64,000 nt of DNA from an uncultured Alphaproteobacteria bacterium (GTDB lineage: Bacteria; Pseudomonadota; Alphaproteobacteria; HIMB59; GCA-002718135), in the NCBI GenBank assembly GCA_902621725.1, contig CACNND010000005.1, forward strand, positions 21,663 through 85,662. The letters are read 5' to 3'. The position numbers and the translations under genes were made by a program. The notes beneath the pieces are model-generated. The model had not been told where the DNA came from and made no database searches. It worked only from the letters and a program-made list of their open reading frames with translations. Shown piece by piece: positions 1 through 64,000 of the stretch (position 1 is the stretch's first letter; every line of letters starts with the position of its first letter).

Positions 1-437
1 TCCTCTTTAGACCAAACTTCTCTTATGAAATTTTTATTTCTTTGAATGATATCGTGCATCTTCTTTTCAATTTTTGGAAGATCTGCAACAGTAAAAGGTT
101 CATCTCTTGCAAAATCATAATAAAAACCATTTTCAATTGCTGGACCAATTGTAACTTGTGTTCCAGGGAATAATTCCTGGACAGCTTCTGCCATTACATG
201 AGCACAATCATGTCGTATTAATTCAAGTGCTTCCTCGCTATCTCTTTTTAAAATCGCTACAGATGCATCACCATTAATAGGTAAACTAATATCTTTTATC
301 TCATTATTAATTTTTATAGCAACTGATTCTTTGGCAAGAGATTTAGAAATTTGCGATGCCAACTCAAGACCATTGATGCCCTTATCAACTTCTTTTTTAT
401 TTCCATCTGGAAATGTAATTATTATCTTTTCACTCAT
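1..437 (-). CDS. thrS: Threonyl-tRNA synthetase, N-terminal part (runs off window)
   Basis: Charges tRNA-Thr with threonine. Only the first 145 residues lie in the window; the catalytic core is beyond base 1. My own minus-strand translation starts [17 protein letters not shown], a TGS domain (about residues 1-62), followed by the editing domain with [11 protein letters not shown] (residues 75-85), the family's HxxxH motif, and [13 protein letters not shown]. The ATG (437-435) overlaps the cysS stop codon in an ATGA junction, so the two synthetases are translationally coupled. The ORF track omits it because the frame is open at the window edge. Confidence 0.95.
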
Positions 438-1819
438 CTAGATTTCCGCCAAATCGTTCCTTTATCAGTATCTTCTATTTCTATGCCTTTATCTTTTAAT
501 GTGTCCCTAATAGTATCTGCCAAATTAAAATTTTTACTGCGTCTAGCTTCATTACGTTCATTTATCAACCTTTCAATTTCTTCAGTATTTTCAGTATCTT
601 TTTGATTATAACCTAACCAATTTCCTGGATCATCTTCAAGAATACCTAATATTTTACCGGCAGAAAGAAGATTTTTTTTGATTTCTTTTTTTCTTTCATC
701 AGATGCAGATGCAGCATCATTTGCTTCTTCATTAAGTTTTGCAATGACTTTAGGTGTATTCAAATCATCCAAAAATGATTCCATTATAGAATCAGAAGGT
801 AAGTTAAAATCTATTTCAACTTCTGACAGCTCTAATAGAACTCTATAAAGTCGATCTATCATTTTGCTATTTTGTTCAATGATTTCTTCTGTCCAGTTCA
901 ATGGCTGTTTGTAATGAGCTGACAACAATGTTAATCGCAAAACCTCTCCCTTGTATTTTTTATTGAGATCATGAACGAGTCTAATATTGCCAATTGACTT
1001 TGACATTTTTTCTCCCTCAACATTAACAAATCCATTATGAAACCAATAAGTTGCAAAATCTTTAGGATCTTTATTTTCAGATATGGAACAAGTTTGTGCT
1101 ATTTCATTTTCATGATGCGGAAACACCAAGTCAATACCACCGCTATGGATATCAAAAGGAAGACCCAATGATTTTTCTGACATAACGGAGCACTCTAAAT
1201 GCCATCCTGGTCTTCCAAATCCCCAAGGTGAATCCCAACCAGGTAAGGGTGAAGGAGATGGTTTCCATAAAATAAAATCTGCTGGATCTTTTTTGAACGG
1301 CGCTACTTCAACACGGCTTCCAGCTATTTGTTCATCTCTATTTCTTTTTGAAAGAATTCCATAATTATCAAAACTTGGCACATGAAATAAAACATGACCC
1401 TCTTTTTCATAAGCTTTATTTTCATCAATTAATTTTTTTATCAACTCGATCATTTCTTTAATATGATCAGTTGCCCTTGGTTGAATATCGGGAAGATTAA
1501 CGCCAAGTGCACTCATGTCATTATTGTAAATCTCTGTATATTTATTTGTGATAACACTAATGTCCTCACCTGTTTCTTTAGAAGCTTCTATAATCTTGTC
1601 ATCAATATCAGTGATATTAGATACATAGGTCACTTGTTTAAATTGTGTTTTTAATACACGGACTAATAAATCATTTACAACTGCCATACGCGCATTACCT
1701 ATGTGTGCAAAATTGTAAACAGTTGGACCGCAAGCATATATTCTTACATGATCTGGATTAACTGGTTTAAAAAATTCTTTTTTACCACTTAATGTGTTTT
1801 GTAACTGTAATGACATCAA
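434..1819 (-). CDS. cysS: Cysteinyl-tRNA synthetase
   Basis: Class I synthetase that charges tRNA-Cys. At 461 residues it has the usual bacterial length. The HIGH-type motif is HIGNAR (39-44) and the KMSKS loop is at 271-275. Expected zinc ligands are visible at Cys30 (YACGPTVYN), Cys210 (HLECSVMSE) and His235/236 (FPHHENE). Two consecutive ATG codons are possible starts; either is fine. It lies between a DUF2141 gene 8 bases upstream and thrS, with which it overlaps by 4 bases, giving a three-gene minus-strand operon. Nothing looks damaged. Confidence 0.98.
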
Positions 1820-1827
1820 TATAATTT

Positions 1828-2250
1828 TTAATAATTAAGTTCTATTACCACGGGTTCGCCATGAACTAAAATGATTGCGGCTTTTTCAAATGATGGAGGA
1901 CCTTTTGGTTGATAATTATTACTAAAGGCAAAACCTTCTTTTGGTCTCCAGAATAATCCAGTCTTTAATTTTCCATCCGAATCTTCATCGTGATAGGCAA
2001 CAATTGCTATTTTTCCTTCGTGTATCTTACTCAAAGGAACTACAACCTCACCCTTTTGCACTCTTTTTCTAACGCTCTCAATTGCTAATTCTTCATCCAA
2101 AAAGCTCTCTTTTGAGTCATATATCTTAACATCAATGTAACCATCACCATGTTCTACATTTGGAAAAATGATAGTTCCATGTGCAAAAAGACCAAAAGAC
2201 CATGTGACTGTTAAGCTAAAAAAGAATATTTTAGTAAAAAAACTTTTCAT
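1828..2250 (-). CDS. Secreted DUF2141 family protein
   Basis: A 140-residue exported protein with a hydrophobic signal peptide (about 1-23, ending GLFA). The mature part matches the DUF2141 pattern: IDVKIYDSKESFL, a central GKIAIVAYHDEDSDGKL, then EGFAFSNN and a P-x-F-x-x-A motif near the end. The family is predicted to form a small beta-sandwich in the periplasm; its function is unknown. It is 8 bases upstream of cysS, probably in the same transcript, and only 28 bases from the divergent pabB start, so promoters for both directions must be very compact. Confidence 0.85.
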   Translation of the reverse strand: MKSFFTKIFFFSLTVTWSFGLFAHGTIIFPNVEHGDGYIDVKIYDSKESFLDEELAIESVRKRVQKGEVVVPLSKIHEGKIAIVAYHDEDSDGKLKTGLFWRPKEGFAFSNNYQPKGPPSFEKAAIILVHGEPVVIELNY

Positions 2251-2278
2251 ATAAGTATCCTAATTATAATAGAATCAA

Positions 2279-3484
2279 GTGCTGAACAATAAAGAATATC
2301 TAAATAGACTATATCAATCAGATAAACCTCTTATAATTTATAAAACTGATAAGGGTTATGATATCTATACTGATTTTTCTAGAAGAATTATTATTAATAA
2401 AAAAAATCTAAAATATTTTCTTAATATCCAATCAAAATCAAAAAAATCTAAGATTGAAGAATTGAATTGTTATGTTGGTTTCTTTGGTTATAAGCTTCTT
2501 TGTGAAAATATAGGAATAAAGTTTCCAAAACAGCAATCTAAAAATTTTCATAGTGGCGTATTTTACAAGCCACAAACTAAAATTAGTATTGGTAAAAAAA
2601 TAGTAATCAAAAGCATTAAAACCAATTTTAGAAATATAAGTATCAATACAAAAAAATATTTACAGTTAAATAAAAAGTTTAATCTTAATTTATCTTTAAA
2701 GCAGTACTCTAAGATATTTAATGATTTCTCTAAAAATATTAAACAGGGCAAAACTTATCAAATTAAAATAGCTCAAACATATTCGAAAAAAGGTAATATC
2801 AATTCTATTGATCTTTTTTGGAAGCTAATGAAAATGAATGAATCACCTGAAAGTTTTCTTATCAGGGAAAAAGACTATAATATTGTAAGTTGTTCACCAG
2901 AGACACTCATATTGAAAAAAGATAACACAATTAGAACTAAACCTATTGCTGGAACATTAAGAAAAACAAAGCAGTTAAATAAAAATAAAGCTCTAACATT
3001 CTTTAGAAGAAATGAAAAAGAAACTAAAGAACATAATATGATTGTTGATATGGAAAGAAATGATCTGTCTAAAATTTGTAAAACTGGATCTGTAAAAATA
3101 GATAAACTAAAAAAGGTTGAGGAATATCGTGATCTTTTTCATTACGTTACAACAATCAAGGGAGTTATAAAAAATAAAATGAGTAACCATGATATAATTT
3201 CTTCTTTAATGCCAGGAGGTTCAGTCATTGGTTGTCCAAAAATTAGTACTATTCAACTTCTAAATAGAAAAGAAAAATTTGACAGAAATATTTATACAGG
3301 CAGTTTTGGAATTATACATTCAAATGGTGATATGCGATTTAACATAATGATTAGAACACTACTTAATTTTAAAAATGATATTGAATTATCAGTTGCTAGT
3401 GGTGTGATCTTAGGTAGTACTGCAAAAAAAGAATATAATGAAAATTATATTAAAGCTAAATCACTTTTAGATCTATTTAACTAA
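2279..3484 (+). CDS. pabB: Aminodeoxychorismate synthase component I (PIAGT type)
   Basis: Makes 4-amino-4-deoxychorismate from chorismate and ammonia, the first step toward p-aminobenzoate for folate. The 401-residue protein has the chorismate-binding core: GKTYQIKIAQ (158-166), CSPETL, KEHNMIVDMERNDLS (250-264), PGGSVIGCPK and YTGSFGII. The motif at 222-226 reads PIAGT, as in anthranilate synthase, rather than the PIKGT of E. coli PabB; PIAGT-type ADC synthases are a recognised subclass. Its place at the head of pabA-pabC-folP-folB-folK argues for the folate role over TrpE. The start is GTG; the stop overlaps the pabA ATG by one base. Confidence 0.88.
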   Translation: MLNNKEYLNRLYQSDKPLIIYKTDKGYDIYTDFSRRIIINKKNLKYFLNIQSKSKKSKIEELNCYVGFFGYKLLCENIGIKFPKQQSKNFHSGVFYKPQTKISIGKKIVIKSIKTNFRNISINTKKYLQLNKKFNLNLSLKQYSKIFNDFSKNIKQGKTYQIKIAQTYSKKGNINSIDLFWKLMKMNESPESFLIREKDYNIVSCSPETLILKKDNTIRTKPIAGTLRKTKQLNKNKALTFFRRNEKETKEHNMIVDMERNDLSKICKTGSVKIDKLKKVEEYRDLFHYVTTIKGVIKNKMSNHDIISSLMPGGSVIGCPKISTIQLLNRKEKFDRNIYTGSFGIIHSNGDMRFNIMIRTLLNFKNDIELSVASGVILGSTAKKEYNENYIKAKSLLDLFN

Positions 3485-4041
3485 TGATTTATCTCATTGA
3501 TCACGAAGATTCATTCACATACAATTTAGCTCATCTACTAGATAGTATTGAGCCAACATTTGTTTCAAATTATTATGAAATAAATCAAACAAAACTAGAA
3601 AAATCTTCGACCATCGTTCTTTCACCAGGCCCTGGTGAACCAAAAGATTATCCATTAACAACTAAGATTTACAATAAATATAAAGGGAAGAAAAAAATAT
3701 TAGGAATATGTTTAGGTTTCCAACAAATAGTTTTTTGTGAAGGAGCTAAAATAGTTCAACAAAAAAATATTCTTCATGGTTATCAGAGTCATATTAAAGT
3801 TACTAACGATAAATCAATTTTTAAAAAAAATTTTAATTTTCTTGGAGGTCGATATCATTCCTTAAAAATGGCTGAACCATTTGTTTCTCAATCAATGATA
3901 GTTACAATGCGTTGTGTAAAAACAAATGTAGCAATGGCGGTTGAAGATGATATTAATAAAGTCTATGGACTACAGTTTCACCCAGATTCATTTTTAACTC
4001 CACATGGAAAATATCTTATTAAAAAAATCCTTTCACGCTAA
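3484..4041 (+). CDS. pabA: Aminodeoxychorismate synthase glutamine amidotransferase
   Basis: Class I glutamine amidotransferase that releases ammonia from glutamine for PabB. Visible motifs are LSPGPGEPKD (47-56), the nucleophile Cys76 in GICLGFQQ, GRYHSL (122-127) and His166 in LQFHPDSF. The third catalytic residue, normally Glu in HPES, is Asp here (168). The length of 185 residues is normal. It overlaps pabB by one base. The pabC reading frame starts inside its 3' end. In many bacteria this subunit serves both folate and tryptophan synthesis; no trpE or trpG is in the window, so sharing cannot be judged. Confidence 0.92.
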   Translation: MIYLIDHEDSFTYNLAHLLDSIEPTFVSNYYEINQTKLEKSSTIVLSPGPGEPKDYPLTTKIYNKYKGKKKILGICLGFQQIVFCEGAKIVQQKNILHGYQSHIKVTNDKSIFKKNFNFLGGRYHSLKMAEPFVSQSMIVTMRCVKTNVAMAVEDDINKVYGLQFHPDSFLTPHGKYLIKKILSR

Positions 4042-4759
4042 GAATTTTAAATTACTTAAGTTCAATTCTCTTTGGGGATACAAGGGCATCTTTACAACCA
4101 TTAGACTATTTGGCAAAGAGCCAAATTTTATCTTAGTTGATCAGCATTTAAAAAAACTAAATAAAGATTTAAGATACTTTGGCATTGATGTTAAAATTTC
4201 AAAAAATTTTTTAACTAATTTTTTAAATAAATATTCTAAAATTAAAAATTACGATCACCTATTAAGAATTGCAGTAACAAAAAAAATAATCTCATTATCT
4301 GTGCGTAAACGAAACAAAGATCATAAGTATTTTACTGCAAAATTTTTTAGATTCCAACGGGCTTTACCTAACTTCAAAAACTTACAATACAAAAAAATAA
4401 TTTCTTTACAAAAAAAAATTAATTTACAAAAAGAAGAGATTCTTTTTTATTTTAACAACAAAATTTTAGAAGGCTCTACGACCAATTTAATTTTTGTAAA
4501 CGGTAATAAATTATTCACTCCAAAAAATTACTATTATCATGGAATTACTCTAGAATACTTAATTAAAAATCTACCTTATAAAATTCATAGAACAGATATT
4601 AATATTTCTAGTTTACATCAATTTAGTGAAATACTTCTAGTTGGCTCTGGTAAAGGTGTGGTTAGTATTTCTTTTATTAAACAATTTAATTGGTATAGGT
4701 CTTCAATGAAAATGTATAATTTATTATCAAAAAAATATGCAAAAATATTATTGAAATGA
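4004..4759 (+). CDS. pabC: Aminodeoxychorismate lyase (class IV aminotransferase fold)
   Basis: A PLP enzyme that splits aminodeoxychorismate into p-aminobenzoate and pyruvate. The class IV signature is seen as ILEGSTTNLIFVNGNKLFTP and GITLEYLI. The Schiff-base lysine is probably in the LPNFKNLQYKK stretch, the equivalent of GIKHLNR in E. coli PabC. The protein is very lysine-rich and divergent. The ATG at 4004 lies 38 bases inside pabA, a long overlap; the protein similarity begins around WGYKGIFTTIR, so a later non-ATG start cannot be excluded. The stop overlaps folP by four bases. A branched-chain aminotransferase is the alternative, but operon context favours PabC. Confidence 0.82.
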   Translation: MENILLKKSFHAKNFKLLKFNSLWGYKGIFTTIRLFGKEPNFILVDQHLKKLNKDLRYFGIDVKISKNFLTNFLNKYSKIKNYDHLLRIAVTKKIISLSVRKRNKDHKYFTAKFFRFQRALPNFKNLQYKKIISLQKKINLQKEEILFYFNNKILEGSTTNLIFVNGNKLFTPKNYYYHGITLEYLIKNLPYKIHRTDINISSLHQFSEILLVGSGKGVVSISFIKQFNWYRSSMKMYNLLSKKYAKILLK

Positions 4760-5574
4760 AATTAGGAAATTATAATTTTAAACTATCTAGTCCAACGGTA
4801 ATGGGAATATGTAATGTTACTCCCGACTCTTTTAGTGATGGTGGCAAGAGTTTTAAAAGTTCAGATGCACTAAAAAATATTAAAGAAATGGTAAAAAATG
4901 GAGCAAGTATTATTGATATTGGAGCAGAAAGTACAAGACCTGGTTCAGATCCATTAACACACAAAGAAGAAGTTAAAAGATTAGAGCCGATATTAAAAAA
5001 ATTGCCAAAAAATAAATTTGTCATATCGGTTGATACTAATAAAATTGAAACTCAAGAATATGCATTAAATATGGGAGCACATATTATAAATGATGTCTTC
5101 GGTGGCTCAGAAGATTTATTCTTTTTAACTAAAAAATTTAAAACAGGTTTAATTTTAATGCACACACCTGCGCCACCCAAAACTATGCAAAAGAAAATAC
5201 ACTCATATAATAATGTTGTACAAGATATTAAAAAAATATTTCTTCAGAAAATTAAACAATTAGAAAAAATAAATATTCCTTCATCCAAAGTTTGGTTTGA
5301 CCCAGGTATTGGTTTTGGTAAAAATTTAAAACAAAATATAGAAATCATGCAAAAAATTAATCAATTTAAGTTTAAGGGATATGGATTATTATTAGGATCA
5401 TCTAGAAAAAGCTGGATCAACTTCATAGATAAGAGTGAAACAAATCAAAGATTGGGAGGTTCAATCGCTTCTGCATTATATTGTTATCAAAAGGGAGTTG
5501 ATATATTTAGAGTTCACGACATAAAAGAAACGTCTCAATCATTAAAAATTTTTGAAAAACTATGTTCAAAGTAG
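4756..5574 (+). CDS. folP: Dihydropteroate synthase
   Basis: Condenses p-aminobenzoate with hydroxymethyl-dihydropterin pyrophosphate. All DHPS landmarks are present in the 272-residue TIM barrel: MGICNVTPDSFSDGG near the N-terminus, IDIGAESTRPG around residues 54-64, SVDTNK, FDPGIGFGK and GSSRKSW toward the C-terminus. The start ATG overlaps the pabC stop (ATGA), and its 3' end overlaps folB by 13 bases. Within one operon the substrate makers PabABC and FolB/FolK flank it. Confidence 0.97.
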   Translation: MKLGNYNFKLSSPTVMGICNVTPDSFSDGGKSFKSSDALKNIKEMVKNGASIIDIGAESTRPGSDPLTHKEEVKRLEPILKKLPKNKFVISVDTNKIETQEYALNMGAHIINDVFGGSEDLFFLTKKFKTGLILMHTPAPPKTMQKKIHSYNNVVQDIKKIFLQKIKQLEKINIPSSKVWFDPGIGFGKNLKQNIEIMQKINQFKFKGYGLLLGSSRKSWINFIDKSETNQRLGGSIASALYCYQKGVDIFRVHDIKETSQSLKIFEKLCSK

Positions 5575-5906
5575 AAATAAAAAACTTATCCATCAGTGCA
5601 AATATAGGTATCACTGCTCAAGAGAGAAAGAAAAAACAGTTGTTAAAGGTAACATTAGAATTTAGTTATCCTGTTAAAAACTTACTAGATTTAAACAATA
5701 TAAATAATGTGAAAGATTATTCATCTATTACAAAATATTTAAAAACTTTCATAAAGGAGTCTCAATCACATACTCTTGAGCATTTAATAATAAAAACATC
5801 CAATGTTCTTGAAAAAAAATTTAAAATAAAAAAAGTTAAAATTACAATTAATAAAACAGCTGTAGCAAAAAAATATGGAGCTGACTCACTAAGTGTATCA
5901 AACTGA
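5562..5906 (+). CDS. folB: Dihydroneopterin aldolase
   Basis: Converts 7,8-dihydroneopterin to 6-hydroxymethyl-dihydropterin and glycolaldehyde. The 114-residue protein shows the FolB pattern: ISANIGITAQERKKKQ with the conserved Glu of the GxxxxER motif, DYSSI in the middle, HTLEHLI, and a C-terminal NKTAVAKKYGAD where a conserved catalytic lysine sits in FolB proteins. It overlaps folP by 13 bases and folK by 14 bases, in line with the packing of this operon. Confidence 0.9.
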   Translation: MFKVEIKNLSISANIGITAQERKKKQLLKVTLEFSYPVKNLLDLNNINNVKDYSSITKYLKTFIKESQSHTLEHLIIKTSNVLEKKFKIKKVKITINKTAVAKKYGADSLSVSN

Positions 5907-6393
5907 AACAATAATCGCACTTGGCTCAAATCTAGGTAATGCTATATTTAATTTACGGTGTGCTGTTAGAGAGTTAAAAAATATTGGTAATATAAAAAAA
6001 TTTGCAAATATTTATGTTTCTTCTCCTTATGGATACAAATCGCAAAGTAATTTTTTTAACACCGCAATAAAACTATTAACCAACCAGCAGCCATTAGAAT
6101 TAATAAATAATATTTATGAAATTGAAAAAAAATTAAAAAAAAATAAAAAAATTATCAATGGTCCAAGAAACATTGATTTGGATATTATTTTTTTTGGCAA
6201 ACAAATATTTAATAAAAAAAATTTAATAATTCCTCACCCAAGAGCAGCTGAAAGAGATTTTGTGTTATATCCAATACTTGATATTGATCCATTTTTTAGA
6301 CATCCGCTTGAAAAAAAATCAGTAAAAGTCTTATCGCAAGAGTTGCAAAATAAATATATTATTAAACGTTTATCCTACCGAAATTTGATTTAA
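5893..6393 (+). CDS. folK: 2-amino-4-hydroxy-6-hydroxymethyldihydropteridine diphosphokinase
   Basis: Transfers pyrophosphate from ATP to hydroxymethyl-dihydropterin, giving the FolP substrate. HPPK motifs are clear: IALGSNLGN at the N-terminus, SSPYGYKSQSNFFN, then GPRNIDLDIIFFG and IIPHPRAAERDFVLYPI. The length of 166 residues is typical. The start is GTG inside folB. The gene ends the folate operon and its last 24 bases overlap the 3' end of the opposing TrpF-like gene, so the two transcripts collide tail to tail without a visible terminator. Confidence 0.95.
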   Translation: MYQTETIIALGSNLGNAIFNLRCAVRELKNIGNIKKFANIYVSSPYGYKSQSNFFNTAIKLLTNQQPLELINNIYEIEKKLKKNKKIINGPRNIDLDIIFFGKQIFNKKNLIIPHPRAAERDFVLYPILDIDPFFRHPLEKKSVKVLSQELQNKYIIKRLSYRNLI

Positions 6394-7020
6394 AAAATCT
6401 TTGAGTTTTGATTTAGAAATTAAATTTCTCTGATTTTTCAAGCTTCTAGAAATATCTAATCCAAAAGGTGTTATTTTTTTTAGAATGTTGGAAACATTTT
6501 TTTTGTCTATACCGCCACCAATATAAACTGGGATATTTTTACTTTTTATAAACTGTATTTGTTTAATACTTTTTCTCAATGAATACTTTTTAATACTCTT
6601 TTTCCTATAAACATTCATATCAAAATAAATAACATCAACAATTTTTCTAATTGATTCAATGTATTTTTTATCAAAATTTTCTGGATTAATTGCAATACCA
6701 ATTTTTAATCTTCTAAATATTTTTTTTATTTTTAATAAATCTTTTTTGGGAAAATGATATGAACATGAAATTGTTTTTGGTTTTGTAAAATCTATTTGCT
6801 CTATTAGCTTGTCTAAAGATACATACCTAGTCAGAAGCACTGATTCTATCTTATAATTTTTACATTCTTTAATTAATGATTGTATTTTTTTATCACTAAC
6901 TGTGTTTGGTCCATTTAAATTTTTACTTGCAAAACCCAATGATTTTATTTTATTTTTATGTGCCACTTCAACAGATTTCACATTTGTTATGCCACAAATT
7001 TTTAGAGGTATATTTTTCAT
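6370..7020 (-). CDS. TrpF-like (phosphoribosylanthranilate isomerase family) protein, divergent
   Basis: A small beta/alpha-barrel of 216 residues. KICGITN near the N-terminus (with the catalytic-type Cys), YFDMN at about residue 130 and the GGGIDKKNVSNIL / PFGLDISRSLKN end are TrpF signatures. However, two segments that TrpF normally conserves are missing: the QLHG strand is replaced by ISCSYHFP, and the SPR segment with its Arg reads NGPN. It may be a fast-evolving TrpF in an AT-rich genome or a paralogue with another substrate. No trp gene is nearby. It overlaps folK tail to tail and is divergent from the DUF1800 gene. Confidence 0.65.
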   Translation of the reverse strand: MKNIPLKICGITNVKSVEVAHKNKIKSLGFASKNLNGPNTVSDKKIQSLIKECKNYKIESVLLTRYVSLDKLIEQIDFTKPKTISCSYHFPKKDLLKIKKIFRRLKIGIAINPENFDKKYIESIRKIVDVIYFDMNVYRKKSIKKYSLRKSIKQIQFIKSKNIPVYIGGGIDKKNVSNILKKITPFGLDISRSLKNQRNLISKSKLKDFLNQISVG

Positions 7021-7072
7021 TAAATTTTATTTTTAAAAATTATAAATATATGTAAACTATTTTTTTTTATAT

Positions 7073-8509
7073 ATGTCATTAAATTTTTATAGACGAGTAG
7101 CGTTTGGCCTGTCGCCAAATGAAAAACCAGATAAAGATCCTCTTAATTGGGCAATAAATCAATTAGATACCATACCTGATCTCTTGTGGCCTGGAACAAT
7201 CCCAACAGAAAAAGATTTAAGAAAAAAATATGGTGAATGGGTGTACGGAGATAGAGAAGTTTTAAGAAAAAAATTTAAAAATGATAAACATGCATATAGA
7301 AAAGCAAAAGATGAATTAAGAATAAAAACTGGTGAAAGATATTTTGAATTAAATGAACATGCTATTCGTCATTTTCAAACAAAGCATTCCAAACAACCTG
7401 TTTTCGAGCGTTTCTGGCTTTTTTGGGGAAATCATTTTGCAATAAGTGAAAAAGATTTTCTAGCAGAGTTTAGTACCGGACCCTATCAACGTGAAATTAT
7501 TAGACCTAACATGGTTAAAACTTTTGAAGAAATGGTTCAGTCAGTAACTACTTCATGGTGTATGATTCATCACCTTGATAATTCAGAATCTTTTGGTCCC
7601 AATTCTAAAAAAGGAATGGAGTGGGGAGAGACTATAAACGAAAATCATGCAAGAGAATTATTAGAGTTACATACAGTATCTCCAAATGCTGGATACACAC
7701 AGGAAGATGTGATTCAATTAGCCTATATCATGACAGGTTGGGCTCACAAATGGGATAGAAAAAACTTAGAAACCGGTGATATTTGGTTTGATCAAGAAAT
7801 GCATCAAAAAGGAGATAAAGTAGTTTTAGGAGTTAAATATAAAAATGATGCAAAAAGAGAACTTGCAAAGGTAATTCATGATTTGGCAACACACCCAATC
7901 TGTATCAAATTTGTTTCAACTAAATTATGCAGGCATTTTATTACAGATGAACCAACAGATGAAATGATAAACCCAGTTATAGAAGCATGGAACAAATCCG
8001 ATGGAAACTTAATTGAAATTCACAAAGCAGTTATAACGCAAGCTTATAAGTATAATGAGATTACACATAAATTTCATCCACCTGAAATATGGTTAATGCA
8101 ATTATCTAGAATGTTTGATTTAAATATTCCGCTTTCATTTGAAAAAATGAATTATACTTTTAAGTTAAAGCCAAATAATAGACAAAGACAGTTATCTTGG
8201 ATACTTAGAGAAATAGGTCATTCACCTTATCGTGCTAAACAACCTAATGGTTGGAGTGATTTGGAGGTAGATTGGGTATCGCCAGAATTATTATTACGCC
8301 GATTTTGGTTTGCTTCAGTTGAACTTCCAATGCTTGTTAAATCTGGAAACAGATCCCATGGTTTTATTTTATCTTGTCTTAAAAATAATTTTGAAGATCA
8401 TAAAAATATGGCATCGCTTATTGATAATTTTAGATTTGGCACATCAGATTATGATTTAGGTCAAAAGTATGGAGTCATTTGCAATTTGCCAGTAGTATTA
8501 AAAATATGA
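7073..8509 (+). CDS. DUF1800 family protein
   Basis: A 478-residue member of the DUF1800 family, recognised from NENHARELLELHTVSPNAGY at about residue 188 followed by EDVIQLAYIMTGW, and from a C-terminal block with QPNGWSDL and SPELLLRRFWFA. Function unknown. Family members usually carry a signal peptide and travel with a DUF1501 protein; here the protein begins directly with the domain (MSLNFYRRVAFGLS) and I see no export signal. The stop overlaps the ATG of the DUF1501 gene (ATGA at 8506-8509), so the two are almost certainly made together. Confidence 0.88.
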   Translation: MSLNFYRRVAFGLSPNEKPDKDPLNWAINQLDTIPDLLWPGTIPTEKDLRKKYGEWVYGDREVLRKKFKNDKHAYRKAKDELRIKTGERYFELNEHAIRHFQTKHSKQPVFERFWLFWGNHFAISEKDFLAEFSTGPYQREIIRPNMVKTFEEMVQSVTTSWCMIHHLDNSESFGPNSKKGMEWGETINENHARELLELHTVSPNAGYTQEDVIQLAYIMTGWAHKWDRKNLETGDIWFDQEMHQKGDKVVLGVKYKNDAKRELAKVIHDLATHPICIKFVSTKLCRHFITDEPTDEMINPVIEAWNKSDGNLIEIHKAVITQAYKYNEITHKFHPPEIWLMQLSRMFDLNIPLSFEKMNYTFKLKPNNRQRQLSWILREIGHSPYRAKQPNGWSDLEVDWVSPELLLRRFWFASVELPMLVKSGNRSHGFILSCLKNNFEDHKNMASLIDNFRFGTSDYDLGQKYGVICNLPVVLKI

Positions 8510-9657
8510 ACTGCACAAGAAGAAATTTTTTAATTGGAGGATCAACAACATTGTTTCTTTCTGGATATTTTCCAAAAATAAGTTTTGCTTCAATGCAGAA
8601 AAAAAATCTAATTATTATATCACTTCGTGGAGGAATGGATGGTCTAACAGCTGTTCCTGTTATTGGAGATAAACGTCTCAAAAAATTAAGAAAAAAACTC
8701 ATTCTGGAAGACGTTCTTAATTTGAATAGCGACTTCGGCCTTCATCCTAAATTAGAAATTTTTCATAAACTCTGGCAAAAAAATCAAGCGGCATTTGTTC
8801 ATGCAACAAATATTCCTTACACAGGTAGATCACATTTTGATGGACAAAATTTAATGGAAACTGGAGCACACATTCCATACAAAGAAAAAACAGGATGGCT
8901 TGGTAGGGGGTTACTAGCTTCAAATATTATAGGAAAAGGTTTGGCAATATCTTTACCAATGCCACTTTTATTAAGAGGTGTGCCACAGAATAATAACTTC
9001 TTCCCATCACCAGATTTTGTTGAAACAAAGTTAATAGATCAAATTTATAATGAATTTAAGGGAGAGCATAACGAGCTAATTAAATCTACACTTGATACAA
9101 TTAGACAAAGACCATTGTCTATGCAAATAGCTACTGACTCTGATGATAGAAAAAAACTTGCTCTTGAAGCTGCTAAACAATTAAAAGATCAAAGTGGTCC
9201 TCGAGTTGCTGTATTTGATTTAGATGGTTTTGATACACATGCTGCTCAAGGAGGTGTTGATGGAGCACATGCTGATGAACTAGAAGAAGTAAATAAGATT
9301 GTTACTATTCTACATGAAAATCTTGGCCAAGCATTTGATAATACACTAATTCTTACTCTGACTGAATTTGGCCGAACTATAAAACAAAATGGAGGCTATG
9401 GAACTGAGCACGGATATGGAAGTGCAATACTAATGGCTGGAGGCTTGTTAAAAAAATCTCAAGTTTATACAGATTGGCCTGGACTAAAAAAGAAAGAATT
9501 GTTTGAGGGAAGAGATCTAAATTCGACTATTGATTCCAGGGTTGTTTATAATTCTGCAATGTCAATTTGTTTTAACCAAGATCCAGAATTTTTGCGTAAA
9601 AAAGTTTTTTGGGGAGACGAACTTCCTGATTTGTCACAAGAATTGTTTAAGATTTAG
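8506..9657 (+). CDS. DUF1501 family Tat-exported protein
   Basis: The partner of the preceding DUF1800 protein. The ORF track starts at a TTG at 8479, but the ATG at 8506 forms an ATGA overlap with the upstream stop and gives MNCTRRNFLIGG, a proper twin-arginine signal followed by a hydrophobic stretch ending ISFA, so I take that start (383 residues). DUF1501 features include LRGGMDGL, SHFDGQNLMETG, a DxDGFDTH segment and TEFGRTIKQN/GTEHGYG, which resemble the metal-binding layout of the alkaline phosphatase/sulfatase superfamily. Substrate unknown; it should be folded in the cytoplasm and exported to the periplasm. Confidence 0.9.
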   Translation: MNCTRRNFLIGGSTTLFLSGYFPKISFASMQKKNLIIISLRGGMDGLTAVPVIGDKRLKKLRKKLILEDVLNLNSDFGLHPKLEIFHKLWQKNQAAFVHATNIPYTGRSHFDGQNLMETGAHIPYKEKTGWLGRGLLASNIIGKGLAISLPMPLLLRGVPQNNNFFPSPDFVETKLIDQIYNEFKGEHNELIKSTLDTIRQRPLSMQIATDSDDRKKLALEAAKQLKDQSGPRVAVFDLDGFDTHAAQGGVDGAHADELEEVNKIVTILHENLGQAFDNTLILTLTEFGRTIKQNGGYGTEHGYGSAILMAGGLLKKSQVYTDWPGLKKKELFEGRDLNSTIDSRVVYNSAMSICFNQDPEFLRKKVFWGDELPDLSQELFKI

Positions 9658-9683
9658 AAATAAATAATTTTTTTAGTAATTTC

Positions 9684-10100
9684 ATGTTAAACAAGAATAT
9701 GGTTTCAGAAAATTTTGATAGTTTATTCAAGGCTGCAAAAAAAGTTAGAGAGCAAGCTCATGTGCCTTATTCAAATTTTAAAGTAGGAGCAGCTTTTCTA
9801 ACAGAAGATAGTAAAATTATTACTGGTTGTAATGTTGAAAATGCTGCCTATCCTCAATCCCAGTGTGCCGAAGCAACTGCAATTGGAAATATGATATCTA
9901 ATGGAAACAAAAAAATTTTAGAAGTTGTGGTTATAGGTTCAGGTGAATTATTATGCTCCCCCTGTGGTGGTTGTAGACAGAGGTTAAGAGAATTTGCTAC
10001 TTTAGATACTAAGATTCATATGTGTAATGAAAATGGTCATATGAAAACATCTACGCTCGAAGAATTACTTCCAGATTCTTTTGGCCCAGAGAATCTTTAA
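9684..10100 (+). CDS. cdd: Cytidine deaminase
   Basis: Deaminates cytidine and deoxycytidine to uridine and deoxyuridine. The single-domain 138-residue form has substrate-binding YSNFKVGAA (30-37) and NVENAAYP, and zinc ligands in QCAEA (Cys61, Glu63 proton shuttle) and PCGGCRQ (Cys94, Cys97). It is the first gene of a tight nucleoside-salvage operon; its stop shares a base with the next start. An internal ATG at codon 6 is an alternative start. The pathway with the next two genes breaks nucleosides into bases and pentose phosphate. Confidence 0.96.
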   Translation: MLNKNMVSENFDSLFKAAKKVREQAHVPYSNFKVGAAFLTEDSKIITGCNVENAAYPQSQCAEATAIGNMISNGNKKILEVVVIGSGELLCSPCGGCRQRLREFATLDTKIHMCNENGHMKTSTLEELLPDSFGPENL

Positions 10101-10930
10101 TGTTACCCTCGGCAAAAAAATTTTTAGAAATAACAAATAATACTTCACCCGATATTGCCGTAATTTTAGGAAGTGGACTAACTAATTTTTTTGAAAAAAA
10201 AGATATTCAAGAATCAATCTCATATGAACAGTTAGCTGATTTTCCACAGCCAACTGTCAAAGGTCACGCAGGTAAATTAGTTTTAGGAAAAATAAATAAT
10301 TTAAATATTGTTTGTATGTATGGAAGATCACATATTTATGAGGGGCATAATCCCCAAAGTTTAGCTTCACCCATAAGAGTATTGAAGGACATTGGGTCTA
10401 AGTTATTAGTTGTTACAAATGCAGCAGGTAGTTTAGATGAAGCTATGCCGGCTGGCAGTCTAATGGCAATTAAAGATCATATTAACTGGAGTGGTTTTAA
10501 TCCACTTATTGGACCCAATGCTGAAGAGTATGGCCCTCGTTTTCATGATATGAGTGATGGGTATCACAAGTTTTATAGAGATCAGTTAATACAAGTCGCT
10601 AAAAAAATAGATCAAAAAATTTATGAAGGTATCTATTGTATGTACTCAGGACCAAATTTTGAAACTCCTGCTGAAATCAATGCCTTAAAAGTAATAGGTG
10701 GAAATGCAGTTGGAATGTCTACAGTACCAGAAGTTTTAGTTGCTAATCATTGCGGACTTCCCGTTATTGGTATCAGCGTAATCACCAACTTAGCTGCTGG
10801 TATGAATAAAACAAAATTAAGTCATCAGGAAACTTTAGAGAATGCAAGTTTAGCAGAGAACAATGTTTTAAATTTAATTAAACAATTTATACAAGAAGTT
10901 CAATTCGATGATACCTCAAGAGATAATTAG
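10100..10930 (+). CDS. punA: Purine-nucleoside phosphorylase (trimeric type)
   Basis: Phosphorolyses inosine/guanosine-type nucleosides to base and ribose-1-phosphate. The 276-residue protein is the PNP/MTAP family: VILGSGL phosphate loop, GRSHIYEGH, TNAAGSL, YSGPNFETPAEI, and VGMSTVPEV near the ribose site. The TN in SVITNLAAGM is the base-specificity position typical of 6-oxopurine PNP, which argues against methylthioadenosine phosphorylase. It overlaps cdd by one base and deoA by 23 bases. Confidence 0.92.
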   Translation: MLPSAKKFLEITNNTSPDIAVILGSGLTNFFEKKDIQESISYEQLADFPQPTVKGHAGKLVLGKINNLNIVCMYGRSHIYEGHNPQSLASPIRVLKDIGSKLLVVTNAAGSLDEAMPAGSLMAIKDHINWSGFNPLIGPNAEEYGPRFHDMSDGYHKFYRDQLIQVAKKIDQKIYEGIYCMYSGPNFETPAEINALKVIGGNAVGMSTVPEVLVANHCGLPVIGISVITNLAAGMNKTKLSHQETLENASLAENNVLNLIKQFIQEVQFDDTSRDN

Positions 10931-12218
10931 AAAAAAAAGAGACAACAAAGATCTATCAAAAGAAGATATCAACTTTTTTGTAGACGGTTTAACCAATGGA
11001 TCTTTTTCAGATGCACAAATTGCAGCAATGAGCATGGCAATATTTTCAAATGGAATGACTCCTGAAGAAACTGTTTGTTTAACTGAAGCGATGACGAACT
11101 CAGGCGATACACTGAATTGGTCTGAGATTGTAGATTCTGAGTTGGTTTGTGATAAGCACTCAACTGGTGGTGTTGGAGACAAGACGAGCATTATTTTAGC
11201 ACCAATTCTTGCAGCTTGTGGACTGTATGTACCTATGATTTCAGGTAGAGGTTTGGGTCATACCGGTGGTACTCTAGATAAATTTGATTCAATACCTGGG
11301 TACAATACAAAGCCTGATTTAGAAACTTTTAAAAAAGTTGTAAAAGACGTTGGTTGTGCAATTATTGGTCAAACCTCTAATTTAGCACCAGCTGATAAAA
11401 AATTATATTCTATAAGGGATATTGTAGGTACAGTAGAATCTTTACCTTTAATAACATCATCTATTCTTTCAAAAAAAATTGCAAGTGGTCTTTCATCTTT
11501 AGTACTTGATGTAAAAGTTGGTAATGGATCTTTTAATAGCACTATTGATATAGCAAGAGATTTATCCAACTCCTTAGTAAAAGTCGCTAAAGGAGCAGGT
11601 TTACATTGCGAAGCTATATTAACGGATATGAATCAGGTCCTAGGTAAAAGTGCTGGTCATACACTGGAGATATTAGAATGCATAAAATATATTAAAAATG
11701 ATTTTAAAGATCACCGATTAGAAAAGATCACTAATGAATTAATATCTTCGCTATTAGTAAACATTTATAAAATTTCGAAAGAAGAGGCTTATAATAAAAT
11801 TAATACGGTTATTAATAATGGACTAGCTGCAGAAAAATTTGAAATGATGGTTGCGGCCTTAGGTGGACCAAAAAATATTTTATCATCTTATGAAAAGGAT
11901 TTAATAAATACTTCAGTTCGAAAAGATGTATTTTCTAGTGAACAAGGCTGGATAGAAAAAATTCATACCAGAGAATTAGGCCTTATACTTATTGAACTAG
12001 GAGGTGGAAGAAAACAGGTTACCGATAAAATAGATTACGGAGTTGGATATGATAATGTACTCAATATTAGTGATGAAGTGAATTCATCAACTCCTTTATT
12101 AAGTTTATACTCAAATAAAAATATAGATGATAATTTAATAAATAAAATACAAAGTTGTTTCATCATTTCAGATAAAAAAACTCACAAACTATCTGAAATA
12201 TTTGAAACCATAAACTAA
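10908..12218 (+). CDS. deoA: Thymidine/pyrimidine-nucleoside phosphorylase
   Basis: Phosphorolyses thymidine (and possibly uridine) to base and sugar phosphate. At 436 residues it has the family length; signatures are KHSTGGVGDKTS and SGRGLGHTGGTLDKFDSIPG. The N-terminal helical domain (DINFFVDGLTNGSFSDAQIA) and glycine-rich phosphate site are intact. It begins 23 bases inside punA and ends overlapping the next ATG by one base. Together with cdd and punA it lets the cell scavenge dissolved nucleosides for carbon, nitrogen and pentose phosphates. Confidence 0.94.
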   Translation: MIPQEIIRKKRDNKDLSKEDINFFVDGLTNGSFSDAQIAAMSMAIFSNGMTPEETVCLTEAMTNSGDTLNWSEIVDSELVCDKHSTGGVGDKTSIILAPILAACGLYVPMISGRGLGHTGGTLDKFDSIPGYNTKPDLETFKKVVKDVGCAIIGQTSNLAPADKKLYSIRDIVGTVESLPLITSSILSKKIASGLSSLVLDVKVGNGSFNSTIDIARDLSNSLVKVAKGAGLHCEAILTDMNQVLGKSAGHTLEILECIKYIKNDFKDHRLEKITNELISSLLVNIYKISKEEAYNKINTVINNGLAAEKFEMMVAALGGPKNILSSYEKDLINTSVRKDVFSSEQGWIEKIHTRELGLILIELGGGRKQVTDKIDYGVGYDNVLNISDEVNSSTPLLSLYSNKNIDDNLINKIQSCFIISDKKTHKLSEIFETIN

Positions 12219-12874
12219 TGAGCACCCAAACTGAAATTAATGAAGCACTTGTTCAATATTTACAAACCGTAGGTTACAGAGAAGATAAAATAATTAGTGA
12301 ACTAGAAAATGAAACTTTAAAACTTGGCAGTGTTTCCCAAATGCAGATTGCAAAAGAACAAGGTCAGTTTTTAGAAATGATAACTAAAATTTCTAATGCT
12401 AAAAATTGTTTAGAAATTGGAAGATTTACAGGGATGAGTACTTTGTTTTTGGCAAGAGGTCTACCTGAATCAGGAAAAATTGTAACTGTTGATAATTCAG
12501 ATGAATTTTTACCCTTAGCAAAAAAATATTGGGAATTAGATAATATAAGTTCAAAAATTGAATCGATTATTGGAGATGGTGTTGAGGTAATGCAAAGCAT
12601 GATAGATCGTCAACAAAGTTATGATTTAATTTTTATAGATGCTGATAAGAATAATTATCCAAATTATTACGAACTGTCGTTAAACCTATTAGTTTCTAAT
12701 GGAATAATAGTTATTGATAATATGCTTTGGCATGGTGATGTTGCTGACGAAACTATACAAGACTCTCAAACACAAACTATCCGTGATTTAAATTTAAAAA
12801 TTCAAAATGACACAAGAGTGGAATTCTCACTTCTCCCATTATCTGATGGATTATCGTTTATAAGAAAAAAATAA
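12218..12874 (+). CDS. Class I SAM-dependent O-methyltransferase (CCoAOMT-like)
   Basis: A 218-residue methyltransferase of the bacterial family 3 / caffeoyl-CoA O-methyltransferase-like group. Motif I is CLEIGRFTGMST, followed by the acidic VTVDNSDEF; the metal/substrate region is YDLIFIDADKNNY and VIDNMLWHGDV. The substrate is not predictable; members act on catechol-like compounds or modified nucleoside-derived small molecules. It ends the nucleoside operon with a one-base overlap with deoA, so co-expression with salvage genes is likely, and the hsp20 promoter begins six bases after its stop. Confidence 0.88.
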   Translation: MSTQTEINEALVQYLQTVGYREDKIISELENETLKLGSVSQMQIAKEQGQFLEMITKISNAKNCLEIGRFTGMSTLFLARGLPESGKIVTVDNSDEFLPLAKKYWELDNISSKIESIIGDGVEVMQSMIDRQQSYDLIFIDADKNNYPNYYELSLNLLVSNGIIVIDNMLWHGDVADETIQDSQTQTIRDLNLKIQNDTRVEFSLLPLSDGLSFIRKK

Positions 12875-12880
12875 TAAAGA

Positions 12881-12908
12881 CTTGAATTTAACACAATCAT
12901 CCCCACAT
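12881..12908 (+). promoter_or_regulatory. Sigma-32 (RpoH)-type heat-shock promoter of hsp20
   Basis: CTTGAA (12881-12886) and CCCCACAT (12901-12908) are separated by 14 bases, close to the enterobacterial sigma-32 consensus CTTGAAA-N13-15-CCCCATNT. It lies about 65 bases before the hsp20 start, in the first free bases after the methyltransferase stop. Cytosine runs like this are rare in this AT-rich sequence. The location before a small heat-shock gene makes it convincing; the transcript start would be near 12915. Confidence 0.75.
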
Positions 12909-12943
12909 CATAATTGTCTGTATGCCATTGTGGGTGCAGAAAA

Positions 12944-12971
12944 AATAAACTTGCTTAATAAAGGAGTTATT
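12944..12971 (+). promoter_or_regulatory. ROSE-like RNA thermometer hairpin over the hsp20 ribosome binding site
   Basis: TTGCT (12951-12955) can pair with the Shine-Dalgarno AGGA (12962-12965) leaving one bulged G, exactly the UYGCU/AGGA arrangement that defines ROSE elements in alphaproteobacterial small heat-shock leaders. The stem continues: CAA (12950-12948) pairs GTT (12966-12968) and, after one bulged A, TAA (12946-12944) pairs ATT (12969-12971). The loop is TAATAA. The weak A-U stem would melt on heating and free the ribosome site. Seen by eye; no folding energies were computed. Confidence 0.6.
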
Positions 12972-13409
12972 ATGACTAGAAACCTATCCGTTTGGAATTC
13001 TCTAAGACCATTCTCTGTTGGATTTGACTCAATTTTTGATGAATTTGATAGAATGTTGGAGTCTACGGAACGATACAATACAAATTATCCACCTTACAAT
13101 ATTCATAGAGTTGATGAGCATAACTATAAAATTGAAGTTGCTCTTGCTGGATATAGTAAAGAAGATATTGAGATTGAATTAAAAGAAAACAACCTAACTG
13201 TTAGAAATAAACCTAAAGAAAAAGTGGTTAATGAAAATGGCAATGGTGTAATCCATAAAGGAATCTCAACAAGACAGTTTGAAAGATCGTTCACAATTTC
13301 AGAAGACATCAAAGTCAAAGATGCTGAATTGAAGAATGGACTTTTAGCGATTGATTTGGAGAGAATTATTCCAGAAGAAAAAAAAGCTAGACTTATTTCA
13401 ATAAAATAG
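12972..13409 (+). CDS. hsp20: Small heat-shock protein, Hsp20/IbpA family
   Basis: ATP-independent holdase that binds unfolding proteins. The ORF track starts at 12882, but the ATG at 12972 has an AAGGAG ribosome site six bases upstream and gives MTRNLSVWNSLRPFSVGFDSIF, matching the start of IbpA-like proteins, so the protein is 145 residues. The alpha-crystallin domain runs from about YPPYNIHRVDEHNYKIEVALAGY to the end, with GVIHKGISTRQFERSF and LKNGLLAIDLER (the GxLxI-type beta strand). Its promoter and leader show heat control at both transcription and translation, and a strong terminator follows. Confidence 0.94.
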   Translation: MTRNLSVWNSLRPFSVGFDSIFDEFDRMLESTERYNTNYPPYNIHRVDEHNYKIEVALAGYSKEDIEIELKENNLTVRNKPKEKVVNENGNGVIHKGISTRQFERSFTISEDIKVKDAELKNGLLAIDLERIIPEEKKARLISIK

Positions 13410-13417
13410 TTTTGATA

Positions 13418-13445
13418 GGGGCCCAAAGTGGCCCCAACATTTTTA
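13418..13445 (+). terminator. Rho-independent terminator after hsp20
   Basis: A perfect inverted repeat GGGGCC / GGCCCC with loop CAAAGT starts nine bases after the hsp20 stop and is followed by AACATTTTTA. The GC-rich stem stands out from the AT-rich surroundings. It insulates hsp20 from the iron-transport genes. Confidence 0.8.
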
Positions 13446-13565
13446 ACTTTAAATTTAGAATAAATCTAATTTTATGAATTTTAACAACACTGATATTAAA
13501 AAAAAATTCATATAGATCTACATTCGTATTCTGATAATTTTTAATAAGATTCTTAATCATAGAAC

Positions 13566-13588
13566 GTGGAGATATTTATTATCTCCAC
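13566..13588 (+). promoter_or_regulatory. Perfect 9-bp inverted repeat in the futA leader
   Basis: GTGGAGATA and TATCTCCAC form a perfect 9-base stem with a five-base loop TTTAT, ending about 17 bases before the futA ATG and just upstream of its GAAGG ribosome site. A poly-A run rather than poly-T follows, so it is not a normal terminator. It could be an operator for an iron regulator or an mRNA structure controlling translation; neither can be told from sequence alone. Confidence 0.5.
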
Positions 13589-13605
13589 AAAAAAAAGAAG
13601 GTTAT

Positions 13606-14619
13606 ATGAAAATTATTTTTAGATTACTATTGATACTAATTGCATCTACGATTTCACTAAACTTGTTTGCCAAAGAGGTTAATGTTTATTCTTACAGGCA
13701 GCCAATTTTAATAGATCCTTTCTTTGAGGAATTTACAAAATTGACTGGCATAAAGGTAAATGTTTTACATGCAAAAAAAGGATTGCTAGAAAGAGTTTTA
13801 GCTGAAGGTGAAGATACACCTGCTGACTTGGTATTAACAGTTGATATAGCAAGATTAAACCAATTTGTTGAAAAGGATATTTTGCAACCAATTAATTCAG
13901 ATATTTTGAATATGAATATTCCAAATCATTTAAGAGACAGTAATAATAAATGGTTTGCACTTTCAAAGAGAGCTAGAATTGTTGCAATATCAAAAGAAAG
14001 AGTATCTACAGACTCAATTAAAAGAATAGAAGATTTATCTGATCCAAAATGGAAAGGTAAAATTTGTACAAGACCTGGCAGCCATGACTACAATAGATCA
14101 CTTTTAGCTTCAATAATTGCTGCAAATGGAGAAGCTATAGCTGAAGAATGGGCAGCAGGCATCGTTGCAAATTTAGCACGAAAACCTGAAGGTAATGATA
14201 GAGCTCAAGCAAAAGCAATTTATGAAGGTGTTTGTGATATTGCTGTAATGAATACCTATTATTTTGGAAAAATGAAATTTAATGAAAAGAATCCAGAACA
14301 AAAAGAATGGGCTAGCTCAATAGAGTTAGTTTTTACTAACCAAGAAGACAGAGGTAATCACATAAATGTTGCTGGTGGAGGTGTAATTAAGTACTCTAAA
14401 AATAAAGACAACGCGATTGCACTACTTGAATTTTTGACTCAACCAAAAGCCCAAGTCCTCTACAGTTCTATAAACTATGAATATCCGGTTAATCCAGATA
14501 TGAAATTAACTGATGAGTTAAAATCATGGGGTGAATTTAAAGAAGATAAACTGCCTGTTGAAAAACTAGCAGAACTTGCTCCTATAGCTCAGAAAATCAT
14601 TGATAGAGTAGGCTGGTAA
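13606..14619 (+). CDS. futA: Ferric iron ABC transporter, periplasmic binding protein (FutA/FbpA family)
   Basis: Binds Fe(III) in the periplasm and delivers it to the FutB permease. Signal peptide about 1-22 (ending NLFA), then NVYSYRQPILIDPFF, the typical FutA/IdiA start, RARIVAISKER, LSDPKWKGKICTRP and MNTYYFGKM, whose neighbouring tyrosines are iron ligands in this family. Length 337 is normal. It is 17 bases before the permease gene. A long leader with a perfect hairpin precedes it. Thiamine or putrescine binding proteins are more distant alternatives. Confidence 0.92.
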   Translation: MKIIFRLLLILIASTISLNLFAKEVNVYSYRQPILIDPFFEEFTKLTGIKVNVLHAKKGLLERVLAEGEDTPADLVLTVDIARLNQFVEKDILQPINSDILNMNIPNHLRDSNNKWFALSKRARIVAISKERVSTDSIKRIEDLSDPKWKGKICTRPGSHDYNRSLLASIIAANGEAIAEEWAAGIVANLARKPEGNDRAQAKAIYEGVCDIAVMNTYYFGKMKFNEKNPEQKEWASSIELVFTNQEDRGNHINVAGGGVIKYSKNKDNAIALLEFLTQPKAQVLYSSINYEYPVNPDMKLTDELKSWGEFKEDKLPVEKLAELAPIAQKIIDRVGW

Positions 14620-14636
14620 ATTATAGGTTAACTGTT

Positions 14637-16232
14637 TTGATAAATTTTAATTTATGGTCTAATTCTGTGGCGATAATTGCTTTAGTAATTATCGCCCCTA
14701 TTTTTTCAATATTTTATTACGCAATCTTAGGTGATACATCACTATGGCCACATCTTTTTTCTACTGTTTTGCCCAGATATCTTACCAATACAATAATTCT
14801 AATGTTTGGTGTTGGAGGATTAAGTTTAGTCTTTGGTTTGACTACTGCTTGGATAGTGACAAGATATAATTTTTTTGGGAAAAAATTTTTTGAATGGATG
14901 TTATTATTACCAGCTGCTGTCCCAGCTTATATTATTGCCTATACTTATACTGATTTTTTTGAATATGCTGGTCCTCTTCAATCATTGCTAAGAGACATAT
15001 TTGGTTGGACGAGCTCAAAAGATTACTGGTTTCCAAATGTGCGATCAATGGGAGGTGCAATTTTGGTAATGTCTTCTGTATTGTATCCATACGTATATTT
15101 AATGACTAGAGCATCATTTATAACGACACCTATATCTTTTTTTCAAACTAGTTCTATTTATGGAAGGAATTCCTTCTTCAATGTTGCTATTCCATTTGGT
15201 CGTCCTGGTATAATTGCTGGCTTGGCCTTAGTACTAATGGAAACAATTTCTGATTTTGGGACAGTTGATTATTTTGCAATTGAAACATTAACCTTAGGCG
15301 TATTTAATGTTTGGTTAGGAATGAATAGTCTATCTGGCGCATCACAGATTTCTAGTATTTTATTTATGATTGTTATAGTACTTTTAACTTTAGAGTATTT
15401 GGGTAGGCGTAGCAGAAAATTTCATGAAAAATATAGTGGTGCATCTTATACACCAACCCAAACAGTTTCTGGTATCAAAAATTCTTTATTGTTTTTAATT
15501 TGCTTAATACCTTTAAGTCTTGGTTTTATAATACCTGTTTCAATTTTATTGAATTTTGTAATTAAAGGTTATTCTGTAATAAATTTTTTTGAAATTTTTC
15601 AAATAACACTATCAAGTATATCTTTAGCATTTATTTCTTCATCATTCATAATGTTGCTATCCTTATTAATGATTATAGTTGGAGCATATAAATCAAATAA
15701 TTTCCAAAAAATTTTAATATTTTTTGCTTCTTCTGGTTATGCTTTTCCAGGAACAATTCTTGCTGTTGGAATAGTCGTATTTGTTGGGTGGCTTAATGAT
15801 TTAATTTATTTTCGTATGAGTTATGCCGTTGGCGGATTTATAATTTTATTATTTGCGTATAGTATAAGATTTTTAGCTGTTGGTAATGGAGCAATTACAT
15901 CAGGTATTTCAAGAATTCATCCAAACTTATTAGACGCATCAAGAACAATGGGTGTTAGCTTTTTCAAAAGTATAAGAAAAATTATATTACCCTTGCTGTA
16001 TACAAATTTATTAGTTGGAGGAATATTAGTTTTCGTAGACATCTTAAAAGAACTTCCAATAACACTTTTATTAAGACCATTTAATTTTGAGACACTAGCA
16101 ACCTATGTTTATCAATATGCCTCTGATGAAATGTTGGAGGAGTCAGCATTTGCAGCTCTAATTATAGTTATTGCTGGATTAGGACCGGTAATTTTTCTTA
16201 ACAGAACAATTACTAAATCAATAAAAAACTAA
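14637..16232 (+). CDS. futB: Ferric iron ABC transporter permease (FutB/FbpB family)
   Basis: Inner-membrane permease with two fused transmembrane permease halves (531 residues, about 12 membrane segments), as in FbpB. Each half carries an EAA-like loop contacting the ATPase: ASSIYGRNSFFNVAIPFGRPGI-type in the first and SRTMGVSFFKSIRKIILPLL-type in the second. The start is TTG; no nearer ATG precedes the first membrane segment. It follows futA by 17 bases and ends three bases from the end of the convergent futC. Confidence 0.92.
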   Translation: MINFNLWSNSVAIIALVIIAPIFSIFYYAILGDTSLWPHLFSTVLPRYLTNTIILMFGVGGLSLVFGLTTAWIVTRYNFFGKKFFEWMLLLPAAVPAYIIAYTYTDFFEYAGPLQSLLRDIFGWTSSKDYWFPNVRSMGGAILVMSSVLYPYVYLMTRASFITTPISFFQTSSIYGRNSFFNVAIPFGRPGIIAGLALVLMETISDFGTVDYFAIETLTLGVFNVWLGMNSLSGASQISSILFMIVIVLLTLEYLGRRSRKFHEKYSGASYTPTQTVSGIKNSLLFLICLIPLSLGFIIPVSILLNFVIKGYSVINFFEIFQITLSSISLAFISSSFIMLLSLLMIIVGAYKSNNFQKILIFFASSGYAFPGTILAVGIVVFVGWLNDLIYFRMSYAVGGFIILLFAYSIRFLAVGNGAITSGISRIHPNLLDASRTMGVSFFKSIRKIILPLLYTNLLVGGILVFVDILKELPITLLLRPFNFETLATYVYQYASDEMLEESAFAALIIVIAGLGPVIFLNRTITKSIKN

Positions 16233-16235
16233 AAC

Positions 16236-17282
16236 TTAATTCTTAAAAATATAAGCCTGATCATTATCAATTTCTATCTCGACTGCAGATGATTGTTTTG
16301 GATTAAAGTCAGCAGGCATGTGGCTATGAACATGAACAACTTCATTATTATTATCTAACACAGATAAATGGATAAAACTAAATGACCCCATTAATTTTGA
16401 CGCCATAACGGTTCCCTTAATTCCATTAACTGGTGTTGGTTGTTTGTTGAGTTTTATACCTTGAGGTCTTATGTGTACTACAACTTTCTCACCTTCTAAA
16501 TTTCCAGGTGTTTTAATTTTCCCAACCGGTGTGTAAATGTGAGATTCTTTAACAACACCTTCAAATTTATTTGTTTCACCAAAAAAACCTGTAACATATG
16601 AATTTTTTGGATTGTTATAGAGATCATTCGGAGTTCCTGACTGTACAATCGAACCTGATTTATCAAAAATATTTATATGATTTGAGATAAACATTGCTTC
16701 GAAAGGATCATGAGTGACTATAATTACAGACACATTTGATTTTTGTAATAGATGCAGCGTATCATCTCTCACCTCTTCTCGAAGGCTTAAATCTAAACTT
16801 GAAAAAGGCTCATCTAATAAAAGTAAATCGGGTTGTGAAATTATAGATCGTGCAAGTGCAACTCTTTGTTGTTCACCACCACTTAACTCGTGTGGGTATT
16901 TATCTAGTGAATTAGGTAATTTTATTAGTTCAATAATTTCATCAACATTATTAGTTGAATTCTTAGCATTAGTTGGAAATCTCAAATTTTCTTTTACTGT
17001 CAAATGTGGGAATAAAGCGTAATCTTGAAATAAAAAACCAATTTTTCTTTTTTCTGTAGGTAAGTGTTTTGCAGTACTACTTACTTCTTCACCATTAATA
17101 ATAATTTTACCTGACTGTACTTTTTCAAGACCTGCTATGAGCTTTAATAAAGTAGTTTTTCCACTACCTGACGGTCCCAAAATACAAGAGATACTATCTT
17201 TATTGAGATTAAAATTAATATTATTTAAAATTTTTTTATTATTAATCGAATGAGTAAGATCTTTAACTTCAACAGCAATCAT
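16236..17282 (-). CDS. futC: Ferric iron ABC transporter ATP-binding protein (FutC/FbpC family)
   Basis: Powers iron uptake through FutB. Walker A is GPSGSGKT, the signature is LSGGEQQRVALARS and Walker B is LLLLDEPFSSLD, with VTHDPFEAM as the H-loop; a C-terminal TOBE-like domain (VHIRPQGIKL) completes the 348 residues. Unusually it is on the opposite strand, convergent with futB, three bases apart, so it needs its own promoter; it may be co-transcribed from the M48 peptidase gene 21 bases upstream. Specificity is inferred from the neighbours. Confidence 0.9.
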   Translation of the reverse strand: MIAVEVKDLTHSINNKKILNNINFNLNKDSISCILGPSGSGKTTLLKLIAGLEKVQSGKIIINGEEVSSTAKHLPTEKRKIGFLFQDYALFPHLTVKENLRFPTNAKNSTNNVDEIIELIKLPNSLDKYPHELSGGEQQRVALARSIISQPDLLLLDEPFSSLDLSLREEVRDDTLHLLQKSNVSVIIVTHDPFEAMFISNHINIFDKSGSIVQSGTPNDLYNNPKNSYVTGFFGETNKFEGVVKESHIYTPVGKIKTPGNLEGEKVVVHIRPQGIKLNKQPTPVNGIKGTVMASKLMGSFSFIHLSVLDNNNEVVHVHSHMPADFNPKQSSAVEIEIDNDQAYIFKN

Positions 17283-17303
17283 AAAATACCTATTACACTA
17301 AAA

Positions 17304-18215
17304 TTAAACTTGGGGAAATTTATCTAAAATTTCACTTTCCCATTCAAGAAACTTTTTTGATCTATTATCAGGACTTGGATGTGATCCCATAAATTCAGGC
17401 ACCCTTCCTTCTTGACCTGCCATCATTCTTTGCCATAATTTAGCAGGTTCTTTAATATTAAATCCAGCAAGATTCATAAATCCCATACCTAAATAATCAG
17501 CTTCACTTTCCATTTTTCTACTAAATGGAAGAAAAATACCATACTTAACCACTGAGTTGTAAACATTACCACCTACGTTACCAACTCTAAAAGATTTATT
17601 TAAAAGTTCAGCGTATTTACTTCGCGATATTCCAATTGTTGCCATTTGCATCATAGATGCTTGGGTTAATTTTTCAACAGTGTGTCTAGCAAATGCATGC
17701 GCAATTTCATGGCCCATCACTGCAGCAATCCCGTCATCATTTTTACAAACAGGAAGTATACCAGTGTAGAAAGCAATTTTTCCACCAGGCATACACCATG
17801 CATTTTTTGTTTCAGACTCAATTAAAGCAAATTGCCAATTAAAATTTTCTACAGGATTTTTTTCACGCTTATTAAGATAAAATGTATCTAGAGAGGTATA
17901 AATTTCTTTTCCAATTTCTTCAATTTTTTTAGATTCATCTGTGTTATCTAATAAAATTTTATCTTCTTTAGCTTTTGATAAAAATTTTGAATATGTTTTC
18001 TCAACTTCTTGATTTAAAGATCTTTCATTGGGATAAATTTTTGGAGTACCAAGAACACCACCTCCCATTAAAATTATAGGTAGATTGCTATCATATAAAT
18101 TTAACTGACTTCGATTTGTTAATGGTACTTGTGTACAAGAAGGTAAAATCATCGAACCACATAAAGAGCAACTTGCGCCAAAAACAAAGCTTCTTCTGTT
18201 TATTCTTGCTTCCAT
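17304..18215 (-). CDS. M48 family zinc metallopeptidase, Tat/lipoprotein-type signal
   Basis: A 303-residue exported metallopeptidase. HEIAHAFARH (about residue 165) is the HExxH zinc motif and ESEADYLGM supplies the third ligand, as in BepA/Oma1-like M48 enzymes that handle misfolded envelope proteins. The N-terminus has RRSFVFGASCSLCG, a twin-arginine signal with cysteines that could serve as a lipidation site. There is no TPR tail. It is 21 bases upstream of futC on the same strand, which could make them one transcript, and divergent from the adenosine deaminase gene. Confidence 0.9.
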   Translation of the reverse strand: MEARINRRSFVFGASCSLCGSMILPSCTQVPLTNRSQLNLYDSNLPIILMGGGVLGTPKIYPNERSLNQEVEKTYSKFLSKAKEDKILLDNTDESKKIEEIGKEIYTSLDTFYLNKREKNPVENFNWQFALIESETKNAWCMPGGKIAFYTGILPVCKNDDGIAAVMGHEIAHAFARHTVEKLTQASMMQMATIGISRSKYAELLNKSFRVGNVGGNVYNSVVKYGIFLPFSRKMESEADYLGMGFMNLAGFNIKEPAKLWQRMMAGQEGRVPEFMGSHPSPDNRSKKFLEWESEILDKFPQV

Positions 18216-18244
18216 ATTATTATTATATAGGTAATTTTATTTAT

Positions 18245-19225
18245 ATGAATATTTTTAATTCAGTTAAAAAAGCAGAAATTCATGTTCATTTAGAAGCAAC
18301 CATTACGCCAGATTTATGTAAGAAATTTGCCAAACGTAATAATTATGAAATACCTGAAGAAACGTTTGGCTCAAAGTATGCATACCAATGGGATGATTTT
18401 TATGATTTTATAAAAAAATATGACATCGTTACTTCTGTCATACATACGCCAGAAGATTATTTTGAATTAACGTATGAATATTTAAAAGATTGTGCAGCTA
18501 ACAATGTTCTTTATGTCGAAGCGATGATTTCCTCAACTCATGCTAAAGAAAAAGGGATGACCTATCATTCTTTTATTGAAGGAGTCTATGAAGCTTCCAA
18601 AAAAGCTGAAGAAGATTTTGGTATTGTTTCACGTTATATAATGAATGGGATCAGACATTTAGGACCAGAGTCAGTACAAGTAACTGCAGAGGAAGTTTTA
18701 AATAATCCCCATCCTTGTTTAGTTGGTTTTGGTCTGGCTGGGGATGAATTGCATTTTCCTCCAAACTTATTTGTTGAAACATTTGATATGCTAAAAAAAG
18801 AAAATTTTCCAATTACGGTTCATGCAGGTGAATGGGATGGTCCTGTAAATATAAGAAATGCTATTAACCTTCTGCATCCAACAAGATTAGGCCATGGTGT
18901 TCGATCAATAGAGGATCCTGATTTAGTTAAAGAAATAATTGATAAAGATATTATTCTAGAAACTTGTCCAACAAGTAATATTGCAACTAAAATTTATAAA
19001 GATTATGTAGATCATCCTGTGAAAACATTATTTGATCAAGGGGTAAAAGTAACAGTGAATTCTGATGACCCTCCTTTTTTTAATGCAACGATAAACGGTG
19101 AATACAAAGTCATGGAAAATTTAGGCTTAAATGAAAAGGAACTAACCTCCCTTACTCATAACGCAGTTAAATATTCTTTTTGTGATGAAGAAAATAAAAC
19201 TAAATTATTAGCTAAATTAAACTAG
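18245..19225 (+). CDS. add: Adenosine deaminase family protein
   Basis: Hydrolytic deamination of adenosine to inosine. The ORF track start (18116) lies inside the divergent peptidase gene; the ATG at 18245 gives MNIFNSVKKAEIHVHLEAT and a 326-residue protein of family length. Zinc ligands and catalytic residues are visible: HVHLE (13-17), VHAGEWDG with the catalytic Glu, RLGHGV, and NSDDPPFF with the ligand Asp. The motif HLEAT differs slightly from the common HLEG/HLDG; adenine deaminase specificity is possible. The 3' end overlaps the opposing adenosine kinase gene by 14 bases. Confidence 0.9.
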   Translation: MNIFNSVKKAEIHVHLEATITPDLCKKFAKRNNYEIPEETFGSKYAYQWDDFYDFIKKYDIVTSVIHTPEDYFELTYEYLKDCAANNVLYVEAMISSTHAKEKGMTYHSFIEGVYEASKKAEEDFGIVSRYIMNGIRHLGPESVQVTAEEVLNNPHPCLVGFGLAGDELHFPPNLFVETFDMLKKENFPITVHAGEWDGPVNIRNAINLLHPTRLGHGVRSIEDPDLVKEIIDKDIILETCPTSNIATKIYKDYVDHPVKTLFDQGVKVTVNSDDPPFFNATINGEYKVMENLGLNEKELTSLTHNAVKYSFCDEENKTKLLAKLN

Positions 19226-20186
19226 ACAATTTTACTAAAGGTCTTGCACCATAATGCGAAATAATTTCCGCAGCAGCAATTGATGCATAATTACCGCATT
19301 CATCCATTGCTTTCCCTTTAGAATAACCAAATAAAAAACCAGCTGCAAATAAATCCCCAGCTCCAGTTGTATCTACAACTTTTTCTACTTTTTTTGCAGC
19401 AACTTCAGTGATGTCATTACCAGAAACAATAACTGATCCACTACTTCCTTTGGTAATAGCAGCAATTATATTTAATGATTTTGCATATTCTAGACCTTCT
19501 TCAAAACTTTCTGTTTGTGCCATTGCTTTGATTTCATCTTCATTAGCAAAAAGAATATCAACATTCTCAGTTATTAATTCTTTAAAAGAGTCTCTGTGTC
19601 TATCAACACAAAAAAGATCAGATAAAGTAAATGCAATTTTTTGATTATCGGATTTGCAAATATCCACCATTTTTTTCATAGCCTTTTTTGCATTTTCATT
19701 GTCCCACAAGTAACCTTCCAAATATGCAATCTTATGATTTATAATATCATCCTCTTTTATATCTTCAGGTCCTATTAATGTCCCAGCACCAAGAAAAGTA
19801 CACATTGTTCTTGTTCCATCTTCTTCAACAAAAATTGTACAACATCCAGTTGAAATATCAGGAGATGTAAATCCCAATGGAAATTTTAGTCCTTCCCGGA
19901 TCATATCTTTTTGAAGGTATACTCCAATTTCATCATTTTTAATTTTTCCAATAAAACTTCCATTACCGCCAAAAGAGGTGATACCAAACATGGAGTTACC
20001 AAGGGAACCTCCGCCTGCCATTTCTCTGATGGAATAACTTTCATGCAAATTATTTTTTAAGTTTTCATCAATAAGATTCATAGAATCTCTATTAATTTCA
20101 TGCTTTTCAATTTCACTTTGATTGGAAGGAATTATGGCATCTACCATAGCATTTCCAATTCCAACTACATCTAATTTATCACTCAT
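19212..20186 (-). CDS. adoK: Adenosine kinase, PfkB/ribokinase family
   Basis: Phosphorylates adenosine to AMP. The 324-residue protein has the PfkB layout: VVGIGNAMVDAII start, AGGGSLGNSMFG sugar-binding motif, a lid region with ISTGCCTIFVEEDGTRTM, and the catalytic DTTGAGDLFAAGF anion-hole motif. The N-terminal GNAMVDAI and NSM pattern fits alphaproteobacterial adenosine kinases more than ribokinase. It overlaps the convergent adenosine deaminase and its upstream EamA gene (ATGA). The pair gives the cell two fates for adenosine: salvage or breakdown. Confidence 0.88.
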   Translation of the reverse strand: MSDKLDVVGIGNAMVDAIIPSNQSEIEKHEINRDSMNLIDENLKNNLHESYSIREMAGGGSLGNSMFGITSFGGNGSFIGKIKNDEIGVYLQKDMIREGLKFPLGFTSPDISTGCCTIFVEEDGTRTMCTFLGAGTLIGPEDIKEDDIINHKIAYLEGYLWDNENAKKAMKKMVDICKSDNQKIAFTLSDLFCVDRHRDSFKELITENVDILFANEDEIKAMAQTESFEEGLEYAKSLNIIAAITKGSSGSVIVSGNDITEVAAKKVEKVVDTTGAGDLFAAGFLFGYSKGKAMDECGNYASIAAAEIISHYGARPLVKLSSLI

Positions 20187-21067
20187 TTTTGTTTAATTAT
20201 TATAGGTACTAATTGTACTATAATGACTCCAACAAATATTGCAAGGCATCCAAGTATTTTTTGTGTGTCTAAAATTTGATTTAAAAGTATCCAACCTGCT
20301 ATTGCAGCAAAGACTGACTCCATTGATAAAATAATAGCAGCAGGAGCAGGATTAGCTTTATGTTGAGCAATAATTTGAAGTGTATATCCAATGCCAGCAG
20401 AAAAAATACCTGTATATAAAATTTCAAACCATTCAATTTGCATATTTGACAGCTTTGGTTCCTCCCACATAAAAGCTAAGATCATAGATAAAATAAAAAC
20501 AATGAAGTACTGAATACTTCCAAATAAAAAAGGACTGTTAAGTTCTTTCATAAAAATATCGATACAAATAATATGTAAGGCAAAAAATAAAGCAGCAATA
20601 AACAAGAGTGAATCTGATTGTTGAATTTCAACTGATTGATTAGAGGACAAAAGATATGATCCATACAAACAAAGTAAAATGGCAATCCAGATAATCCAGT
20701 GTACCTGTTTTTTAATTATGAATCTTGAAATTATACCAACAAAGGGAACGTAAAGAGTGCTAAGAAAAGCAGCATTTGATATTAATGATTTTTGTAAAGC
20801 GTATTGTTGAAGACCCATACCACCAAAAAGAAAAAAACCTGTAGCTAAACAAAGATAAACTTTTTTTCTATCACTTAATATTTTAACAATATTTTGTTGT
20901 TCTAGATAAATCGCAAATGGAATTACTGTTAAAAAAGCAAAAAAGAATCTTCCAAAGCTAAAAGTAAAAGGACCTATGGCTCCCATTCCAGTAGTTTGAC
21001 TGACAAAAGCTGTTCCCCATATAAGTGAGGCAATTAACATGAGTATGTTAGCTCTTGTATGACTCAT
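20183..21067 (-). CDS. EamA/DMT family transporter
   Basis: A ten-helix inner-membrane protein of 294 residues with two EamA repeats. The first begins MLIASLIWGTAFVSQTTGM, the typical EamA start, and the second ends near SMESVFAAIAGWILLNQ, a conserved EamA closing motif. The family exports or imports small metabolites; substrate unknown. It is co-transcribed ahead of adenosine kinase with a four-base overlap, so a nucleoside or purine link is possible but unproven. Confidence 0.88.
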   Translation of the reverse strand: MSHTRANILMLIASLIWGTAFVSQTTGMGAIGPFTFSFGRFFFAFLTVIPFAIYLEQQNIVKILSDRKKVYLCLATGFFLFGGMGLQQYALQKSLISNAAFLSTLYVPFVGIISRFIIKKQVHWIIWIAILLCLYGSYLLSSNQSVEIQQSDSLLFIAALFFALHIICIDIFMKELNSPFLFGSIQYFIVFILSMILAFMWEEPKLSNMQIEWFEILYTGIFSAGIGYTLQIIAQHKANPAPAAIILSMESVFAAIAGWILLNQILDTQKILGCLAIFVGVIIVQLVPIIIKQK

Positions 21068-21088
21068 AAAAATATTTGATTACTTATT

Positions 21089-22879
21089 TTATTGTTTATC
21101 TTTATTAATCCACCAAGACTCAATTACAATTCCGTAAAGTGGAATTTCATCTGGGTATTCAAAAAAATCCCAATAAGCAATTCTGTCTTTGTTGCTATGA
21201 TAAAGAGGAACAACATAGTGACCCCATAACAATACTCTATCAAGTGCGTGGATCGCCGTTGTCAATTCTTCTCTATTTGTTGCACTAATTAGTTTTTCAA
21301 TTAATGCATCAACTGCTGGACTATTGATACCAGGATAATTTCTGCTTCCATCTTTTTGACCAACTTCTGATCCCCAATAAAATTGTTGCTCATTTCCTGG
21401 GCTTAAACTGACTCCCCAATATCTTTTAATCATATCAAAATCATAACTTAACAAACGTTCTTGATACTGTGATGAATCAACAGTTCTTACATCCATTGTA
21501 ATGCCAAGTTTTTTTAAATTACTTTGATAGGCTAAGGCAATTTTCTCATCAGATGGACTGACAATCAAGAACTCAAATTTGAATTCTTTTCCATCTTTTA
21601 CCAGTTTTCCATTTTCAACAAACCATCCCTCTTTTTCAAGTATTTCTTTTGCTTTCAATAAATTTTTACGGTCATTACCACTTCCATCCGTAATAGGTGG
21701 CGTAAATGATTCGGTAAATACCTCTGCTGGAATTTCATCTTTCCATACATTCAGTAACTCTAACTCATTTTTTGACGGTAAGCCTGAAGAGGCTAATGGT
21801 GAATTATCAAAATAACTATCTGTTCTCACATAAGCATTTTGATATATTGTTTTATTAATCCATTCATGATCATAGGCATAACTTAAAGCAAGTCTTACAT
21901 TTCTATTATTAAATATGTCACGTCTTGTATTCATCACAAGACCATTCATTCCAACAGGTCTATCGTTATTCATTTCTGTCAGTATTACCTCTCCATTCTG
22001 AACAGCTTTGAAATCATATTCTGATAACCAACGTTTAACATTGTACTCTCTTCTAAAGTCGTATTCACCAACCTTAAATGCTTCAACTAAGACATTTGAG
22101 TCTTTGTAATAATCATAAATAATTGTATCAAAATTATAGAGACCTTTATTTACTGGTAAATCTTTTGCCCAATAATTTTCAACGCGTTTGTATTTTATTT
22201 GACGGCCTGGATCGAGACTATCAACTTGGTATGGACCACTGCCTAGAGGGATATCTAAAAATGTTTTTGTAACATCAAGATTTTCATAAAACTTTTTTGG
22301 AATGATAGGAAGAAAGCCCGCAATAATAAGAGGCAATTCTTTATCTTCATTATTTTCAAAAATCATTTTTATTCCATCATTTCCAATCAATTGAGTTTCA
22401 ACAACTTTGCCATATGTTTTTTTCTGATTTGGAGTACCTTTTGTTTGAAATGTTTCTAGACTAAACAATACATCATCGCGTGTTATTGGTGAGCCATCAT
22501 GAAAGGTTGCATTTGCATTTAAATAAAAAGTTATAGATGATCTATCTTCAGGCAGTTCTACTTTTTCAGCTATTAAACCATAGAGAGAGAATGCTTCATC
22601 CCATACTCTTCTCATTAACGTATCATTAACATACCCAAGTCCAGCAGCTTTAGAACCTTTAAATGCTACTCTATTAAGATTATCAAAAGAACCATATGAT
22701 CCAAATTTTACCGTTCCACCTTTAGGTGCATTTGGGTTTACATAATCTAGATTTTCAAAATCACTGGCATACTTTGGTGTTCCATGCATTGCAATTCCGT
22801 GAACTTTTTCACTGTAAGCATGTTTGTTAAGTGCAATTATTGAAGTTAAAATGGCAAATGCGATTAGAAATTTTTTCAT
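21089..22879 (-). CDS. yejA: ABC transporter substrate-binding protein, family 5 (YejA-like)
   Basis: A periplasmic oligopeptide-type binding protein of 596 residues. Signal peptide about 1-23 (HAYS), then GIAMHGTPKYASDFENLDYV and NPNAPKGGTV, the hallmark start of YejA/microcin C-type proteins. FHDGSPITRDDVLFSLE and GSGPY are general family 5 motifs. No permease or ATPase (yejBEF) lies nearby, so it is an orphan in this window and must pair with a transporter encoded elsewhere. It is the first gene of a minus-strand group leading to the EamA and adenosine kinase genes. Confidence 0.9.
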   Translation of the reverse strand: MKKFLIAFAILTSIIALNKHAYSEKVHGIAMHGTPKYASDFENLDYVNPNAPKGGTVKFGSYGSFDNLNRVAFKGSKAAGLGYVNDTLMRRVWDEAFSLYGLIAEKVELPEDRSSITFYLNANATFHDGSPITRDDVLFSLETFQTKGTPNQKKTYGKVVETQLIGNDGIKMIFENNEDKELPLIIAGFLPIIPKKFYENLDVTKTFLDIPLGSGPYQVDSLDPGRQIKYKRVENYWAKDLPVNKGLYNFDTIIYDYYKDSNVLVEAFKVGEYDFRREYNVKRWLSEYDFKAVQNGEVILTEMNNDRPVGMNGLVMNTRRDIFNNRNVRLALSYAYDHEWINKTIYQNAYVRTDSYFDNSPLASSGLPSKNELELLNVWKDEIPAEVFTESFTPPITDGSGNDRKNLLKAKEILEKEGWFVENGKLVKDGKEFKFEFLIVSPSDEKIALAYQSNLKKLGITMDVRTVDSSQYQERLLSYDFDMIKRYWGVSLSPGNEQQFYWGSEVGQKDGSRNYPGINSPAVDALIEKLISATNREELTTAIHALDRVLLWGHYVVPLYHSNKDRIAYWDFFEYPDEIPLYGIVIESWWINKDKQ

Positions 22880-22948
22880 AGATATATCCTATCAAAAAAA
22901 AAGACAGATTTGTAATGAAATATAAATTTAAAAAATTATATTAATAGA

Positions 22949-23356
22949 ATGCAAACCCTTAAATTAATTTCGGTACTTATAATATTATGTATTGGACATA
23001 GTATTCATGCAGCAGAAGTTGATATTTTTAAAGGTATGAAACTATATGCTGAAAATTGTGCAGGGTGTCATATGGGTAATTTAGCAGGTCATGAAGAGTG
23101 GGATAAATCGTTAGATGAAGATGGCCATAGAAGAGCACCTCCTCTTAATGGCACTGGGCATACTTGGCACCACTCTCCTGCACAATTATTTCATGTCATT
23201 AAATATGGTTTTAAAAAATCAAATCCTGATTATGAAGGTAAAATGCTTGGTAATGATGCGTTATCAGATGACGATGTTTGGTCTATTCTTGAATTTATCA
23301 AAAGTACATGGCCAGAAAAAATACTAAATAAATATGACTCCCATTTTAAAAGCTAA
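22949..23356 (+). CDS. Periplasmic c-type cytochrome, monoheme
   Basis: A 135-residue exported cytochrome. Signal peptide about 1-21 (SIHA), heme-binding CAGCH (37-41), and a later GKMLGNDALSDDDVWSILEFI whose Met is a likely sixth heme ligand with the usual C-terminal helix. Histidine-rich TGHTWHHSP lies between. It sits 52 bases upstream of msrP and may belong to the same transcript. It could donate electrons to MsrP or another periplasmic reductase, which is an inference from position only. Confidence 0.88.
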   Translation: MQTLKLISVLIILCIGHSIHAAEVDIFKGMKLYAENCAGCHMGNLAGHEEWDKSLDEDGHRRAPPLNGTGHTWHHSPAQLFHVIKYGFKKSNPDYEGKMLGNDALSDDDVWSILEFIKSTWPEKILNKYDSHFKS

Positions 23357-23407
23357 GATTATTGAAGCAAATCTTCAATTTTAATATTTAAGATATATAT
23401 TATTATT

Positions 23408-24325
23408 ATGAAAATTTTAGGATCTGAAATCACACCCTATAAGACATATTTAAATAGACGTAAGTTTATAAAGGGATCTTTAGCTAGCACCATGCTAGCA
23501 ACGGTTACCTCATCAGCATTTGCAAACCACGATAGTGATCTTTCTATTTATACTAAAAATATAAATGAAAACGACAAACTTAATTCTTACGAAGAAATCA
23601 CAACGTACAATAATTTTTATGAGTTTGGGACTCATAAAAAACATCCCCATTTAAATTCTGGAAATTTTAAACCTAGGCCATGGACAATAAAAATAGATGG
23701 TCTTGTGAAAAAGCCTCAAACATTTGACTTAGAAAAAATTTTATCAAATGTAACAATAGAAGATAGGGTTTATAGATTAAGATGTGTTGAAGCATGGTCC
23801 ATGGTTATTCCTTGGCAAGGTTTTCAGTTATCTGAACTTATAAAAATGGCCGAACCTCTAAGTTCAGCAAAGTATGTTCAATTTGTAACTGTGTTCAGGC
23901 CGGAAGAAATGCCAGGTCAGCAAAAGAGAACAATTATTTGGCCATATAGAGAAGGACTTCGAATGGATGAAGCAATGAATCCTCTAACAATATTAGCAAC
24001 TGGATTGTATGGTCATGAAATGCCTAATCAAAATGGTGCACCCATCAGATTAGTAGTTCCATGGAAGTATGGTTTCAAATCAATTAAATCAATTGTGGAA
24101 ATTAGATTTTTAGATACTCAACCTGAAACATCTTGGGAAACTTTAGCTCCTTGGGAATATGGTTTTTATGCTAATGTTAATCCTAATGTTAATCATCCAA
24201 GATGGAGTCAAGGAACAGAGAGACGAATTGGAGAGTTTAAAAGAAGAGAAACACTTATGTTTAATGGCTATGAAGAAGAAGTAGCACATCTCTATAAAGA
24301 TTTAGATTTGACTAAATTTTATTAA
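23408..24325 (+). CDS. msrP: Protein-methionine-sulfoxide reductase catalytic subunit MsrP
   Basis: Periplasmic molybdopterin enzyme that repairs oxidised methionines in envelope proteins. The 305-residue protein has a twin-arginine signal NRRKFIKGS (16-24), and YRLRCVEAWSMVIPWQGF with Cys126 as the molybdenum ligand; WKYGFKSIKSIV and PWEYGFYANVNP are further YedY signatures. The gene is followed three bases later by msrQ, the membrane partner. An upstream cytochrome c is an uncommon addition to the msrPQ pair. Confidence 0.95.
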   Translation: MKILGSEITPYKTYLNRRKFIKGSLASTMLATVTSSAFANHDSDLSIYTKNINENDKLNSYEEITTYNNFYEFGTHKKHPHLNSGNFKPRPWTIKIDGLVKKPQTFDLEKILSNVTIEDRVYRLRCVEAWSMVIPWQGFQLSELIKMAEPLSSAKYVQFVTVFRPEEMPGQQKRTIIWPYREGLRMDEAMNPLTILATGLYGHEMPNQNGAPIRLVVPWKYGFKSIKSIVEIRFLDTQPETSWETLAPWEYGFYANVNPNVNHPRWSQGTERRIGEFKRRETLMFNGYEEEVAHLYKDLDLTKFY

Positions 24326-24328
24326 TGA

Positions 24329-24934
24329 ATGTTTTCAACAAGAAATTTTAATCGCAGTAAACCTGTCTTATTTATTTTAATTTTATTTCCTAGTCTACTC
24401 TGGGCTTACCAATTTGTTACTGGAAATCTTGGAGTAAATCCAATTGAAAAACTAATGGATGAGTTAGGTCTAATGGCACTTAGATTAATAATAATAACTC
24501 TTATGATTACTACTCTATCAAATATTAAACCTTTAAAATCGATAGTTGTATTACGAAGAATGATTGGACTTTTTGCGTTCTATTATGTCTGTTTGCATTT
24601 CTCCACTTACATAGTTTTAGATCATTTTTTAGATATGCAATTTATCATACAAGATATTATAAAAAGACCATTTATAACTTTTGGTTTTATAAGTTTTCTT
24701 TTTTTAATCCCACTTGCTAGCACTTCAACAAACAATATGATTAAACGATTAGGTTTTAAATTATGGAAGAAAATTCATTATTTAATTTACCCAGTAGCCA
24801 TTCTGGCTTGTATGCATTTTTATGTTTTAGTTCGCGCTGATAAAACCGAACCAGTCATTTATATGGGAATAATTATTCTCTTATTACTTCATAGAATATT
24901 TAAAAGACTTACTCGTCCTCAGTTGGCTCAGTAA
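24329..24934 (+). CDS. msrQ: Heme-binding membrane subunit MsrQ
   Basis: Inner-membrane heme b protein that passes electrons from the quinone pool to MsrP. The 201-residue protein has about six hydrophobic segments, and the ferric-reductase-like core has conserved histidines in LHFSTYIVLDHF, KIHYLIYP and MHFYVLVRADK. It directly follows msrP. The last 26 bases overlap the end of the convergent MFS gene. Confidence 0.92.
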   Translation: MFSTRNFNRSKPVLFILILFPSLLWAYQFVTGNLGVNPIEKLMDELGLMALRLIIITLMITTLSNIKPLKSIVVLRRMIGLFAFYYVCLHFSTYIVLDHFLDMQFIIQDIIKRPFITFGFISFLFLIPLASTSTNNMIKRLGFKLWKKIHYLIYPVAILACMHFYVLVRADKTEPVIYMGIIILLLLHRIFKRLTRPQLAQ

Positions 24935-26147
24935 CGGGGTTCATTTCCATACCGGCAGGACTAATATTTCGTGGTAAAGGGTTGTATTGTGATTCAAGAT
25001 CACGTGGTTTAGTTCTTTGTGTCATTCTATACAAACCAAACAGTCCTAGCAGTCCATGTATTAAAAATAAATAGATGTAAAAACCTACCGCTCCTAAAAT
25101 TTCCATGAATCCAGAAACAAACAAAGGTCCGATAATTGACCCAATACCAATAAGTATACCAAAGGTTGCACTTGCTGATACTATCTCATTAGGTTGTAAG
25201 AAGTCATTTGTATGAGCAACTGTAAGTGAATACATTGGTAAACATGCAACTGAAAAAAGACCAGTAAAAATTAAGAATAATGTTAGCGGCATAAAGTTTG
25301 CAAAAACAAAAAATAAACTCAAACCTGAAGCCATAAAAGAAACACCAATAAGAATAACACGTCTATCAATTCTATCTGACAAATATCCAATAGGCCATTG
25401 AGATAGGGCGCCAGCTGAAGTTATAATCATCATATACAGAGAAATTTCAAATAAGCTTAAATTAATAGATGAAGCATAAATTGCACCGTATCCAAAAACC
25501 GCACTATGCGATAAACCAGTTGCTAAGGCACCAACAAAACCCAAAGGTGAAACAGTATAAAATTCTCTTAAAGAAAAAAATTTAGGACTTTCTGTATTAG
25601 GTTGTTCTGTTGAAGATAAAAGAATAGGAAGAAGTGCGAATGATAATAAGATTGATACTAAAATAAATAAATCAACCTTAGCTGGATCACCTAAATTTAA
25701 TAAAAATTGCCCTGCTCCAACAAACACAAAAGTAATAATCATGTAAACGGAAAGTAATTGACCACGAGTTTGATTAGTTGATTTTTCATTTAACCAGCTC
25801 TCCATGATCACATAAATTCCAGCAAGGCTTAAACCAGTTAATATTCGTATAAACATCCATGAATAGGGATGAACAAATACTGAGTGTAATAGTATAGCGA
25901 TAGAAGCAAGCGATGCTAAAGCGGCAAAAACTCTTATATGACCAACACGTTGTAAAAAACTTGGAATTGTTAACGCGCCAGTTAAGTATCCAACATAATA
26001 ACCAGCTATAATAAGTCCTGATGCAAAAAAACTAAAACCTTCTAAAACAGAACGAACACCGATAAGTGTTCCTTGCAAACCGTGACCAAGACTAATTAAA
26101 GCAAAGCCAAAAAAAAGGGCCCAAGTGTTTTGTAGTACCTTAAACAT
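24909..26147 (-). CDS. MFS transporter
   Basis: A 412-residue, 12-helix major facilitator protein. The pattern ISLGHGLQGTLIGVRSVLEGFS at the first helix and GYLSDRIDRRVIL at the loop between helices 8 and 9 resembles the YcaD-like exporters. The C-terminal tail is hydrophilic and proline-rich. Substrate unknown. It is followed upstream by two small zinc-binding genes on the same strand with a 22-base gap and collides with msrQ at its 3' end. Confidence 0.88.
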   Translation of the reverse strand: MFKVLQNTWALFFGFALISLGHGLQGTLIGVRSVLEGFSFFASGLIIAGYYVGYLTGALTIPSFLQRVGHIRVFAALASLASIAILLHSVFVHPYSWMFIRILTGLSLAGIYVIMESWLNEKSTNQTRGQLLSVYMIITFVFVGAGQFLLNLGDPAKVDLFILVSILLSFALLPILLSSTEQPNTESPKFFSLREFYTVSPLGFVGALATGLSHSAVFGYGAIYASSINLSLFEISLYMMIITSAGALSQWPIGYLSDRIDRRVILIGVSFMASGLSLFFVFANFMPLTLFLIFTGLFSVACLPMYSLTVAHTNDFLQPNEIVSASATFGILIGIGSIIGPLFVSGFMEILGAVGFYIYLFLIHGLLGLFGLYRMTQRTKPRDLESQYNPLPRNISPAGMEMNPVTEPTEDE

Positions 26148-26169
26148 CTTCTAAATTTTTATTGAAATT

Positions 26170-26523
26170 TTAGTATTCTTCTTCGCCGTCTTCTTTAGGT
26201 TTAATACCTTCGGCTATTGGATCAATTTCTGTTTCATCTTCTAATAAAACAGTATCATCCTCAAGATTGTCTTCGTTGTTATCCAAATCCAAATTATCGA
26301 TATCAAGGTCATCATCTTTTTCTTTTGGTTTTGGAGGAATAGGATTAGTTAAAGGAGCAGCATTAGTACTACCAGGTTTTCTACCACGTCTTGGTCTGGT
26401 CATTGTAGTTACTTCAATTAGTTTACCACATTCTGGACATTCCAGTTCAGTTCTTCCCAAGTCGTAGTATTGCTTACTACACATTGGACAAATTCTTTTT
26501 TGACCCCAAGATTCTTTGTACAT
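26170..26523 (-). CDS. TIGR02300 family (FYDLN acid domain) protein
   Basis: A 117-residue protein with an N-terminal zinc ribbon (CPMCSKQYYDLGRTELECPECG; two CxxC pairs around a YYDLGR variant of the FYDLN motif) and a very acidic low-complexity tail (DDDLDIDNLDLDNNEDN). This family is largely restricted to alphaproteobacteria and supports the taxonomic call; its function is unknown, but the ribbon plus acidic tail suggests protein or nucleic-acid binding. It follows a 56-residue zinc-finger gene by two bases. Confidence 0.88.
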   Translation of the reverse strand: MYKESWGQKRICPMCSKQYYDLGRTELECPECGKLIEVTTMTRPRRGRKPGSTNAAPLTNPIPPKPKEKDDDLDIDNLDLDNNEDNLEDDTVLLEDETEIDPIAEGIKPKEDGEEEY

Positions 26524-26525
26524 TT

Positions 26526-26696
26526 CTACTTTTCTTTTTTTATAAATATTTTACCACAATAACCACAAACAATTTTATTCTCATTATTGAAGGTATAATA
26601 AACTGCGGGATGTCCTAAACCATCTTCACCACCATCGCAAGAGATAGTTTCGGTTTTTGGATCTACTTCCACAATATCTTCAGTCATAAAAGCCAT
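26526..26696 (-). CDS. Small zinc-finger protein, NDUFS6-like (zf-CHCC)
   Basis: Not on the ORF track. Reading the minus strand gives 56 residues, starting MAFMTEDIVEVDPKTETISC, with the zinc-binding set C20, H29, C44 and C47 (CDGG...LGHP...VCGYCGKIF). This is the zf-CHCC pattern of bacterial homologues of the complex I subunit NDUFS6. The Cys/His motif, an uninterrupted frame and the two-base spacing to the next gene make it a real gene. A second in-frame ATG at codon 4 is an alternative start. Role: probably complex I assembly or stability, by family. Confidence 0.88.
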   Translation of the reverse strand: MAFMTEDIVEVDPKTETISCDGGEDGLGHPAVYYTFNNENKIVCGYCGKIFIKKEK

Positions 26697-26731
26697 ATAA
26701 AATTTTCATGCAAAAAGTCTATATTTTTTCC

Positions 26732-27580
26732 TTATAGAATTTGAAAATAAACAACCGAAATACCACTCACTATTAAAATAGAAGGTATTATTCGAGATTT
26801 TGCATTCTTCTCAAATAAGAAAAGCATTCCAATAATTGCAGCAAACACAATGCTTATTTCTCTAATACTAGAGACATAAGCTATTTCTATAAATTGCATA
26901 CTCCAAACAACAATTGCGTAACTACTTGTTGCAAAGACACCAGCAGCAATGCCTGATCTAAAAGTGTATGTTTCTCTTTTTCGTAAACCATCTTTAGAGA
27001 TCAAACCAATAATTAGTAAAGGTATTCCATTAAGTGTGAAGAGCCAGTAAATATAGGAAAAACCATTTTCAGAAAGTCTAACCCCGACCCCGTCAACTAA
27101 AGTGTAAGCAGTAATTAGAATAGCCGTTGATATTGCGAGAGCAAAACCTCTGAAGTTAAAAGATAAATTTTTAGAATAAGAAATTAAAAATAACCCAATA
27201 CAAACAATTAATATTCCAACAAAACCAGCAACACTAATATTGGAACTTAAAAATAAAATACTAATGATCGCTACAAACAGACATGAACTTCCTCTAGAAA
27301 TTGGATATATGTAAGAGAGATCACCGTACCTATATGAGTAGATAACATTTAGTCTGTAGAAGACATGAATGATTACGGTTGCTATTAAAAAATACCAAAC
27401 CTCTAAAGTTGGAAATGGAACAGTAAATGTTAAAGGTAAAAAAATAGTAACTTCCAAGACAGACGTTATACCCATTAACGATAAAGGGTTCTTACTTGAT
27501 TTTATTATAGCACTCCAAACTGCATGACATAGAGCAGAAACAAGAATTAAGATAAAAATAAAATTTACTGACAATGTCAT
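26732..27580 (-). CDS. EamA/DMT family transporter at the end of the ugp-like operon
   Basis: A 282-residue protein with about ten membrane segments and the EamA double repeat (start ALCHAVWSAIIKSSKNP, end GMLFLFEKNAKSRIIPSILI-type). It is distinct from the EamA protein at 20183-21067. It lies 14 bases after the ugpE-like permease, so it probably belongs to the phosphorus-related transporter operon. That position hints at movement of a phosphonate or phosphoester breakdown product, which is an inference. Confidence 0.85.
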   Translation of the reverse strand: MTLSVNFIFILILVSALCHAVWSAIIKSSKNPLSLMGITSVLEVTIFLPLTFTVPFPTLEVWYFLIATVIIHVFYRLNVIYSYRYGDLSYIYPISRGSSCLFVAIISILFLSSNISVAGFVGILIVCIGLFLISYSKNLSFNFRGFALAISTAILITAYTLVDGVGVRLSENGFSYIYWLFTLNGIPLLIIGLISKDGLRKRETYTFRSGIAAGVFATSSYAIVVWSMQFIEIAYVSSIREISIVFAAIIGMLFLFEKNAKSRIIPSILIVSGISVVYFQIL

Positions 27581-27594
27581 CAGTAGATAAGAAT

Positions 27595-28488
27595 TTACTT
27601 CATGCCTGTCAAAGTAATTCCTTCAATAAATCGTTTTTGCGCGATTATAAAAGCAACAATAAGGGGAACTGTTACAGTAACTATTGAAGCCATCATAGGA
27701 CCAAATTCGTCACTATCTATTCCACCTCTGAATTCTCTTATACCAAGTGGTGGAGTAAAGAGATCTCTATTTCCTGTTATTACCATACGAGGCCAGAAAT
27801 AATCATTCCAGTGTGCAACAACTGAGAATATTGCAAAAGCAAGTAACGCTGGTATTGCAGTTGGAAGCATTACTTTCCATACAATTGCGTACTCTCCCAT
27901 GCCATCCATCCTGGCGGCATCAATTAATTCATCTGGCACAGTCATAAAGAATTGCCGCATTAAAAAGATTCCAAACACCGATATGGTCCAGGGGAGTATT
28001 AAGGCGGAATAGGTGTCAACTAATCCTGCCTGGGCTAACATAACATATAATGGAAGTGCAATTCCGTGAACTGGAATGAGCAAACAAAATAAAACCATCG
28101 AGAAAACAAATTCTCGTCCGTAAAACCGTAACTTGGCAAGTGCATATGCGCACGGTAAGGCGACTAAAACCTGAATGATAAAGATTGATAAAGTAACAAT
28201 GACACCATTCATTAAGTATCTAGGAATAGGAGCTTTTTCAAAAGCAAACCAATAGTTGTATTGATATGGCTTCATTGTACATGTTTCTTCTGAATAACCA
28301 GTTTTAACACATACAGGAAACGTTTGAGTTTCTTGTGCACCAATAAGACCACCAGAAATTGATTGGATTTCTTGCTGAGATTTTAATGACATTGAAACCA
28401 TCATATAAAAAGGGAGCATTACTACGATTGCACCAATAATTAAGATTGCATGCTTCCAACCTTCCCCAATATATTGTTTAGCTTCCAT
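27595..28488 (-). CDS. ugpE: UgpE-like ABC transporter permease
   Basis: Second membrane subunit of a CUT1-type ABC importer (sugars or glycerol-3-phosphate). 297 residues, six membrane segments, with the EAA loop around DELIDAARMDGMGEYAIVWKVMLP. The periplasmic loop after helix 1 is enlarged and has a cysteine pair (PVCVKTGYSEETC). It overlaps the UgpA-like gene by one base. Assignment to Ugp rather than a sugar importer rests on the phosphonate/phosphate neighbourhood and a Pho box before the operon. Confidence 0.78.
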   Translation of the reverse strand: MEAKQYIGEGWKHAILIIGAIVVMLPFYMMVSMSLKSQQEIQSISGGLIGAQETQTFPVCVKTGYSEETCTMKPYQYNYWFAFEKAPIPRYLMNGVIVTLSIFIIQVLVALPCAYALAKLRFYGREFVFSMVLFCLLIPVHGIALPLYVMLAQAGLVDTYSALILPWTISVFGIFLMRQFFMTVPDELIDAARMDGMGEYAIVWKVMLPTAIPALLAFAIFSVVAHWNDYFWPRMVITGNRDLFTPPLGIREFRGGIDSDEFGPMMASIVTVTVPLIVAFIIAQKRFIEGITLTGMK

Positions 28489-29444
28489 TAATAATGAACC
28501 CTCTTCTCAATGACATATCTTTGGAAAAACGTTAACACAAGAATAAATCCAATAAAGACAACAGTGATTGCTGCACCGATACTTGTTAAGTTTTGTTGAA
28601 TAGCTTTTTCAAAGATTGCATACATCATGACATACGTTGTTTTTGATGGACCACCTTTAGTAAGTATTTCGATAGTATCAAATACCTGAAATGTTCTAAT
28701 GGTAGTAATAGTCACAACAAACAACGTTGTTGGACCAAGCATTGGCCATGTAACAAGTTTAAATTGCTCCCATGTAGATTTAGCACCATCCATTTCTGCA
28801 GCTTGGTATAACTCTCTTGGTATACTTGTTAAGCCAGCTAAATATAAAACCATGTTAAAACCAAAAGCCTGCCAAATTCCTATGAAACATACTGTCCAAA
28901 TCGCAGTATTTTTTTGCTTTAACCAATATGGAAAATCCATGTTGTTTGCACATGCTACAGCATACCAGCTTTCTTGTGAGTCTACCCATGGCAACAAATG
29001 AAAACCAAGAATGAATTCTCTAACTCCTCCACACCCATTTGCTAAAAAACTATTTACAATTCCTAATGTTGGATGAAGAGTAAATTCCCATGCAATTGCC
29101 ATTGCAAGAAGAGTTGCCATAACTGGAAGAAAAAAAATTGTTTTATATATATCAGCGCCAAACCTTAGTGAGTTTAAGAGCATAGCAGCACATAATCCCA
29201 GTACAACAGAAATTGGAACGACAACAATAACATACGTCGCTGTGGCCCAAATCATTTTGACATATGTTTTTCGATTGAACATCTTGTCATAATTTTCTAG
29301 TCCAACCCACTCGAATGTTTTGTTTCCTAAATTGTAGTCAGTAAAAGAAATTCCTCCTGCAAGAAAAAGAGGAAAGATTAAAATAATTATCATCAGTATG
29401 ATTGCTGGTGCAATAAACCATATGTGAGCTTTTGAATTATGCAT
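28488..29444 (-). CDS. ugpA: UgpA-like ABC transporter permease
   Basis: First membrane subunit of the same importer, 318 residues. The EAA loop is ELYQAAEMDGAKSTWEQFKLVTWPML. Between helices it carries an extra periplasmic segment with cysteines (NGCGGVREF and VACANNMDFPYW) not expected in E. coli UgpA, which is about 295 residues. The gene overlaps ugpC by eight bases and the ugpE-like gene by one. Substrate is probably an organophosphorus compound by context, with glycerol-3-phosphate as the default Ugp substrate. Confidence 0.78.
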   Translation of the reverse strand: MHNSKAHIWFIAPAIILMIIILIFPLFLAGGISFTDYNLGNKTFEWVGLENYDKMFNRKTYVKMIWATATYVIVVVPISVVLGLCAAMLLNSLRFGADIYKTIFFLPVMATLLAMAIAWEFTLHPTLGIVNSFLANGCGGVREFILGFHLLPWVDSQESWYAVACANNMDFPYWLKQKNTAIWTVCFIGIWQAFGFNMVLYLAGLTSIPRELYQAAEMDGAKSTWEQFKLVTWPMLGPTTLFVVTITTIRTFQVFDTIEILTKGGPSKTTYVMMYAIFEKAIQQNLTSIGAAITVVFIGFILVLTFFQRYVIEKRVHY

Positions 29445-30570
29445 TAGTAAATTGAACTCTCATTCCTACTTGATTAAATAGTAATGCTTTATCTGAAACT
29501 CTTTTAATATTCACACTAGAACCGTTTGAAATTTGGTGTGTAAATTGTGGCAAGCCCCTTACAATTATTTTATTTGAACCGTCTTCAATATTTACATGAA
29601 AGAAAATATCTGAACCTAAATTTTCTCTATATGCAACTGTTCCACTAAATGTATTTTCATTACTTTCATTTGTAATTTCTAAATGTTCTGGTCGAATACC
29701 AATATGTAAATCTGTATTACTTTCAGAACTTTTTCTTTTTAAATTAACGTTGAGAAAACTTACTGTCCCACTTGAGTCCGAAGTTCCTTTAAATATATTT
29801 ATTTTTGGACTTCCAACAAACTGAGCCACACTTAATGAGGAAGGATTGTCATATACTTCTTGAGGTGTATCAAGTTGTAATAAATTTCCATCAATCATAA
29901 CAGCCATTCTAGAAGACATAGTTAATGCTTCTGCTTGATCATGTGTAACGTACACAAAAGTAGTTTTAAGTGAATTATGAAGTTCAGATAGTTCAGAACG
30001 CATGTGAACTCTCAAAGCCGCATCTAAATTTGAAAGAGGTTCATCCATTAAAAAGGCAACAGGCTCTCTAACCATAGCACGACCAAGAGCAACTCTTTGT
30101 CTTTGACCACCTGACAATTGTCCAGGTTTTCTATCTAATAGTTCTGAAATTTTTAGAGTTTCAGAAGTTTTATTTACTAATTGATTTATAGATTCTGTTT
30201 TCTCTTTTTTGCTTGGTGAAAAATTACCAATTAAGGGAAGTCTTTCAAATGCATTATAATCTCTAAGTCTTAATGGAGTTTCCAAATTTCTTCTTACTGT
30301 AAGATGAGGATAAAGAGCATATGACTGGAATACCATTGCCAAATCTCTTTCACTGGCTCTAACTCTATTTACATTTTTATTATCTATTAATACATCACCT
30401 GAAGTCTGCTGTTCCAATCCTGCAATTATTCTAAGTAATGTAGATTTACCACAACCAGATGGACCAACTAACGTTAAGAATTCTCCATCGTTTATATCAA
30501 CATTCAAATTATTAAGTACTTGTGTAGAACCAAATGACTTTGAAATATTTTTAAGTGATATTGTCCCCAC
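29437..30570 (-). CDS. ugpC: UgpC-like ABC transporter ATP-binding protein
   Basis: ATPase of the importer, 377 residues. Walker [10 protein letters not shown], signature LSGGQRQRVALGRAMV, Walker B AFLMDEPLSNLDA and VTHDQAEAL; a C-terminal MalK/UgpC-type regulatory domain includes HIGIRPEHLEI. An insert of about 30 residues (NAFERLPLIGNFSPSKKEK) sits between Walker A and the signature. First gene of the minus-strand operon, preceded by a three-half-site Pho box in the divergent region shared with phnA. Confidence 0.85.
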   Translation of the reverse strand: MGTISLKNISKSFGSTQVLNNLNVDINDGEFLTLVGPSGCGKSTLLRIIAGLEQQTSGDVLIDNKNVNRVRASERDLAMVFQSYALYPHLTVRRNLETPLRLRDYNAFERLPLIGNFSPSKKEKTESINQLVNKTSETLKISELLDRKPGQLSGGQRQRVALGRAMVREPVAFLMDEPLSNLDAALRVHMRSELSELHNSLKTTFVYVTHDQAEALTMSSRMAVMIDGNLLQLDTPQEVYDNPSSLSVAQFVGSPKINIFKGTSDSSGTVSFLNVNLKRKSSESNTDLHIGIRPEHLEITNESNENTFSGTVAYRENLGSDIFFHVNIEDGSNKIIVRGLPQFTHQISNGSSVNIKRVSDKALLFNQVGMRVQFTNA

Positions 30571-30639
30571 TCATTCCCCCTGTATCTTAACTTTAATCTA
30601 CAAAATTTTATTAAATTTGAGAATATTTTAAATCTATTT

Positions 30640-30668
30640 ATTTCAGTTTTATTTCAATTTTATTAACA
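30640..30668 (-). promoter_or_regulatory. Candidate Pho box between ugpC and phnA
   Basis: Read toward ugpC, the minus strand has TGTTAAT, TTGAAAT and CTGAAAT, each separated by AAAA, so three half-sites at 11-base spacing. E. coli PhoB half-sites are CTGTCAT with AAAT spacers; CTGAAAT matches at five of seven positions. The site lies 70 bases upstream of ugpC and about 80 upstream of phnA, so it could serve both directions. Confidence 0.6.
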
Positions 30669-30746
30669 AATATTCAAATTATGATTGAGTTTAACTAGCA
30701 GATAACTATAAATTCGTATTTTTAATAATATATATTAGTTGAATTC

Positions 30747-31988
30747 GTGTCCGATAATTTAGAAATTAATAAAAGAGAATATCCAAGCTCTTTCTCAAAA
30801 ACTGCTATTGTTATATGCCTTGATGGTAGTCAAAAAGAGTATCTCGAAGAAGCATCAAAATCTAATCTTACACCAAATCTTGATAAATTAATTGCAAGTG
30901 GTGAAAACCTACTTGTTCACAGCGCTATTCCAAGTTTTACAAATCCAAATAACATTTCGATTGTAACAGGCCAACCAAGTTCTGTACACGGTATATGCGG
31001 AAACTTCTTTTATACACCTGAGACGGGTGAAGAAGTAATGATGAATGACCCAAAATATATGCGAGCACCAACTATTTTTGAAAAATTTTACAATTCTGGT
31101 TCTAAAATTGCTCTTGTTACTGCAAAAGACAAGTTGAGAACACTTTTAGGAAACGGATTAAGTTTTGATGATGAGAGAGCTATTTGTTTTTCTGCTGAAA
31201 AATCTGATCAAGCAACAAAAGATCTCAATGGTATAGATAATGTAAACGATTGGTTGGGGATGCCAGTGCCAGAAGTATATTCTGAAGGACTTTCTGAATT
31301 TGTAATGGCTGCAGGTGTAAAACTTCTTGAGGAGTTTAAACCAAATATTATGTATTTATCGACTACGGATTATATTCAACACAAATATGCACCAGGAAAT
31401 GAAACAGCAAATAAATTTTATGCAATGTTTGATAAATATATTGGACTTTTAAATAAGGAGGATGTTTCTATAATCATCACAGCAGATCACGGAATGAAAC
31501 CAAAATCAAAAGAAGATGGTTCACCAAATGCAATATTTTTACAAGATTATTTAGATAAAAAATTTGAACCAAACATGGCTAAAGTCATCCTACCAATTAC
31601 AGATCCATATGTCGTTCATCATGGTTCACTTGGTTCTTTTGCAACAATTTATTTAGAAGACAAGAGCAGGGTAGATTCAGTTGTAAATGCTATTAAAGAA
31701 ATAAAAGATATAGAAGTTGTTTTAACAAAAGATGAAGGATGCTCTACTTATAATTTACCTCCTGATAGAATGGGGGATATTATATGTATGTCTTCAGAAT
31801 TTATGACTATTGGTTCATCGGAAGATAAACACAATCTTTCTGGATTAAATGAACCTTTACGCTCTCATGGAGGACTCCATGAAAGAGAAGTGCCATTCAT
31901 ATCAAATTTAAAATTACAAAACTTAGATACTAGCAAACAATTATATAACTATGATGCATTTTATTATGCAATAAATGGAGCCCTATGA
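30747..31988 (+). CDS. phnA: Phosphonoacetate hydrolase
   Basis: Splits the C-P bond of phosphonoacetate to acetate and phosphate. A 413-residue alkaline-phosphatase-superfamily enzyme: LDGSQ (metal Asp26), [14 protein letters not shown] with nucleophile Thr65, [20 protein letters not shown] and ITADHGM for the two zinc sites, and a final SHGGLHE. This set is specific to PhnA of the phosphonoacetate pathway rather than general phosphodiesterases. Start is GTG. Overlaps phnY with ATGA. With PhnW and PhnY it completes 2-AEP to acetate plus phosphate. Confidence 0.94.
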
Positions 31989-33427
31989 TGCACAAAAAAA
32001 TGATTAATGAAGCAATGCGTATTGCTGGAGAAAAAGTTACTTCAGATAAAACAATAAATGTTGAGTACCCTTTTACAGGTGAAGTAATCGGAACGGTTCC
32101 AGCCGGTACCGCAGAGCATGCAAGAAAGGCTTTAGATATAGCTGCAAATTATCAGCCTAAACTTACAAGATATGAGAGACAAAAAATTCTTCAAACTGCT
32201 GCAGAAGTACTTGTTAAAAGAAAAGAAGAAATTTCTGATATTATTACTTTAGAACTTGGTATCTCAAAACAAGATTCTCTATACGAAGTAGGAAGAGCTT
32301 TTGATGTCTTTTCTTTAACAGCTCAACTTTGTATTCTTGATGATGGAGAAATATTTTCTTGTGATTTAACTCCACATGGAAAAGCGAGAAAAATATTTAC
32401 CATAAGAGAACCTTTAACGGCAATCTCAGCAATCACTCCATTTAATCATCCTTTGAATATGGTAGCGCATAAAATTGCACCTTCAATTGCAACTAATAAT
32501 TGTACAGTATGTAAGCAGACAGAATTAACACCTTTAACAGCAATGGTACTCGCTGATGTTTTATATGAAGCAGGTCTGCCACCAGAAATGTTTTCAGTTG
32601 TAACTGGATGGCCTCAAGATATCGGATCAGAAATGATCAAGAATCCAAATATTGACCTAATTACTTTTACAGGTAGTGTAGGTGTAGGAAAATTAATTGC
32701 TGAACAAGCTGGATACAAAAGAACAGTTCTAGAGCTTGGTGGTAATGATCCATTAATTGTTTTAAATGACTTAGATGGTGATGATCTTAAAAAAGCTGTT
32801 GAACTAGCTGTTACTGGAGCAACGAAAAACTCTGGTCAACGTTGTACAGCTGTTAAAAGAATACTGGTTCAAGAATCTATTGCAGATCAATTTGTTGAAA
32901 TGGCTCTTGAGCGTGCCAAGAAAATTAAATTTGGTGATCCTATGAATATGGAAACAGACTTGGGTACTGTTGTTAATGCTCAGGCTGCAGAACTTTTTGA
33001 TAAAAGAGTTTCTATGGCTGAAGAAGATGGTGCAAAAATTTTATATCACCCTGGAAGAAAGGGTGCTTTGTTACCTCCAATAGTTGTAGATCATGTTGAT
33101 CCTAAAAGTGAATTAGTTTTAGAAGAAACTTTTGGTCCAGTTATCCCAATCATTCGTGTGCCTAATGACGATGAAGCTGTAATGAAAATATCTAATTCAA
33201 CTGCATTCGGATTATCATCTGGTGTATGCACAAATAACTTCATGAGAGCAAAAAAATATATTCAAGGCTTAAATGTTGGCACTGTAAATATTTGGGAAGT
33301 TCCAGGCTATAGAATTGAAATGTCTCCTTTTGGAGGAATTAAAGATTCAGGTCTTGGTTATAAAGAAGGTGTAATTGAAGCAATGAAAAGCTTTACTAAT
33401 GTTAAAACCTTCTCACTACCCTGGTAA
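31985..33427 (+). CDS. phnY: Phosphonoacetaldehyde dehydrogenase
   Basis: NAD-dependent aldehyde dehydrogenase oxidising phosphonoacetaldehyde to phosphonoacetate. At 480 residues it has the ALDH fold: [14 protein letters not shown] (cofactor binding), LELGGND (general base Glu about 253), [11 protein letters not shown] (nucleophile Cys about 287) and ETFGPVIP. General ALDH motifs do not fix the substrate; the four-base overlap with phnA does. Two adjacent ATG codons could start translation. It is followed by an AT-rich gap containing the Pho box for the binding-protein gene. Confidence 0.9.
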
Positions 33428-33482
33428 AAATCATTTTTTCTCTAATTTTTCTTTATTGCTGTGGAAAAATAAGCTTATTTTT

Positions 33483-33511
33483 TAGTAATATTTTCGTAAT
33501 AAAATTGTAAC
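33483..33511 (+). promoter_or_regulatory. Candidate Pho box before the UgpB-like gene
   Basis: TAGTAAT, TCGTAAT and TTGTAAC lie at exact 11-base intervals (spacers ATTT and AAAA). The TTGTAA core recurs before phoB and the DUF47-pit operon. The site is 52 bases upstream of the ATG, allowing a promoter with a short leader; a GGGAGG ribosome site precedes the ATG. Confidence 0.65.
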
Positions 33512-33563
33512 CCTTTGGGGCTACATGTTAAATTAAATTATTATATTCAATCGGGAGGATTAA

Positions 33564-34817
33564 ATGAAAAAATTAATTACAGGATTGGCAGCCGTATTAG
33601 CTTTCGGTTTTTATGGTTCTGTTAATTCAGCTAAGTCTATTGAAATAGAAGTAGCTTATCCTTATTCAGGATTATTCGATGTTACGTTTCAAGCTATTAT
33701 GCCAGAGTTTGAAAAAGCACATCCAGATATTCAAGTTAAATTTAGAGCAACTTATGAAAACTATGAGGATGCAACTGCAACAATCTTCAGAGAGTCTACT
33801 TCAGGTAATTTACCAGATGTAACAATGCAAGGTCTTAACAGACAGGCACCTCTAGTTGACAAAGGTATTGCTAAGTCTTTAGAGCCATTTATCGCAAAAG
33901 AAGCAGCTTTTGAAAAAGATGGTTACCATTCTGCTATGTTAAGTCTTTCAACATTCGGTGGTGAAGTTTATGGATTACCATTTTCTGTATCAACACCAGT
34001 TGGATATTATAACATGGATTTATTAGCTGAAGCAGGTGTAGATAGTATTCCAACTAACTGGGACGAAGTTATTGCAGCATGTAATAAATTAGAAGCAGCA
34101 GGTAAAGGAACTCTATACTTTGGTTGGAACATTACAGGTAACTGGTTTCACCAAGCATTAATGCATACTCAGAATGTTCCAATGGTTAAAGATGGAGCTG
34201 TAAATATGGGTGGAGATGCAGGACTTGCAACGTTAGAGCAAATGAAATCAATCATGAGCGGATGTAATATGCCAAACTATTCAATTGCTGATGGTCAAGC
34301 TGCGTTTAACGCAGGTACTATTGGTATGATGTTCTGGTCTACTTCAAGCTTGGGTTCAGTTAATGCTGCAAAGGCAGACTTTGTTTTAAAAACTGCACCA
34401 TTCCCTGGAATGGCTGGAGTAAACAATGGAACACCAGCAAGATTACCAGCAGGTGGAAATGCTGCAATGTTAGTGTCTACATCTGATGACCCAGCAAGAG
34501 TTGATGCTGCATGGACTTTCTTAAAGTTCATAACATCAGGTATTGGTGCTGCATTAGTTGCTGAAACAACTGGATATGTTCCACCAAACAAAGCAGCGAA
34601 TGATTTATTAGGTGACTTCTATAGTCAAAACCCTAATAAACTTACTGCTGTTGAACAACTTCCACTTCTTGCTGATTGGTTTGCGTATCCTGGTGAAAAT
34701 GGATTAGCTGTTACACAGGTAATCTATGATTACACGGAAGAAATTGCTACAGGCGACGCTGATGATATGGCAGATCTTCAAGAAGAAATGATGGAAGAAA
34801 TAAACGATCTTATGTAA
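33564..34817 (+). CDS. ugpB: UgpB-like periplasmic binding protein (family 1)
   Basis: Binding protein of a CUT1-type importer, 417 residues, signal peptide about 1-23 (SVNSA). EVAYPYSGLFDVTFQAIMPEFEKAHPDIQV and ADGQAAFNAGTIGMMFWSTSS are typical of UgpB-like proteins. It is the only binding protein near the ugpCAE-like operon, which lies across phnAY on the other strand. It has its own Pho box and strong terminator, as suits a highly expressed binding protein. The ligand could be glycerol-3-phosphate, a glycerophosphodiester or a phosphonate; I cannot choose from sequence. Confidence 0.82.
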   Translation: MKKLITGLAAVLAFGFYGSVNSAKSIEIEVAYPYSGLFDVTFQAIMPEFEKAHPDIQVKFRATYENYEDATATIFRESTSGNLPDVTMQGLNRQAPLVDKGIAKSLEPFIAKEAAFEKDGYHSAMLSLSTFGGEVYGLPFSVSTPVGYYNMDLLAEAGVDSIPTNWDEVIAACNKLEAAGKGTLYFGWNITGNWFHQALMHTQNVPMVKDGAVNMGGDAGLATLEQMKSIMSGCNMPNYSIADGQAAFNAGTIGMMFWSTSSLGSVNAAKADFVLKTAPFPGMAGVNNGTPARLPAGGNAAMLVSTSDDPARVDAAWTFLKFITSGIGAALVAETTGYVPPNKAANDLLGDFYSQNPNKLTAVEQLPLLADWFAYPGENGLAVTQVIYDYTEEIATGDADDMADLQEEMMEEINDLM

Positions 34818-34847
34818 TTTGAGATTATTTATTATTAACTTTTTATT

Positions 34848-34880
34848 ACAGCGGCTTTATAAAAGCCGCTGTTTTATTTT
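34848..34880 (+). terminator. Rho-independent terminator after the UgpB-like gene
   Basis: An 11-base perfect stem ACAGCGGCTTT / AAAGCCGCTGT with a three-base loop ATA, followed by TTTATTTT. It ends the binding-protein transcript, so the following gene must be read from a new promoter or by read-through; the next ATG is 25 bases later. Confidence 0.9.
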
Positions 34881-34904
34881 AAATTTTAATGGGAGTAAAA
34901 ATAG

Positions 34905-35984
34905 ATGCCTCTTACAACAACTACAATAGGTGCTTATCCAAAACCTAAACAAACACCCATTCAAGATTGGTTTTTAGGGACAAAATCAGAAGAAGAGAGA
35001 AAAGCATCAAAAGGATTATTATCAAATTGGTCACCTGGCGCATATGAAAAAGCATTAGAGTCTGCAGGTGCGGATGCTGAAAAATTATTTTTAGCAGCAA
35101 TTAAAGAAGTTATAACTGATCAAGTAAATGCGGGTATTGATGTTCCAACAGATGGGGAAGTTAGGCGCGAGAGTTATGTATTATATCAATGTCGATTTTT
35201 AAATGGTGTAAGTTTTCAGGAAGTTACACATAAGTCAGTAAGACAGGGTGCGTTTGAGGCTGACCTTCCAACTATTGTTGCACCAATTTCAAGTAAAGAA
35301 ATACGTATGCATTTAGATTGGAAGAGTGCACAACAATTTACAAAAAACCCAGTTAAAATTACGCTACCTGGACCAATGACAATTACAGATTCAATTGCCA
35401 ACAATTACTATGATGACATGAAAAAACTTGGTTTTGATTTAGCATTAGCCCTCAATAAAGAAATCAAGGCACTTGTAGATGCAGGTTGTCAGTATATTCA
35501 AATTGATGAACCAGTATTTGCTAGAAAGCCCGATGAAGCTCATTCTTACGGTATGGAAAATTTAGAAAGAATGATGCATGGTATACCTAAAGAAGTGCAA
35601 CGCGTTTGCCATATTTGTTGTGGTTATCCTAACTCATTAGATTCAGAAGGGTATAAAAAGGCTGATCTAGATGCTTATGATAGAATTGCATCACTTGTGG
35701 ATGATTCAACTATTGATGAAGTATCTTTAGAAGATTCACATAGGCATAATGATTTAAATCTTTTAGAAAAATTTACTAAAACAAAAGTAATTTTTGGATT
35801 TATTGATATTGCAAAAAGTAGAATGGAGTCTGTTGAAGAAGTAAGAGTTCGTATCAAAGATTCACTTGAACATATTGATGAACACCGTTTAATAGCTGCC
35901 CCAGATTGTGGTTTAGGTTTCTTTACACGAGAACAAGCAATTGAGAAAATGACAATTTTAACTAAAGCGGCAAAATCAATTTAA
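34905..35984 (+). CDS. Short MetE-like methyltransferase (C-terminal catalytic domain only)
   Basis: A 359-residue protein matching only the catalytic half of cobalamin-independent methionine synthase. Zinc-ligand candidates are His and Cys in CHICCGYPN, Glu in SLEDSHRH and Cys in APDCGLGFF; LPGPMTI, PTDGEVRRESY and IDEPVFARK are other family motifs. Lacking the N-terminal half of MetE (about 750 residues), it resembles core-MetE/MetE-like proteins whose methyl donors are often unknown. Sitting inside a phosphonate gene cluster, four bases before the Fe-ADH gene, its real substrate may not be homocysteine with methyl-folate. This is inference. Confidence 0.82.
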   Translation: MPLTTTTIGAYPKPKQTPIQDWFLGTKSEEERKASKGLLSNWSPGAYEKALESAGADAEKLFLAAIKEVITDQVNAGIDVPTDGEVRRESYVLYQCRFLNGVSFQEVTHKSVRQGAFEADLPTIVAPISSKEIRMHLDWKSAQQFTKNPVKITLPGPMTITDSIANNYYDDMKKLGFDLALALNKEIKALVDAGCQYIQIDEPVFARKPDEAHSYGMENLERMMHGIPKEVQRVCHICCGYPNSLDSEGYKKADLDAYDRIASLVDDSTIDEVSLEDSHRHNDLNLLEKFTKTKVIFGFIDIAKSRMESVEEVRVRIKDSLEHIDEHRLIAAPDCGLGFFTREQAIEKMTILTKAAKSI

Positions 35985-35988
35985 GGTA

Positions 35989-37101
35989 ATGTGGAATTAT
36001 TTTAACCCTGTTGAAATTATCTTTGGAGAAAATAGATTTACAGAAGTGCATGATGCTCTTAAAAATAAGAACTACATCATAATCACTCATCCAGAAGAAA
36101 TTTTTAAAAAATATAGCGATGAATTAAAATCTTCTTCAAATCCACCTTTATCCATTATGACGGATGTTCAGCCTAATCCAGATTATAAGGATATTTTAGA
36201 GCTGCAAAATAAATTTTCTTCAATCAATGAATCGGTAGATTATATTTTAGCTATAGGTGGTGGCTCTGTTACAGATACAGCTAAAGCAATTGCTGCATTT
36301 AAAGATAAACAAGAATATCTAACAGATTTTGTTCGCAATAAAAAAAGTCCAAGAGTCGAAAATCCAATCAAGATTATTGCAATACCTACAACTTCAGGAA
36401 CATCAAGTGAGCTTACGTGTTGGGCCACAATATGGGATAAAGAAAAAAATAATAAATTATCTTTGACGCACAAATCTCTTTATGCAGAAAAAACAATTAT
36501 CGATCCATCTATTATGGTTGATAAGCCTTTAGGCTTGACCATTTCAACTGGTTTAGATGCTCTCTCCCATTCAATGGAAAGTATTTGGAATATTAATGCA
36601 AATCCAGTTTCTGCTTCTCATGCAATACAAGCATCAAAATTAGTATTAGAAAATTTACCACTTCTCACTAAAGATTTAAGAAATGTTGAATTACGCTCAA
36701 ACATTGCATTGGCGTGTGTTCATGCTGGTTTAGCGTTTTCCAATACGAAAACTGCTATTGCGCACAATCTATCATACCCTGTGACACTCAATTACGGTAT
36801 TCAGCATGGTATTGCTTGTTCATTTACTTTACCCATGATTACTAAAAGTATGGTTGGAATTGATAGTGTAGCTGAGGACAGACTAAAATTAATTTTTAAT
36901 AATAATCTTGAGAATGCTGCAGATCATCTGAGTGAATTTATGCGTTCTTTAGAGGTTCCTCTTAACTTAAATGAAATAAAAGTTCCTGTTCAAGAATGGA
37001 ATAATATAGTAGATGATGCGTTTTTAGGAGAAAGAGGTAAAAACTTTATTGGTAATAAAGAAGCCTTCATCTCTTCTGCTAAATCAATGGGACTTTATTA
37101 G
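35989..37101 (+). CDS. Iron-containing alcohol dehydrogenase, possibly phosphonoacetaldehyde reductase
   Basis: A 370-residue group III alcohol dehydrogenase. NAD-binding GGGSVTDTAKA; metal ligands expected in STGLDALSHSMES (Asp and His), AHNLSYPV (His) and GIQHGIACSF (His). Several family members interconvert phosphonoacetaldehyde and 2-hydroxyethylphosphonate, and the surrounding phosphonate genes make such a role plausible; other short aldehydes or alcohols are equally possible by motif. It is four bases after the MetE-like gene and two before the methyltransferase-like gene, so the three form one operon. Confidence 0.8.
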   Translation: MWNYFNPVEIIFGENRFTEVHDALKNKNYIIITHPEEIFKKYSDELKSSSNPPLSIMTDVQPNPDYKDILELQNKFSSINESVDYILAIGGGSVTDTAKAIAAFKDKQEYLTDFVRNKKSPRVENPIKIIAIPTTSGTSSELTCWATIWDKEKNNKLSLTHKSLYAEKTIIDPSIMVDKPLGLTISTGLDALSHSMESIWNINANPVSASHAIQASKLVLENLPLLTKDLRNVELRSNIALACVHAGLAFSNTKTAIAHNLSYPVTLNYGIQHGIACSFTLPMITKSMVGIDSVAEDRLKLIFNNNLENAADHLSEFMRSLEVPLNLNEIKVPVQEWNNIVDDAFLGERGKNFIGNKEAFISSAKSMGLY

Positions 37102-37103
37102 TA

Positions 37104-38210
37104 ATGAAAAAAAATTTCAGGTTTTATGATAACAGACAAAAATACTTATTATTTGTCACAACAACAAATGAAAAAAATCAAATTGCTGATGCGATACGTC
37201 CTCACGTAAATAAAATTAAACCTCAAAAACCTGGCATAAAAATATTTGATGCTGGTATGGGTGATGGTTCCTTACTTATGAATGTTATGCGTCAGTGCCA
37301 TGAGGCTAAGCCTAACGTACCTTTATTAGTTTGCACAAAAGAAATAAGCATAGAAGATGTAAGATTAGGTTTAGAAAAGTTACCCGATAGGTTTGTTGAG
37401 CATAAGAATACTGTTTTTGTCATTTCAAATCTACACTACGCCGAAGCCGCAAACTTAAAATCAAAAAATGAAGTTAAGCAGAAAAAAATTAATTGGAATA
37501 TTATTAAATTAAAAGGTGACACTTCTCTTGAATTTGCTCAACAATTAAGAAAACAAAATGAATTTTTAGAAAAAAAATGGAATATAGAAATTAATAAAAA
37601 GTCAGGTAACCATACTTATAAAGAGCCTTCAGTCATGGTTATCTACCGCGAAGATCAAGAATTTAATGTTAATGAATTAATACCTACCAAAAAAAAATCA
37701 GATAATAAATTTGATCTTATTATTGCTTCACAGCCTTATCGTTCAAGAATTTCAGCAGAAAAGAAATCAAAATATGTCATCGAACCAATGATTCGAGCGT
37801 TAAAATCAAAAGGGAAATTATTAACTATTCATGCTTCAGGAAAAGATCCTGCTAATGAAATAATTCGTAAAATTTGGCCAAAAGAGGACCCATTTCCTTC
37901 TCTTGGAAATAGTATCTTTTCTTATCTTAAGAAAAATTTAGATAAAGATTTATTAAGAAGATTATCTTTTGGAGAAAAAAGAATTATTAAATGTAAATTG
38001 AGAGCTCTACCAACAGAAATCAGTGGAGGTATAGCTACATCATTAGTTTTTTCTGCTTGGAATGCCTCCATATATGTCAATCAAATGGATGACGACAAAG
38101 TAATGAAAGTAGAAAAAACTAAAAACTATGAAAAAATTGTTCAAAAAATAGTTTCAAAAAATAAAGGCCTTTATTTCAACAATGAAATATTTGTAATCGA
38201 AAAAAAATAA
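37104..38210 (+). CDS. Putative class I SAM-dependent methyltransferase, unassigned
   Basis: I do not recognise this 368-residue protein as a named family. IKIFDAGMGDGSLL (about residues 45-58) looks like SAM-binding motif I, and FDLIIASQPYRS followed by ALKSKGKLLTIHASG resembles motifs IV and V of class I methyltransferases, so a methyltransferase fold is the best guess. A lysine-rich middle of about 90 residues separates these parts. It closes the MetE-like/Fe-ADH operon and faces the phosphodiesterase gene tail to tail with four bases between. Substrate unknown. Confidence 0.6.
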   Translation: MKKNFRFYDNRQKYLLFVTTTNEKNQIADAIRPHVNKIKPQKPGIKIFDAGMGDGSLLMNVMRQCHEAKPNVPLLVCTKEISIEDVRLGLEKLPDRFVEHKNTVFVISNLHYAEAANLKSKNEVKQKKINWNIIKLKGDTSLEFAQQLRKQNEFLEKKWNIEINKKSGNHTYKEPSVMVIYREDQEFNVNELIPTKKKSDNKFDLIIASQPYRSRISAEKKSKYVIEPMIRALKSKGKLLTIHASGKDPANEIIRKIWPKEDPFPSLGNSIFSYLKKNLDKDLLRRLSFGEKRIIKCKLRALPTEISGGIATSLVFSAWNASIYVNQMDDDKVMKVEKTKNYEKIVQKIVSKNKGLYFNNEIFVIEKK

Positions 38211-38214
38211 TTTT

Positions 38215-39003
38215 TTATTTAAACCAATTAACTTCTGTTTTTAAAAAATCCTCTGTATGAATAATTAAGGCGTCAGATCGAATTATTGCAACATTATAAT
38301 TTGTATCTGTATTAGCCGTTCCTAAACGATATTCATTTGAAAAGTTAGGTATTAGAGGAGACCAAGTACTTCTTGGGGAGGAAAAAGTAATACCACAATA
38401 AGAACCAGAACTTGTAATGTGTTGATGACCAAAAAAAATATGTTTTATTATCTTATTATTTTTCGTTAAAATTTTTTGAAACTCTTTTTTTTGTTGTAAT
38501 CCTATTCCATCACTTTCCTCTTTTACTAATGCCAGTGGATTATGATGCATAAAGATGTACGTATCCGTATTAGTTTTACCTAAAATATTATTTAACCATT
38601 CTTGCCTCTCTTCACAGTAATGTCCTTGGTGAGTATTAATTAGATTAGTATCTATAAAAATTAAACGTTTATTATCTATATCCTTAAAGTATTGAATAAA
38701 TCCATTTGGATCGGTTTCAATATTAGGAAAGTTTATTTTAAACTCATCTCTGTTATCATGATTACCTATAATGAGTTGAGGATTTAAATTCTTTGGCAGG
38801 CCTGCTTCATCAATGATTTTTATAAATAACTGATAAGAATCTTTATCTCCTAAGTCTGTAATATCACCAGTGATGGCAAATAAATCTGCATCACCATGAT
38901 TATTTTTTATATGACTTAATGCTTTTTTAAATTTACTGACAGGATCTATGCCATGAATCTTATCTATGTAAATATGAGGGTCTGAAAGGTGAATAATTTT
39001 CAT
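38215..39003 (-). CDS. Calcineurin-like phosphodiesterase (CpdA/GpdQ family)
   Basis: A 262-residue two-metal phosphodiesterase with no signal peptide. Metal motifs in order: LSDPHI, TGDITDLGD, IGNHDNRDEF, MHHNPL and GHQHIT. The family includes cyclic AMP phosphodiesterase CpdA and glycerophosphodiesterase GpdQ. In this setting, beside an Ugp-like importer, hydrolysis of imported glycerophosphodiesters is the attractive role, but cAMP hydrolysis cannot be excluded. It is 20 bases downstream of the AllA-like gene on the same strand, after phnW. Confidence 0.85.
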   Translation of the reverse strand: MKIIHLSDPHIYIDKIHGIDPVSKFKKALSHIKNNHGDADLFAITGDITDLGDKDSYQLFIKIIDEAGLPKNLNPQLIIGNHDNRDEFKINFPNIETDPNGFIQYFKDIDNKRLIFIDTNLINTHQGHYCEERQEWLNNILGKTNTDTYIFMHHNPLALVKEESDGIGLQQKKEFQKILTKNNKIIKHIFFGHQHITSSGSYCGITFSSPRSTWSPLIPNFSNEYRLGTANTDTNYNVAIIRSDALIIHTEDFLKTEVNWFK

Positions 39004-39023
39004 TATTAAATATAAATTTATGA

Positions 39024-39656
39024 TTAGATCGCAGTTTTAAAATAAATATATTTATTAAATTCCTCTTTTAAGTCGATGCTAACTCTTGCATGTACTTTAC
39101 CTTGTTTTCCTTGAAATGATTGTTTTTCTGTAACTGGAAACACACCTTCATGCCAAATATTTGGATGAATATATAAACCTTTTGATCCGTCACAATAAAA
39201 TGCTTTGAAATGTTCTGGTTCAATGTCGTCTGTTGGTAAGGCTAAAGGACAAATAAATGGTTTATTTTCTTCAGGAAAGAAAAGCTGACCTCCATCAGGA
39301 TGATAATTTGCATGCCATAAAAAAATTTTTGTTGGATCTGAATATTTATCTTTTTGTAATTCTTGATCAGGATTATTGGCATAGCCCAGTATATATTTTC
39401 CATCTACTTCATAATCGCTTTTATGTTGAACAGCATTATTTTGCCCATACAGCACGTCACCTTGCCACCAGGTATCAAAAGAACCTTCGGTAGTTCCACC
39501 TTCATTACCAGTTCCCTCTTCTATGTCGCGCCATCCTTGTTTTGGCCAAGTAACAATTTCAATATCACTATTTTCAAAACTATCGATTAAATACCCATAT
39601 CCTTTAAGATTTTCATTTGTTGCTTTAACTAAAGGTATTTCAATTTCTTTTGTCAT
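39024..39656 (-). CDS. AllA-like cupin (ureidoglycolate lyase-related), unknown role
   Basis: A 210-residue cupin-type protein resembling ureidoglycolate lyase: ATNENLKGYGYLIDSFE at the start, HANYHPDGGQLFFP, PEHFKAFYCDGSKGLYIHP and WHEGVFP, the last like the WHH block of AllA. It is longer than AllA (about 160) because of an insert rich in Gly/Glu (EGTGNEGGTTEG). No allantoin genes are near. It lies seven bases after phnW in the same operon, so a role in 2-AEP or phosphonate breakdown is more likely than purine catabolism. Exact reaction unknown. Confidence 0.65.
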   Translation of the reverse strand: MTKEIEIPLVKATNENLKGYGYLIDSFENSDIEIVTWPKQGWRDIEEGTGNEGGTTEGSFDTWWQGDVLYGQNNAVQHKSDYEVDGKYILGYANNPDQELQKDKYSDPTKIFLWHANYHPDGGQLFFPEENKPFICPLALPTDDIEPEHFKAFYCDGSKGLYIHPNIWHEGVFPVTEKQSFQGKQGKVHARVSIDLKEEFNKYIYFKTAI

Positions 39657-39663
39657 TATTTTG

Positions 39664-40761
39664 TTAGTTTAATGTTAATCCCAATTCAGTAACAACTTCT
39701 TTTACTGCTTTTATAGTATCCATCATGTCTTGTTCATCTAAATTACCAATACACCCAATTCTAAAAGTTTCTGCTACTGTTAGTTTTCCCGGATAAATTA
39801 AAAAATTTTTTTCACTAAGAGCATTATAAAACTTCTCAAAATTAAATTTAGGATCATCAGGTTGTTTAAAAGTAATAATAATTGGTGCTTGCAAATTATC
39901 AGGAAGTAATTGCTCAAATCCCAACTCTTTCATTCCATTACAAATAATTTCACAATTTTTTTTATATCTTTTACCTCTTCCTTTTACACCGCCTTGTTCT
40001 TTATGTTCTTCAATCGCTTGATTGAATGCAGCTAATACGTGTGTAGGAGGTGTAAATCGCCATTGTTTATTTTTTTCCATTGCTTGCCATTGATCATACA
40101 AGTCTAGACTTAATGAGTGACTATTGCCTTTTGCATTTTGAATAACTTCATTTTTAACAAGAATGAAACCAACACCTGGCACACCTTCTAAGCATTTGTT
40201 TGATGAAGCGGCTACAGCATCAAAAGTAATTGTTTTAGAACTTAAGGGTAATGCACCAAAGGCACTCATTGCATCGATGAACAGCGATAAATTTTTCATT
40301 TCAACTAATTTTGCAATGTCTTCAATAGGATTTAAAATACCCGATGTTGTTTCACAATATACAGCAAAGACGTGTGTTAAGTTGTTGCTATCAATTAACT
40401 CTTCAATTTTGTTGATGTCATGTACTTCATGTTCAGCAACTTCATATTCAATAAAATCTCTTCCTAAATAAGTGCACATTTTTTTCATTCTTTGTCCGTA
40501 AGCACCATTGATCAGAATTAGAATTTTAGAATCTTTTTGAGTAAGAGAGCTCACCATTGACTCTACAGCAAAAGTTCCACTTCCCTGCATTGGAACACAT
40601 TGATATTTATCTTCACCGTCTATTAATTTAACAAGAGAATCTCTAATTGATGCATTGAGATCAATAAATTTTGTATCTCTTGAACCCCAATCATGAAGCA
40701 TAGCCTCTTTTGTTGACATTGATGTCGTGAGAGGACCAGGGGTTAATAATTTTTTATCCAT
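39664..40761 (-). CDS. phnW: 2-aminoethylphosphonate--pyruvate transaminase
   Basis: PLP enzyme moving the amino group of 2-aminoethylphosphonate to pyruvate, giving phosphonoacetaldehyde and alanine. The 365-residue protein has the class V signature start LLTPGPLTTS, HDWGSRD, GSGTFAVE, and Lys189 in SSNKCLEGVPGVGF as the cofactor-binding lysine. Length and motifs match PhnW closely. It heads a minus-strand operon with the AllA-like and phosphodiesterase genes and is divergent from the PhnZ-like gene, with 88 bases between. Together with phnY and phnA it forms a full 2-AEP route. Confidence 0.95.
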   Translation of the reverse strand: MDKKLLTPGPLTTSMSTKEAMLHDWGSRDTKFIDLNASIRDSLVKLIDGEDKYQCVPMQGSGTFAVESMVSSLTQKDSKILILINGAYGQRMKKMCTYLGRDFIEYEVAEHEVHDINKIEELIDSNNLTHVFAVYCETTSGILNPIEDIAKLVEMKNLSLFIDAMSAFGALPLSSKTITFDAVAASSNKCLEGVPGVGFILVKNEVIQNAKGNSHSLSLDLYDQWQAMEKNKQWRFTPPTHVLAAFNQAIEEHKEQGGVKGRGKRYKKNCEIICNGMKELGFEQLLPDNLQAPIIITFKQPDDPKFNFEKFYNALSEKNFLIYPGKLTVAETFRIGCIGNLDEQDMMDTIKAVKEVVTELGLTLN

Positions 40762-40849
40762 TAAATATTTACTTAATAAATATTATTATAAATTTGATCA
40801 ATCTTATTAAAGTTGGAATTGAATTTATTTTCTAATAAGTTAATTATAA

Positions 40850-41425
40850 ATGAGAATGGAAGAAAATATCGTAGATTACCTCTTAGATCTTTTGAAAACA
40901 AAAGGCGCTGATATTCAATATGGTAATGAGGATGTGACCCAGCTTGAGCATGCACTCCAATGTGCTGAGCTTGCTGAAAAACATAAATTACCAGGACCAA
41001 CAATTGCTGCAGCATTACTGCATGATGTTGGCCACCTTATCTATGAGGACGGCGATCCCATTCATGAAGGCAAAGATGGTCATCATGAAAATTTAGGTGC
41101 TGATTTTTTAAAAAAATATTTTGGTGAGGATGTTATTTTACCAATTAGAGCACATGTTGATTCAAAAAGATATTTATCAAGTGTTGAAGAAGGTTATTAT
41201 GATAGTCTATCAGAAGCATCAAAACTTTCGTTAAAAGTTCAAGGTGGACCTTTCTCAAAAGAAGAAGCAGAAGCGTTTATCAGCAAACCTTTTATGGATG
41301 AAGCAGTAGAGCTTAGAAGATTTGATGACTTAGCAAAAGTTCTAGATAAAAAAACTCCCGATGTTGAACATTTCCGCCCCTATTTAGAAGAAGCAAGACA
41401 GTCTTTTTTAGCTAAACAAGCGTAA
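40850..41425 (+). CDS. phnZ: PhnZ-like HD-domain diiron oxygenase
   Basis: PhnZ uses a mixed-valence diiron centre to cleave 2-amino-1-hydroxyethylphosphonate into glycine and phosphate. The 191-residue protein has His34 (LEHALQ), His58-Asp59 (LLHDVGH), His79 (GHHE), His102 (RAHVDSKRYL) and Asp in LRRFDD, matching the HD ligand set. Tyr24 and Glu27 (YGNE) match the residues known to gate the substrate in PhnZ. Its usual partner, the PhnY* dioxygenase that hydroxylates 2-AEP, is not in this window, so its substrate source is open. Confidence 0.88.
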   Translation: MRMEENIVDYLLDLLKTKGADIQYGNEDVTQLEHALQCAELAEKHKLPGPTIAAALLHDVGHLIYEDGDPIHEGKDGHHENLGADFLKKYFGEDVILPIRAHVDSKRYLSSVEEGYYDSLSEASKLSLKVQGGPFSKEEAEAFISKPFMDEAVELRRFDDLAKVLDKKTPDVEHFRPYLEEARQSFLAKQA

Positions 41426-41950
41426 ATGCAATTTAGCAATTATGATTTTATTGACTCTAAGTCATTTGCAGGAAAAATTATATTAACTTCCTTTCCAGGT
41501 CTTAATTCTAATGGCTTATTTGATGAAAAAATTTTAGCAAACGAATTAGATATATTCAAAAATAACAATTGTAGTTCTGTTACTTCTTTTGTTGAAGATA
41601 GCGAATTTGAAAAATTGTGTGATAAAACTTTGTTTGTCAAAAATATTTATGAACATAAATTACATTGGTACCATTTACCCATTTATGACATGGGAGCACC
41701 AGACAAAGATTTTAAATATAAATGGGAAACAACAAAAGTTTTATTAAAGAACGAATTGATAGATGGAAAAAATATAGTTTTGCATTGCCGTGGAGGAAAA
41801 GGAAGAGCGGGAACTATCGCTGCTATTTTACTTATAGAATTTAATTATCCTAAACAAGAAGCAATCGATTTAGTTCGATCAAGACGAAAAGGTGCAATTG
41901 AATCTAAAATTCAAGAAGAATTTATTTTTGCTTATAGAGCCGTAAATTAA
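41426..41950 (+). CDS. Dual-specificity/tyrosine phosphatase-like protein (CX5R)
   Basis: A 174-residue protein with the cysteine phosphatase P-loop HCRGGKGRAG (Cys about 121) and an upstream general-acid candidate in YDMGAPD. The fold is that of small dual-specificity (CDKN3-like) phosphatases. It starts directly after the PhnZ-like stop, so the two are co-translated. Protein targets are possible, but the operon suggests a small organophosphate substrate. The 3' end overlaps the convergent pit gene by four bases. Confidence 0.82.
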   Translation: MQFSNYDFIDSKSFAGKIILTSFPGLNSNGLFDEKILANELDIFKNNNCSSVTSFVEDSEFEKLCDKTLFVKNIYEHKLHWYHLPIYDMGAPDKDFKYKWETTKVLLKNELIDGKNIVLHCRGGKGRAGTIAAILLIEFNYPKQEAIDLVRSRRKGAIESKIQEEFIFAYRAVN

Positions 41951-42999
41951 AAAGAAACTGTCAAATTAAAAATATTCTCTAGAATAAATAAAACTATCAA
42001 AGAAATTAATGCCGCTATTATAGGTAATGTCATCCAACCCAAAGAAATTCTACCAGCAATAGACCATTGTACTTCTTTACCACCTTTCAAAAGGCCTATT
42101 CCAATAACACCTCCAACAACAGCTTGCGAACTAGAAACAGGAACAAGTGGAATAGAAGGAAGATTAATAGATTGTAAAAAAGCACTTATACCCTGGGATG
42201 CAAATAAAAATAAAACTATAGAATGTGAAACAACAACAATAAAAGCTGCCACAGGCGACATCTTCAATAGATCGTTTCCTACTGTATACATTACTCTTTT
42301 AGAGTACGTAAAGACACCAACAGCAATTGCTAAACCACCCAGTAAAAATAATTGTTCTTTTGATGAAAAAATAAATAAGTTACCCATATTCACATCTGTG
42401 AAAGGAGAAATAGGTACAAACACTCCCATTACATTGGCAATATTATTTGCACCTAAACTATAAGCACCAAAAGCACCTGCTAAAAGTAAGGCTGTTCTTG
42501 TATAAGCATCCAGTCTTAAGATATGTAATTTTCTATTTAAAATAACTCTTTTTGTAAAAGTAAATAATCCCATTGCAATAATGCCAGCTATTATTGGACA
42601 CAGAATCCATGTGCTCAATATAGTTAATAAAACTTGAATATTAGTCGAAGATCCCGTGTATAAATTCCAACCAACAATTGCTCCTACAATTGCTTGTGTT
42701 GTAGAAACTGGCAAACCAACCTTTGTCATTAAGTAAACTGATATCCCTGCAGCTACACAGGCAGCGAATGCTCCAGGCAAAGCATTAATTGCACCAAGCT
42801 TTCCTAACGTTTCAGTTGTTCCTGCCCCACTTATAATCGCACCAAGAATTACAAAGACACTACAAATAATTGCTGCAGTTGTAAAACTAACCATTCGTGT
42901 TCCAACAGCAGTTCCGAAAACATTTGCAGCATCATTGGCACCAAGCGACCAACCTAAAAATAAACCACCAAGTAAAAAAATTAGAATTGTAATTTCCAT
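41947..42999 (-). CDS. pit: Inorganic phosphate transporter, PiT family
   Basis: Low-affinity phosphate carrier driven by an ion gradient, about ten membrane segments in 350 residues. The duplicated PiT signature appears as LGANDAANVFGTAVGTR near the N-terminus and LGANNIANVMGVFVP in the second half, with GLPVSTTQAIVGAIVG and PVSSSQAVVGGVIG as repeat partners. It follows the DUF47 gene by six bases; the pair is a standard unit. A high-affinity Pst system is encoded about 9 kb away. Confidence 0.93.
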   Translation of the reverse strand: MEITILIFLLGGLFLGWSLGANDAANVFGTAVGTRMVSFTTAAIICSVFVILGAIISGAGTTETLGKLGAINALPGAFAACVAAGISVYLMTKVGLPVSTTQAIVGAIVGWNLYTGSSTNIQVLLTILSTWILCPIIAGIIAMGLFTFTKRVILNRKLHILRLDAYTRTALLLAGAFGAYSLGANNIANVMGVFVPISPFTDVNMGNLFIFSSKEQLFLLGGLAIAVGVFTYSKRVMYTVGNDLLKMSPVAAFIVVVSHSIVLFLFASQGISAFLQSINLPSIPLVPVSSSQAVVGGVIGIGLLKGGKEVQWSIAGRISLGWMTLPIIAALISLIVLFILENIFNLTVSF

Positions 43000-43005
43000 T
43001 GAAAA

Positions 43006-43668
43006 TTAAACGGAACGTTTAATAGCGTAAATTTGAACCTCGTCAGCTATGTCTTCTGCTTGATCACAAATACGATCAATCTTCTCTACAAAATAACGAA
43101 GATGCATTTTTTGATCTAGAGCTAATTCAGAATCAAAAATTCTTCTTGCAAGTGCACTAAATTTTATATCTGATTCTTTTTCATAAAAAGTTACTTTATG
43201 AGCATTATCTCTAACAGATTTAATATCTCTAAAAAATGATCGGACAGTCAAACAAAGTGACTCAACACAGTTTACAACTGTCTCTGTTAACTCAATTAGA
43301 TCTTCATGAAATTCTTTTGGAAAATTAGGTTTTTGAATAGAGAAGTGATAACAATTTCCTTGGTACATTCCAATTAATTCGTCGATGTGTTCTAGAAGTC
43401 GTAACACATCACTTCTTGCATCTGGGATTAGTGTTTCTTCATAAAGAGTATGCTCAACATCTTTCGTAATTTTGTCGGCCTTACTTTCCATTTCTTTAAC
43501 TTTTTTAACCATTTCCTCAAATTTACCATTGGCGGAATGATTGAGATAAGTTGGAACTATCGATTTAAATACTAAGCCCACTTCAGAGACAATATCAACA
43601 AACTCATCAATTTCTCTTTCAAGCTTTTTGGTATCACCAAATAATGATGCACTTTTTAATCCAAACAT
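43006..43668 (-). CDS. DUF47 (PhoU-like) Pit accessory protein
   Basis: A 220-residue all-helical PhoU-like protein (TIGR00153/DUF47 group), with MESKADKITKDVEHTLYEETLIPDARSD-type helix containing the ExxxD metal-binding pattern and KIDRICDQAEDIADE at the C-terminus. These proteins pair with PiT carriers and are thought to control them. First gene of the operon; a candidate Pho box lies about 50 bases upstream. Confidence 0.9.
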   Translation of the reverse strand: MFGLKSASLFGDTKKLEREIDEFVDIVSEVGLVFKSIVPTYLNHSANGKFEEMVKKVKEMESKADKITKDVEHTLYEETLIPDARSDVLRLLEHIDELIGMYQGNCYHFSIQKPNFPKEFHEDLIELTETVVNCVESLCLTVRSFFRDIKSVRDNAHKVTFYEKESDIKFSALARRIFDSELALDQKMHLRYFVEKIDRICDQAEDIADEVQIYAIKRSV

Positions 43669-43718
43669 GGAGTGCTTATAGAACTTTTCAAAAAAAAAGA
43701 AAGAAATGTTAAATTTTT

Positions 43719-43736
43719 GTTACAATTTGATTAATA
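43719..43736 (-). promoter_or_regulatory. Candidate Pho box before the DUF47-pit operon
   Basis: On the minus strand TATTAAT, CAAA, TTGTAAC gives two half-sites at 11-base spacing. The second is identical to the half-sites before phoB and the UgpB-like gene. Distance to the DUF47 start codon is about 50 bases. Confidence 0.5.
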
Positions 43737-43791
43737 TCTTTATCTTTAAGTAAAGTGTAATATTCGCAATCTATAGAATTTAGGAGAAGAT

Positions 43792-44019
43792 ATGACAGAT
43801 TTATCAATTAATAGAATTAAGTGGTTTAGCACCGCGTTAATATTATCAGGAATATTATTAACCAATTTAAATGCCTATCCGATTAATATAATTATTCACG
43901 GCACAGGGGCTGTTGGTTGGTCAATTGTTGGTTATATGACAAAAGATCGAGCTCTTCTTACAAACTTTGGTTTACAGCTTCCACTATTTATTTTTGGTTA
44001 TATTTATTTGCTTTCATGA
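43792..44019 (+). CDS. Small two-helix membrane protein
   Basis: A 75-residue hydrophobic protein with an AGGAGAAG ribosome site in front of the ATG, so it is very likely translated. Hydrophobic segments are about 13-28 and 34-49, with a further hydrophobic stretch at the C-terminus. It may belong to a DUF6552-like group of small conserved alphaproteobacterial membrane proteins; I am unsure. Its stop overlaps the arsC start (ATGA), so it is co-expressed with arsenate reductase. Confidence 0.7.
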   Translation: MTDLSINRIKWFSTALILSGILLTNLNAYPINIIIHGTGAVGWSIVGYMTKDRALLTNFGLQLPLFIFGYIYLLS

Positions 44020-44435
44020 AAAATAAAAATATTCTTTTTATGTGTGTTGCTAATTCAGCAAGAAGTCAAATGGCTGAAGGAATTGCAAAAAAATTATATC
44101 CTAATTGTATTATTCAAAGTGCAGGATCAGTGCCAAAAGAGGTTAATCCCAATGCTATACTGGTTATGGGTGAAATCGATATTGACATATCAAAACATTA
44201 TTCAAAAGATTTTGAAAGTTTAGACAACAAATTCAGAGATGAACTAAATACCGTTTTTACGCTTTGTAAGGAAGAGGTATGTCCAGTTTTAAATTCTAAA
44301 GCTCAGATACTTTCAATTCCATTTGATGATCCTGCATCAGATCGTTTTAGTTCAAACCAATTAGATAAGTTTAGAGAAGTAAGAGATTCAATTTTTGATA
44401 AATTGAAAGAACTTAAAAATTTATTTGAGAATTAA
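44016..44435 (+). CDS. arsC: Arsenate reductase, low-molecular-weight phosphatase type
   Basis: Reduces arsenate to arsenite. The ORF track begins at 43917, but ATG 44016 overlaps the preceding stop and gives MKNKNILFMCVANSARSQMAEG, the proper start; 139 residues. The P-loop is Cys10-VANSA-Arg16, and Cys84/Cys89 in LCKEEVC are the resolving pair of the thioredoxin-linked ArsC family; a plain tyrosine phosphatase would lack them. Its placement among phosphate transporters fits arsenate entering by Pst/Pit. No ArsB/Acr3 pump is present, but an aquaporin is encoded 4 kb away. Confidence 0.88.
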   Translation: MKNKNILFMCVANSARSQMAEGIAKKLYPNCIIQSAGSVPKEVNPNAILVMGEIDIDISKHYSKDFESLDNKFRDELNTVFTLCKEEVCPVLNSKAQILSIPFDDPASDRFSSNQLDKFREVRDSIFDKLKELKNLFEN

Positions 44436-44517
44436 TGAAGTTAAAAATTAATTAAATTTATAAAAACTTAATATTCTATTAACACATCTGTAAAAAATAA
44501 AATTTAAATACTCTTTA

Positions 44518-44565
44518 CCACTCACAATATTATTTCTTCCTGCTATGTCCAATTGTTGTGAGTGG
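44518..44565. repeat. 10-bp inverted repeat with 28-base loop between arsC and ppk
   Basis: CCACTCACAA (44518-44527) and TTGTGAGTGG (44556-44565) are perfect complements. There is no T-run directly after it on either strand in good terminator style. It lies between two convergent genes, so a shared terminator, an mRNA 3' end structure or a small RNA are all possible. Confidence 0.5.
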
Positions 44566-44580
44566 GATTAAATTCTATTT

Positions 44581-46680
44581 TCAAATTTTTAAATTAGACT
44601 TAGCTCTAGATTTGAGTTTTGCTGAACCCCTCCCAGACAAGCTTGGATTTTTGATAAAAAAATTGTGAGAGGAAAATTTTTTCTCTTTGCTTGATATTTC
44701 TTTTTTCTGATAATTGCCATTACTTAACATTTGCCAAGAATTTGTATTATCTGTCATACTGGCAATTAAGATCTGATTTAATATTTGTTCATGTACAGTT
44801 TCATTTTCAATAGGAATAAATGTTTCAACCCGCCTATCTAGATTTCTTTGCATTAAATCGGCAGAAGAAATAAACAAGATATTTTTTCTATGAGGGAATT
44901 TATGACCATTATAAAAACAATATATTCTCGTATGTTCTAAAAAACGACCAATTATGCTTTTAACAACTATATTTTCTGATAGATTTTCTTTACCAGGTAT
45001 TAGAGAGCAAATTCCTCTTATCAACAATTCAATTTTTACATTTTTTTGAGATGCTTTATAAAATTCATCAATAATTTGTTTATCAACAAGAGCATTACAC
45101 TTACATACTATTCCAGATGGTTTATTTTTTCCAGCATTTGTAATTTCATTTCTAATTAGTTCATTTAATTTGTTTCTTGCAGTTATTGGAGAATATACTA
45201 TTTTTTTTATTGTTGTTGGTTCAGAATAACTAGTTAAATAATTAAACATTTTTGCAGCATCATTTGTTAATGTTTTGTCACAGGTGAAGTAAGATAAATC
45301 CATATAAACTCTTGCATTTCTCGGGTGATAATTACCTGTTCCATAATGTGCGTAATTTACAACAGAATTCATTTGCTTCCTTGTTACAAGTGTAATTTTT
45401 GCATGAGTTTTCATATCAATATTGCCAAAAACAACTTGCGCTCCAGCTAATTCTAATTCTTTTGCCCATTTTAAGTTACGCTCTTCATCAAAACGTGCTT
45501 GCAACTCTATAATGACAGTTACTAATTTTCCTTTTTGTGCTGCTCTAACTAAACTTGCTTCTATTGGTGAGTCATCAGTAGTTCGATATAAAGTATGTTT
45601 TATTGATAAGACTTTTGGATCATCTGCAGCTTGATCAATAAACTGCGTCACTACTTCAAAAGATTCAAAAGGGTGATGAATAACAATATCTTTATTTGCT
45701 ATAGCTTTAAAATAATCATTTTTAAAATCTTTAATTCTTTCAGGAAATCGTACCTTAAATTTTGGAAAAAATAATTTTTTAAAATCTTTCAAAAAAATTG
45801 ACTCTATACTCGAAAGATTAACGGGTATTGGCAGTTTATATGTATTTACATCCTTATAGTTAAGTTTTTTATTTATGAATTTAATTAAGTGACTAGATAT
45901 ACTTTCATCAAAATCAATTCTTATTACCTCTTGTCTTCTTCTCTCAAAAATAGCTTTTTGAAATACTAAAAATAAATCTTCTCCTTCACCCCCTAATTCT
46001 AATTCACTATTCCTAATTGGTCTAAAAACACCTTTATCCAAAACCCTATCACACTGGAAAATTTCTTTTAAAGAAATAAGTAGGGCTGTCTCCATAGATA
46101 CAAAACGTGTTTTTTTACCAGGTAATTTAATAAATTTTTCTAATCCCTCTGGCACTCTTAGTATTCCATAAAAAGTTTTTTTATTATTCATTAAACGACA
46201 TACTAAGGTTGTTTCTTTATTTGGTATAAAAGGAAATGGGTGAGATGGATCAATAATAATTGGCGTTAAAACCCCCCAATTATTTTCTTCTAAATAATTT
46301 TTAATAAATGTTTTATCTTTTGTTTTCAGTGTTTTTTCTACATCTATATGGATTTTGTTTTCTGAAAGCTCTCTTAGTAAATCTATCCATATTGATTTTA
46401 TATTTGAAATCATCTTCGATGTTTCTTTATCTATCAGCTTGAGTTGTTGTTGTGGTGTTAATCCATCAAAACTTTTATTTCGTGAAAATTTTTGAACATT
46501 CAATCCTGCTACTCTAACCATAAAAAATTCATCTAAATTAGAGAATGCTATTGATAAAAATCTAACCCTTTCTAAAAGTGGAATTTTACTATCAGATGTC
46601 TGACTTAAGACTCTTTCATTGAATTTTAGCCAAGACAATTCCCTGTTTGCATAGTTATAAGCTGTATTTTTTTTTAACAT
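44581..46680 (-). CDS. ppk: Polyphosphate kinase 1
   Basis: Builds polyphosphate from ATP. 699 residues with the PPK1 domains: N-terminal NRELSWLKFNERVL, middle domain with DPSHPFPFIPN, the catalytic region KTHAKITLVTRK (the autophosphorylated His), and YGTGNYHPRNARVYMDLSYFT, then GICSLIPG and SSADLMQRNLDRRVE. The C-terminus has a lysine/arginine-rich tail. It is convergent with arsC and 60 bases downstream of sixA. Polyphosphate storage suits the phosphate-scavenging neighbourhood. Confidence 0.96.
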   Translation of the reverse strand: MLKKNTAYNYANRELSWLKFNERVLSQTSDSKIPLLERVRFLSIAFSNLDEFFMVRVAGLNVQKFSRNKSFDGLTPQQQLKLIDKETSKMISNIKSIWIDLLRELSENKIHIDVEKTLKTKDKTFIKNYLEENNWGVLTPIIIDPSHPFPFIPNKETTLVCRLMNNKKTFYGILRVPEGLEKFIKLPGKKTRFVSMETALLISLKEIFQCDRVLDKGVFRPIRNSELELGGEGEDLFLVFQKAIFERRRQEVIRIDFDESISSHLIKFINKKLNYKDVNTYKLPIPVNLSSIESIFLKDFKKLFFPKFKVRFPERIKDFKNDYFKAIANKDIVIHHPFESFEVVTQFIDQAADDPKVLSIKHTLYRTTDDSPIEASLVRAAQKGKLVTVIIELQARFDEERNLKWAKELELAGAQVVFGNIDMKTHAKITLVTRKQMNSVVNYAHYGTGNYHPRNARVYMDLSYFTCDKTLTNDAAKMFNYLTSYSEPTTIKKIVYSPITARNKLNELIRNEITNAGKNKPSGIVCKCNALVDKQIIDEFYKASQKNVKIELLIRGICSLIPGKENLSENIVVKSIIGRFLEHTRIYCFYNGHKFPHRKNILFISSADLMQRNLDRRVETFIPIENETVHEQILNQILIASMTDNTNSWQMLSNGNYQKKEISSKEKKFSSHNFFIKNPSLSGRGSAKLKSRAKSNLKI

Positions 46681-46740
46681 AATTTTTTTTTATATTTTTT
46701 AGGTATAAAAAAAACATGTTCATAAAAAATTCATATTTCT

Positions 46741-47199
46741 TTAATAATTTTTATTTTTTGGTTTTAAAATTTTATCAATAGTCCAGCTATTTTTAAAGGA
46801 TATTATAGCAAAAGCACAGGTTGGAAAATGTTCAATATTTGAATTACATAAAATATTAATTGACTCTATCAAACTAGGGTTGTGTCCAATGATAAGAGTA
46901 TTTTTTTTTAATTTTTTAATTTTGCTTACAAGTATATTTGGTGGGCATTCGTAAATATCGTTATCAATTGTAAATTTTACTGAGCGATCAAATGAATTAG
47001 AAATTATATTATATGTGCTAGTTGTTCTTTTAGAAGGAGAACATATTATCTGACCAATTTGAAATTTTCTTTTATCTAATATTTTAGAAAATTGTTTTGC
47101 GTTTCTCATACCTCTTTTATTTAGCGGCCTATCAATGTCATCAAGTTCTAAATTATCCCAACTAGATTTGGCGTGACGTAATAAATAGACTTGTAGCAT
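46741..47199 (-). CDS. sixA: SixA-like phosphohistidine phosphatase
   Basis: A 152-residue histidine phosphatase with LLRHAKSSW (catalytic RHG-type motif, His8), DRPLNKRGMRNA, SPSKRTTST and IIGHNPSL for the second histidine. SixA in E. coli removes phosphate from phosphotransferase-system histidine proteins; the substrate here is not known. Divergent from ppx with about 32 bases between starts, and upstream of ppk on the same strand, so a ppk-linked role is possible. Confidence 0.87.
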   Translation of the reverse strand: MLQVYLLRHAKSSWDNLELDDIDRPLNKRGMRNAKQFSKILDKRKFQIGQIICSPSKRTTSTYNIISNSFDRSVKFTIDNDIYECPPNILVSKIKKLKKNTLIIGHNPSLIESINILCNSNIEHFPTCAFAIISFKNSWTIDKILKPKNKNY

Positions 47200-47231
47200 T
47201 CGAGTTTAATACTTTAGATGTATACATTTCC

Positions 47232-48137
47232 ATGGCTAAAAAGAAAAATAAAAATCCCATAACAGTGATTGATCTAGGCTCTAATACATTTAGACTAGTT
47301 ATATATGCGCAAGCTATTCATCCTTTTCCAATACTTTATCAAAAAAGAGAATTCTTAAAATTAGGTGAAAGTATTAAAATAGGTAAACTCCCATCGATAA
47401 AAATAAAAGAAGCTATAAAATGCTTAGAAGAATATATTAAGATTGCAAAAGATTATGAGTCCTTAGATATTCATATAATTGCAACGGCCGCAATTCGTGA
47501 AACAATAAATGGAAAAGAAATTATTGAACCCTTCAAGAAAAGAAAGTCAGTTAGAGTAAAAGTGCTCTCACCAAAAAATGAGGCTAAATGCGGATCCCTA
47601 GGTGTAATTAGTTCAATAAAAAATCCAATCGGTTTAGTTGCTGACTTGGGAGGTGGAAGTTTAGAACTTAGTACTATAAAAAATGAAAACATACTTGAAA
47701 CTAAAAGTTTAAAAATTGGCATCTTAAGAAGTGAAACTGATATGTACAAAACTACTAAAATAAAATTTGATAATTTTTTATTTTCTAAATTTAAAAACCA
47801 ATGTCTTAAATTTTCTAAAAACGTAGGAAATATTTATGTTATTGGAGGCATGTGGCGCAATCTTGCAAAACTTCATTTGCACCTAAATGGAATCAAGAAA
47901 AATAAATTACATGGGTACATGATATCATTTTCAGAGTTAGAAATATTTTATCACAAATTATACTCTATGGAAATAAAACAAATTCAAAAATTGAATGTTG
48001 TCCAACCAAATCGATTAGATAAATTAAAATTATCTACATATATTTTATTTAGCCTTGCTTCATTTTATAACATTAAAAATATTATTTTTGTAAGATATGG
48101 AATCCGTGAAGGCTACTTGTACGATATGTTGAACTAA
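47232..48137 (+). CDS. ppx: Ppx/GppA family exopolyphosphatase (short form)
   Basis: Removes terminal phosphate from polyphosphate (or pppGpp). The 301-residue protein has only the ASKHA phosphatase core: VIDLGSNTFRLVIY, ATAAIRET, LVADLGGGSLELS and RYGIREGYLYDML at the end; the C-terminal HD-like domain of E. coli Ppx (513 residues) is absent, as in many alphaproteobacteria. Divergent from sixA and ppk, so synthesis and breakdown of polyphosphate sit together. The end overlaps the aquaporin gene by four bases. Confidence 0.9.
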   Translation: MAKKKNKNPITVIDLGSNTFRLVIYAQAIHPFPILYQKREFLKLGESIKIGKLPSIKIKEAIKCLEEYIKIAKDYESLDIHIIATAAIRETINGKEIIEPFKKRKSVRVKVLSPKNEAKCGSLGVISSIKNPIGLVADLGGGSLELSTIKNENILETKSLKIGILRSETDMYKTTKIKFDNFLFSKFKNQCLKFSKNVGNIYVIGGMWRNLAKLHLHLNGIKKNKLHGYMISFSELEIFYHKLYSMEIKQIQKLNVVQPNRLDKLKLSTYILFSLASFYNIKNIIFVRYGIREGYLYDMLN

Positions 48138-48790
48138 TTTTTAAAAAACAATCTAACAATAATTGTAGCAATAAGAGCACCAATAATCTGAGCTAAAATA
48201 AAACCTAGAACACTTGATGGACTTATTCCACTAAAACTATCTGTAAACATTCTTCCTATAGTTACTGCTGGATTTGCAAAACTTGTTGATGAAGTAAACC
48301 AATATCCTGCGGTAATAAATAGAGCTACACCAATAGCTATTCTTTCCTTGTTTACCTCTTTTAATATAAAAATAGTTAATAATAATCCAACAGTTGCAAT
48401 TATTTCTGAAAAGAATTTAAATACACCAACTCTTTCATTGAGTGACCATTCAATTATAGGATATTCAAAATACCAATTTGCTGTTAAACAACCAAATATA
48501 CCAGCAATAATCTGAGTAAAAATAAAAATTATTCCGTTATTAATAGGAATATTTTTTTGGATAATATCACTTAATATAACAGCAGGATTAAAGTACGCTC
48601 CTGAGATATTAATAAACATAGAAATAATTACATATAAAATGGCACCTGTTGCGATAGTGTTTCCTAGTAATATTATACCAAGGTCATTTGACATTAATTC
48701 TCCCATAATTCCACTACCTACAACTGTTAGTACAAGAAAATATGTCCCAATAAATTCTGCTAGTATTTTTTGTCTTAAAGAAAATGTCAC
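48134..48790 (-). CDS. Aquaporin/aquaglyceroporin family channel (possible arsenite exit)
   Basis: A 218-residue MIP family protein with six membrane segments. NPA boxes are present as FNPAVILS and FANPAVTIGRMF; AEFIGTYFLVLTVVGSG is the usual MIP start. In Sinorhizobium the AqpS channel releases arsenite made by ArsC; because arsC and phosphate carriers are close by, such a role is plausible here. Water or glycerol transport is the default alternative. Confidence 0.9.
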   Translation of the reverse strand: MTFSLRQKILAEFIGTYFLVLTVVGSGIMGELMSNDLGIILLGNTIATGAILYVIISMFINISGAYFNPAVILSDIIQKNIPINNGIIFIFTQIIAGIFGCLTANWYFEYPIIEWSLNERVGVFKFFSEIIATVGLLLTIFILKEVNKERIAIGVALFITAGYWFTSSTSFANPAVTIGRMFTDSFSGISPSSVLGFILAQIIGALIATIIVRLFFKN

Positions 48791-48810
48791 TATAAAATTA
48801 CCTTAAATAA

Positions 48811-49812
48811 CTAAACTTTTACCATGAATTCTAAAAATTCATTCACACATTTGTCCCAAGTTAATTTAAGAGTAAAATTTCTACAATCAACTCTTTTTAC
48901 TTTAAGTGCCTTCTTAACTGATTTTAACAAGTCATTATCTAAAGTGTTAATCTTTTCATCTGTTAATACATCTATGGGCCCGGTTACTGGATATGCAGCA
49001 ATTGGTGTTCCACTAGCCAATGCTTCAAGTATTACATTTCCTAAAGTGTCTGTTTTAGAAGGAAAGACAAATACATCTGCGTTTGCATAATATTTTGCTA
49101 GTTCATCTCCAGTTTTTACACCGACAAAATTTATTTCAGGATATTTATTAATATATTTTTGTAATTCGGGACCATCACCCACAACAGTTTTATTATAATT
49201 TCCTTTAAGTTTTAAAAATTCTTCAATATTTTTTTCAATTGCTACTCTACCAACATAAGTCAGTTGTCTATCTTTACTGTTTGTGTCTCTTTTATTTGGA
49301 TTAAATAATTCTGTATCAACACCTCTATTCCAAACTACTAAATTTTTAAAATTATATTTTTTTAACTCATTTAGCATTGAAACTGATGGAACAAGAACTC
49401 TTTCTGAATCACTATGTAGTCTTCTTAATATGGAGTATGTAAATCTCTTTGGGATAAAAGCTCTTTGCTTAATGTAGTCAGGAAAACGGGTGTGAAAGGA
49501 AGAAGTGTATTGTAGTTTATTTTTAAGACAGTACTTACGACCAGCAAAACCTACCGGACCTTCAGTCATTATATGAACAATATCTGGATTAAATTCTTTA
49601 AAAAATTTTTCAGTAACTTTTTTAGTATTGTAAGAAATTTTTATTTCTTTGTACCAAGGATAACTAAAATTATTAAACATCTCAGGATGTAATATTTTAA
49701 TTTCAAAACCTTTTTTTTCTAGAATAGGTATAACGCTTTGAAATGTCGTAACTACGCCATTTACCTGAGGAACCCACGCATCACTAATTAACGCGATTTT
49801 TTTAGGCTGCAT
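48811..49812 (-). CDS. agt: Glycosyltransferase family 4, glycolipid synthase (Agt-like)
   Basis: A 333-residue GT-B glycosyltransferase: LISDAWVPQVNGVVTTFQ at the start, HTRFPDYIKQR, and the C-terminal donor site SKTDTLGNVILEALASGTP. In phosphate-starved marine bacteria Agt adds sugar to diacylglycerol released by PlcP, replacing phospholipids with glycolipids. The 11-base overlap with plcP upstream is exactly this known pair, which drives the name. Whether glucose, galactose or glucuronic acid is used cannot be told. Confidence 0.88.
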   Translation of the reverse strand: MQPKKIALISDAWVPQVNGVVTTFQSVIPILEKKGFEIKILHPEMFNNFSYPWYKEIKISYNTKKVTEKFFKEFNPDIVHIMTEGPVGFAGRKYCLKNKLQYTSSFHTRFPDYIKQRAFIPKRFTYSILRRLHSDSERVLVPSVSMLNELKKYNFKNLVVWNRGVDTELFNPNKRDTNSKDRQLTYVGRVAIEKNIEEFLKLKGNYNKTVVGDGPELQKYINKYPEINFVGVKTGDELAKYYANADVFVFPSKTDTLGNVILEALASGTPIAAYPVTGPIDVLTDEKINTLDNDLLKSVKKALKVKRVDCRNFTLKLTWDKCVNEFLEFMVKV

Positions 49813-50614
49813 CCTCTTTTATTTTTCGTCTTTCTTCAAAAGAAATTAATTTTAATTTTTCTCTTTCTTCGGGCCAATTAAGAATAGATAAATTTCCAAT
49901 TTCATCTTCAACGAGTGCTGTGCAACTTTCAATCCAGTCACCATCATTACAATAGAGAACACCATTTAATTCTTTTATTTCAGGTCTATGTATATGCCCG
50001 CATACAACAACATCGGCATTTTCTCTTCTTGCCCTATCAGATACAGCAAACTCAAAATTACTAATAAAGTTCGTTGCATGCTTTGTTTTCTTTTTTAAAT
50101 ATTGAGACAGTGACCAGTAAGATAAGCCCATCTTTCTTCGAATAAAATTAAATACATTATTTAACTTTAGTAAATATTCATAAAGTGCTGATCCCACTTT
50201 GGCTAACCATCTTGCATTAATGATCACAGCATCAAACTCATCTCCGTGTGTAATCAGTACTTTCCTTCCATCAGCTAATTGATGCGTATCTTCATTTTTG
50301 ATTGAAATTTCTCCAAAGGAAAAATTTGTAAAATCTTTTAATACTTCATCATGATTTCCTGGGATAAGCACTACCTTAGTTCCATTTTTCGCTTTTTTTA
50401 AAACTTTTTGAACCACGTCGTTATGTTCTTGAGGCCAATACATTTTCTTACGCATGCGCCATCCATCAACAATGTCGCCTACTAAAAATAAATATTCTGA
50501 ATCTGTTTCTTCTAAGAATTCTAAAAGCATTTTGCTTTTACAACCACTGGTTCCTAGATGGGTATCCGAAATCCAAATTGTGCGGTAAAATTTTTTATTA
50601 CTTTCAAATTTCAT
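49802..50614 (-). CDS. plcP: PlcP phospholipase C-type metallophosphoesterase
   Basis: Cleaves membrane phospholipids to diacylglycerol and phosphorylated headgroups during phosphate limitation. The 270-residue calcineurin-like enzyme has ISDTHLG, VGDIVDGW, IPGNHDE, ITHGDEFD and CGHIHRPEI metal motifs, with an internal helical region similar to LpxH (UDP-diacylglucosamine pyrophosphatase), for which it could be mistaken. The glycosyltransferase partner downstream and the Pho island favour PlcP. It is divergent from the SET gene. Confidence 0.88.
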   Translation of the reverse strand: MKFESNKKFYRTIWISDTHLGTSGCKSKMLLEFLEETDSEYLFLVGDIVDGWRMRKKMYWPQEHNDVVQKVLKKAKNGTKVVLIPGNHDEVLKDFTNFSFGEISIKNEDTHQLADGRKVLITHGDEFDAVIINARWLAKVGSALYEYLLKLNNVFNFIRRKMGLSYWSLSQYLKKKTKHATNFISNFEFAVSDRARRENADVVVCGHIHRPEIKELNGVLYCNDGDWIESCTALVEDEIGNLSILNWPEEREKLKLISFEERRKIKEDAA

Positions 50615-50681
50615 TAATTAAAGATTTGTTCTTATACATAAAAGTATCATTTTATAATACAATTTATTATTATATGTGTGT

Positions 50682-50699
50682 ATTGTATAAAAATAACAG
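50682..50699 (-). promoter_or_regulatory. Weak candidate Pho box before plcP
   Basis: On the minus strand CTGTTAT, TTTT, ATACAAT. The first half-site matches CTGTCAT at six of seven positions; the second at about four. It ends about 68 bases before the plcP ATG and directly precedes the SET start in the other direction. Confidence 0.3.
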
Positions 50700-50700
50700 T

Positions 50701-51201
50701 ATGACGCAGAAAATTTGGTTTAAAAAAAAATCACCCCTTCACGGTTCTGGATTATTTGCAAAAACTAATATTAAAAAAGGCCAGAAAGTAATCCAATATA
50801 TTGGTGATAAAGTTACTAAAAGAGAGGGTGACAAAAGAGCAGATAAACAAATCCGTAAAGCAAAAAAAGATAAAAATAATGGCATGGTCTATGTTTTTGA
50901 ACTAAACAAGCGATACGACATTGACGGTGATGTTGATTATAATTTTGCAAAATTTATTAATCACTCATGTAATCCTAATTGTGAAGTAGACATCATAGAT
51001 AATGAAATTTGGATTTCTTCTATTAAACGAATAAAAAAAGGTGCCGAACTTTTTTATAACTATGGTTATCCTTTTGATACAGATTTTGAGGATCACATTT
51101 GTAAGTGTGGTTCTAGAAATTGTGTTGGTTATATTTTAAGTGATAATGATTGGCCTAAACTAAAAAAATATGAAAAAAAAACTAAGACTAAGTCTAAGTA
51201 A
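50701..51201 (+). CDS. SET-domain protein lysine methyltransferase
   Basis: A 166-residue SET protein. The ATG at 50701 is chosen over the track start 50578, which lies within the plcP coding region and gives a non-family leader. SPLHGSGLFA, FINHSCNPNC (86-94), ELFYNYGY and a post-SET CKCGSRNC (134-141; Cys 134, 136, 141) match the catalytic core of eukaryotic-type lysine methyltransferases that also occur in some bacteria. Its last 32 bases overlap the phoR start, so it is co-transcribed with phoR. Target unknown; a regulatory protein is possible. Confidence 0.88.
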   Translation: MTQKIWFKKKSPLHGSGLFAKTNIKKGQKVIQYIGDKVTKREGDKRADKQIRKAKKDKNNGMVYVFELNKRYDIDGDVDYNFAKFINHSCNPNCEVDIIDNEIWISSIKRIKKGAELFYNYGYPFDTDFEDHICKCGSRNCVGYILSDNDWPKLKKYEKKTKTKSK

Positions 51202-52222
51202 GATACCTTCGATTATTATTGCAATTGATACAAATAAGGAAATAATTTTTTACAATAATGCAGCTAAACAAAAATTTTTATTTATCGATGAAGGAAGAGA
51301 TCTCAATAATATTATTAGATCAACAGAGTTAAATACTTTTATTGATAAAGCCTTTAGGGAGAAAGAAGATTTTAAGTTTGAATTCACCCCATCTAATTTT
51401 AGTGATATGTATTTTATTGCTGACTTAATATTTGTTGAAAAAGATTATGAAGAATTATTAATATCACTTAATGATCAAAGTCTTCTTAAAAACTACGAAC
51501 AAATGCGAACAGATTTTGTGGCTAATGTAAGCCATGAATTGAGAACTCCTCTTTCCTCAATTCTAGGCTATGTTGAAACAATTAAAAATTCACTCAATGA
51601 AGATAAGACCAATGACAAAACGGTTGGTAAATTTTTAGACACAATGGAAGATCAGGCTTGGCGTATGACTAGACTAGTCGAAGATTTATTATTACTAAGT
51701 AAATATGAGACTGAAGATAAACCTATAGAATTTCAAGAAGCGAATATAAGGCAATTAATTGAAGGCGTAGTAGATAATTTACAAAACAAGTTAATGGCCA
51801 AAAAAATTGAAGTTCAAATCAAGGATGATTTTGATAAGTCTACAATATCAGCAAACAAAGATGCTTTGATCCAAGTTTTTTTAAATCTAACTGATAATGC
51901 AATTAAATATAGCAGAGAAAATTCTACTATTGAAATTGAGCTTGAAAGTGTAATTGATGACAATACTACCTTTTGCCAAATAAGTTTTATAGATAAGGGA
52001 GAAGGCATATCGAAAGAGCATTTAACTAGACTTACTGAAAGATTTTATAGAGTAGATAAAAATAGATCTCGAAATCAAGGTGGTACGGGTTTGGGTTTAT
52101 CTATTGTTAAACATATAACTAATAGGCATAATGGTAAATTATCGATAAAAAGCAAGGTAGATAAGGGTTCAACATTTACTATTTCTTTACCAGTATTTCA
52201 GCAAACTGTAATAAATACTTAA
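51170..52222 (+). CDS. phoR: Phosphate regulon sensor histidine kinase PhoR, without membrane segments
   Basis: Sensor kinase partner of PhoB. The 350-residue protein begins almost at once with a PAS-like domain (IPSIIIAIDTNKEIIFYNNAA), then the DHp helix FVANVSHELRTPLSS with phospho-His122, N-box NLTDNAIKYS, IDKGEGIS and GGTGLGLSIV. PhoR normally has N-terminal membrane helices; none is visible here, and the upstream sequence is the SET gene in another frame. It lies directly before pstS and its 3' end carries the candidate Pho box. phoB is not adjacent but follows pstSCAB-phoU. Confidence 0.9.
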   Translation: MKKKLRLSLSKIPSIIIAIDTNKEIIFYNNAAKQKFLFIDEGRDLNNIIRSTELNTFIDKAFREKEDFKFEFTPSNFSDMYFIADLIFVEKDYEELLISLNDQSLLKNYEQMRTDFVANVSHELRTPLSSILGYVETIKNSLNEDKTNDKTVGKFLDTMEDQAWRMTRLVEDLLLLSKYETEDKPIEFQEANIRQLIEGVVDNLQNKLMAKKIEVQIKDDFDKSTISANKDALIQVFLNLTDNAIKYSRENSTIEIELESVIDDNTTFCQISFIDKGEGISKEHLTRLTERFYRVDKNRSRNQGGTGLGLSIVKHITNRHNGKLSIKSKVDKGSTFTISLPVFQQTVINT

Positions 52223-52223
52223 T
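52195..52223 (+). promoter_or_regulatory. Candidate Pho box before pstS, overlapping the phoR 3' end
   Basis: ATTTCAG, CTGTAAT and ACTTAAT at 11-base spacing (spacers CAAA and AAAT). The middle one matches CTGTCAT at six of seven positions. It lies about 42 bases before the pstS ATG and inside the end of phoR. Confidence 0.5.
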
Positions 52224-52265
52224 ATATATTCTGTAAGGACAACCTTATTTTAAATGAGGCTTAAT

Positions 52266-53261
52266 ATGAAAAATGTAATCAAATTAATTGCTGTCCTTGC
52301 TTTACTTGGAACTACTTCAGTTTCAGCAAGAGACTATATTTCAATTGTAGGATCTTCTACAGTTTATCCTTTCGCTACTTTAGTTGCTGAAAAAATGGCA
52401 TCAGAAGGAATGAAAGCACCCGTAATTGAATCAACTGGTTCTGGTGGAGGACACAAATTATTTTGTGCAGGTGTTGGAGTTGAACATCCAGATATCACTA
52501 ATTCTTCAAGAGCACAAAAAGATAAAGAATTCAAACTTTGCCAAGATGGCGGTGTAACTGATATCATCGAAGTTAGAGTTGGTAATGATGGTATAGCTTT
52601 TGCATACGCTGCAGATTATGAATGGAAATATACTAACGGTGCTACAATGAAAGGTGGCATTGATTTAACTAAAGAAGAAATCTGGCAGGCAATGGCTAGA
52701 GATAATGCAAATGCTCCAACAACTTGGTATGAAATAGATAAAAGATTACCAAAAGTTGAAATTTCTATCATGGCACCTCCTCCAACTTCTGGAACAAGAG
52801 ATGCATTTGACTCACTTGTAATGAAAAAGGGTTGTGTTAAAGATATGTTAGTTGCTGACGGTGATTGTCAAGCGTATCGTGAAGATGGCCACGTTATTGA
52901 AGGTGGTGAAAATGATGAACTGTATGTTGAGCATATAACTAAAGAACAAGGTGCATTCGGTATCTTTGGTTATAGTTTTGTATCTAATAATTCTGATAAA
53001 GTTAAAGCGTCAATGATTAACGGTGTTGAAATCTCTATGGAAGGTATCCAAGATTATTCATATCCAATAGCAAGACCTTTATTCTTCTACATTAAAAAAG
53101 CACACATTGGTGTTATTCCTGGTTTAATGGATTATGTTAATGAGTTTGTAAGTGAAGAAGCAACAGAAGGTTACTTACTAGATGCTGGACTTGTTCAACT
53201 AAGTCCTGAGGATAGAGCAACTGTTCTTGATGCTATTTCTAATCAAACAAATTATAAATAA
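52266..53261 (+). CDS. pstS: Phosphate ABC transporter, periplasmic binding protein PstS
   Basis: High-affinity phosphate binding protein. The track starts at 52254; the ATG at 52266 has a GAGG ribosome site six bases ahead and starts MKNVIKLIAVLALLG, a clean signal peptide ending SVSA, so I use it (331 residues). IVGSSTVYPFA, ESTGSGGGHKLFC, PPTSGTRDAF and FGYSFVS are PstS phosphate-site motifs; it belongs to the alphaproteobacterial type with extra length. A strong terminator follows, so pstS mRNA can be made in excess over pstCAB. Confidence 0.95.
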   Translation: MKNVIKLIAVLALLGTTSVSARDYISIVGSSTVYPFATLVAEKMASEGMKAPVIESTGSGGGHKLFCAGVGVEHPDITNSSRAQKDKEFKLCQDGGVTDIIEVRVGNDGIAFAYAADYEWKYTNGATMKGGIDLTKEEIWQAMARDNANAPTTWYEIDKRLPKVEISIMAPPPTSGTRDAFDSLVMKKGCVKDMLVADGDCQAYREDGHVIEGGENDELYVEHITKEQGAFGIFGYSFVSNNSDKVKASMINGVEISMEGIQDYSYPIARPLFFYIKKAHIGVIPGLMDYVNEFVSEEATEGYLLDAGLVQLSPEDRATVLDAISNQTNYK

Positions 53262-53283
53262 AAATCTTAAATTTTTATAAAAT

Positions 53284-53310
53284 GGGGGCATACAAGCCCC
53301 CTTTTTTTTT
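53284..53310 (+). terminator. Rho-independent terminator after pstS
   Basis: GGGGGC, six-base loop ATACAA, GCCCCC and a nine-T run. It separates pstS from pstC; read-through would supply pstCAB at lower levels, a common arrangement for binding-protein operons. Confidence 0.92.
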
Positions 53311-53324
53311 ATACTAAGTTATAA

Positions 53325-54698
53325 ATGTTTTTTTGGTCTTTAGTTTTAATTGCAGTCGGAATTTTCTCATCCTTTATATACGGAAGATCAAGAATTAAAT
53401 TAAATTCTAAAAAACAAGGTACGAAAAGCAAATCTCTTCCCAATTATTACGCACAATACGTTTTAATGTGGTGTTTGTTTCCTGCACTAATTGTTTATTT
53501 TTCATGGGCTATTTTTCAAGAACAGATTATTCAAAACATAGTTATTAGTAACTTTGAATTTATTGAGGGCGCAGTTTACAACGAAGGATTATTGTTAGCA
53601 GAGATTAGAAATGTTGCTAATAACCCTTCTTTTGCTGATGGTAAATCTATAGAAATAATTAATGCTGCATCTCATTATTCTTCCTTAAGACAAATAAGTC
53701 AAATATCTTTTTATACCTCAATAATCATTATAATGTTACTTGGAGCCTTATACGCTTCACAAAAATTAAAACCAGAATTTCATGCTCAACATACAATTGA
53801 AAAATATATTCAATATATACTTATATTTTGTTCATCTGTTGCTATTTTCACTACAATAGGAATAGTTTTTTCACTAATATTTGAAAGCCTTCGCTTTTTT
53901 GCAGAAGTATCAATATTTGAATTTTTATTTAGTACTGAGTGGTATCCTTTTATTCCAATTAGAGAAGGTCAAACAGCTGCAGAGGGATCCTTTGGTGCAG
54001 TACCAATATTTGCTGGAACATTTTTAGTAATGGTAGTAGCCATGTGTGTTGCGGTACCTCTTGGATTATTAACAGCAATTTATTTAGCAGAATACGCAAG
54101 TCAAAGAGTTAGAAAAATAGTTAAACCTCTTCTCGAAATTTTGGCAGGAATACCAACAATAGTCTACGGGTTCTTTGCTTTTGTTAGTGTTGCACCTTTC
54201 GTTAAAGCATTTGGACAATCAATTGGAATTGATGCTTCACCAACAAGCGCCCTTGCAGCCGGCATGGTAATGGGGGTTATGATTATTCCTTTTATTTCTT
54301 CTTTATCTGATGATGTAATAAACTCTGTCCCACAAAGTCTAAGGGAAGCATCTCTTGGTATTGGCGCTAATAAAGCAGAAACTATTAAAAAAGTAATTTT
54401 ACCAGCAGCTTTACCTGGAATTGTTGGAGCATTTTTATTAGCAATATCCAGAGCGATAGGGGAGACTATGATTGTTGTAGTCGCAGCAGGCACAGCCCCC
54501 AATCTTACGGGCAATCCTTTTGAAAATGTAACAACAGTTACAGTTCAAATTGTTGTGGCCTTAATAGGTGATCAAGAATTTGATAACCCAAGAACATTAT
54601 CAGCATTTGCTTTAGGATTAGTTTTATTTGTTATTACATTATTTCTTAACATTATAGCTCTACAAATAGTAAAGAGATACAGGGAGCGTTATGAATAA
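53325..54698 (+). CDS. pstC: Phosphate ABC transporter permease PstC
   Basis: Membrane subunit, 457 residues, the long alphaproteobacterial form with an extra N-terminal region of about 180 residues before the permease core. VPLGLLTAIYLAEYAS starts the core; LEILAGIPTIVYGFFA and SLREASLGIGANKAETIKKVILPAALPGI (EAA loop) are PstC motifs. It follows the terminator by 14 bases and overlaps pstA by eight bases. Confidence 0.95.
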   Translation: MFFWSLVLIAVGIFSSFIYGRSRIKLNSKKQGTKSKSLPNYYAQYVLMWCLFPALIVYFSWAIFQEQIIQNIVISNFEFIEGAVYNEGLLLAEIRNVANNPSFADGKSIEIINAASHYSSLRQISQISFYTSIIIIMLLGALYASQKLKPEFHAQHTIEKYIQYILIFCSSVAIFTTIGIVFSLIFESLRFFAEVSIFEFLFSTEWYPFIPIREGQTAAEGSFGAVPIFAGTFLVMVVAMCVAVPLGLLTAIYLAEYASQRVRKIVKPLLEILAGIPTIVYGFFAFVSVAPFVKAFGQSIGIDASPTSALAAGMVMGVMIIPFISSLSDDVINSVPQSLREASLGIGANKAETIKKVILPAALPGIVGAFLLAISRAIGETMIVVVAAGTAPNLTGNPFENVTTVTVQIVVALIGDQEFDNPRTLSAFALGLVLFVITLFLNIIALQIVKRYRERYE

Positions 54699-55971
54699 TT
54701 CTATTGCTAAAGAAAAAATTATTTCTTTGAGAAAAAAGAGAAGTTTAGAAGATATGCGATTTAAGTATTACGGCTTCACAGCTATGTGTTTATCTTTAGC
54801 AGTTTTAGTTTTTCTTTTGTATACAATATTTTCTAAAGGATACACTGCTTTTCAAAAAACAATTGTTCTCCTAGAAGTTGATTATAATCAAGAGGTTTTA
54901 AAACTAACACCTGACTCTTCAGATGAAGATATGGAAAAAGGAAAATTTTTTAGAGTTAAAAAACAGGCTATTGAAAATTTTTTCCCTGATCTCTCAAAAT
55001 CAGATATTAAATTAGTAAAAAAATTATTTTCTATAAATGTAGATAAGGAAATTAAAGACTACTTCTTAGATAATCCTGAAGTTATTAATACTAAGCAACA
55101 AATTTGGGTAACTGCCCATAGTGATGTGGATCAACTATTAAAAGGTAATTCAAGAAGGGATGTGCCAGAAGATAGAAGAAAATTAAATGATATTCAATTA
55201 AGTTATGTTGATCAATTAGTTGAAGAAAATAGAGTTAAACAAGTTTTTAATAATTTCTTTTTTACTAAAGCAGATTCAAGGCATCCTGAAATTGCTGGTG
55301 TAGCTGGTTCATTTATGGGATCATTATTTACTCTTTTTACTGTTTTTATTTTATCTTTTCCAATTGCTATAGGAGCGTCTGTTTATCTTGAGGAATTTGC
55401 TCCAAAAAATAGAATAACTGAATTAATAGAAGTAAATATTTCAAATCTAGCAGCAGTCCCATCAATAGTTTTTGGACTACTTGGGTTGGGGGTATTGCTT
55501 AATGTTTTTGGTCTTCCAAGGAGTACACCGTTAGTTGGAGGGTCCGTATTAGCCTTAATGACGTTACCAACCATTATCATTGCCTGCCGAGCTTCATTGA
55601 AAGCTGTTCCTCCTTCAATTAAAGAAGGAGCACTTGCAGTTGGAGCAACAAAAACACAAGCGGTATTTCATCATGTCGTACCCCTTGCACTACCAGGGAC
55701 TTTAACAGGGACTATTATTGGATTAGCACAAGCATTAGGAGAAACAGCACCACTAATAATGATTGGCATGATTGCATTTATTCCTAATATTCCAACTGGT
55801 TTAACAGAACCTTCAGCAGCACTACCTGTTCAAATATATCTTTGGGTGGAAAGTGCAGAAAGAGGTTTTCAAGAAAAATCAGCTGCAGCCATAATGGTAA
55901 TTTTAATATTTTTGTTTATGATGAATGCCATTGCAGTGTTCTTAAGAAATAGATTTGAAAGGAAGTGGTAA
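54691..55971 (+). CDS. pstA: Phosphate ABC transporter permease PstA
   Basis: Second membrane subunit, 426 residues, also the long form with a periplasmic-type insert of about 170 residues between the first helix and the permease core. FPIAIGASVYLEEFAPKNR, NLAAVPSIVFGLLGLG and IKEGALAVGATKTQAVFHHVVPLALPG (EAA loop) identify PstA. Overlaps pstC by eight bases; pstB begins three bases after its stop. Confidence 0.95.
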   Translation: MNNSIAKEKIISLRKKRSLEDMRFKYYGFTAMCLSLAVLVFLLYTIFSKGYTAFQKTIVLLEVDYNQEVLKLTPDSSDEDMEKGKFFRVKKQAIENFFPDLSKSDIKLVKKLFSINVDKEIKDYFLDNPEVINTKQQIWVTAHSDVDQLLKGNSRRDVPEDRRKLNDIQLSYVDQLVEENRVKQVFNNFFFTKADSRHPEIAGVAGSFMGSLFTLFTVFILSFPIAIGASVYLEEFAPKNRITELIEVNISNLAAVPSIVFGLLGLGVLLNVFGLPRSTPLVGGSVLALMTLPTIIIACRASLKAVPPSIKEGALAVGATKTQAVFHHVVPLALPGTLTGTIIGLAQALGETAPLIMIGMIAFIPNIPTGLTEPSAALPVQIYLWVESAERGFQEKSAAAIMVILIFLFMMNAIAVFLRNRFERKW

Positions 55972-55974
55972 AAC

Positions 55975-56736
55975 ATGAGTAACTCTAAAATATTGGCAAA
56001 TGGTGTAGATGTATATTATGGATCCAAACAAGCCCTTTTTGGAATCTCAATGGATATCAAGGAGAAAGAAGTTACGGCATTAATCGGTCCTTCAGGATGT
56101 GGTAAATCAACTTTCTTAAGATGTATAAACAGAATGAATGATTTAATTGAAATATGTAAAGTATCGGGATCAATAAAAGTAGATAACGAAGAAATTATTA
56201 GTGAAAAAACCGATGTTGTAAGTCTAAGATCTAAAATTGGAATGGTATTTCAAAAACCAAATCCTTTTCCTAAATCTATTTTTGATAATGTTGCTTATGG
56301 CCCAACTATACATGGTTTAGTTGACTCAAAAAATGAATTAGAAGAAATTGTACATTCATCATTAAAAAAGGCAGGTCTATTTGATGAAGTAAAAGATCGA
56401 TTAAATGAACCTGGAACAAGTTTATCAGGCGGTCAACAACAACGATTATGTATTGCAAGAGCAATTGCTGTTAATCCTGAAATAATCCTAATGGATGAAC
56501 CTTGCTCTGCTTTAGATCCAATAGCAACTGCTATTATAGAAGAATTAATTGATGAGTTAAGATTAAACTATACAATTATTATAGTAACTCATTCTATGCA
56601 ACAGGCAGCCAGGGTTTCGCAGAAAACATGTTTCTTCCATTTAGGAGAATTAATAGAAACGGGTGAGACAAACAAAATTTTTACAAATCCTGATAATACA
56701 AAAACACAGGATTACATTACAGGGAGATTTGGATAA
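55975..56736 (+). CDS. pstB: Phosphate ABC transporter ATP-binding protein PstB
   Basis: ATPase of the Pst importer, 253 residues, normal length. Walker [21 protein letters not shown] (a PstB-specific Q-loop), signature [14 protein letters not shown], Walker [25 protein letters not shown]. Overlaps phoU by one base. With PhoU it also relays phosphate status to PhoR. Confidence 0.98.
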
Positions 56737-57446
56737 TGAAACAAGAAGGACACATTGTAAAATCATATGATGAAGAAATTAGAGACATTAAAAATAATAT
56801 TGTTGATATGGGCAGTTTAGTTGAAAATCAACTAAAAGACTCACTTCAATGTTTAAAGGATAAAGATACAGAATTTGCCGAAAAAATTATAGAAAACGAT
56901 AATGTAATTGATAAAGCATATAATACTCTTGATCAAAGCTTAGTTGAAATACTTGGCAAAAGACAACCGATGGCTGCAGACTTACGAACAATTTTTTCAG
57001 CAATTAAAATCAATAAAGATCTAGAAAGAATAGGAGATCATGCAACAAATATTGCCAAAAGAGTAGCAGTAGCAGAAATAATTTTGCCAGAAAAACCTTC
57101 GAGAGATATTATTAATATGGGTGTACAAGTAAATATAATGATTAGTGAAGTAATAAAAGCTTTTTTAGAATTTTCAGATCAAGCCGCAAAAAAAGTTTGG
57201 TTAATGGATAGACAAATTGATGAAGAATATCTTGGAATATTAAGACAACTATTAACCTACATGATGGAAGAACCAAAAAGAATCACAGCATGTACAAGTC
57301 TTTTATATATGGTTAAAGATCTAGAGCGAATTGGTGATTATGTACAAAATATAGCTGAAGATATTTATTATGCAGTTTCTGGTGAGCCCCTATTTGATGG
57401 TAATCCAGACCCAACCTGGGAAGCAATTCTTCCAAAGAAAAAATAA
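56736..57446 (+). CDS. phoU: Phosphate signalling protein PhoU
   Basis: Represses the Pho response when phosphate is plentiful by linking Pst to PhoR. 236 residues of two three-helix PhoU domains; INKDLERIGDHATNIAKR and VKDLERIGDYVQNIAED carry the ExxxD metal-binding repeats. One-base overlap with pstB. A second PhoU-like protein (DUF47) pairs with Pit elsewhere in the window. Confidence 0.97.
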   Translation: MKQEGHIVKSYDEEIRDIKNNIVDMGSLVENQLKDSLQCLKDKDTEFAEKIIENDNVIDKAYNTLDQSLVEILGKRQPMAADLRTIFSAIKINKDLERIGDHATNIAKRVAVAEIILPEKPSRDIINMGVQVNIMISEVIKAFLEFSDQAAKKVWLMDRQIDEEYLGILRQLLTYMMEEPKRITACTSLLYMVKDLERIGDYVQNIAEDIYYAVSGEPLFDGNPDPTWEAILPKKK

Positions 57447-57447
57447 A

Positions 57448-57465
57448 TTGTAATAGAATTGTAAC
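57448..57465 (+). promoter_or_regulatory. Candidate Pho box before phoB
   Basis: TTGTAAT, AGAA, TTGTAAC, two near-identical half-sites at 11-base spacing, in the 41-base gap between phoU and phoB. A promoter here would give a very short leader. Suggests PhoB autoregulation. Confidence 0.6.
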
Positions 57466-57487
57466 AAAAATTTAATAGTAAAGATCC

Positions 57488-58171
57488 ATGAAACTAAAAA
57501 TGCTTATCGTGGAAGATGAAGAAGCATTACTAGATCTTCTTAAATTTAATTTTAATAAAGAAGGATATAAAATAGATACTGCAACGGACGGTGAAACTGC
57601 TTTAGAAAAAATATTATATAAACCACCTGACATAATTATTCTTGATTGGATGTTACCAGAGTTATCAGGAATTGAACTTTGTCGTAGAATTAGAAAACAT
57701 AAAGAACATAAGAATATTCCTATCATAATGTTAACAGCAAAAGGTGAAGAAGAAGATAAACTGCGCGGCTTAGAAACTGGAGCAGATGATTACATAACAA
57801 AACCCTTTTCGGTTAACGAATTAGTGGCAAGAGTAAAAGCTGTTCTTCGACGAATAAGACCAATGTTTGTAGATGAAGTTTTAACTTATAAAGGAATAGT
57901 AATTGATCTTGTATCTCACTCGGCATCACGAGATGGCGAAACTCTTCATCTTGGTCCAACAGAATTTAATTTATTAGCTTTTTTTATGGAAAATATTGGT
58001 CGTGTCTTTAGCCGTGAACAATTACTTAATCATGTTTGGAAAAATGAGGCCCATGTAGAACCTCGAACAGTTGATGTTCATATAAGAAGACTACGAAAGG
58101 CCATTAATAATGACGTAAAAGAAGATTTTATAAGAACCGTGAGATCAGCAGGATATTGTTTTGGCTCGTAA
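57488..58171 (+). CDS. phoB: Phosphate regulon response regulator PhoB
   Basis: OmpR-family activator of phosphate-starvation genes. 227 residues: receiver domain with VEDEEALL acidic pocket, phospho-acceptor Asp53 in IILDWMLPE, Thr/Lys in LTAKGEEEDK and YITKPF; then a winged-helix DNA-binding domain with LGPTEFNLLAFFM, REQLLNHVW and VEPRTVDVHIRRLRKAI, close to the PhoB recognition helix. It is separated from its sensor phoR by the pst operon. Confidence 0.96.
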   Translation: MKLKMLIVEDEEALLDLLKFNFNKEGYKIDTATDGETALEKILYKPPDIIILDWMLPELSGIELCRRIRKHKEHKNIPIIMLTAKGEEEDKLRGLETGADDYITKPFSVNELVARVKAVLRRIRPMFVDEVLTYKGIVIDLVSHSASRDGETLHLGPTEFNLLAFFMENIGRVFSREQLLNHVWKNEAHVEPRTVDVHIRRLRKAINNDVKEDFIRTVRSAGYCFGS

Positions 58172-58225
58172 TTAAGCCATAAATTTCACTTATACAAATC
58201 ACTTACCAAACTATAAAACCACCAT

Positions 58226-59773
58226 ATGAAGAGTCTTTTTAGATCATTCTTTACTGTCAGCTTCTATACATTTTTAAGTCGAGTATTAGGTTTTATTCGT
58301 GACATATTAATAGCAAGATATCTTGGATCGACAGTAATTGCTGACGCATTCTTCGTAGCATTTCGTATTCCTAATTTCTTTCGTCGTGTCCTAGCAGAAG
58401 GAGCATACAGTGCTGCATTAATCCCGGTTTTCTCTGGTGTTGTTCTCAATCCAAAAGATGAACGCGAGGCTTCTGATTTTGTTGAAAACACAACCTCAAT
58501 GTTACTATTTGCTACGGTCGTTTTAACGATCATTTTCTTCTTTGGGATGCCTTATATCATTCAAGTTTTAGCACCTGGTTTTACTGATAATAAAGAGGCC
58601 TATGAACTTGCCGTGCATTTTGGAAAAATAATTTTTCCCTATATTATTTTTATTTCTTTAGCTGCTCACTTTGCTTCAATTAATAATGTTCATGAACGCT
58701 TTGCAGCTGGTGCATTTGCTCCTGCAATTCTAAATATAAGTTTTATTCTGTCATTATTCTTTTTAACACCTTTTGTAACTACTGCAGGTCACGCATTATC
58801 GTATGGTGTATTGATTGGTGGCATATTACAATTTCTATATTTATACAGAGCAGTTTTAAATTTTTACCGACCACGTATTCGTATCCCAGTTTTAAATGAA
58901 AAGTTAAAAAAGTTTTTCAAATTATTTTTTCCAGGTGTTGTTGGTTCAGGAGTCATTCAATTAAATATTGTCATCGGAACTATCATCGCTTCCTTTTTAC
59001 CGGTTGGTGCTATTAGTCATATTTATTACGCGGATCGTCTTAACCAATTACCACTTGCTATTTTTGGAATAGCACTTGGTATTGTTCTTTTACCAAGTTT
59101 ATCAAAGGCTATTAAACAATCAGATCAAGAAACAACAAACAATATTCAAAATAGATCTATTGAATTTTCGTTATTAATTTCTTTACCATCAGCGATAGGA
59201 TTATTTATTTTAGCTGAACCCATTATTCATATTTTATTTGAACGAGGTGCATTTGTAAAAGAAGATACTTTTTATACTGCTAAAGTATTAAGTTACTTTG
59301 CCTTAGGTTTACCTGCTTACATTATAATTAAAGTTTTAGTTTCTTGTTTCTTTGCAAGAGAAGATACCAAAACACCTCTTTATATATCTATTGTCAGTGT
59401 AATTACTAATGTTGTGTTATCTCTACTTTTAATTGGATCAATGAGAGAAATGGGCATTGCTGTTGCAACAGCAATTAGTGCATGGGTAAATGCATTATTG
59501 CTCTATTTCTTTTTAGCTATTAGGAATCATATGAAATTTGATGATCTTTTAGTAAAGAATTCCATTAAAATTTTAGTAAGCTCATCCCTATTATTTGTAG
59601 GTATATACGTATTAAACAGACTATTCTTTACGAATATTAGTGGTAACACTGTGTTATTAAATTCAGCACTTTTACTTCTGATGATCTTTTTAGCTATAAT
59701 TATTTATTTTGGATTAGTAATTATGTTAAAAGTCCTATCAGTAAATCAGTTAAGAGAATATTTAAAAAGATAA
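58226..59773 (+). CDS. murJ: Lipid II flippase MurJ
   Basis: Flips the peptidoglycan precursor lipid II across the inner membrane. 515 residues, about 14 membrane segments. [22 protein letters not shown] at the N-terminus and [29 protein letters not shown] are MurJ/MviN signatures with the essential arginines; [17 protein letters not shown] lies in the middle. One base separates its stop from trpS, so they are co-transcribed. Confidence 0.96.
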
Positions 59774-59774
59774 A

Positions 59775-60782
59775 ATGAAAAAAATAACAAAAAGAATTCT
59801 ATCCGGCGTTCAACCATCTGGTGATCTTCATTTAGGAAATTATCTTGGAGCCATAAAAAATTTTGTTACTCTTCAAAAAGAATATGAATGTTTTTTTTGT
59901 GTTGTTGATTTACATGCGATTACCGTTTGGCAAGATCCTAAAGTTTTAGCAAATAAAACAAGAGAAGTAACAGCTGCCTTTATTGCTTCTGGTATTGACC
60001 CAAAGAAAAATAATATTTTTGTTCAATCACAAGTTCCTCAACATGCACAGCTTGGATGGTTGTTCAATTGTGTTGCGAGGATGGGATGGTTAAACCGTAT
60101 GACGCAATTTAAAGATAAGGCAGGAAAGAATAGTGAAAATGTTTCAGTTGGTTTATTTTCTTATCCAACATTAATGGCTGCAGATATATTAATTTATTTA
60201 GCAACGCACGTTCCTGTAGGCGATGATCAAAAACAACATTTGGAGCTCACTAGAGATATAGCCCAAAAATTTAATAATGATTTTAAGACAGATTTTTTTC
60301 CTATTCCTGAACCATTAATTTTAGGAGAGGCTACAAGAGTGATGAGTCTTCGTGATGGATCAAAAAAAATGAGTAAATCAGATCCATCTGATTATTCGAG
60401 AATAATGTTAACTGATACTGCAGAAAATATTACACAAAAAATTAAAAAGGCAAAAACAGATCCTGAACCATTACCACAAGATAAAAATGGTTTAGAAAAA
60501 AGACCAGAAGCAGAAAATTTAATCTCTATATTTGCTTCTTTACAAAATACATCAATTGAAAGTGTTATTAAGGATTATGCAGGGAAAGAATTCTCCACCT
60601 TTAAAAAAGATTTGGCAGATTTATCCGTATCTAAATTAGAGCCAATTACGAGTGAAATGAATAAACTCATGAGTGATGTTTCTTACATCGATTCTATTTT
60701 AAATAAGGGTAAAGAGAATGCTATAGCAGTAGCAGAACCTGTTTTGCAAAAAACTAAAGAAATTATTGGTTTTTTATCCTAA
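59775..60782 (+). CDS. trpS: Tryptophanyl-tRNA synthetase
   Basis: Class I synthetase for tRNA-Trp, 335 residues, normal length. The HIGH-type motif is in [18 protein letters not shown] and the KMSKS loop is [20 protein letters not shown] and [17 protein letters not shown] are TrpRS markers. It follows murJ directly, as often seen in alphaproteobacteria, and is separated from nfuA by a 74-base AT-rich gap. Confidence 0.97.
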
Positions 60783-60839
60783 TAAATTCCCCAAATTATG
60801 AAATTTTTTTTAGAAAATTCATACTAAAGACATATTAAT

Positions 60840-60853
60840 CACTATATATAGTG
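60840..60853. promoter_or_regulatory. 14-bp perfect palindrome just before nfuA
   Basis: CACTATATATAGTG is fully self-complementary and ends three bases before the nfuA ATG. It could be an operator of a dimeric regulator or part of a promoter (TATATA). Its short AT core could also arise by chance. Confidence 0.35.
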
Positions 60854-60856
60854 CAT

Positions 60857-61420
60857 ATGTTTATACAAACTGAACAAACACCCAATCCACAAACATTAAA
60901 ATTTCTTCCTGGAAAGGTTGTAATGGATGATGGAACTGCCTTTTTCCAAAATATTAATGAAGCTGCTGACTCACCATTTGCAAAACGCTTATTTGAAGTC
61001 GAGGGAGTTGAAGGAGTTTTTTTCGGTAGTGATTTTGTTACTATTACAAAAAATCAATCTTTAGATTGGCAAGTTATGAAACCACTGATCTTAGGGTCAA
61101 TAATGGATCATTACAATTCGGGAGATACAACAATTAATAAAAGCAAAAATAGTGAAGATAAATCTTTAGAAATTGATGAAAACGATACTGATATTGTAAA
61201 ACAAATTAAAGAATTACTGGATACACGTGTAAGACCTGCTGTGGCTATGGATGGTGGCGATATTGTTTATGATAGTTTTAAGGATGGTGTTGTATATCTT
61301 CACATGCAAGGTGCCTGTTCTGGTTGTCCAAGTTCAACTGCTACATTAAAAATGGGTATTGAAAATATGTTAAAGCATTATGTTCCAGAAGTACAAGAAG
61401 TAAGGCCTATTGATGGATAG
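60857..61420 (+). CDS. nfuA: NfuA-type iron-sulfur cluster carrier
   Basis: Delivers Fe-S clusters to target proteins. The track's GTG start at 60851 is replaced by ATG 60857, giving MFIQTEQTPNPQTLKFLPG, the standard Nfu N-terminal start (187 residues). The N-terminal Nfu domain runs to about residue 88; the C-terminal NifU-like domain has RPAVAMDGGDIVYDSF and the cluster-binding ACSGCPSS. A charged linker of about 25 residues joins them. The 3' end overlaps the next gene by eight bases. Confidence 0.95.
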   Translation: MFIQTEQTPNPQTLKFLPGKVVMDDGTAFFQNINEAADSPFAKRLFEVEGVEGVFFGSDFVTITKNQSLDWQVMKPLILGSIMDHYNSGDTTINKSKNSEDKSLEIDENDTDIVKQIKELLDTRVRPAVAMDGGDIVYDSFKDGVVYLHMQGACSGCPSSTATLKMGIENMLKHYVPEVQEVRPIDG

Positions 61421-62393
61421 ACTGTATAATTTTTTTTGCTTCCCTTTATTGCTACTCGGATTAATATTCATAAGTAATGGCTTTGTTGGATTTGTAGAAA
61501 ATAACACTATTGATACCAAGAATAATATCCAAACCGCAAATCAAATAAACAAATTATATTCTGAAAAAGAAATTACTCCATCTGAAAAAGAAATTTCATT
61601 TAAGGGCCCTCCTATTACTGAAATAGTGAATGAAAAATTAATTGTTAAAATAAGAATAAAGCCTATTAACCCTGTAATCACCGCTAAAATTAAAGCGCAA
61701 ATAAATCCTACTATGCAGGTAACATTATCAGATAATGATTTTGATTTCCTTGATTCAAATAAAAAAGAATTTGTAAAAACGGTTTTACCAATAATTATTA
61801 ACGAAAATCAAAATATCTTAATGATTAGAAGCTTCGTTAGTGAACTCAAAGGTAAATTAGAAACCTTTAGAACTCTTAACAATAAAGAAATAAGAAAACT
61901 TAATGATATTGCTAAAAAGTATAATATTAAATATCATAACAAGCACAAATTAGATTTAGTTGATGAAATACTTTCAAATGTCGATGTAATACCTAATTCA
62001 ATAGTATTAGCTCAAGCAGCAATTGAAAGTGGATGGGGTAAATCCAGATTCGCAAAAGAATACAACGCACTTTTTGGGGAATACACATATGATGATTCGG
62101 AAGGTGTTATTCCACTTGAAAGAGAAAATGGTGATACCCATTTAATCAAAGCATTTAGTTCATATAGTAATAGCGTTGAATCATATTTTGATAATATAAA
62201 CTCTCATTATGCCTATGAAGATTTTCGTGACATCAGAAACATCATGAGAAAACGAAATAATTTTTCTAATGTTAACTTACTTGTTAATAAATTAAGTACT
62301 TATGCAGAAGATGAAAATTATATTAAGACAATTAAACAGGTTATTAAAACTAATAACTTTGGTGTATTTGATCAAAAAACGATTTCTTACTAA
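61413..62393 (+). CDS. Bax/FlgJ-like glucosaminidase (GH73-type), membrane-anchored
   Basis: A peptidoglycan hydrolase candidate. I use ATG 61413 (the track start is a TTG one codon earlier), 326 residues. A hydrophobic segment near the N-terminus (FFCFPLLLLGLIFISNGF) anchors or exports it; the C-terminal half has PNSIVLAQAAIESGWGKSRFAKEYNALFGEYTY, where the Glu of AAIESGWG is the catalytic residue of Bax/GH73 enzymes, and LVNKLSTYAEDENYI. It overlaps nfuA by eight bases. Confidence 0.87.
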   Translation: MDRLYNFFCFPLLLLGLIFISNGFVGFVENNTIDTKNNIQTANQINKLYSEKEITPSEKEISFKGPPITEIVNEKLIVKIRIKPINPVITAKIKAQINPTMQVTLSDNDFDFLDSNKKEFVKTVLPIIINENQNILMIRSFVSELKGKLETFRTLNNKEIRKLNDIAKKYNIKYHNKHKLDLVDEILSNVDVIPNSIVLAQAAIESGWGKSRFAKEYNALFGEYTYDDSEGVIPLERENGDTHLIKAFSSYSNSVESYFDNINSHYAYEDFRDIRNIMRKRNNFSNVNLLVNKLSTYAEDENYIKTIKQVIKTNNFGVFDQKTISY

Positions 62394-63422
62394 TTAAAAA
62401 TAGAATTGGTGACCAAACCATCTCCAATTTCCTTCACTATCTTTAACAGTACAATTCATTCTAGATCTACCAGATGATAATTCTCTTGAAAGTCTAATTT
62501 CAATTCTTTCATTAAATTTATAAACTTCTCTATCAACTTGACCTTTACTATCGAATATAAAACAATCTAGAGATTGAGCCTTCTTATCATCTAGAAGAGA
62601 AAAACCTATGAATGGTGGGTTTTGTGTAATTGTTGGATTTTTAGGTATAAAATCATAAACTCCTAAACCTTTAGAGGAAGCAGCAAACTTAACTCTATCT
62701 ATTTCACCATATCTTTCATTTAATGAAAATCTTGGTAGATAATACATATTAGATGTTTCATTTATTATTCCGGAATGTTGCCCAAAAGCAACTTTAAATT
62801 TAAATTCTTTTACTAATTCAATTATTTCATCTGTTGTTTCACCATAAGGAAATGCAAATAAAGTAGGAATCTCACCAAGTTCTTTTAAGAATATTTTATT
62901 AGATGTTTCTATTTCACTTCTTACTTCTTCAATACTGATATCTGGCATGTGAGCATGCGTATGTGAGTGCGCTCCAATTACTACTCCCTCTTCTTTAAGT
63001 TTTCTTATTTGGTCCCAATTAATATACTTTTTATTATTTGAAATTGTGCCAGTTGTTACAAATAAGGTTACAGGAATATTATTTTTTTTAAATAAAGGCC
63101 ACCCGACTTCTAAAAAAGACTTATCAGCATCATCTACACTTATACCAATGGTGTTATCGGGAAGATCACCATCATTAATAATTGTATCAACAATAAAATC
63201 TAAAGACATAATTGTATATTTTTCTTTAGTTAATTCTGCAATATGACTATTAAGTTGATCAATAGTAACGCTCGTTGAAGGATATTTTGAAACTCCAAAT
63301 TTATGATACATAAATACTGTTGCAGAATTTTTTACCTCACTTGCAAAGGTACTACTTACCAATAAAAAAGTTAAAGAAATACTTTTTAAAAACAGTAATA
63401 GAATGTAGTTATGTAATTTCAT
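62394..63422 (-). CDS. Exported polysaccharide deacetylase (NodB/CE4 family)
   Basis: A 342-residue deacetylase with a signal peptide (about 1-27, STFAS). NodB motifs: VFMYHKFG, VDDADKSFLE for the catalytic Asp-metal Asp pair (ISVDDAD rather than TFDDG), HSHTHAHMPD for the metal histidines and FAFPYGETTDE. Substrate is likely an N-acetylated glycan of the envelope. The C-terminal 90 residues (RIEIRLSRELSSGRSRMNC) form an extra domain I do not recognise. It is convergent with the glucosaminidase, and its ATG abuts the tsaB ATG on the other strand. Confidence 0.88.
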   Translation of the reverse strand: MKLHNYILLLFLKSISLTFLLVSSTFASEVKNSATVFMYHKFGVSKYPSTSVTIDQLNSHIAELTKEKYTIMSLDFIVDTIINDGDLPDNTIGISVDDADKSFLEVGWPLFKKNNIPVTLFVTTGTISNNKKYINWDQIRKLKEEGVVIGAHSHTHAHMPDISIEEVRSEIETSNKIFLKELGEIPTLFAFPYGETTDEIIELVKEFKFKVAFGQHSGIINETSNMYYLPRFSLNERYGEIDRVKFAASSKGLGVYDFIPKNPTITQNPPFIGFSLLDDKKAQSLDCFIFDSKGQVDREVYKFNERIEIRLSRELSSGRSRMNCTVKDSEGNWRWFGHQFYF

Positions 63423-64000
63423 ATGTTATTATTTCTTGATATTATATCATCAATACCAGAATTTTCTGTAATTGATGACAACAAAGTAATATTACAAGAG
63501 AAAATCATTCAATCTGAAACAGAAAAATTAAGTGATAACATAATACAATCTTATACAGAAATAGATAAGTGTTTAAATCTGACTAAGTATTTAAGAGGAA
63601 TTTCTTCAACTATTGGACCTGGATCTTATACTAGCTTGAGAGTTGGTTCAGCATTTATATCCGGTCTTATGATTTCTCGTAAAATTCCATATTATCCATT
63701 ATCTATAGAAGATATTTTAAAATTTAATACAAAAAAACATTCCAAAAAAAGTTTAGGTGTTTTTATATCCTCATCTAATAATCAAGAATTTTTATGTTAT
63801 ATAAATAAAAATAATTTTATGGAATACAAAAAAATTGAAAACAATAAATATTTAATTCCAAAATATATAGATCTAATTCTGTTTAATAAAATTAAAATTA
63901 ATGAGAATAATAAATTTGAACAAATACAATTTTCTTTTTTTGAAGAATTTTTCAGAAATTATAAAAATTTAAAGTTTACGAATGATACTATTATTAAACC
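63423..64000 (+). CDS. tsaB: TsaB, tRNA threonylcarbamoyladenosine protein, N-terminal part (runs off window)
   Basis: Helper of TsaD in making t6A on tRNAs. My reading from ATG 63423 gives MLLFLDIISSIPEFSVIDD and, at about residue 62, TIGPGSYTSLRVGSAF, the TsaB equivalent of GPGSFTGLRIG; the frame stays open to the window end (192 codons). The track omits it because there is no stop. The sequence is lysine/asparagine-rich and weakly conserved outside these motifs. Its start codon directly abuts the start of the divergent deacetylase, leaving no intergenic space. Confidence 0.85.
   Translation, partial: MLLFLDIISSIPEFSVIDDNKVILQEKIIQSETEKLSDNIIQSYTEIDKCLNLTKYLRGISSTIGPGSYTSLRVGSAFISGLMISRKIPYYPLSIEDILKFNTKKHSKKSLGVFISSSNNQEFLCYINKNNFMEYKKIENNKYLIPKYIDLILFNKIKINENNKFEQIQFSFFEEFFRNYKNLKFTNDTIIK

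Follow-up and report, generated by a model that had tools for sequence, protein, structure and literature searches.

The locus raises the question of what a gene related to the methionine synthase MetE does inside a phosphonate cluster, and whether the two genes behind it share its task. The window, i.e. the whole stretch of DNA analysed, comprises 64,000 nt of a genome assembly of 1.38 Mb in 65 contigs. The features on which the question turns are:

26732-27580, minus strand: phn_DUF6-like membrane protein (TIGR03340, 143 bits vs. cut-off 288)
27595-30570, minus strand: UgpE/UgpA/UgpC-like ABC transporter genes (NCBIfam)
30747-31988, plus strand: PhnA, phosphonoacetate hydrolase (TIGR02335, 467.4 bits vs. 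cut-off 407.55)
31985-33427, plus strand: PhnY, phosphonoacetaldehyde dehydrogenase (TIGR03250, 797.4 bits vs. cut-off 635.65)
33564-34817, plus strand: UgpB-like solute-binding protein (PF01547; UgpB 65.9 bits)
34848-34872, plus strand: terminator/attenuator-like hairpin (11-pair stem, T tail) separating the binding-protein gene from the MetE gene
34905-35984, plus strand: MetE-like protein, catalytic domain only, 359 aa (PF01717, E 9e-35)
35989-37101, plus strand: PsrA-like iron alcohol dehydrogenase (Fe-ADH), 370 aa (PF00465/PF25137; NCBIfam TIGR03405)
37104-38210, plus strand: third protein, 368 aa, with the fold of a class I SAM methyltransferase in the structure prediction
39664-40761, minus strand: PhnW, 2-aminoethylphosphonate (AEP) transaminase (TIGR02326, 459.4 bits vs. 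cut-off 400.8)

PhnA, PhnY, the solute-binding protein, the MetE-like protein, the Fe-ADH and the third protein are encoded in a co-directional run of six genes, whose 3′ half is the region 34905-38210. The gaps of 4 bases (MetE/Fe-ADH) and 2 bases (Fe-ADH/third gene) are as an earlier, sequence-only reading had described them. The three reading frames are not chance, since dozens of species in the order have retained them. The hairpin was found at the same position in four relatives, with compensatory (paired) stem changes, suggesting a probable difference in expression level between the first three genes and the last three. No RNA families were found in the window. The phn_DUF6-like membrane gene was seen in loci with and without Ugp genes. 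On the other side, the cluster adjoins an SpdA-like phosphodiesterase (38215-39003), which together with the Ugp-type transporter could make aminophosphonates available from their esters, such as glyceryl esters; in L127, L129 and L145 a comparable position is taken by PehA-like ester hydrolases. In those loci of the genus that were read, PhnW is accompanied by a ureidoglycolate-lyase-like protein (39024-39656 in the window), which may be a partner of it. Divergent to PhnW lies a PhnZ-like HD oxygenase (40850-41425; TIGR03276, 201 bits vs. cut-off 214.6) with no adjacent PhnY*-type dioxygenase.

The first of the three proteins corresponds to the MetE catalytic domain alone, as the sequence-only reading had recognised. 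PF01717 spans most of its length, Meth_synt_1 remained below its cut-off, and there is no N-terminal folate domain. The best score among the curated NCBIfam methionine synthases was 195.7 bits, far short of the cut-off of 406. The zinc ligands H236, C238, E276 and C335 are present in 98 of 98 subfamily members. E85 and D201, the counterparts of MetE Glu484 and Asp599, do not vary in these 98 members either, and the position matching Ser433 is Ala in most of them; all three MetE residues have homocysteine-site roles (PMC7857596). Position 95 is His in 93 of 93 other members and position 98 is His in 87 of 93, while the window's clade carries Q and F, respectively, so the clade may act on a different substrate from the other members.

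The nearest solved relative is the core methionine synthase MesD (3rpd, 153 bits; PMC7857596), which also consists of the catalytic MetE domain alone with zinc ligands H-C-E-C. The window protein differs from MesD in being only about one-third identical to it, in the Ala at the Ser433 position, and in its catabolic neighbours. Moreover, the MesD-type gene of Rahnella is preceded by DUF1852/MesX, whereas the window gene has no such adjoining partner; a search for MesX (PF08908/DUF1852) gave no match in 12 genomes, none of which served as a positive. The identity to subfamily members is 46-54%, clearly apart from the ~35% to ordinary core MetE. Judged by its sequence, the short MetE falls into a separate subfamily within the MetE catalytic-domain family. 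When the bacterial and archaeal genomes of one collection were scanned, at least 546 pattern-matched relatives came up, some of them ordinary core MetE of lower identity; the best 80, chosen by sequence similarity and not by context, were kept and read. Their main sources are Gammaproteobacteria, SAR324 and Rhodospirillales, uncultured and for the most part marine. Among the matches listed in a plasmid search for the subfamily, only ordinary core MetE appeared, with ≤ 33% identity.

Within the order, a nearly full-length MetE of the window's type (≥ 71% identity) was found in 85 of 160 genomes. In 80 of these 85, phnA lies ~4 kb upstream on the same contig (tables read by eye), and in the remaining five MetE is close to a contig end and the contig stops before phnA. 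A second family of the order (G104) has the Ugp transporter, PhnA, PhnY, the binding protein, MetE and Fe-ADH, and the third gene is absent at the end. The Ugp transporter genes share the cassette with MetE in both families, and the UgpB-like binding protein is present in MetE loci and missing from MetE-free ones. The MetE-free loci have the order PhnA-PhnY-third gene (L040, L041, L043, L044, L047, L048) or PhnA-PhnY-Fe-ADH-third gene (L045, L046). Fe-ADH also stands beside phnA, with MetE absent, in G020, G042, G088, G035 and G026. These variants point to three separable additions, namely transporter-binding protein-MetE, Fe-ADH, and the third gene. The proposal of a single three-gene module is therefore rejected, as the third gene follows phnA-phnY alone in several relatives and Fe-ADH occurs without MetE; neither Fe-ADH nor the third gene was found in any of the 80 MetE-subfamily loci outside the order. 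The predicted association with phosphonate genes was borne out for MetE and Fe-ADH, but the third gene is found elsewhere away from them. In G104 (L037/L092, HIMB59-type family), the phosphonate cassette adjoins a third-gene homologue and an M24 peptidase-family gene. Both are present in relatives lacking the cassette, which suggests that the cassette site in this family is an insertion point.

The third protein carries the SAM-like motif FDAGMGDG, noticed earlier, at residues 48-55, with F48, D49, A50, G51, G53, D54 and G55 invariant in 17 homologues. No family scored above its cut-off (Methyltransf_31, E 9e-4), and no solved structure related by sequence was found. The structure prediction that had been suggested for it gave an AlphaFold model with pLDDT 83 and pTM 0.85, and a Foldseek search with this model retrieved class I SAM methyltransferases, the best match being histamine N-methyltransferase. 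On the evidence of the model, the protein is a class I SAM-dependent methyltransferase. Homologues occur in 25 of 385 genomes of the class. Their loci include nine with a methylenetetrahydrofolate-reductase-like neighbour (Pfam check of one member, the others by sequence similarity or by eye), and in others the neighbour is core-MetE-like, metK or ahcY. In the window's genus, the third gene follows phnA-phnY even where MetE and Fe-ADH are missing. The protein is thus tied to methyl metabolism generally and to phnA-phnY in this genus, and its contexts place it outside the MetE/Fe-ADH set. A role as a phosphonate-specific enzyme is unsupported, given the reductase-like neighbour in the nine loci outside the genus. 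The pairing of a histamine N-methyltransferase-like protein with a methylenetetrahydrofolate-reductase-like one recurs in many alphaproteobacterial families (L031, L200-L204, L206, L207, L214).

The assignment of the Fe-ADH to the phosphonate group was sustained by its best NCBIfam match, PsrA (Phn_Fe-ADH, TIGR03405), and by its phosphonate gene neighbourhood, although with 363.9 bits it missed the equivalog cut-off of 423.7; the G104 homologue scored 385.0 bits. Its relatives stand with phnA and phnY in Leisingera and with phnX in Comamonas and Agrobacterium; the stretches read there contain no phnW, which suggests that phosphonoacetaldehyde is made there from an alcohol. By sequence comparison the enzyme belongs with the PsrA-type phosphonate alcohol dehydrogenases, and it probably oxidises 2-hydroxyethylphosphonate to phosphonoacetaldehyde. 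The biosynthetic phosphonoacetaldehyde reductases are of the same Fe-ADH class (PMC9381506), so the direction is drawn from the catabolic neighbours. Literature searches on PsrA returned nothing.

Outside the order, the MetE subfamily recurs beside Pot-type ABC transporters, the omega-aminotransferase AptA, Xsc, alanine dehydrogenase, a MocR-type regulator, dimethylglycine-dehydrogenase-like FAD/GcvT proteins (14 of the 80 loci) and PhnW. Distant Gammaproteobacteria have the co-directional run PhnW-PhnA-PhnY-PehA-MetE (L127) and the run PhnW-FAD/GcvT-MetE (L152), and in these runs PhnW, PhnA and PhnY score above their curated cut-offs. L145 has PhnA-PhnY-PbfA-(2 genes)-PhnW-PehA-MetE, and PhnW and FAD/GcvT share the MetE locus in L118, L149, L093, L097 and L136. 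TmpA is near MetE and above its cut-off in L090, L091 and L130; TmpB exceeds its cut-off only in L090, and in L130 it falls slightly short. The genes for AEP analogues (Xsc, AptA, alanine dehydrogenase) adjoin other members. AEP, taurine and beta-alanine have the common form H2N-CH2-CH2-X, where X is acidic.

At least one scored marker was present in 32 of the 80 subfamily loci, whereas all 20 loci (12-20 kb) with an ordinary core MetE were free of them (p 1.5e-4; p 0.07 for phosphonate markers alone), with related loci counted as independent in these tests. PhnW occurred in 10 of the 80 loci vs. ~0.4 expected if every genome carried a single, randomly placed copy in each 3 Mb. The other 48 loci had none of the scored markers, and many of them are on short contigs. 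On the tree, the phosphonate-linked members fall in several separate parts, intermixed with Xsc-linked ones. The minimum number of context changes is nine, which we do not take as independent gains because short contigs conceal neighbours.

Gene order, family membership, the conservation of catalytic residues and the repeated association in separate lineages are established here, and from them we infer the substrate, the acceptor and the direction of methyl transfer. With a probability that we put at about 0.48, the short MetE would be a zinc/homocysteine-type demethylase of an N-methylated or quaternary aminophosphonate feeding the PhnW/PhnY/PhnA route, with Fe-ADH as a separate feeder. The substrate would enter through the Ugp-type transporter. 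The MetE-like protein would take a methyl group from the quaternary or N-methylated nitrogen of AEP, e.g. of N,N,N-trimethyl-AEP, and pass it to a zinc-bound thiol, most likely that of homocysteine, so that methionine is formed and AEP is left with fewer methyl groups; methionine as the product is suggested by the zinc-homocysteine site. Further N-demethylation to AEP would fall to a dimethylglycine-dehydrogenase-like FAD/GcvT enzyme encoded elsewhere in the genome. The window's phosphonate cluster has no such gene, and its genome has two homologues, one full-length with 35% identity and another truncated at a contig end with 43%. PhnW would then form phosphonoacetaldehyde, PhnY phosphonoacetate, and PhnA acetate and phosphate, while Fe-ADH would supply phosphonoacetaldehyde from 2-hydroxyethylphosphonate. 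The earlier suggestion of methyl transfer combined with redox chemistry at a phosphonate alcohol or aldehyde remains plausible as a methyl-moving step and an alcohol oxidation, but not as one module.

For the subfamily as a whole, association with AEP/taurine-type catabolism, a tertiary-amine demethylase and TmpA/TmpB is best read as removal of the first methyl from a quaternary nitrogen. Somewhat more tentatively than for the window protein, we propose that in uncultured marine bacteria these MetE-fold proteins carry out, without cobalamin, the first demethylation of phosphonates and sulfonates that bear a quaternary ammonium group, such as trimethyl-AEP, taurine betaine and their analogues, and couple it to methionine synthesis. 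Trimethyl-AEP is reported to be frequent in nature, its sole described degradation route uses two iron oxygenases, and no flavin enzymes acting on quaternary amines have been reported (PMC10590968). A MetE-type demethylase would therefore fill a known gap as a second trimethyl-AEP route besides TmpA/TmpB. It would also account for core-MetE homologues of marine bacteria that had been noted as unassigned (PMC12478193), and it would provide a vitamin B12-independent link between the use of phosphonates and sulfonates as nutrients and the supply of methionine. With at least 546 relatives, some of them ordinary core MetE, marine nutrient cycling could be strongly affected. Our literature search found no paper linking a methionine synthase with phosphonoacetaldehyde.

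TmpA/TmpB likewise act on trimethyl-AEP, and TmpA neighbours the MetE subfamily in the three loci given above, but these iron oxygenases cleave the C-P bond oxidatively to glycine betaine and phosphate. PbfB/PbfC/PbfD and PbfA (PMC10590968, PMC8154272) are also feeders that open the PhnW/PhnY/PhnA route to modified AEPs; they are FAD oxidoreductases or an ammonia-lyase, and those FAD enzymes are inactive on trimethyl-AEP. Bmt/BHMT (PF02574) and MtgBCD of glycine betaine demethylation (PMC12366255, PMC12478193) move a methyl group from a quaternary ammonium compound towards methionine, as proposed here, but belong to other protein families; here the fold is that of MetE and the cluster has no cobalamin protein.

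The substrate might instead be glycine betaine or a carboxy-betaine supplied by neighbouring pathways and not a phosphonate, the subfamily then being a cobalamin- and folate-independent betaine-homocysteine methyltransferase. This would suit L090, where TmpA/TmpB and a carnitine 3-dehydrogenase lead to glycine betaine, as well as the choline-dehydrogenase-like gene in L083 and the dimethylglycine-dehydrogenase-like neighbours. We consider it unlikely, as a gene for glycine betaine formation was recognised neither in the loci linked to PhnW, Xsc and AptA nor in the window's cluster, where the HD protein scored 157.8 against the TmpB cut-off of 300.

In the window's own clade, Q and F at positions 95 and 98 and the Fe-ADH immediately 3′ of MetE make another methylated phosphonate a serious rival. 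MetE would O-demethylate the methyl ester of 2-hydroxyethylphosphonate, a marine phosphonate that is ester-bound in polysaccharides (PMC9381506), and the adjacent Fe-ADH would oxidise the alcohol to phosphonoacetaldehyde, in line with its phnW-free relatives. Against this, Fe-ADH is found without MetE, and the MetE relatives outside the order are without Fe-ADH. To our knowledge, no MetE-fold enzyme acts on such esters, and we judge this reading less probable still. Least likely of all is an ordinary core methionine synthase incidentally placed in a phosphonate cassette, as despite the retained zinc and homocysteine residues and the closeness to MesD, the protein scores far under every NCBIfam methionine-synthase cut-off, its gene is strictly linked to phnA in the order and dispensable (missing in the 96% complete G069, which keeps just a 50% paralogue), and its catabolic contexts recur, vs. 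none in the 20 ordinary loci.

A second MetE-subfamily paralogue was observed in the genus, in L081 (G000 contig 13, 489-1589) and L082. Its neighbours are AptA, alanine dehydrogenase and phosphate acetyltransferase, joined in L082 by a PehA-like sulfatase, and it is probably the taurine or beta-alanine betaine version of the enzyme.

Follow-up and report, generated by a model that had tools for sequence, protein, structure and literature searches.

The closest described counterpart of the locus analyzed here is fGIp of HIMB59, a phosphate island that is exchangeable at one position according to the excerpts of PMC10734472. For version H of this island, that of the family GCA002718135, the excerpts give PhoR-PhoB, the pst operon, and polyphosphate genes; a glycosyltransferase, LpxH, and a methyltransferase are classed as core there, and “SET domain” stands in the legend of Fig. 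2. The window, which is the whole stretch of 64,000 nucleotides analyzed, belongs to the same order and represents the same locus, with PhoR-PhoB and the pst operon alike in both. The adjacency of SET and phoR is already published and drawn in this source, the excerpts of which do not discuss the function of SET, the 32-nt overlap, the island edge in SET, or the SAR11 counterpart. New here are the retention of SET across SAR11, its probable exchange between orders, and an island edge placed by sequence comparison inside the SET gene.

The SET protein itself has the same cofactor, catalytic, and post-SET motifs as the SET1-type MLL/KMT2 enzymes but is a stand-alone protein of 166 aa without PHD, WIN, and nSET regions and without WRAD partners, in a bacterium without histones; it is KMT2-like and not a member of the KMT2 family proper. 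Go1-SET, BtSET, BaSET, and NUE, which were compared by description only, are likewise small stand-alone SET proteins, and they methylate protein lysine residues in vitro (PMC3980110, PMC2904774). Most of them are proteins of pathogens or methanogens, whereas the SET of the window is near-core in free-living, streamlined plankton. BurB (PMC12542666; PDB 9l4t) is again a stand-alone SET protein of similar length, but its BurB-like relatives form another clade and differ from the window protein in the substrate-channel segment and at the C terminus. The features of the locus are as follows.

48811 to 49812, minus strand: GT4 glycosyltransferase (PF13439, PF00534), core according to the excerpts of PMC10734472.
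49802 to 50614, minus strand: LpxH/PlcP-like metallophosphoesterase (PF12850, PF00149).
50615 to 50700, no strand: divergent intergenic region of 86 nt from the LpxH-like gene to SET, the same in the island-carrying locus L107 and the island-less locus L112.
50701 to 51201, plus strand: coding sequence of the predicted SET-domain protein lysine methyltransferase, 166 aa (open reading frame, PF00856, AlphaFold2 model, PDB fold match).
50740 to 50751, plus strand: cofactor-loop motif H14-G-S-G17 with G17 invariant (alignment of 37 homologues).
50959 to 50979, plus strand: AdoMet-binding motif N87-H-S-C90-N-P-N93 with N87, H88, C90, and N93 invariant (same alignment).
51061 to 51063, plus strand: Y121 of YxYG, invariant (same alignment).
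51100 to 51123, plus strand: post-SET motif C134-x-C136-x4-C141, presumed zinc site, invariant in the 37 homologues.
51142 to 51198, plus strand: basic C-terminal helix (WPKLKKYEKKTKTKSK; helix 148-165 of the model and charges of the tail).
51170 to 51201, plus strand: overlap of SET and phoR, 32 nt, with the same spacing in 60 of 61 genomes.
51170 to 52222, plus strand: phoR-type histidine kinase, 350 aa (PF00512, PF02518; TIGR02966).
52254 to 58171, plus strand: right-hand remainder of the island with pstS (PBP-like), pstC, pstA, pstB, phoU, and a phoB-type regulator gene; pstS was assigned by PF12849 and the others were named from the reading of the open reading frames and the excerpts of PMC10734472.
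58226 to 59773, plus strand: murJ (PF03023), the right flank common to genomes with and without the island, where the blastn match of L107 and L112 resumes.

The SET reading frame starts with the ATG at 50701 and is also open upstream to a TTG at 50578, a start that is not conserved. The product matched the Pfam SET domain PF00856 over the full profile (positions 1 to 105 of 105; E 5.6e-23; 81.8 bits with a cut-off of 22.4) and is the sole SET protein of the 1.38-Mb, 82% complete source genome. By sequence, the closest solved structures were the SET domains of KMT2/MLL (E 1e-21; family profile 2e-35). The AlphaFold2 model had a mean pLDDT of 91.9, and a Foldseek search of the PDB ranked MLL1, NSD1, and MLL4 first (E 6.3e-13, about 34% identity, and a probability of 1.00 for MLL1 and NSD1), all top fold matches being protein lysine methyltransferases of the MLL/NSD/SET1 kind. 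The model contains the SET fold with a post-SET segment shutting the lysine channel, as supported by Foldseek. An alignment of 37 homologues from Alphaproteobacteria, Gammaproteobacteria, Omnitrophota, Verrucomicrobia, Spirochaetota, and archaea (five or more phyla) contained 20 invariant positions, including N87, H88, C90, N93, Y121, C134, C136, and C141, and the catalytic motifs GxG, NHSCxPN, and YxYG are intact in the window protein and invariant or nearly so in the homologues. The CxCx4C motif together with the cysteine of NHSC places the protein in the post-SET zinc subclass (MLL/SUV39/NSD-like). By analogy to known post-SET structures and to the SET family, C90 is presumed to be the fourth zinc ligand and Y121 the catalytic tyrosine. 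A sequence-only reading of this DNA had described a eukaryotic-type lysine methyltransferase with post-SET cysteines, and the full-length PF00856 match, the invariant C134, C136, and C141, and the MLL/KMT2-like fold agree with it. Some SET proteins are inactive. Invariant motifs, AlphaFold2 model, and Foldseek ranking indicate that this one is very likely an active enzyme.

A basic tail follows the post-SET segment in nearly all relatives and is a family trait, extending to histone H1-like Lys/Ala sequences in some SET proteins from Verrucomicrobia. Long tails of this type fused to SET were seen in the verrucomicrobial loci L131, L132, L155, and L157, and also in L055 of G173, a single large alphaproteobacterial genome in which the Lys/Ala-rich tail is located N-terminal of the SET domain and a basic tail C-terminal.

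The kinase gene downstream was called phoR-like because it adjoins pst, phoU, and phoB. Its score for TIGR02966 was 303.5 bits, below the cut-off of 334.2, and zero transmembrane helices were predicted from the hydropathy of the 350 residues, so that it does not qualify as a membrane-anchored PhoR. It is possibly a soluble phosphate-state kinase, judged from its sequence. Homologues of the kinase from the HIMB59 family proper, which includes “alpha proteobacterium HIMB59”, and from SAR11 retain an N-terminal hydrophobic stretch, unlike the kinase of the source family, most likely GCA-002718135. On the other side of SET, the divergently oriented phosphoesterase is of the calcineurin type according to Pfam and carries the name LpxH and core status in the excerpts of PMC10734472. 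The 32-nt overlap between SET (50701 to 51201) and the kinase gene (51170 to 52222) had been noticed in the sequence-only reading and is real; the proposed location between plcP and phoR was correct as to position, with the qualification that the neighbor is LpxH/PlcP-like, “plcP” being a functional guess, and that the kinase is phoR-like.

In the source family, a PhoR with an E value of at most 1e-60 was found in 63 of the 110 genomes. The overlap was exactly 32 nt in 60 of the 61 genomes with both genes on a contig, the exception being G061 with the genes 1.2 kb apart, and it was kept despite PhoR identities spanning about 61 to 100%. SET proteins up to 99% identical occur in single-cell genomes of relatives, which, along with the gene order given in PMC10734472, assign the window to the order HIMB59 (AEGEAN-169). 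The linkage within this family is neither a matter of chance nor of a single genome. SET was present and PhoR undetected in 34 genomes of the family, absence calls for PhoR resting on incomplete single-cell genomes; PhoR without SET was found only in G047 and G091, both with phoR cut at the start of a contig.

The position of the phosphate island explains why SET touches phoR. The near-isogenic loci L107, with the island, and L112, without it, were 91% identical in DNA sequence through the LpxH gene and SET. This match stopped at base 10468, with the ATG of phoR at 10470, and blastn homology returned in murJ. The C terminus of SET reads KKYEKK... with the island and KKELKKKK... or similar without it. 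The edge of the exchangeable island can therefore be mapped to the final ten SET codons, and the variable part is the island, not SET. Each incoming island would re-create the tail of SET together with the start of the next gene, phoR. A PHO4-like gene fills the island slot in L112 to L114 and L117 to L119; the slot gene at 8476 to 9435 of L083 and its orthologues (cluster c23) resemble a PHO4-like permease, a weak match of 23 bits that is under the Pfam cut-off. In L004 and L088 (G078), it is pstS that shares a 32-nt overlap with SET; phoR is missing before pstS and pstCAB after it, an apparent scar of a deletion in the island.

Since the island re-creates the tail of SET and the start of phoR, SET is probably cotranscribed with phoR-pst where the island is present and would then head the phoR-pst-phoU-phoB run. 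The 86 nt upstream of SET are identical with and without the island in L107 and L112, so that the SET promoter probably contributes to the expression of phoR in island-carrying cells. The Pho box pattern CTGTCATNNNNCTGTCAT had no match near SET, including the 86-nt intergenic region, and none beyond chance near pstS, and it occurred in the window 3 times versus 5.3 times expected by chance; its consensus is of the Escherichia coli type, which limits the weight of this test in the present lineage. With neither an upstream Pho box nor a conserved Pho linkage, the latter being lost in many genomes, SET was not assigned to the Pho regulon.

Outside the source family, the neighborhood of SET changes. 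In the HIMB59 family proper, SET is situated at the opposite end of the island, several kilobase pairs from phoR, and adjoins an LpxH-like gene or a GNAT/MiaB flank. In nearly all SAR11 genomes compared, SET and phoU occupy different contigs or are separated by hundreds of kilobase pairs, an outcome that should stand even though about nine N-terminal residues of the phoU query were inexact, since the matches begin after or near these residues. SET of the SAR11 genome G248 (subgroup g94) adjoins arsC-like, aquaporin, and phoR genes, and phoU is 15 kb from SET in its relative G448. SET borders O-antigen genes in SAR11 f149 and is located downstream of a gene of the histone deacetylase family (PF00850) in most loci seen of SAR11 f89. 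This gene is immediately 5' of SET on the same strand in L097, L098 (where it matches PF00850), L193, L201, L203 to L206, and L208 to L210 of f89, where both may form a pair of eraser and writer. As a general partner of SET, the deacetylase-type neighbor was rejected, being confined to f89 and absent from part of it. In the loci L129, L145, L148, and L182 of Omnitrophota, a distant phylum, SET follows a REC-HisKA hybrid kinase, with an additional stand-alone response regulator in two loci. These two-component neighbors were not accepted as support, as they represent one lineage with kinases 24 to 29% identical to PhoR of the window.

SET was present in 137 of the 162 genomes of the HIMB59/AEGEAN-169 order (18 of the 20 that were at least 90% complete) and in 106 of the 118 genomes of the SAR11 Pelagibacterales (93 of 105). 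An even draw of Alphaproteobacteria yielded 46 SET carriers among 288 genomes, with comparable scores outside HIMB59 and SAR11 in only two genomes of one genus. SET is near-core in both orders and not universal; it was missing in all drawn genomes of the SAR11 genera g227 and g229. Its absence from 2 of the 20 high-completeness HIMB59 genomes and from whole SAR11 genera indicates that it is not essential. Relatives also occur in Omnitrophota and Woesearchaeota. In G547:C3, G469:C1, G494:C3, and some ten further SAR11 genomes, an additional and weaker SET hit (domain length about 115 codons, E values mostly about 1e-7 to 6e-10) may represent a paralogue. SET proteins about 46 to 55% identical to that of the window are also encoded by the IMG/VR contigs L215 to L229, which are classified as viral; no deacetylase, TruA, or pho neighbors were found in these contigs, and they carry either a phage-borne copy or host contamination.

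The dN/dS values of SET were 0.01 to 0.06 in HIMB59 pairs, and in four within-family pairs they were 0.016 to 0.053 versus 0.116 to 0.143 for PhoR; purifying selection is stronger on SET than on phoR. In the SET tree, the proteins of the source family were sister to those of SAR11 f149 (support 96/94) and those of the HIMB59 family proper to those of SAR11 f89 (95/87). Monophyly of the HIMB59 proteins was rejected (p-AU 0.010) and that of the SAR11 proteins less firmly (p 0.034), values to be read in light of 164 alignment columns, an AT-rich composition, and groups picked after a first tree. An exchange of SET between the two orders is probable as far as these sequences indicate. The idea that SET and the phosphate island were exchanged together by SAR11 G248 and HIMB59 was dropped: the Pst and Pho proteins were 26 to 73% identical, and no HIMB59 family was consistently nearer, leaving no sign of such an event.

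The best explanation for these data is that SET is independent of the Pho system. It probably encodes an intact AdoMet-dependent lysine methyltransferase that acts on a conserved protein of its own cell, and its contact with phoR would be the edge of the island. The basis is formed by the observed motifs, conservation, and selection and by the predicted fold, and the catalytic steps are deduced. AdoMet would be bound through the NHSC motif, the zinc-bound post-SET segment would close the channel that the substrate lysine enters, and Tyr121 would be part of the active site; according to known SET-family chemistry, the product should be a methyl-lysine on a protein. If SET does the same job in HIMB59 and SAR11, as is presumed, the substrate should be a protein common to both. 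A near-core, strongly constrained gene with changing neighbors points to such a shared substrate and not to a Pho protein. The best guess, reached by deduction, would be HU/IHF, a ribosomal protein, or the basic tail of SET itself, which may be automethylated at its lysines by analogy to chlamydial NUE (PMC2904774).

A basic nucleic acid-binding substrate is the leading guess owing to the basic tails and to archaeal Go1-SET, whose substrate is MC1-alpha, a chromosomal protein (review: PMC3980110). One branch of this explanation, the methylation of HU/IHF-type nucleoid proteins with an effect on global transcription as a kind of “chromatin” modification, is conceivable but doubtful; a chromatin protein had been the other option named in the sequence-only reading. 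In its favor, the source genome encodes HU and two IHF-like proteins, the basic tail is family-wide, and H1-like Lys/Ala tails exist in L131 and L157 and, N-terminally, in G173. No canonical histone was found in the source genome, and PF00808 was present in just 2 of the 25 SET carriers tested, both archaea, so that a canonical histone was discarded as the common substrate; moreover, chlamydial NUE left Hc1 unmethylated (PMC2904774), against an earlier report on a homologue.

Alternatively, SET might be a small-molecule methyltransferase of the BurB kind, producing S-methylmethionine or another methylated metabolite. BurB, with 172 aa, methylates free methionine (PMC12542666), such sulfur compounds are handled by marine bacteria, and a place in core metabolism would account for a gene that is conserved but has no fixed neighbor. 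This alternative is nevertheless unlikely. The BurB-like proteins of L068, L069, and L080, of which that of L069 matches BurB 9l4t, served as stand-ins for BurB and are separated from the window SET by a long, fully supported branch. Neither the Y64-x-F66 pair nor the N81/A83 segment is present in them, a GG loop replaces YxG, and their C-terminal helix is unlike that of the window protein. Alignment and tree place this protein outside the BurB type, and its best sequence and fold matches are protein lysine methyltransferases.

The sequence-only reading had taken the overlap as a pointer to a substrate in the Pho system: SET, translationally coupled to PhoR, would methylate PhoR, PhoB, or another Pho protein and tune phosphate sensing. 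Indeed, 60 of 61 genomes share the overlap even at PhoR identities as low as about 61%, and the linkage is conserved within the family. In the HIMB59 family proper and in SAR11 G248, pho genes again lie close to SET, a recurrent association with phosphate islands that could reflect a looser functional tie, and the PhoR of the source family, soluble by prediction, would be reachable in the cytosol. Nevertheless, this interpretation is quite improbable and not supported. The 34 genomes of the source family with SET and undetected PhoR have no clear counterpart with PhoR and without SET, the placement of SET differs in the HIMB59 family proper, and SAR11 keeps SET and phoU far apart. The same 32-nt geometry arises with pstS in place of phoR, constraint on SET exceeds that on PhoR, and the phosphate island is variable with its edge in the last SET codons. 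A secreted effector modifying eukaryotic histones in the style of Chlamydia or Legionella, as the best structural matches, eukaryotic histone methyltransferases, might suggest, can be dismissed as extremely improbable, since the hosts are free-living plankton, no signal sequence was seen in the SET protein, SET is near-universal in streamlined genomes with relatives in Omnitrophota and Woesearchaeota, and the model of Legionella AnkI/LegAS4 scores 30 of 550 bits.

The locus is a caution on inferring function from overlapping genes, as the overlap here reflects where a swappable island ends and not a pathway. Streamlined ocean bacteria keep few useless genes, and about nine in ten SAR11 and most AEGEAN-169 genomes retain SET, a protein to which no function is assigned in the open literature searched. 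Its substrate would reveal the role of a histone-type methyl mark in a histone-less cell. Tentatively, SAR11 and AEGEAN-169, the most abundant of the streamlined bacteria in the sea, may share a histone-methyltransferase-type lysine methylation of a conserved nucleoid or ribosomal protein, exchanged between the orders and surviving extreme genome reduction. If true, this would be a bacterial protein methylation mark of global ecological weight.
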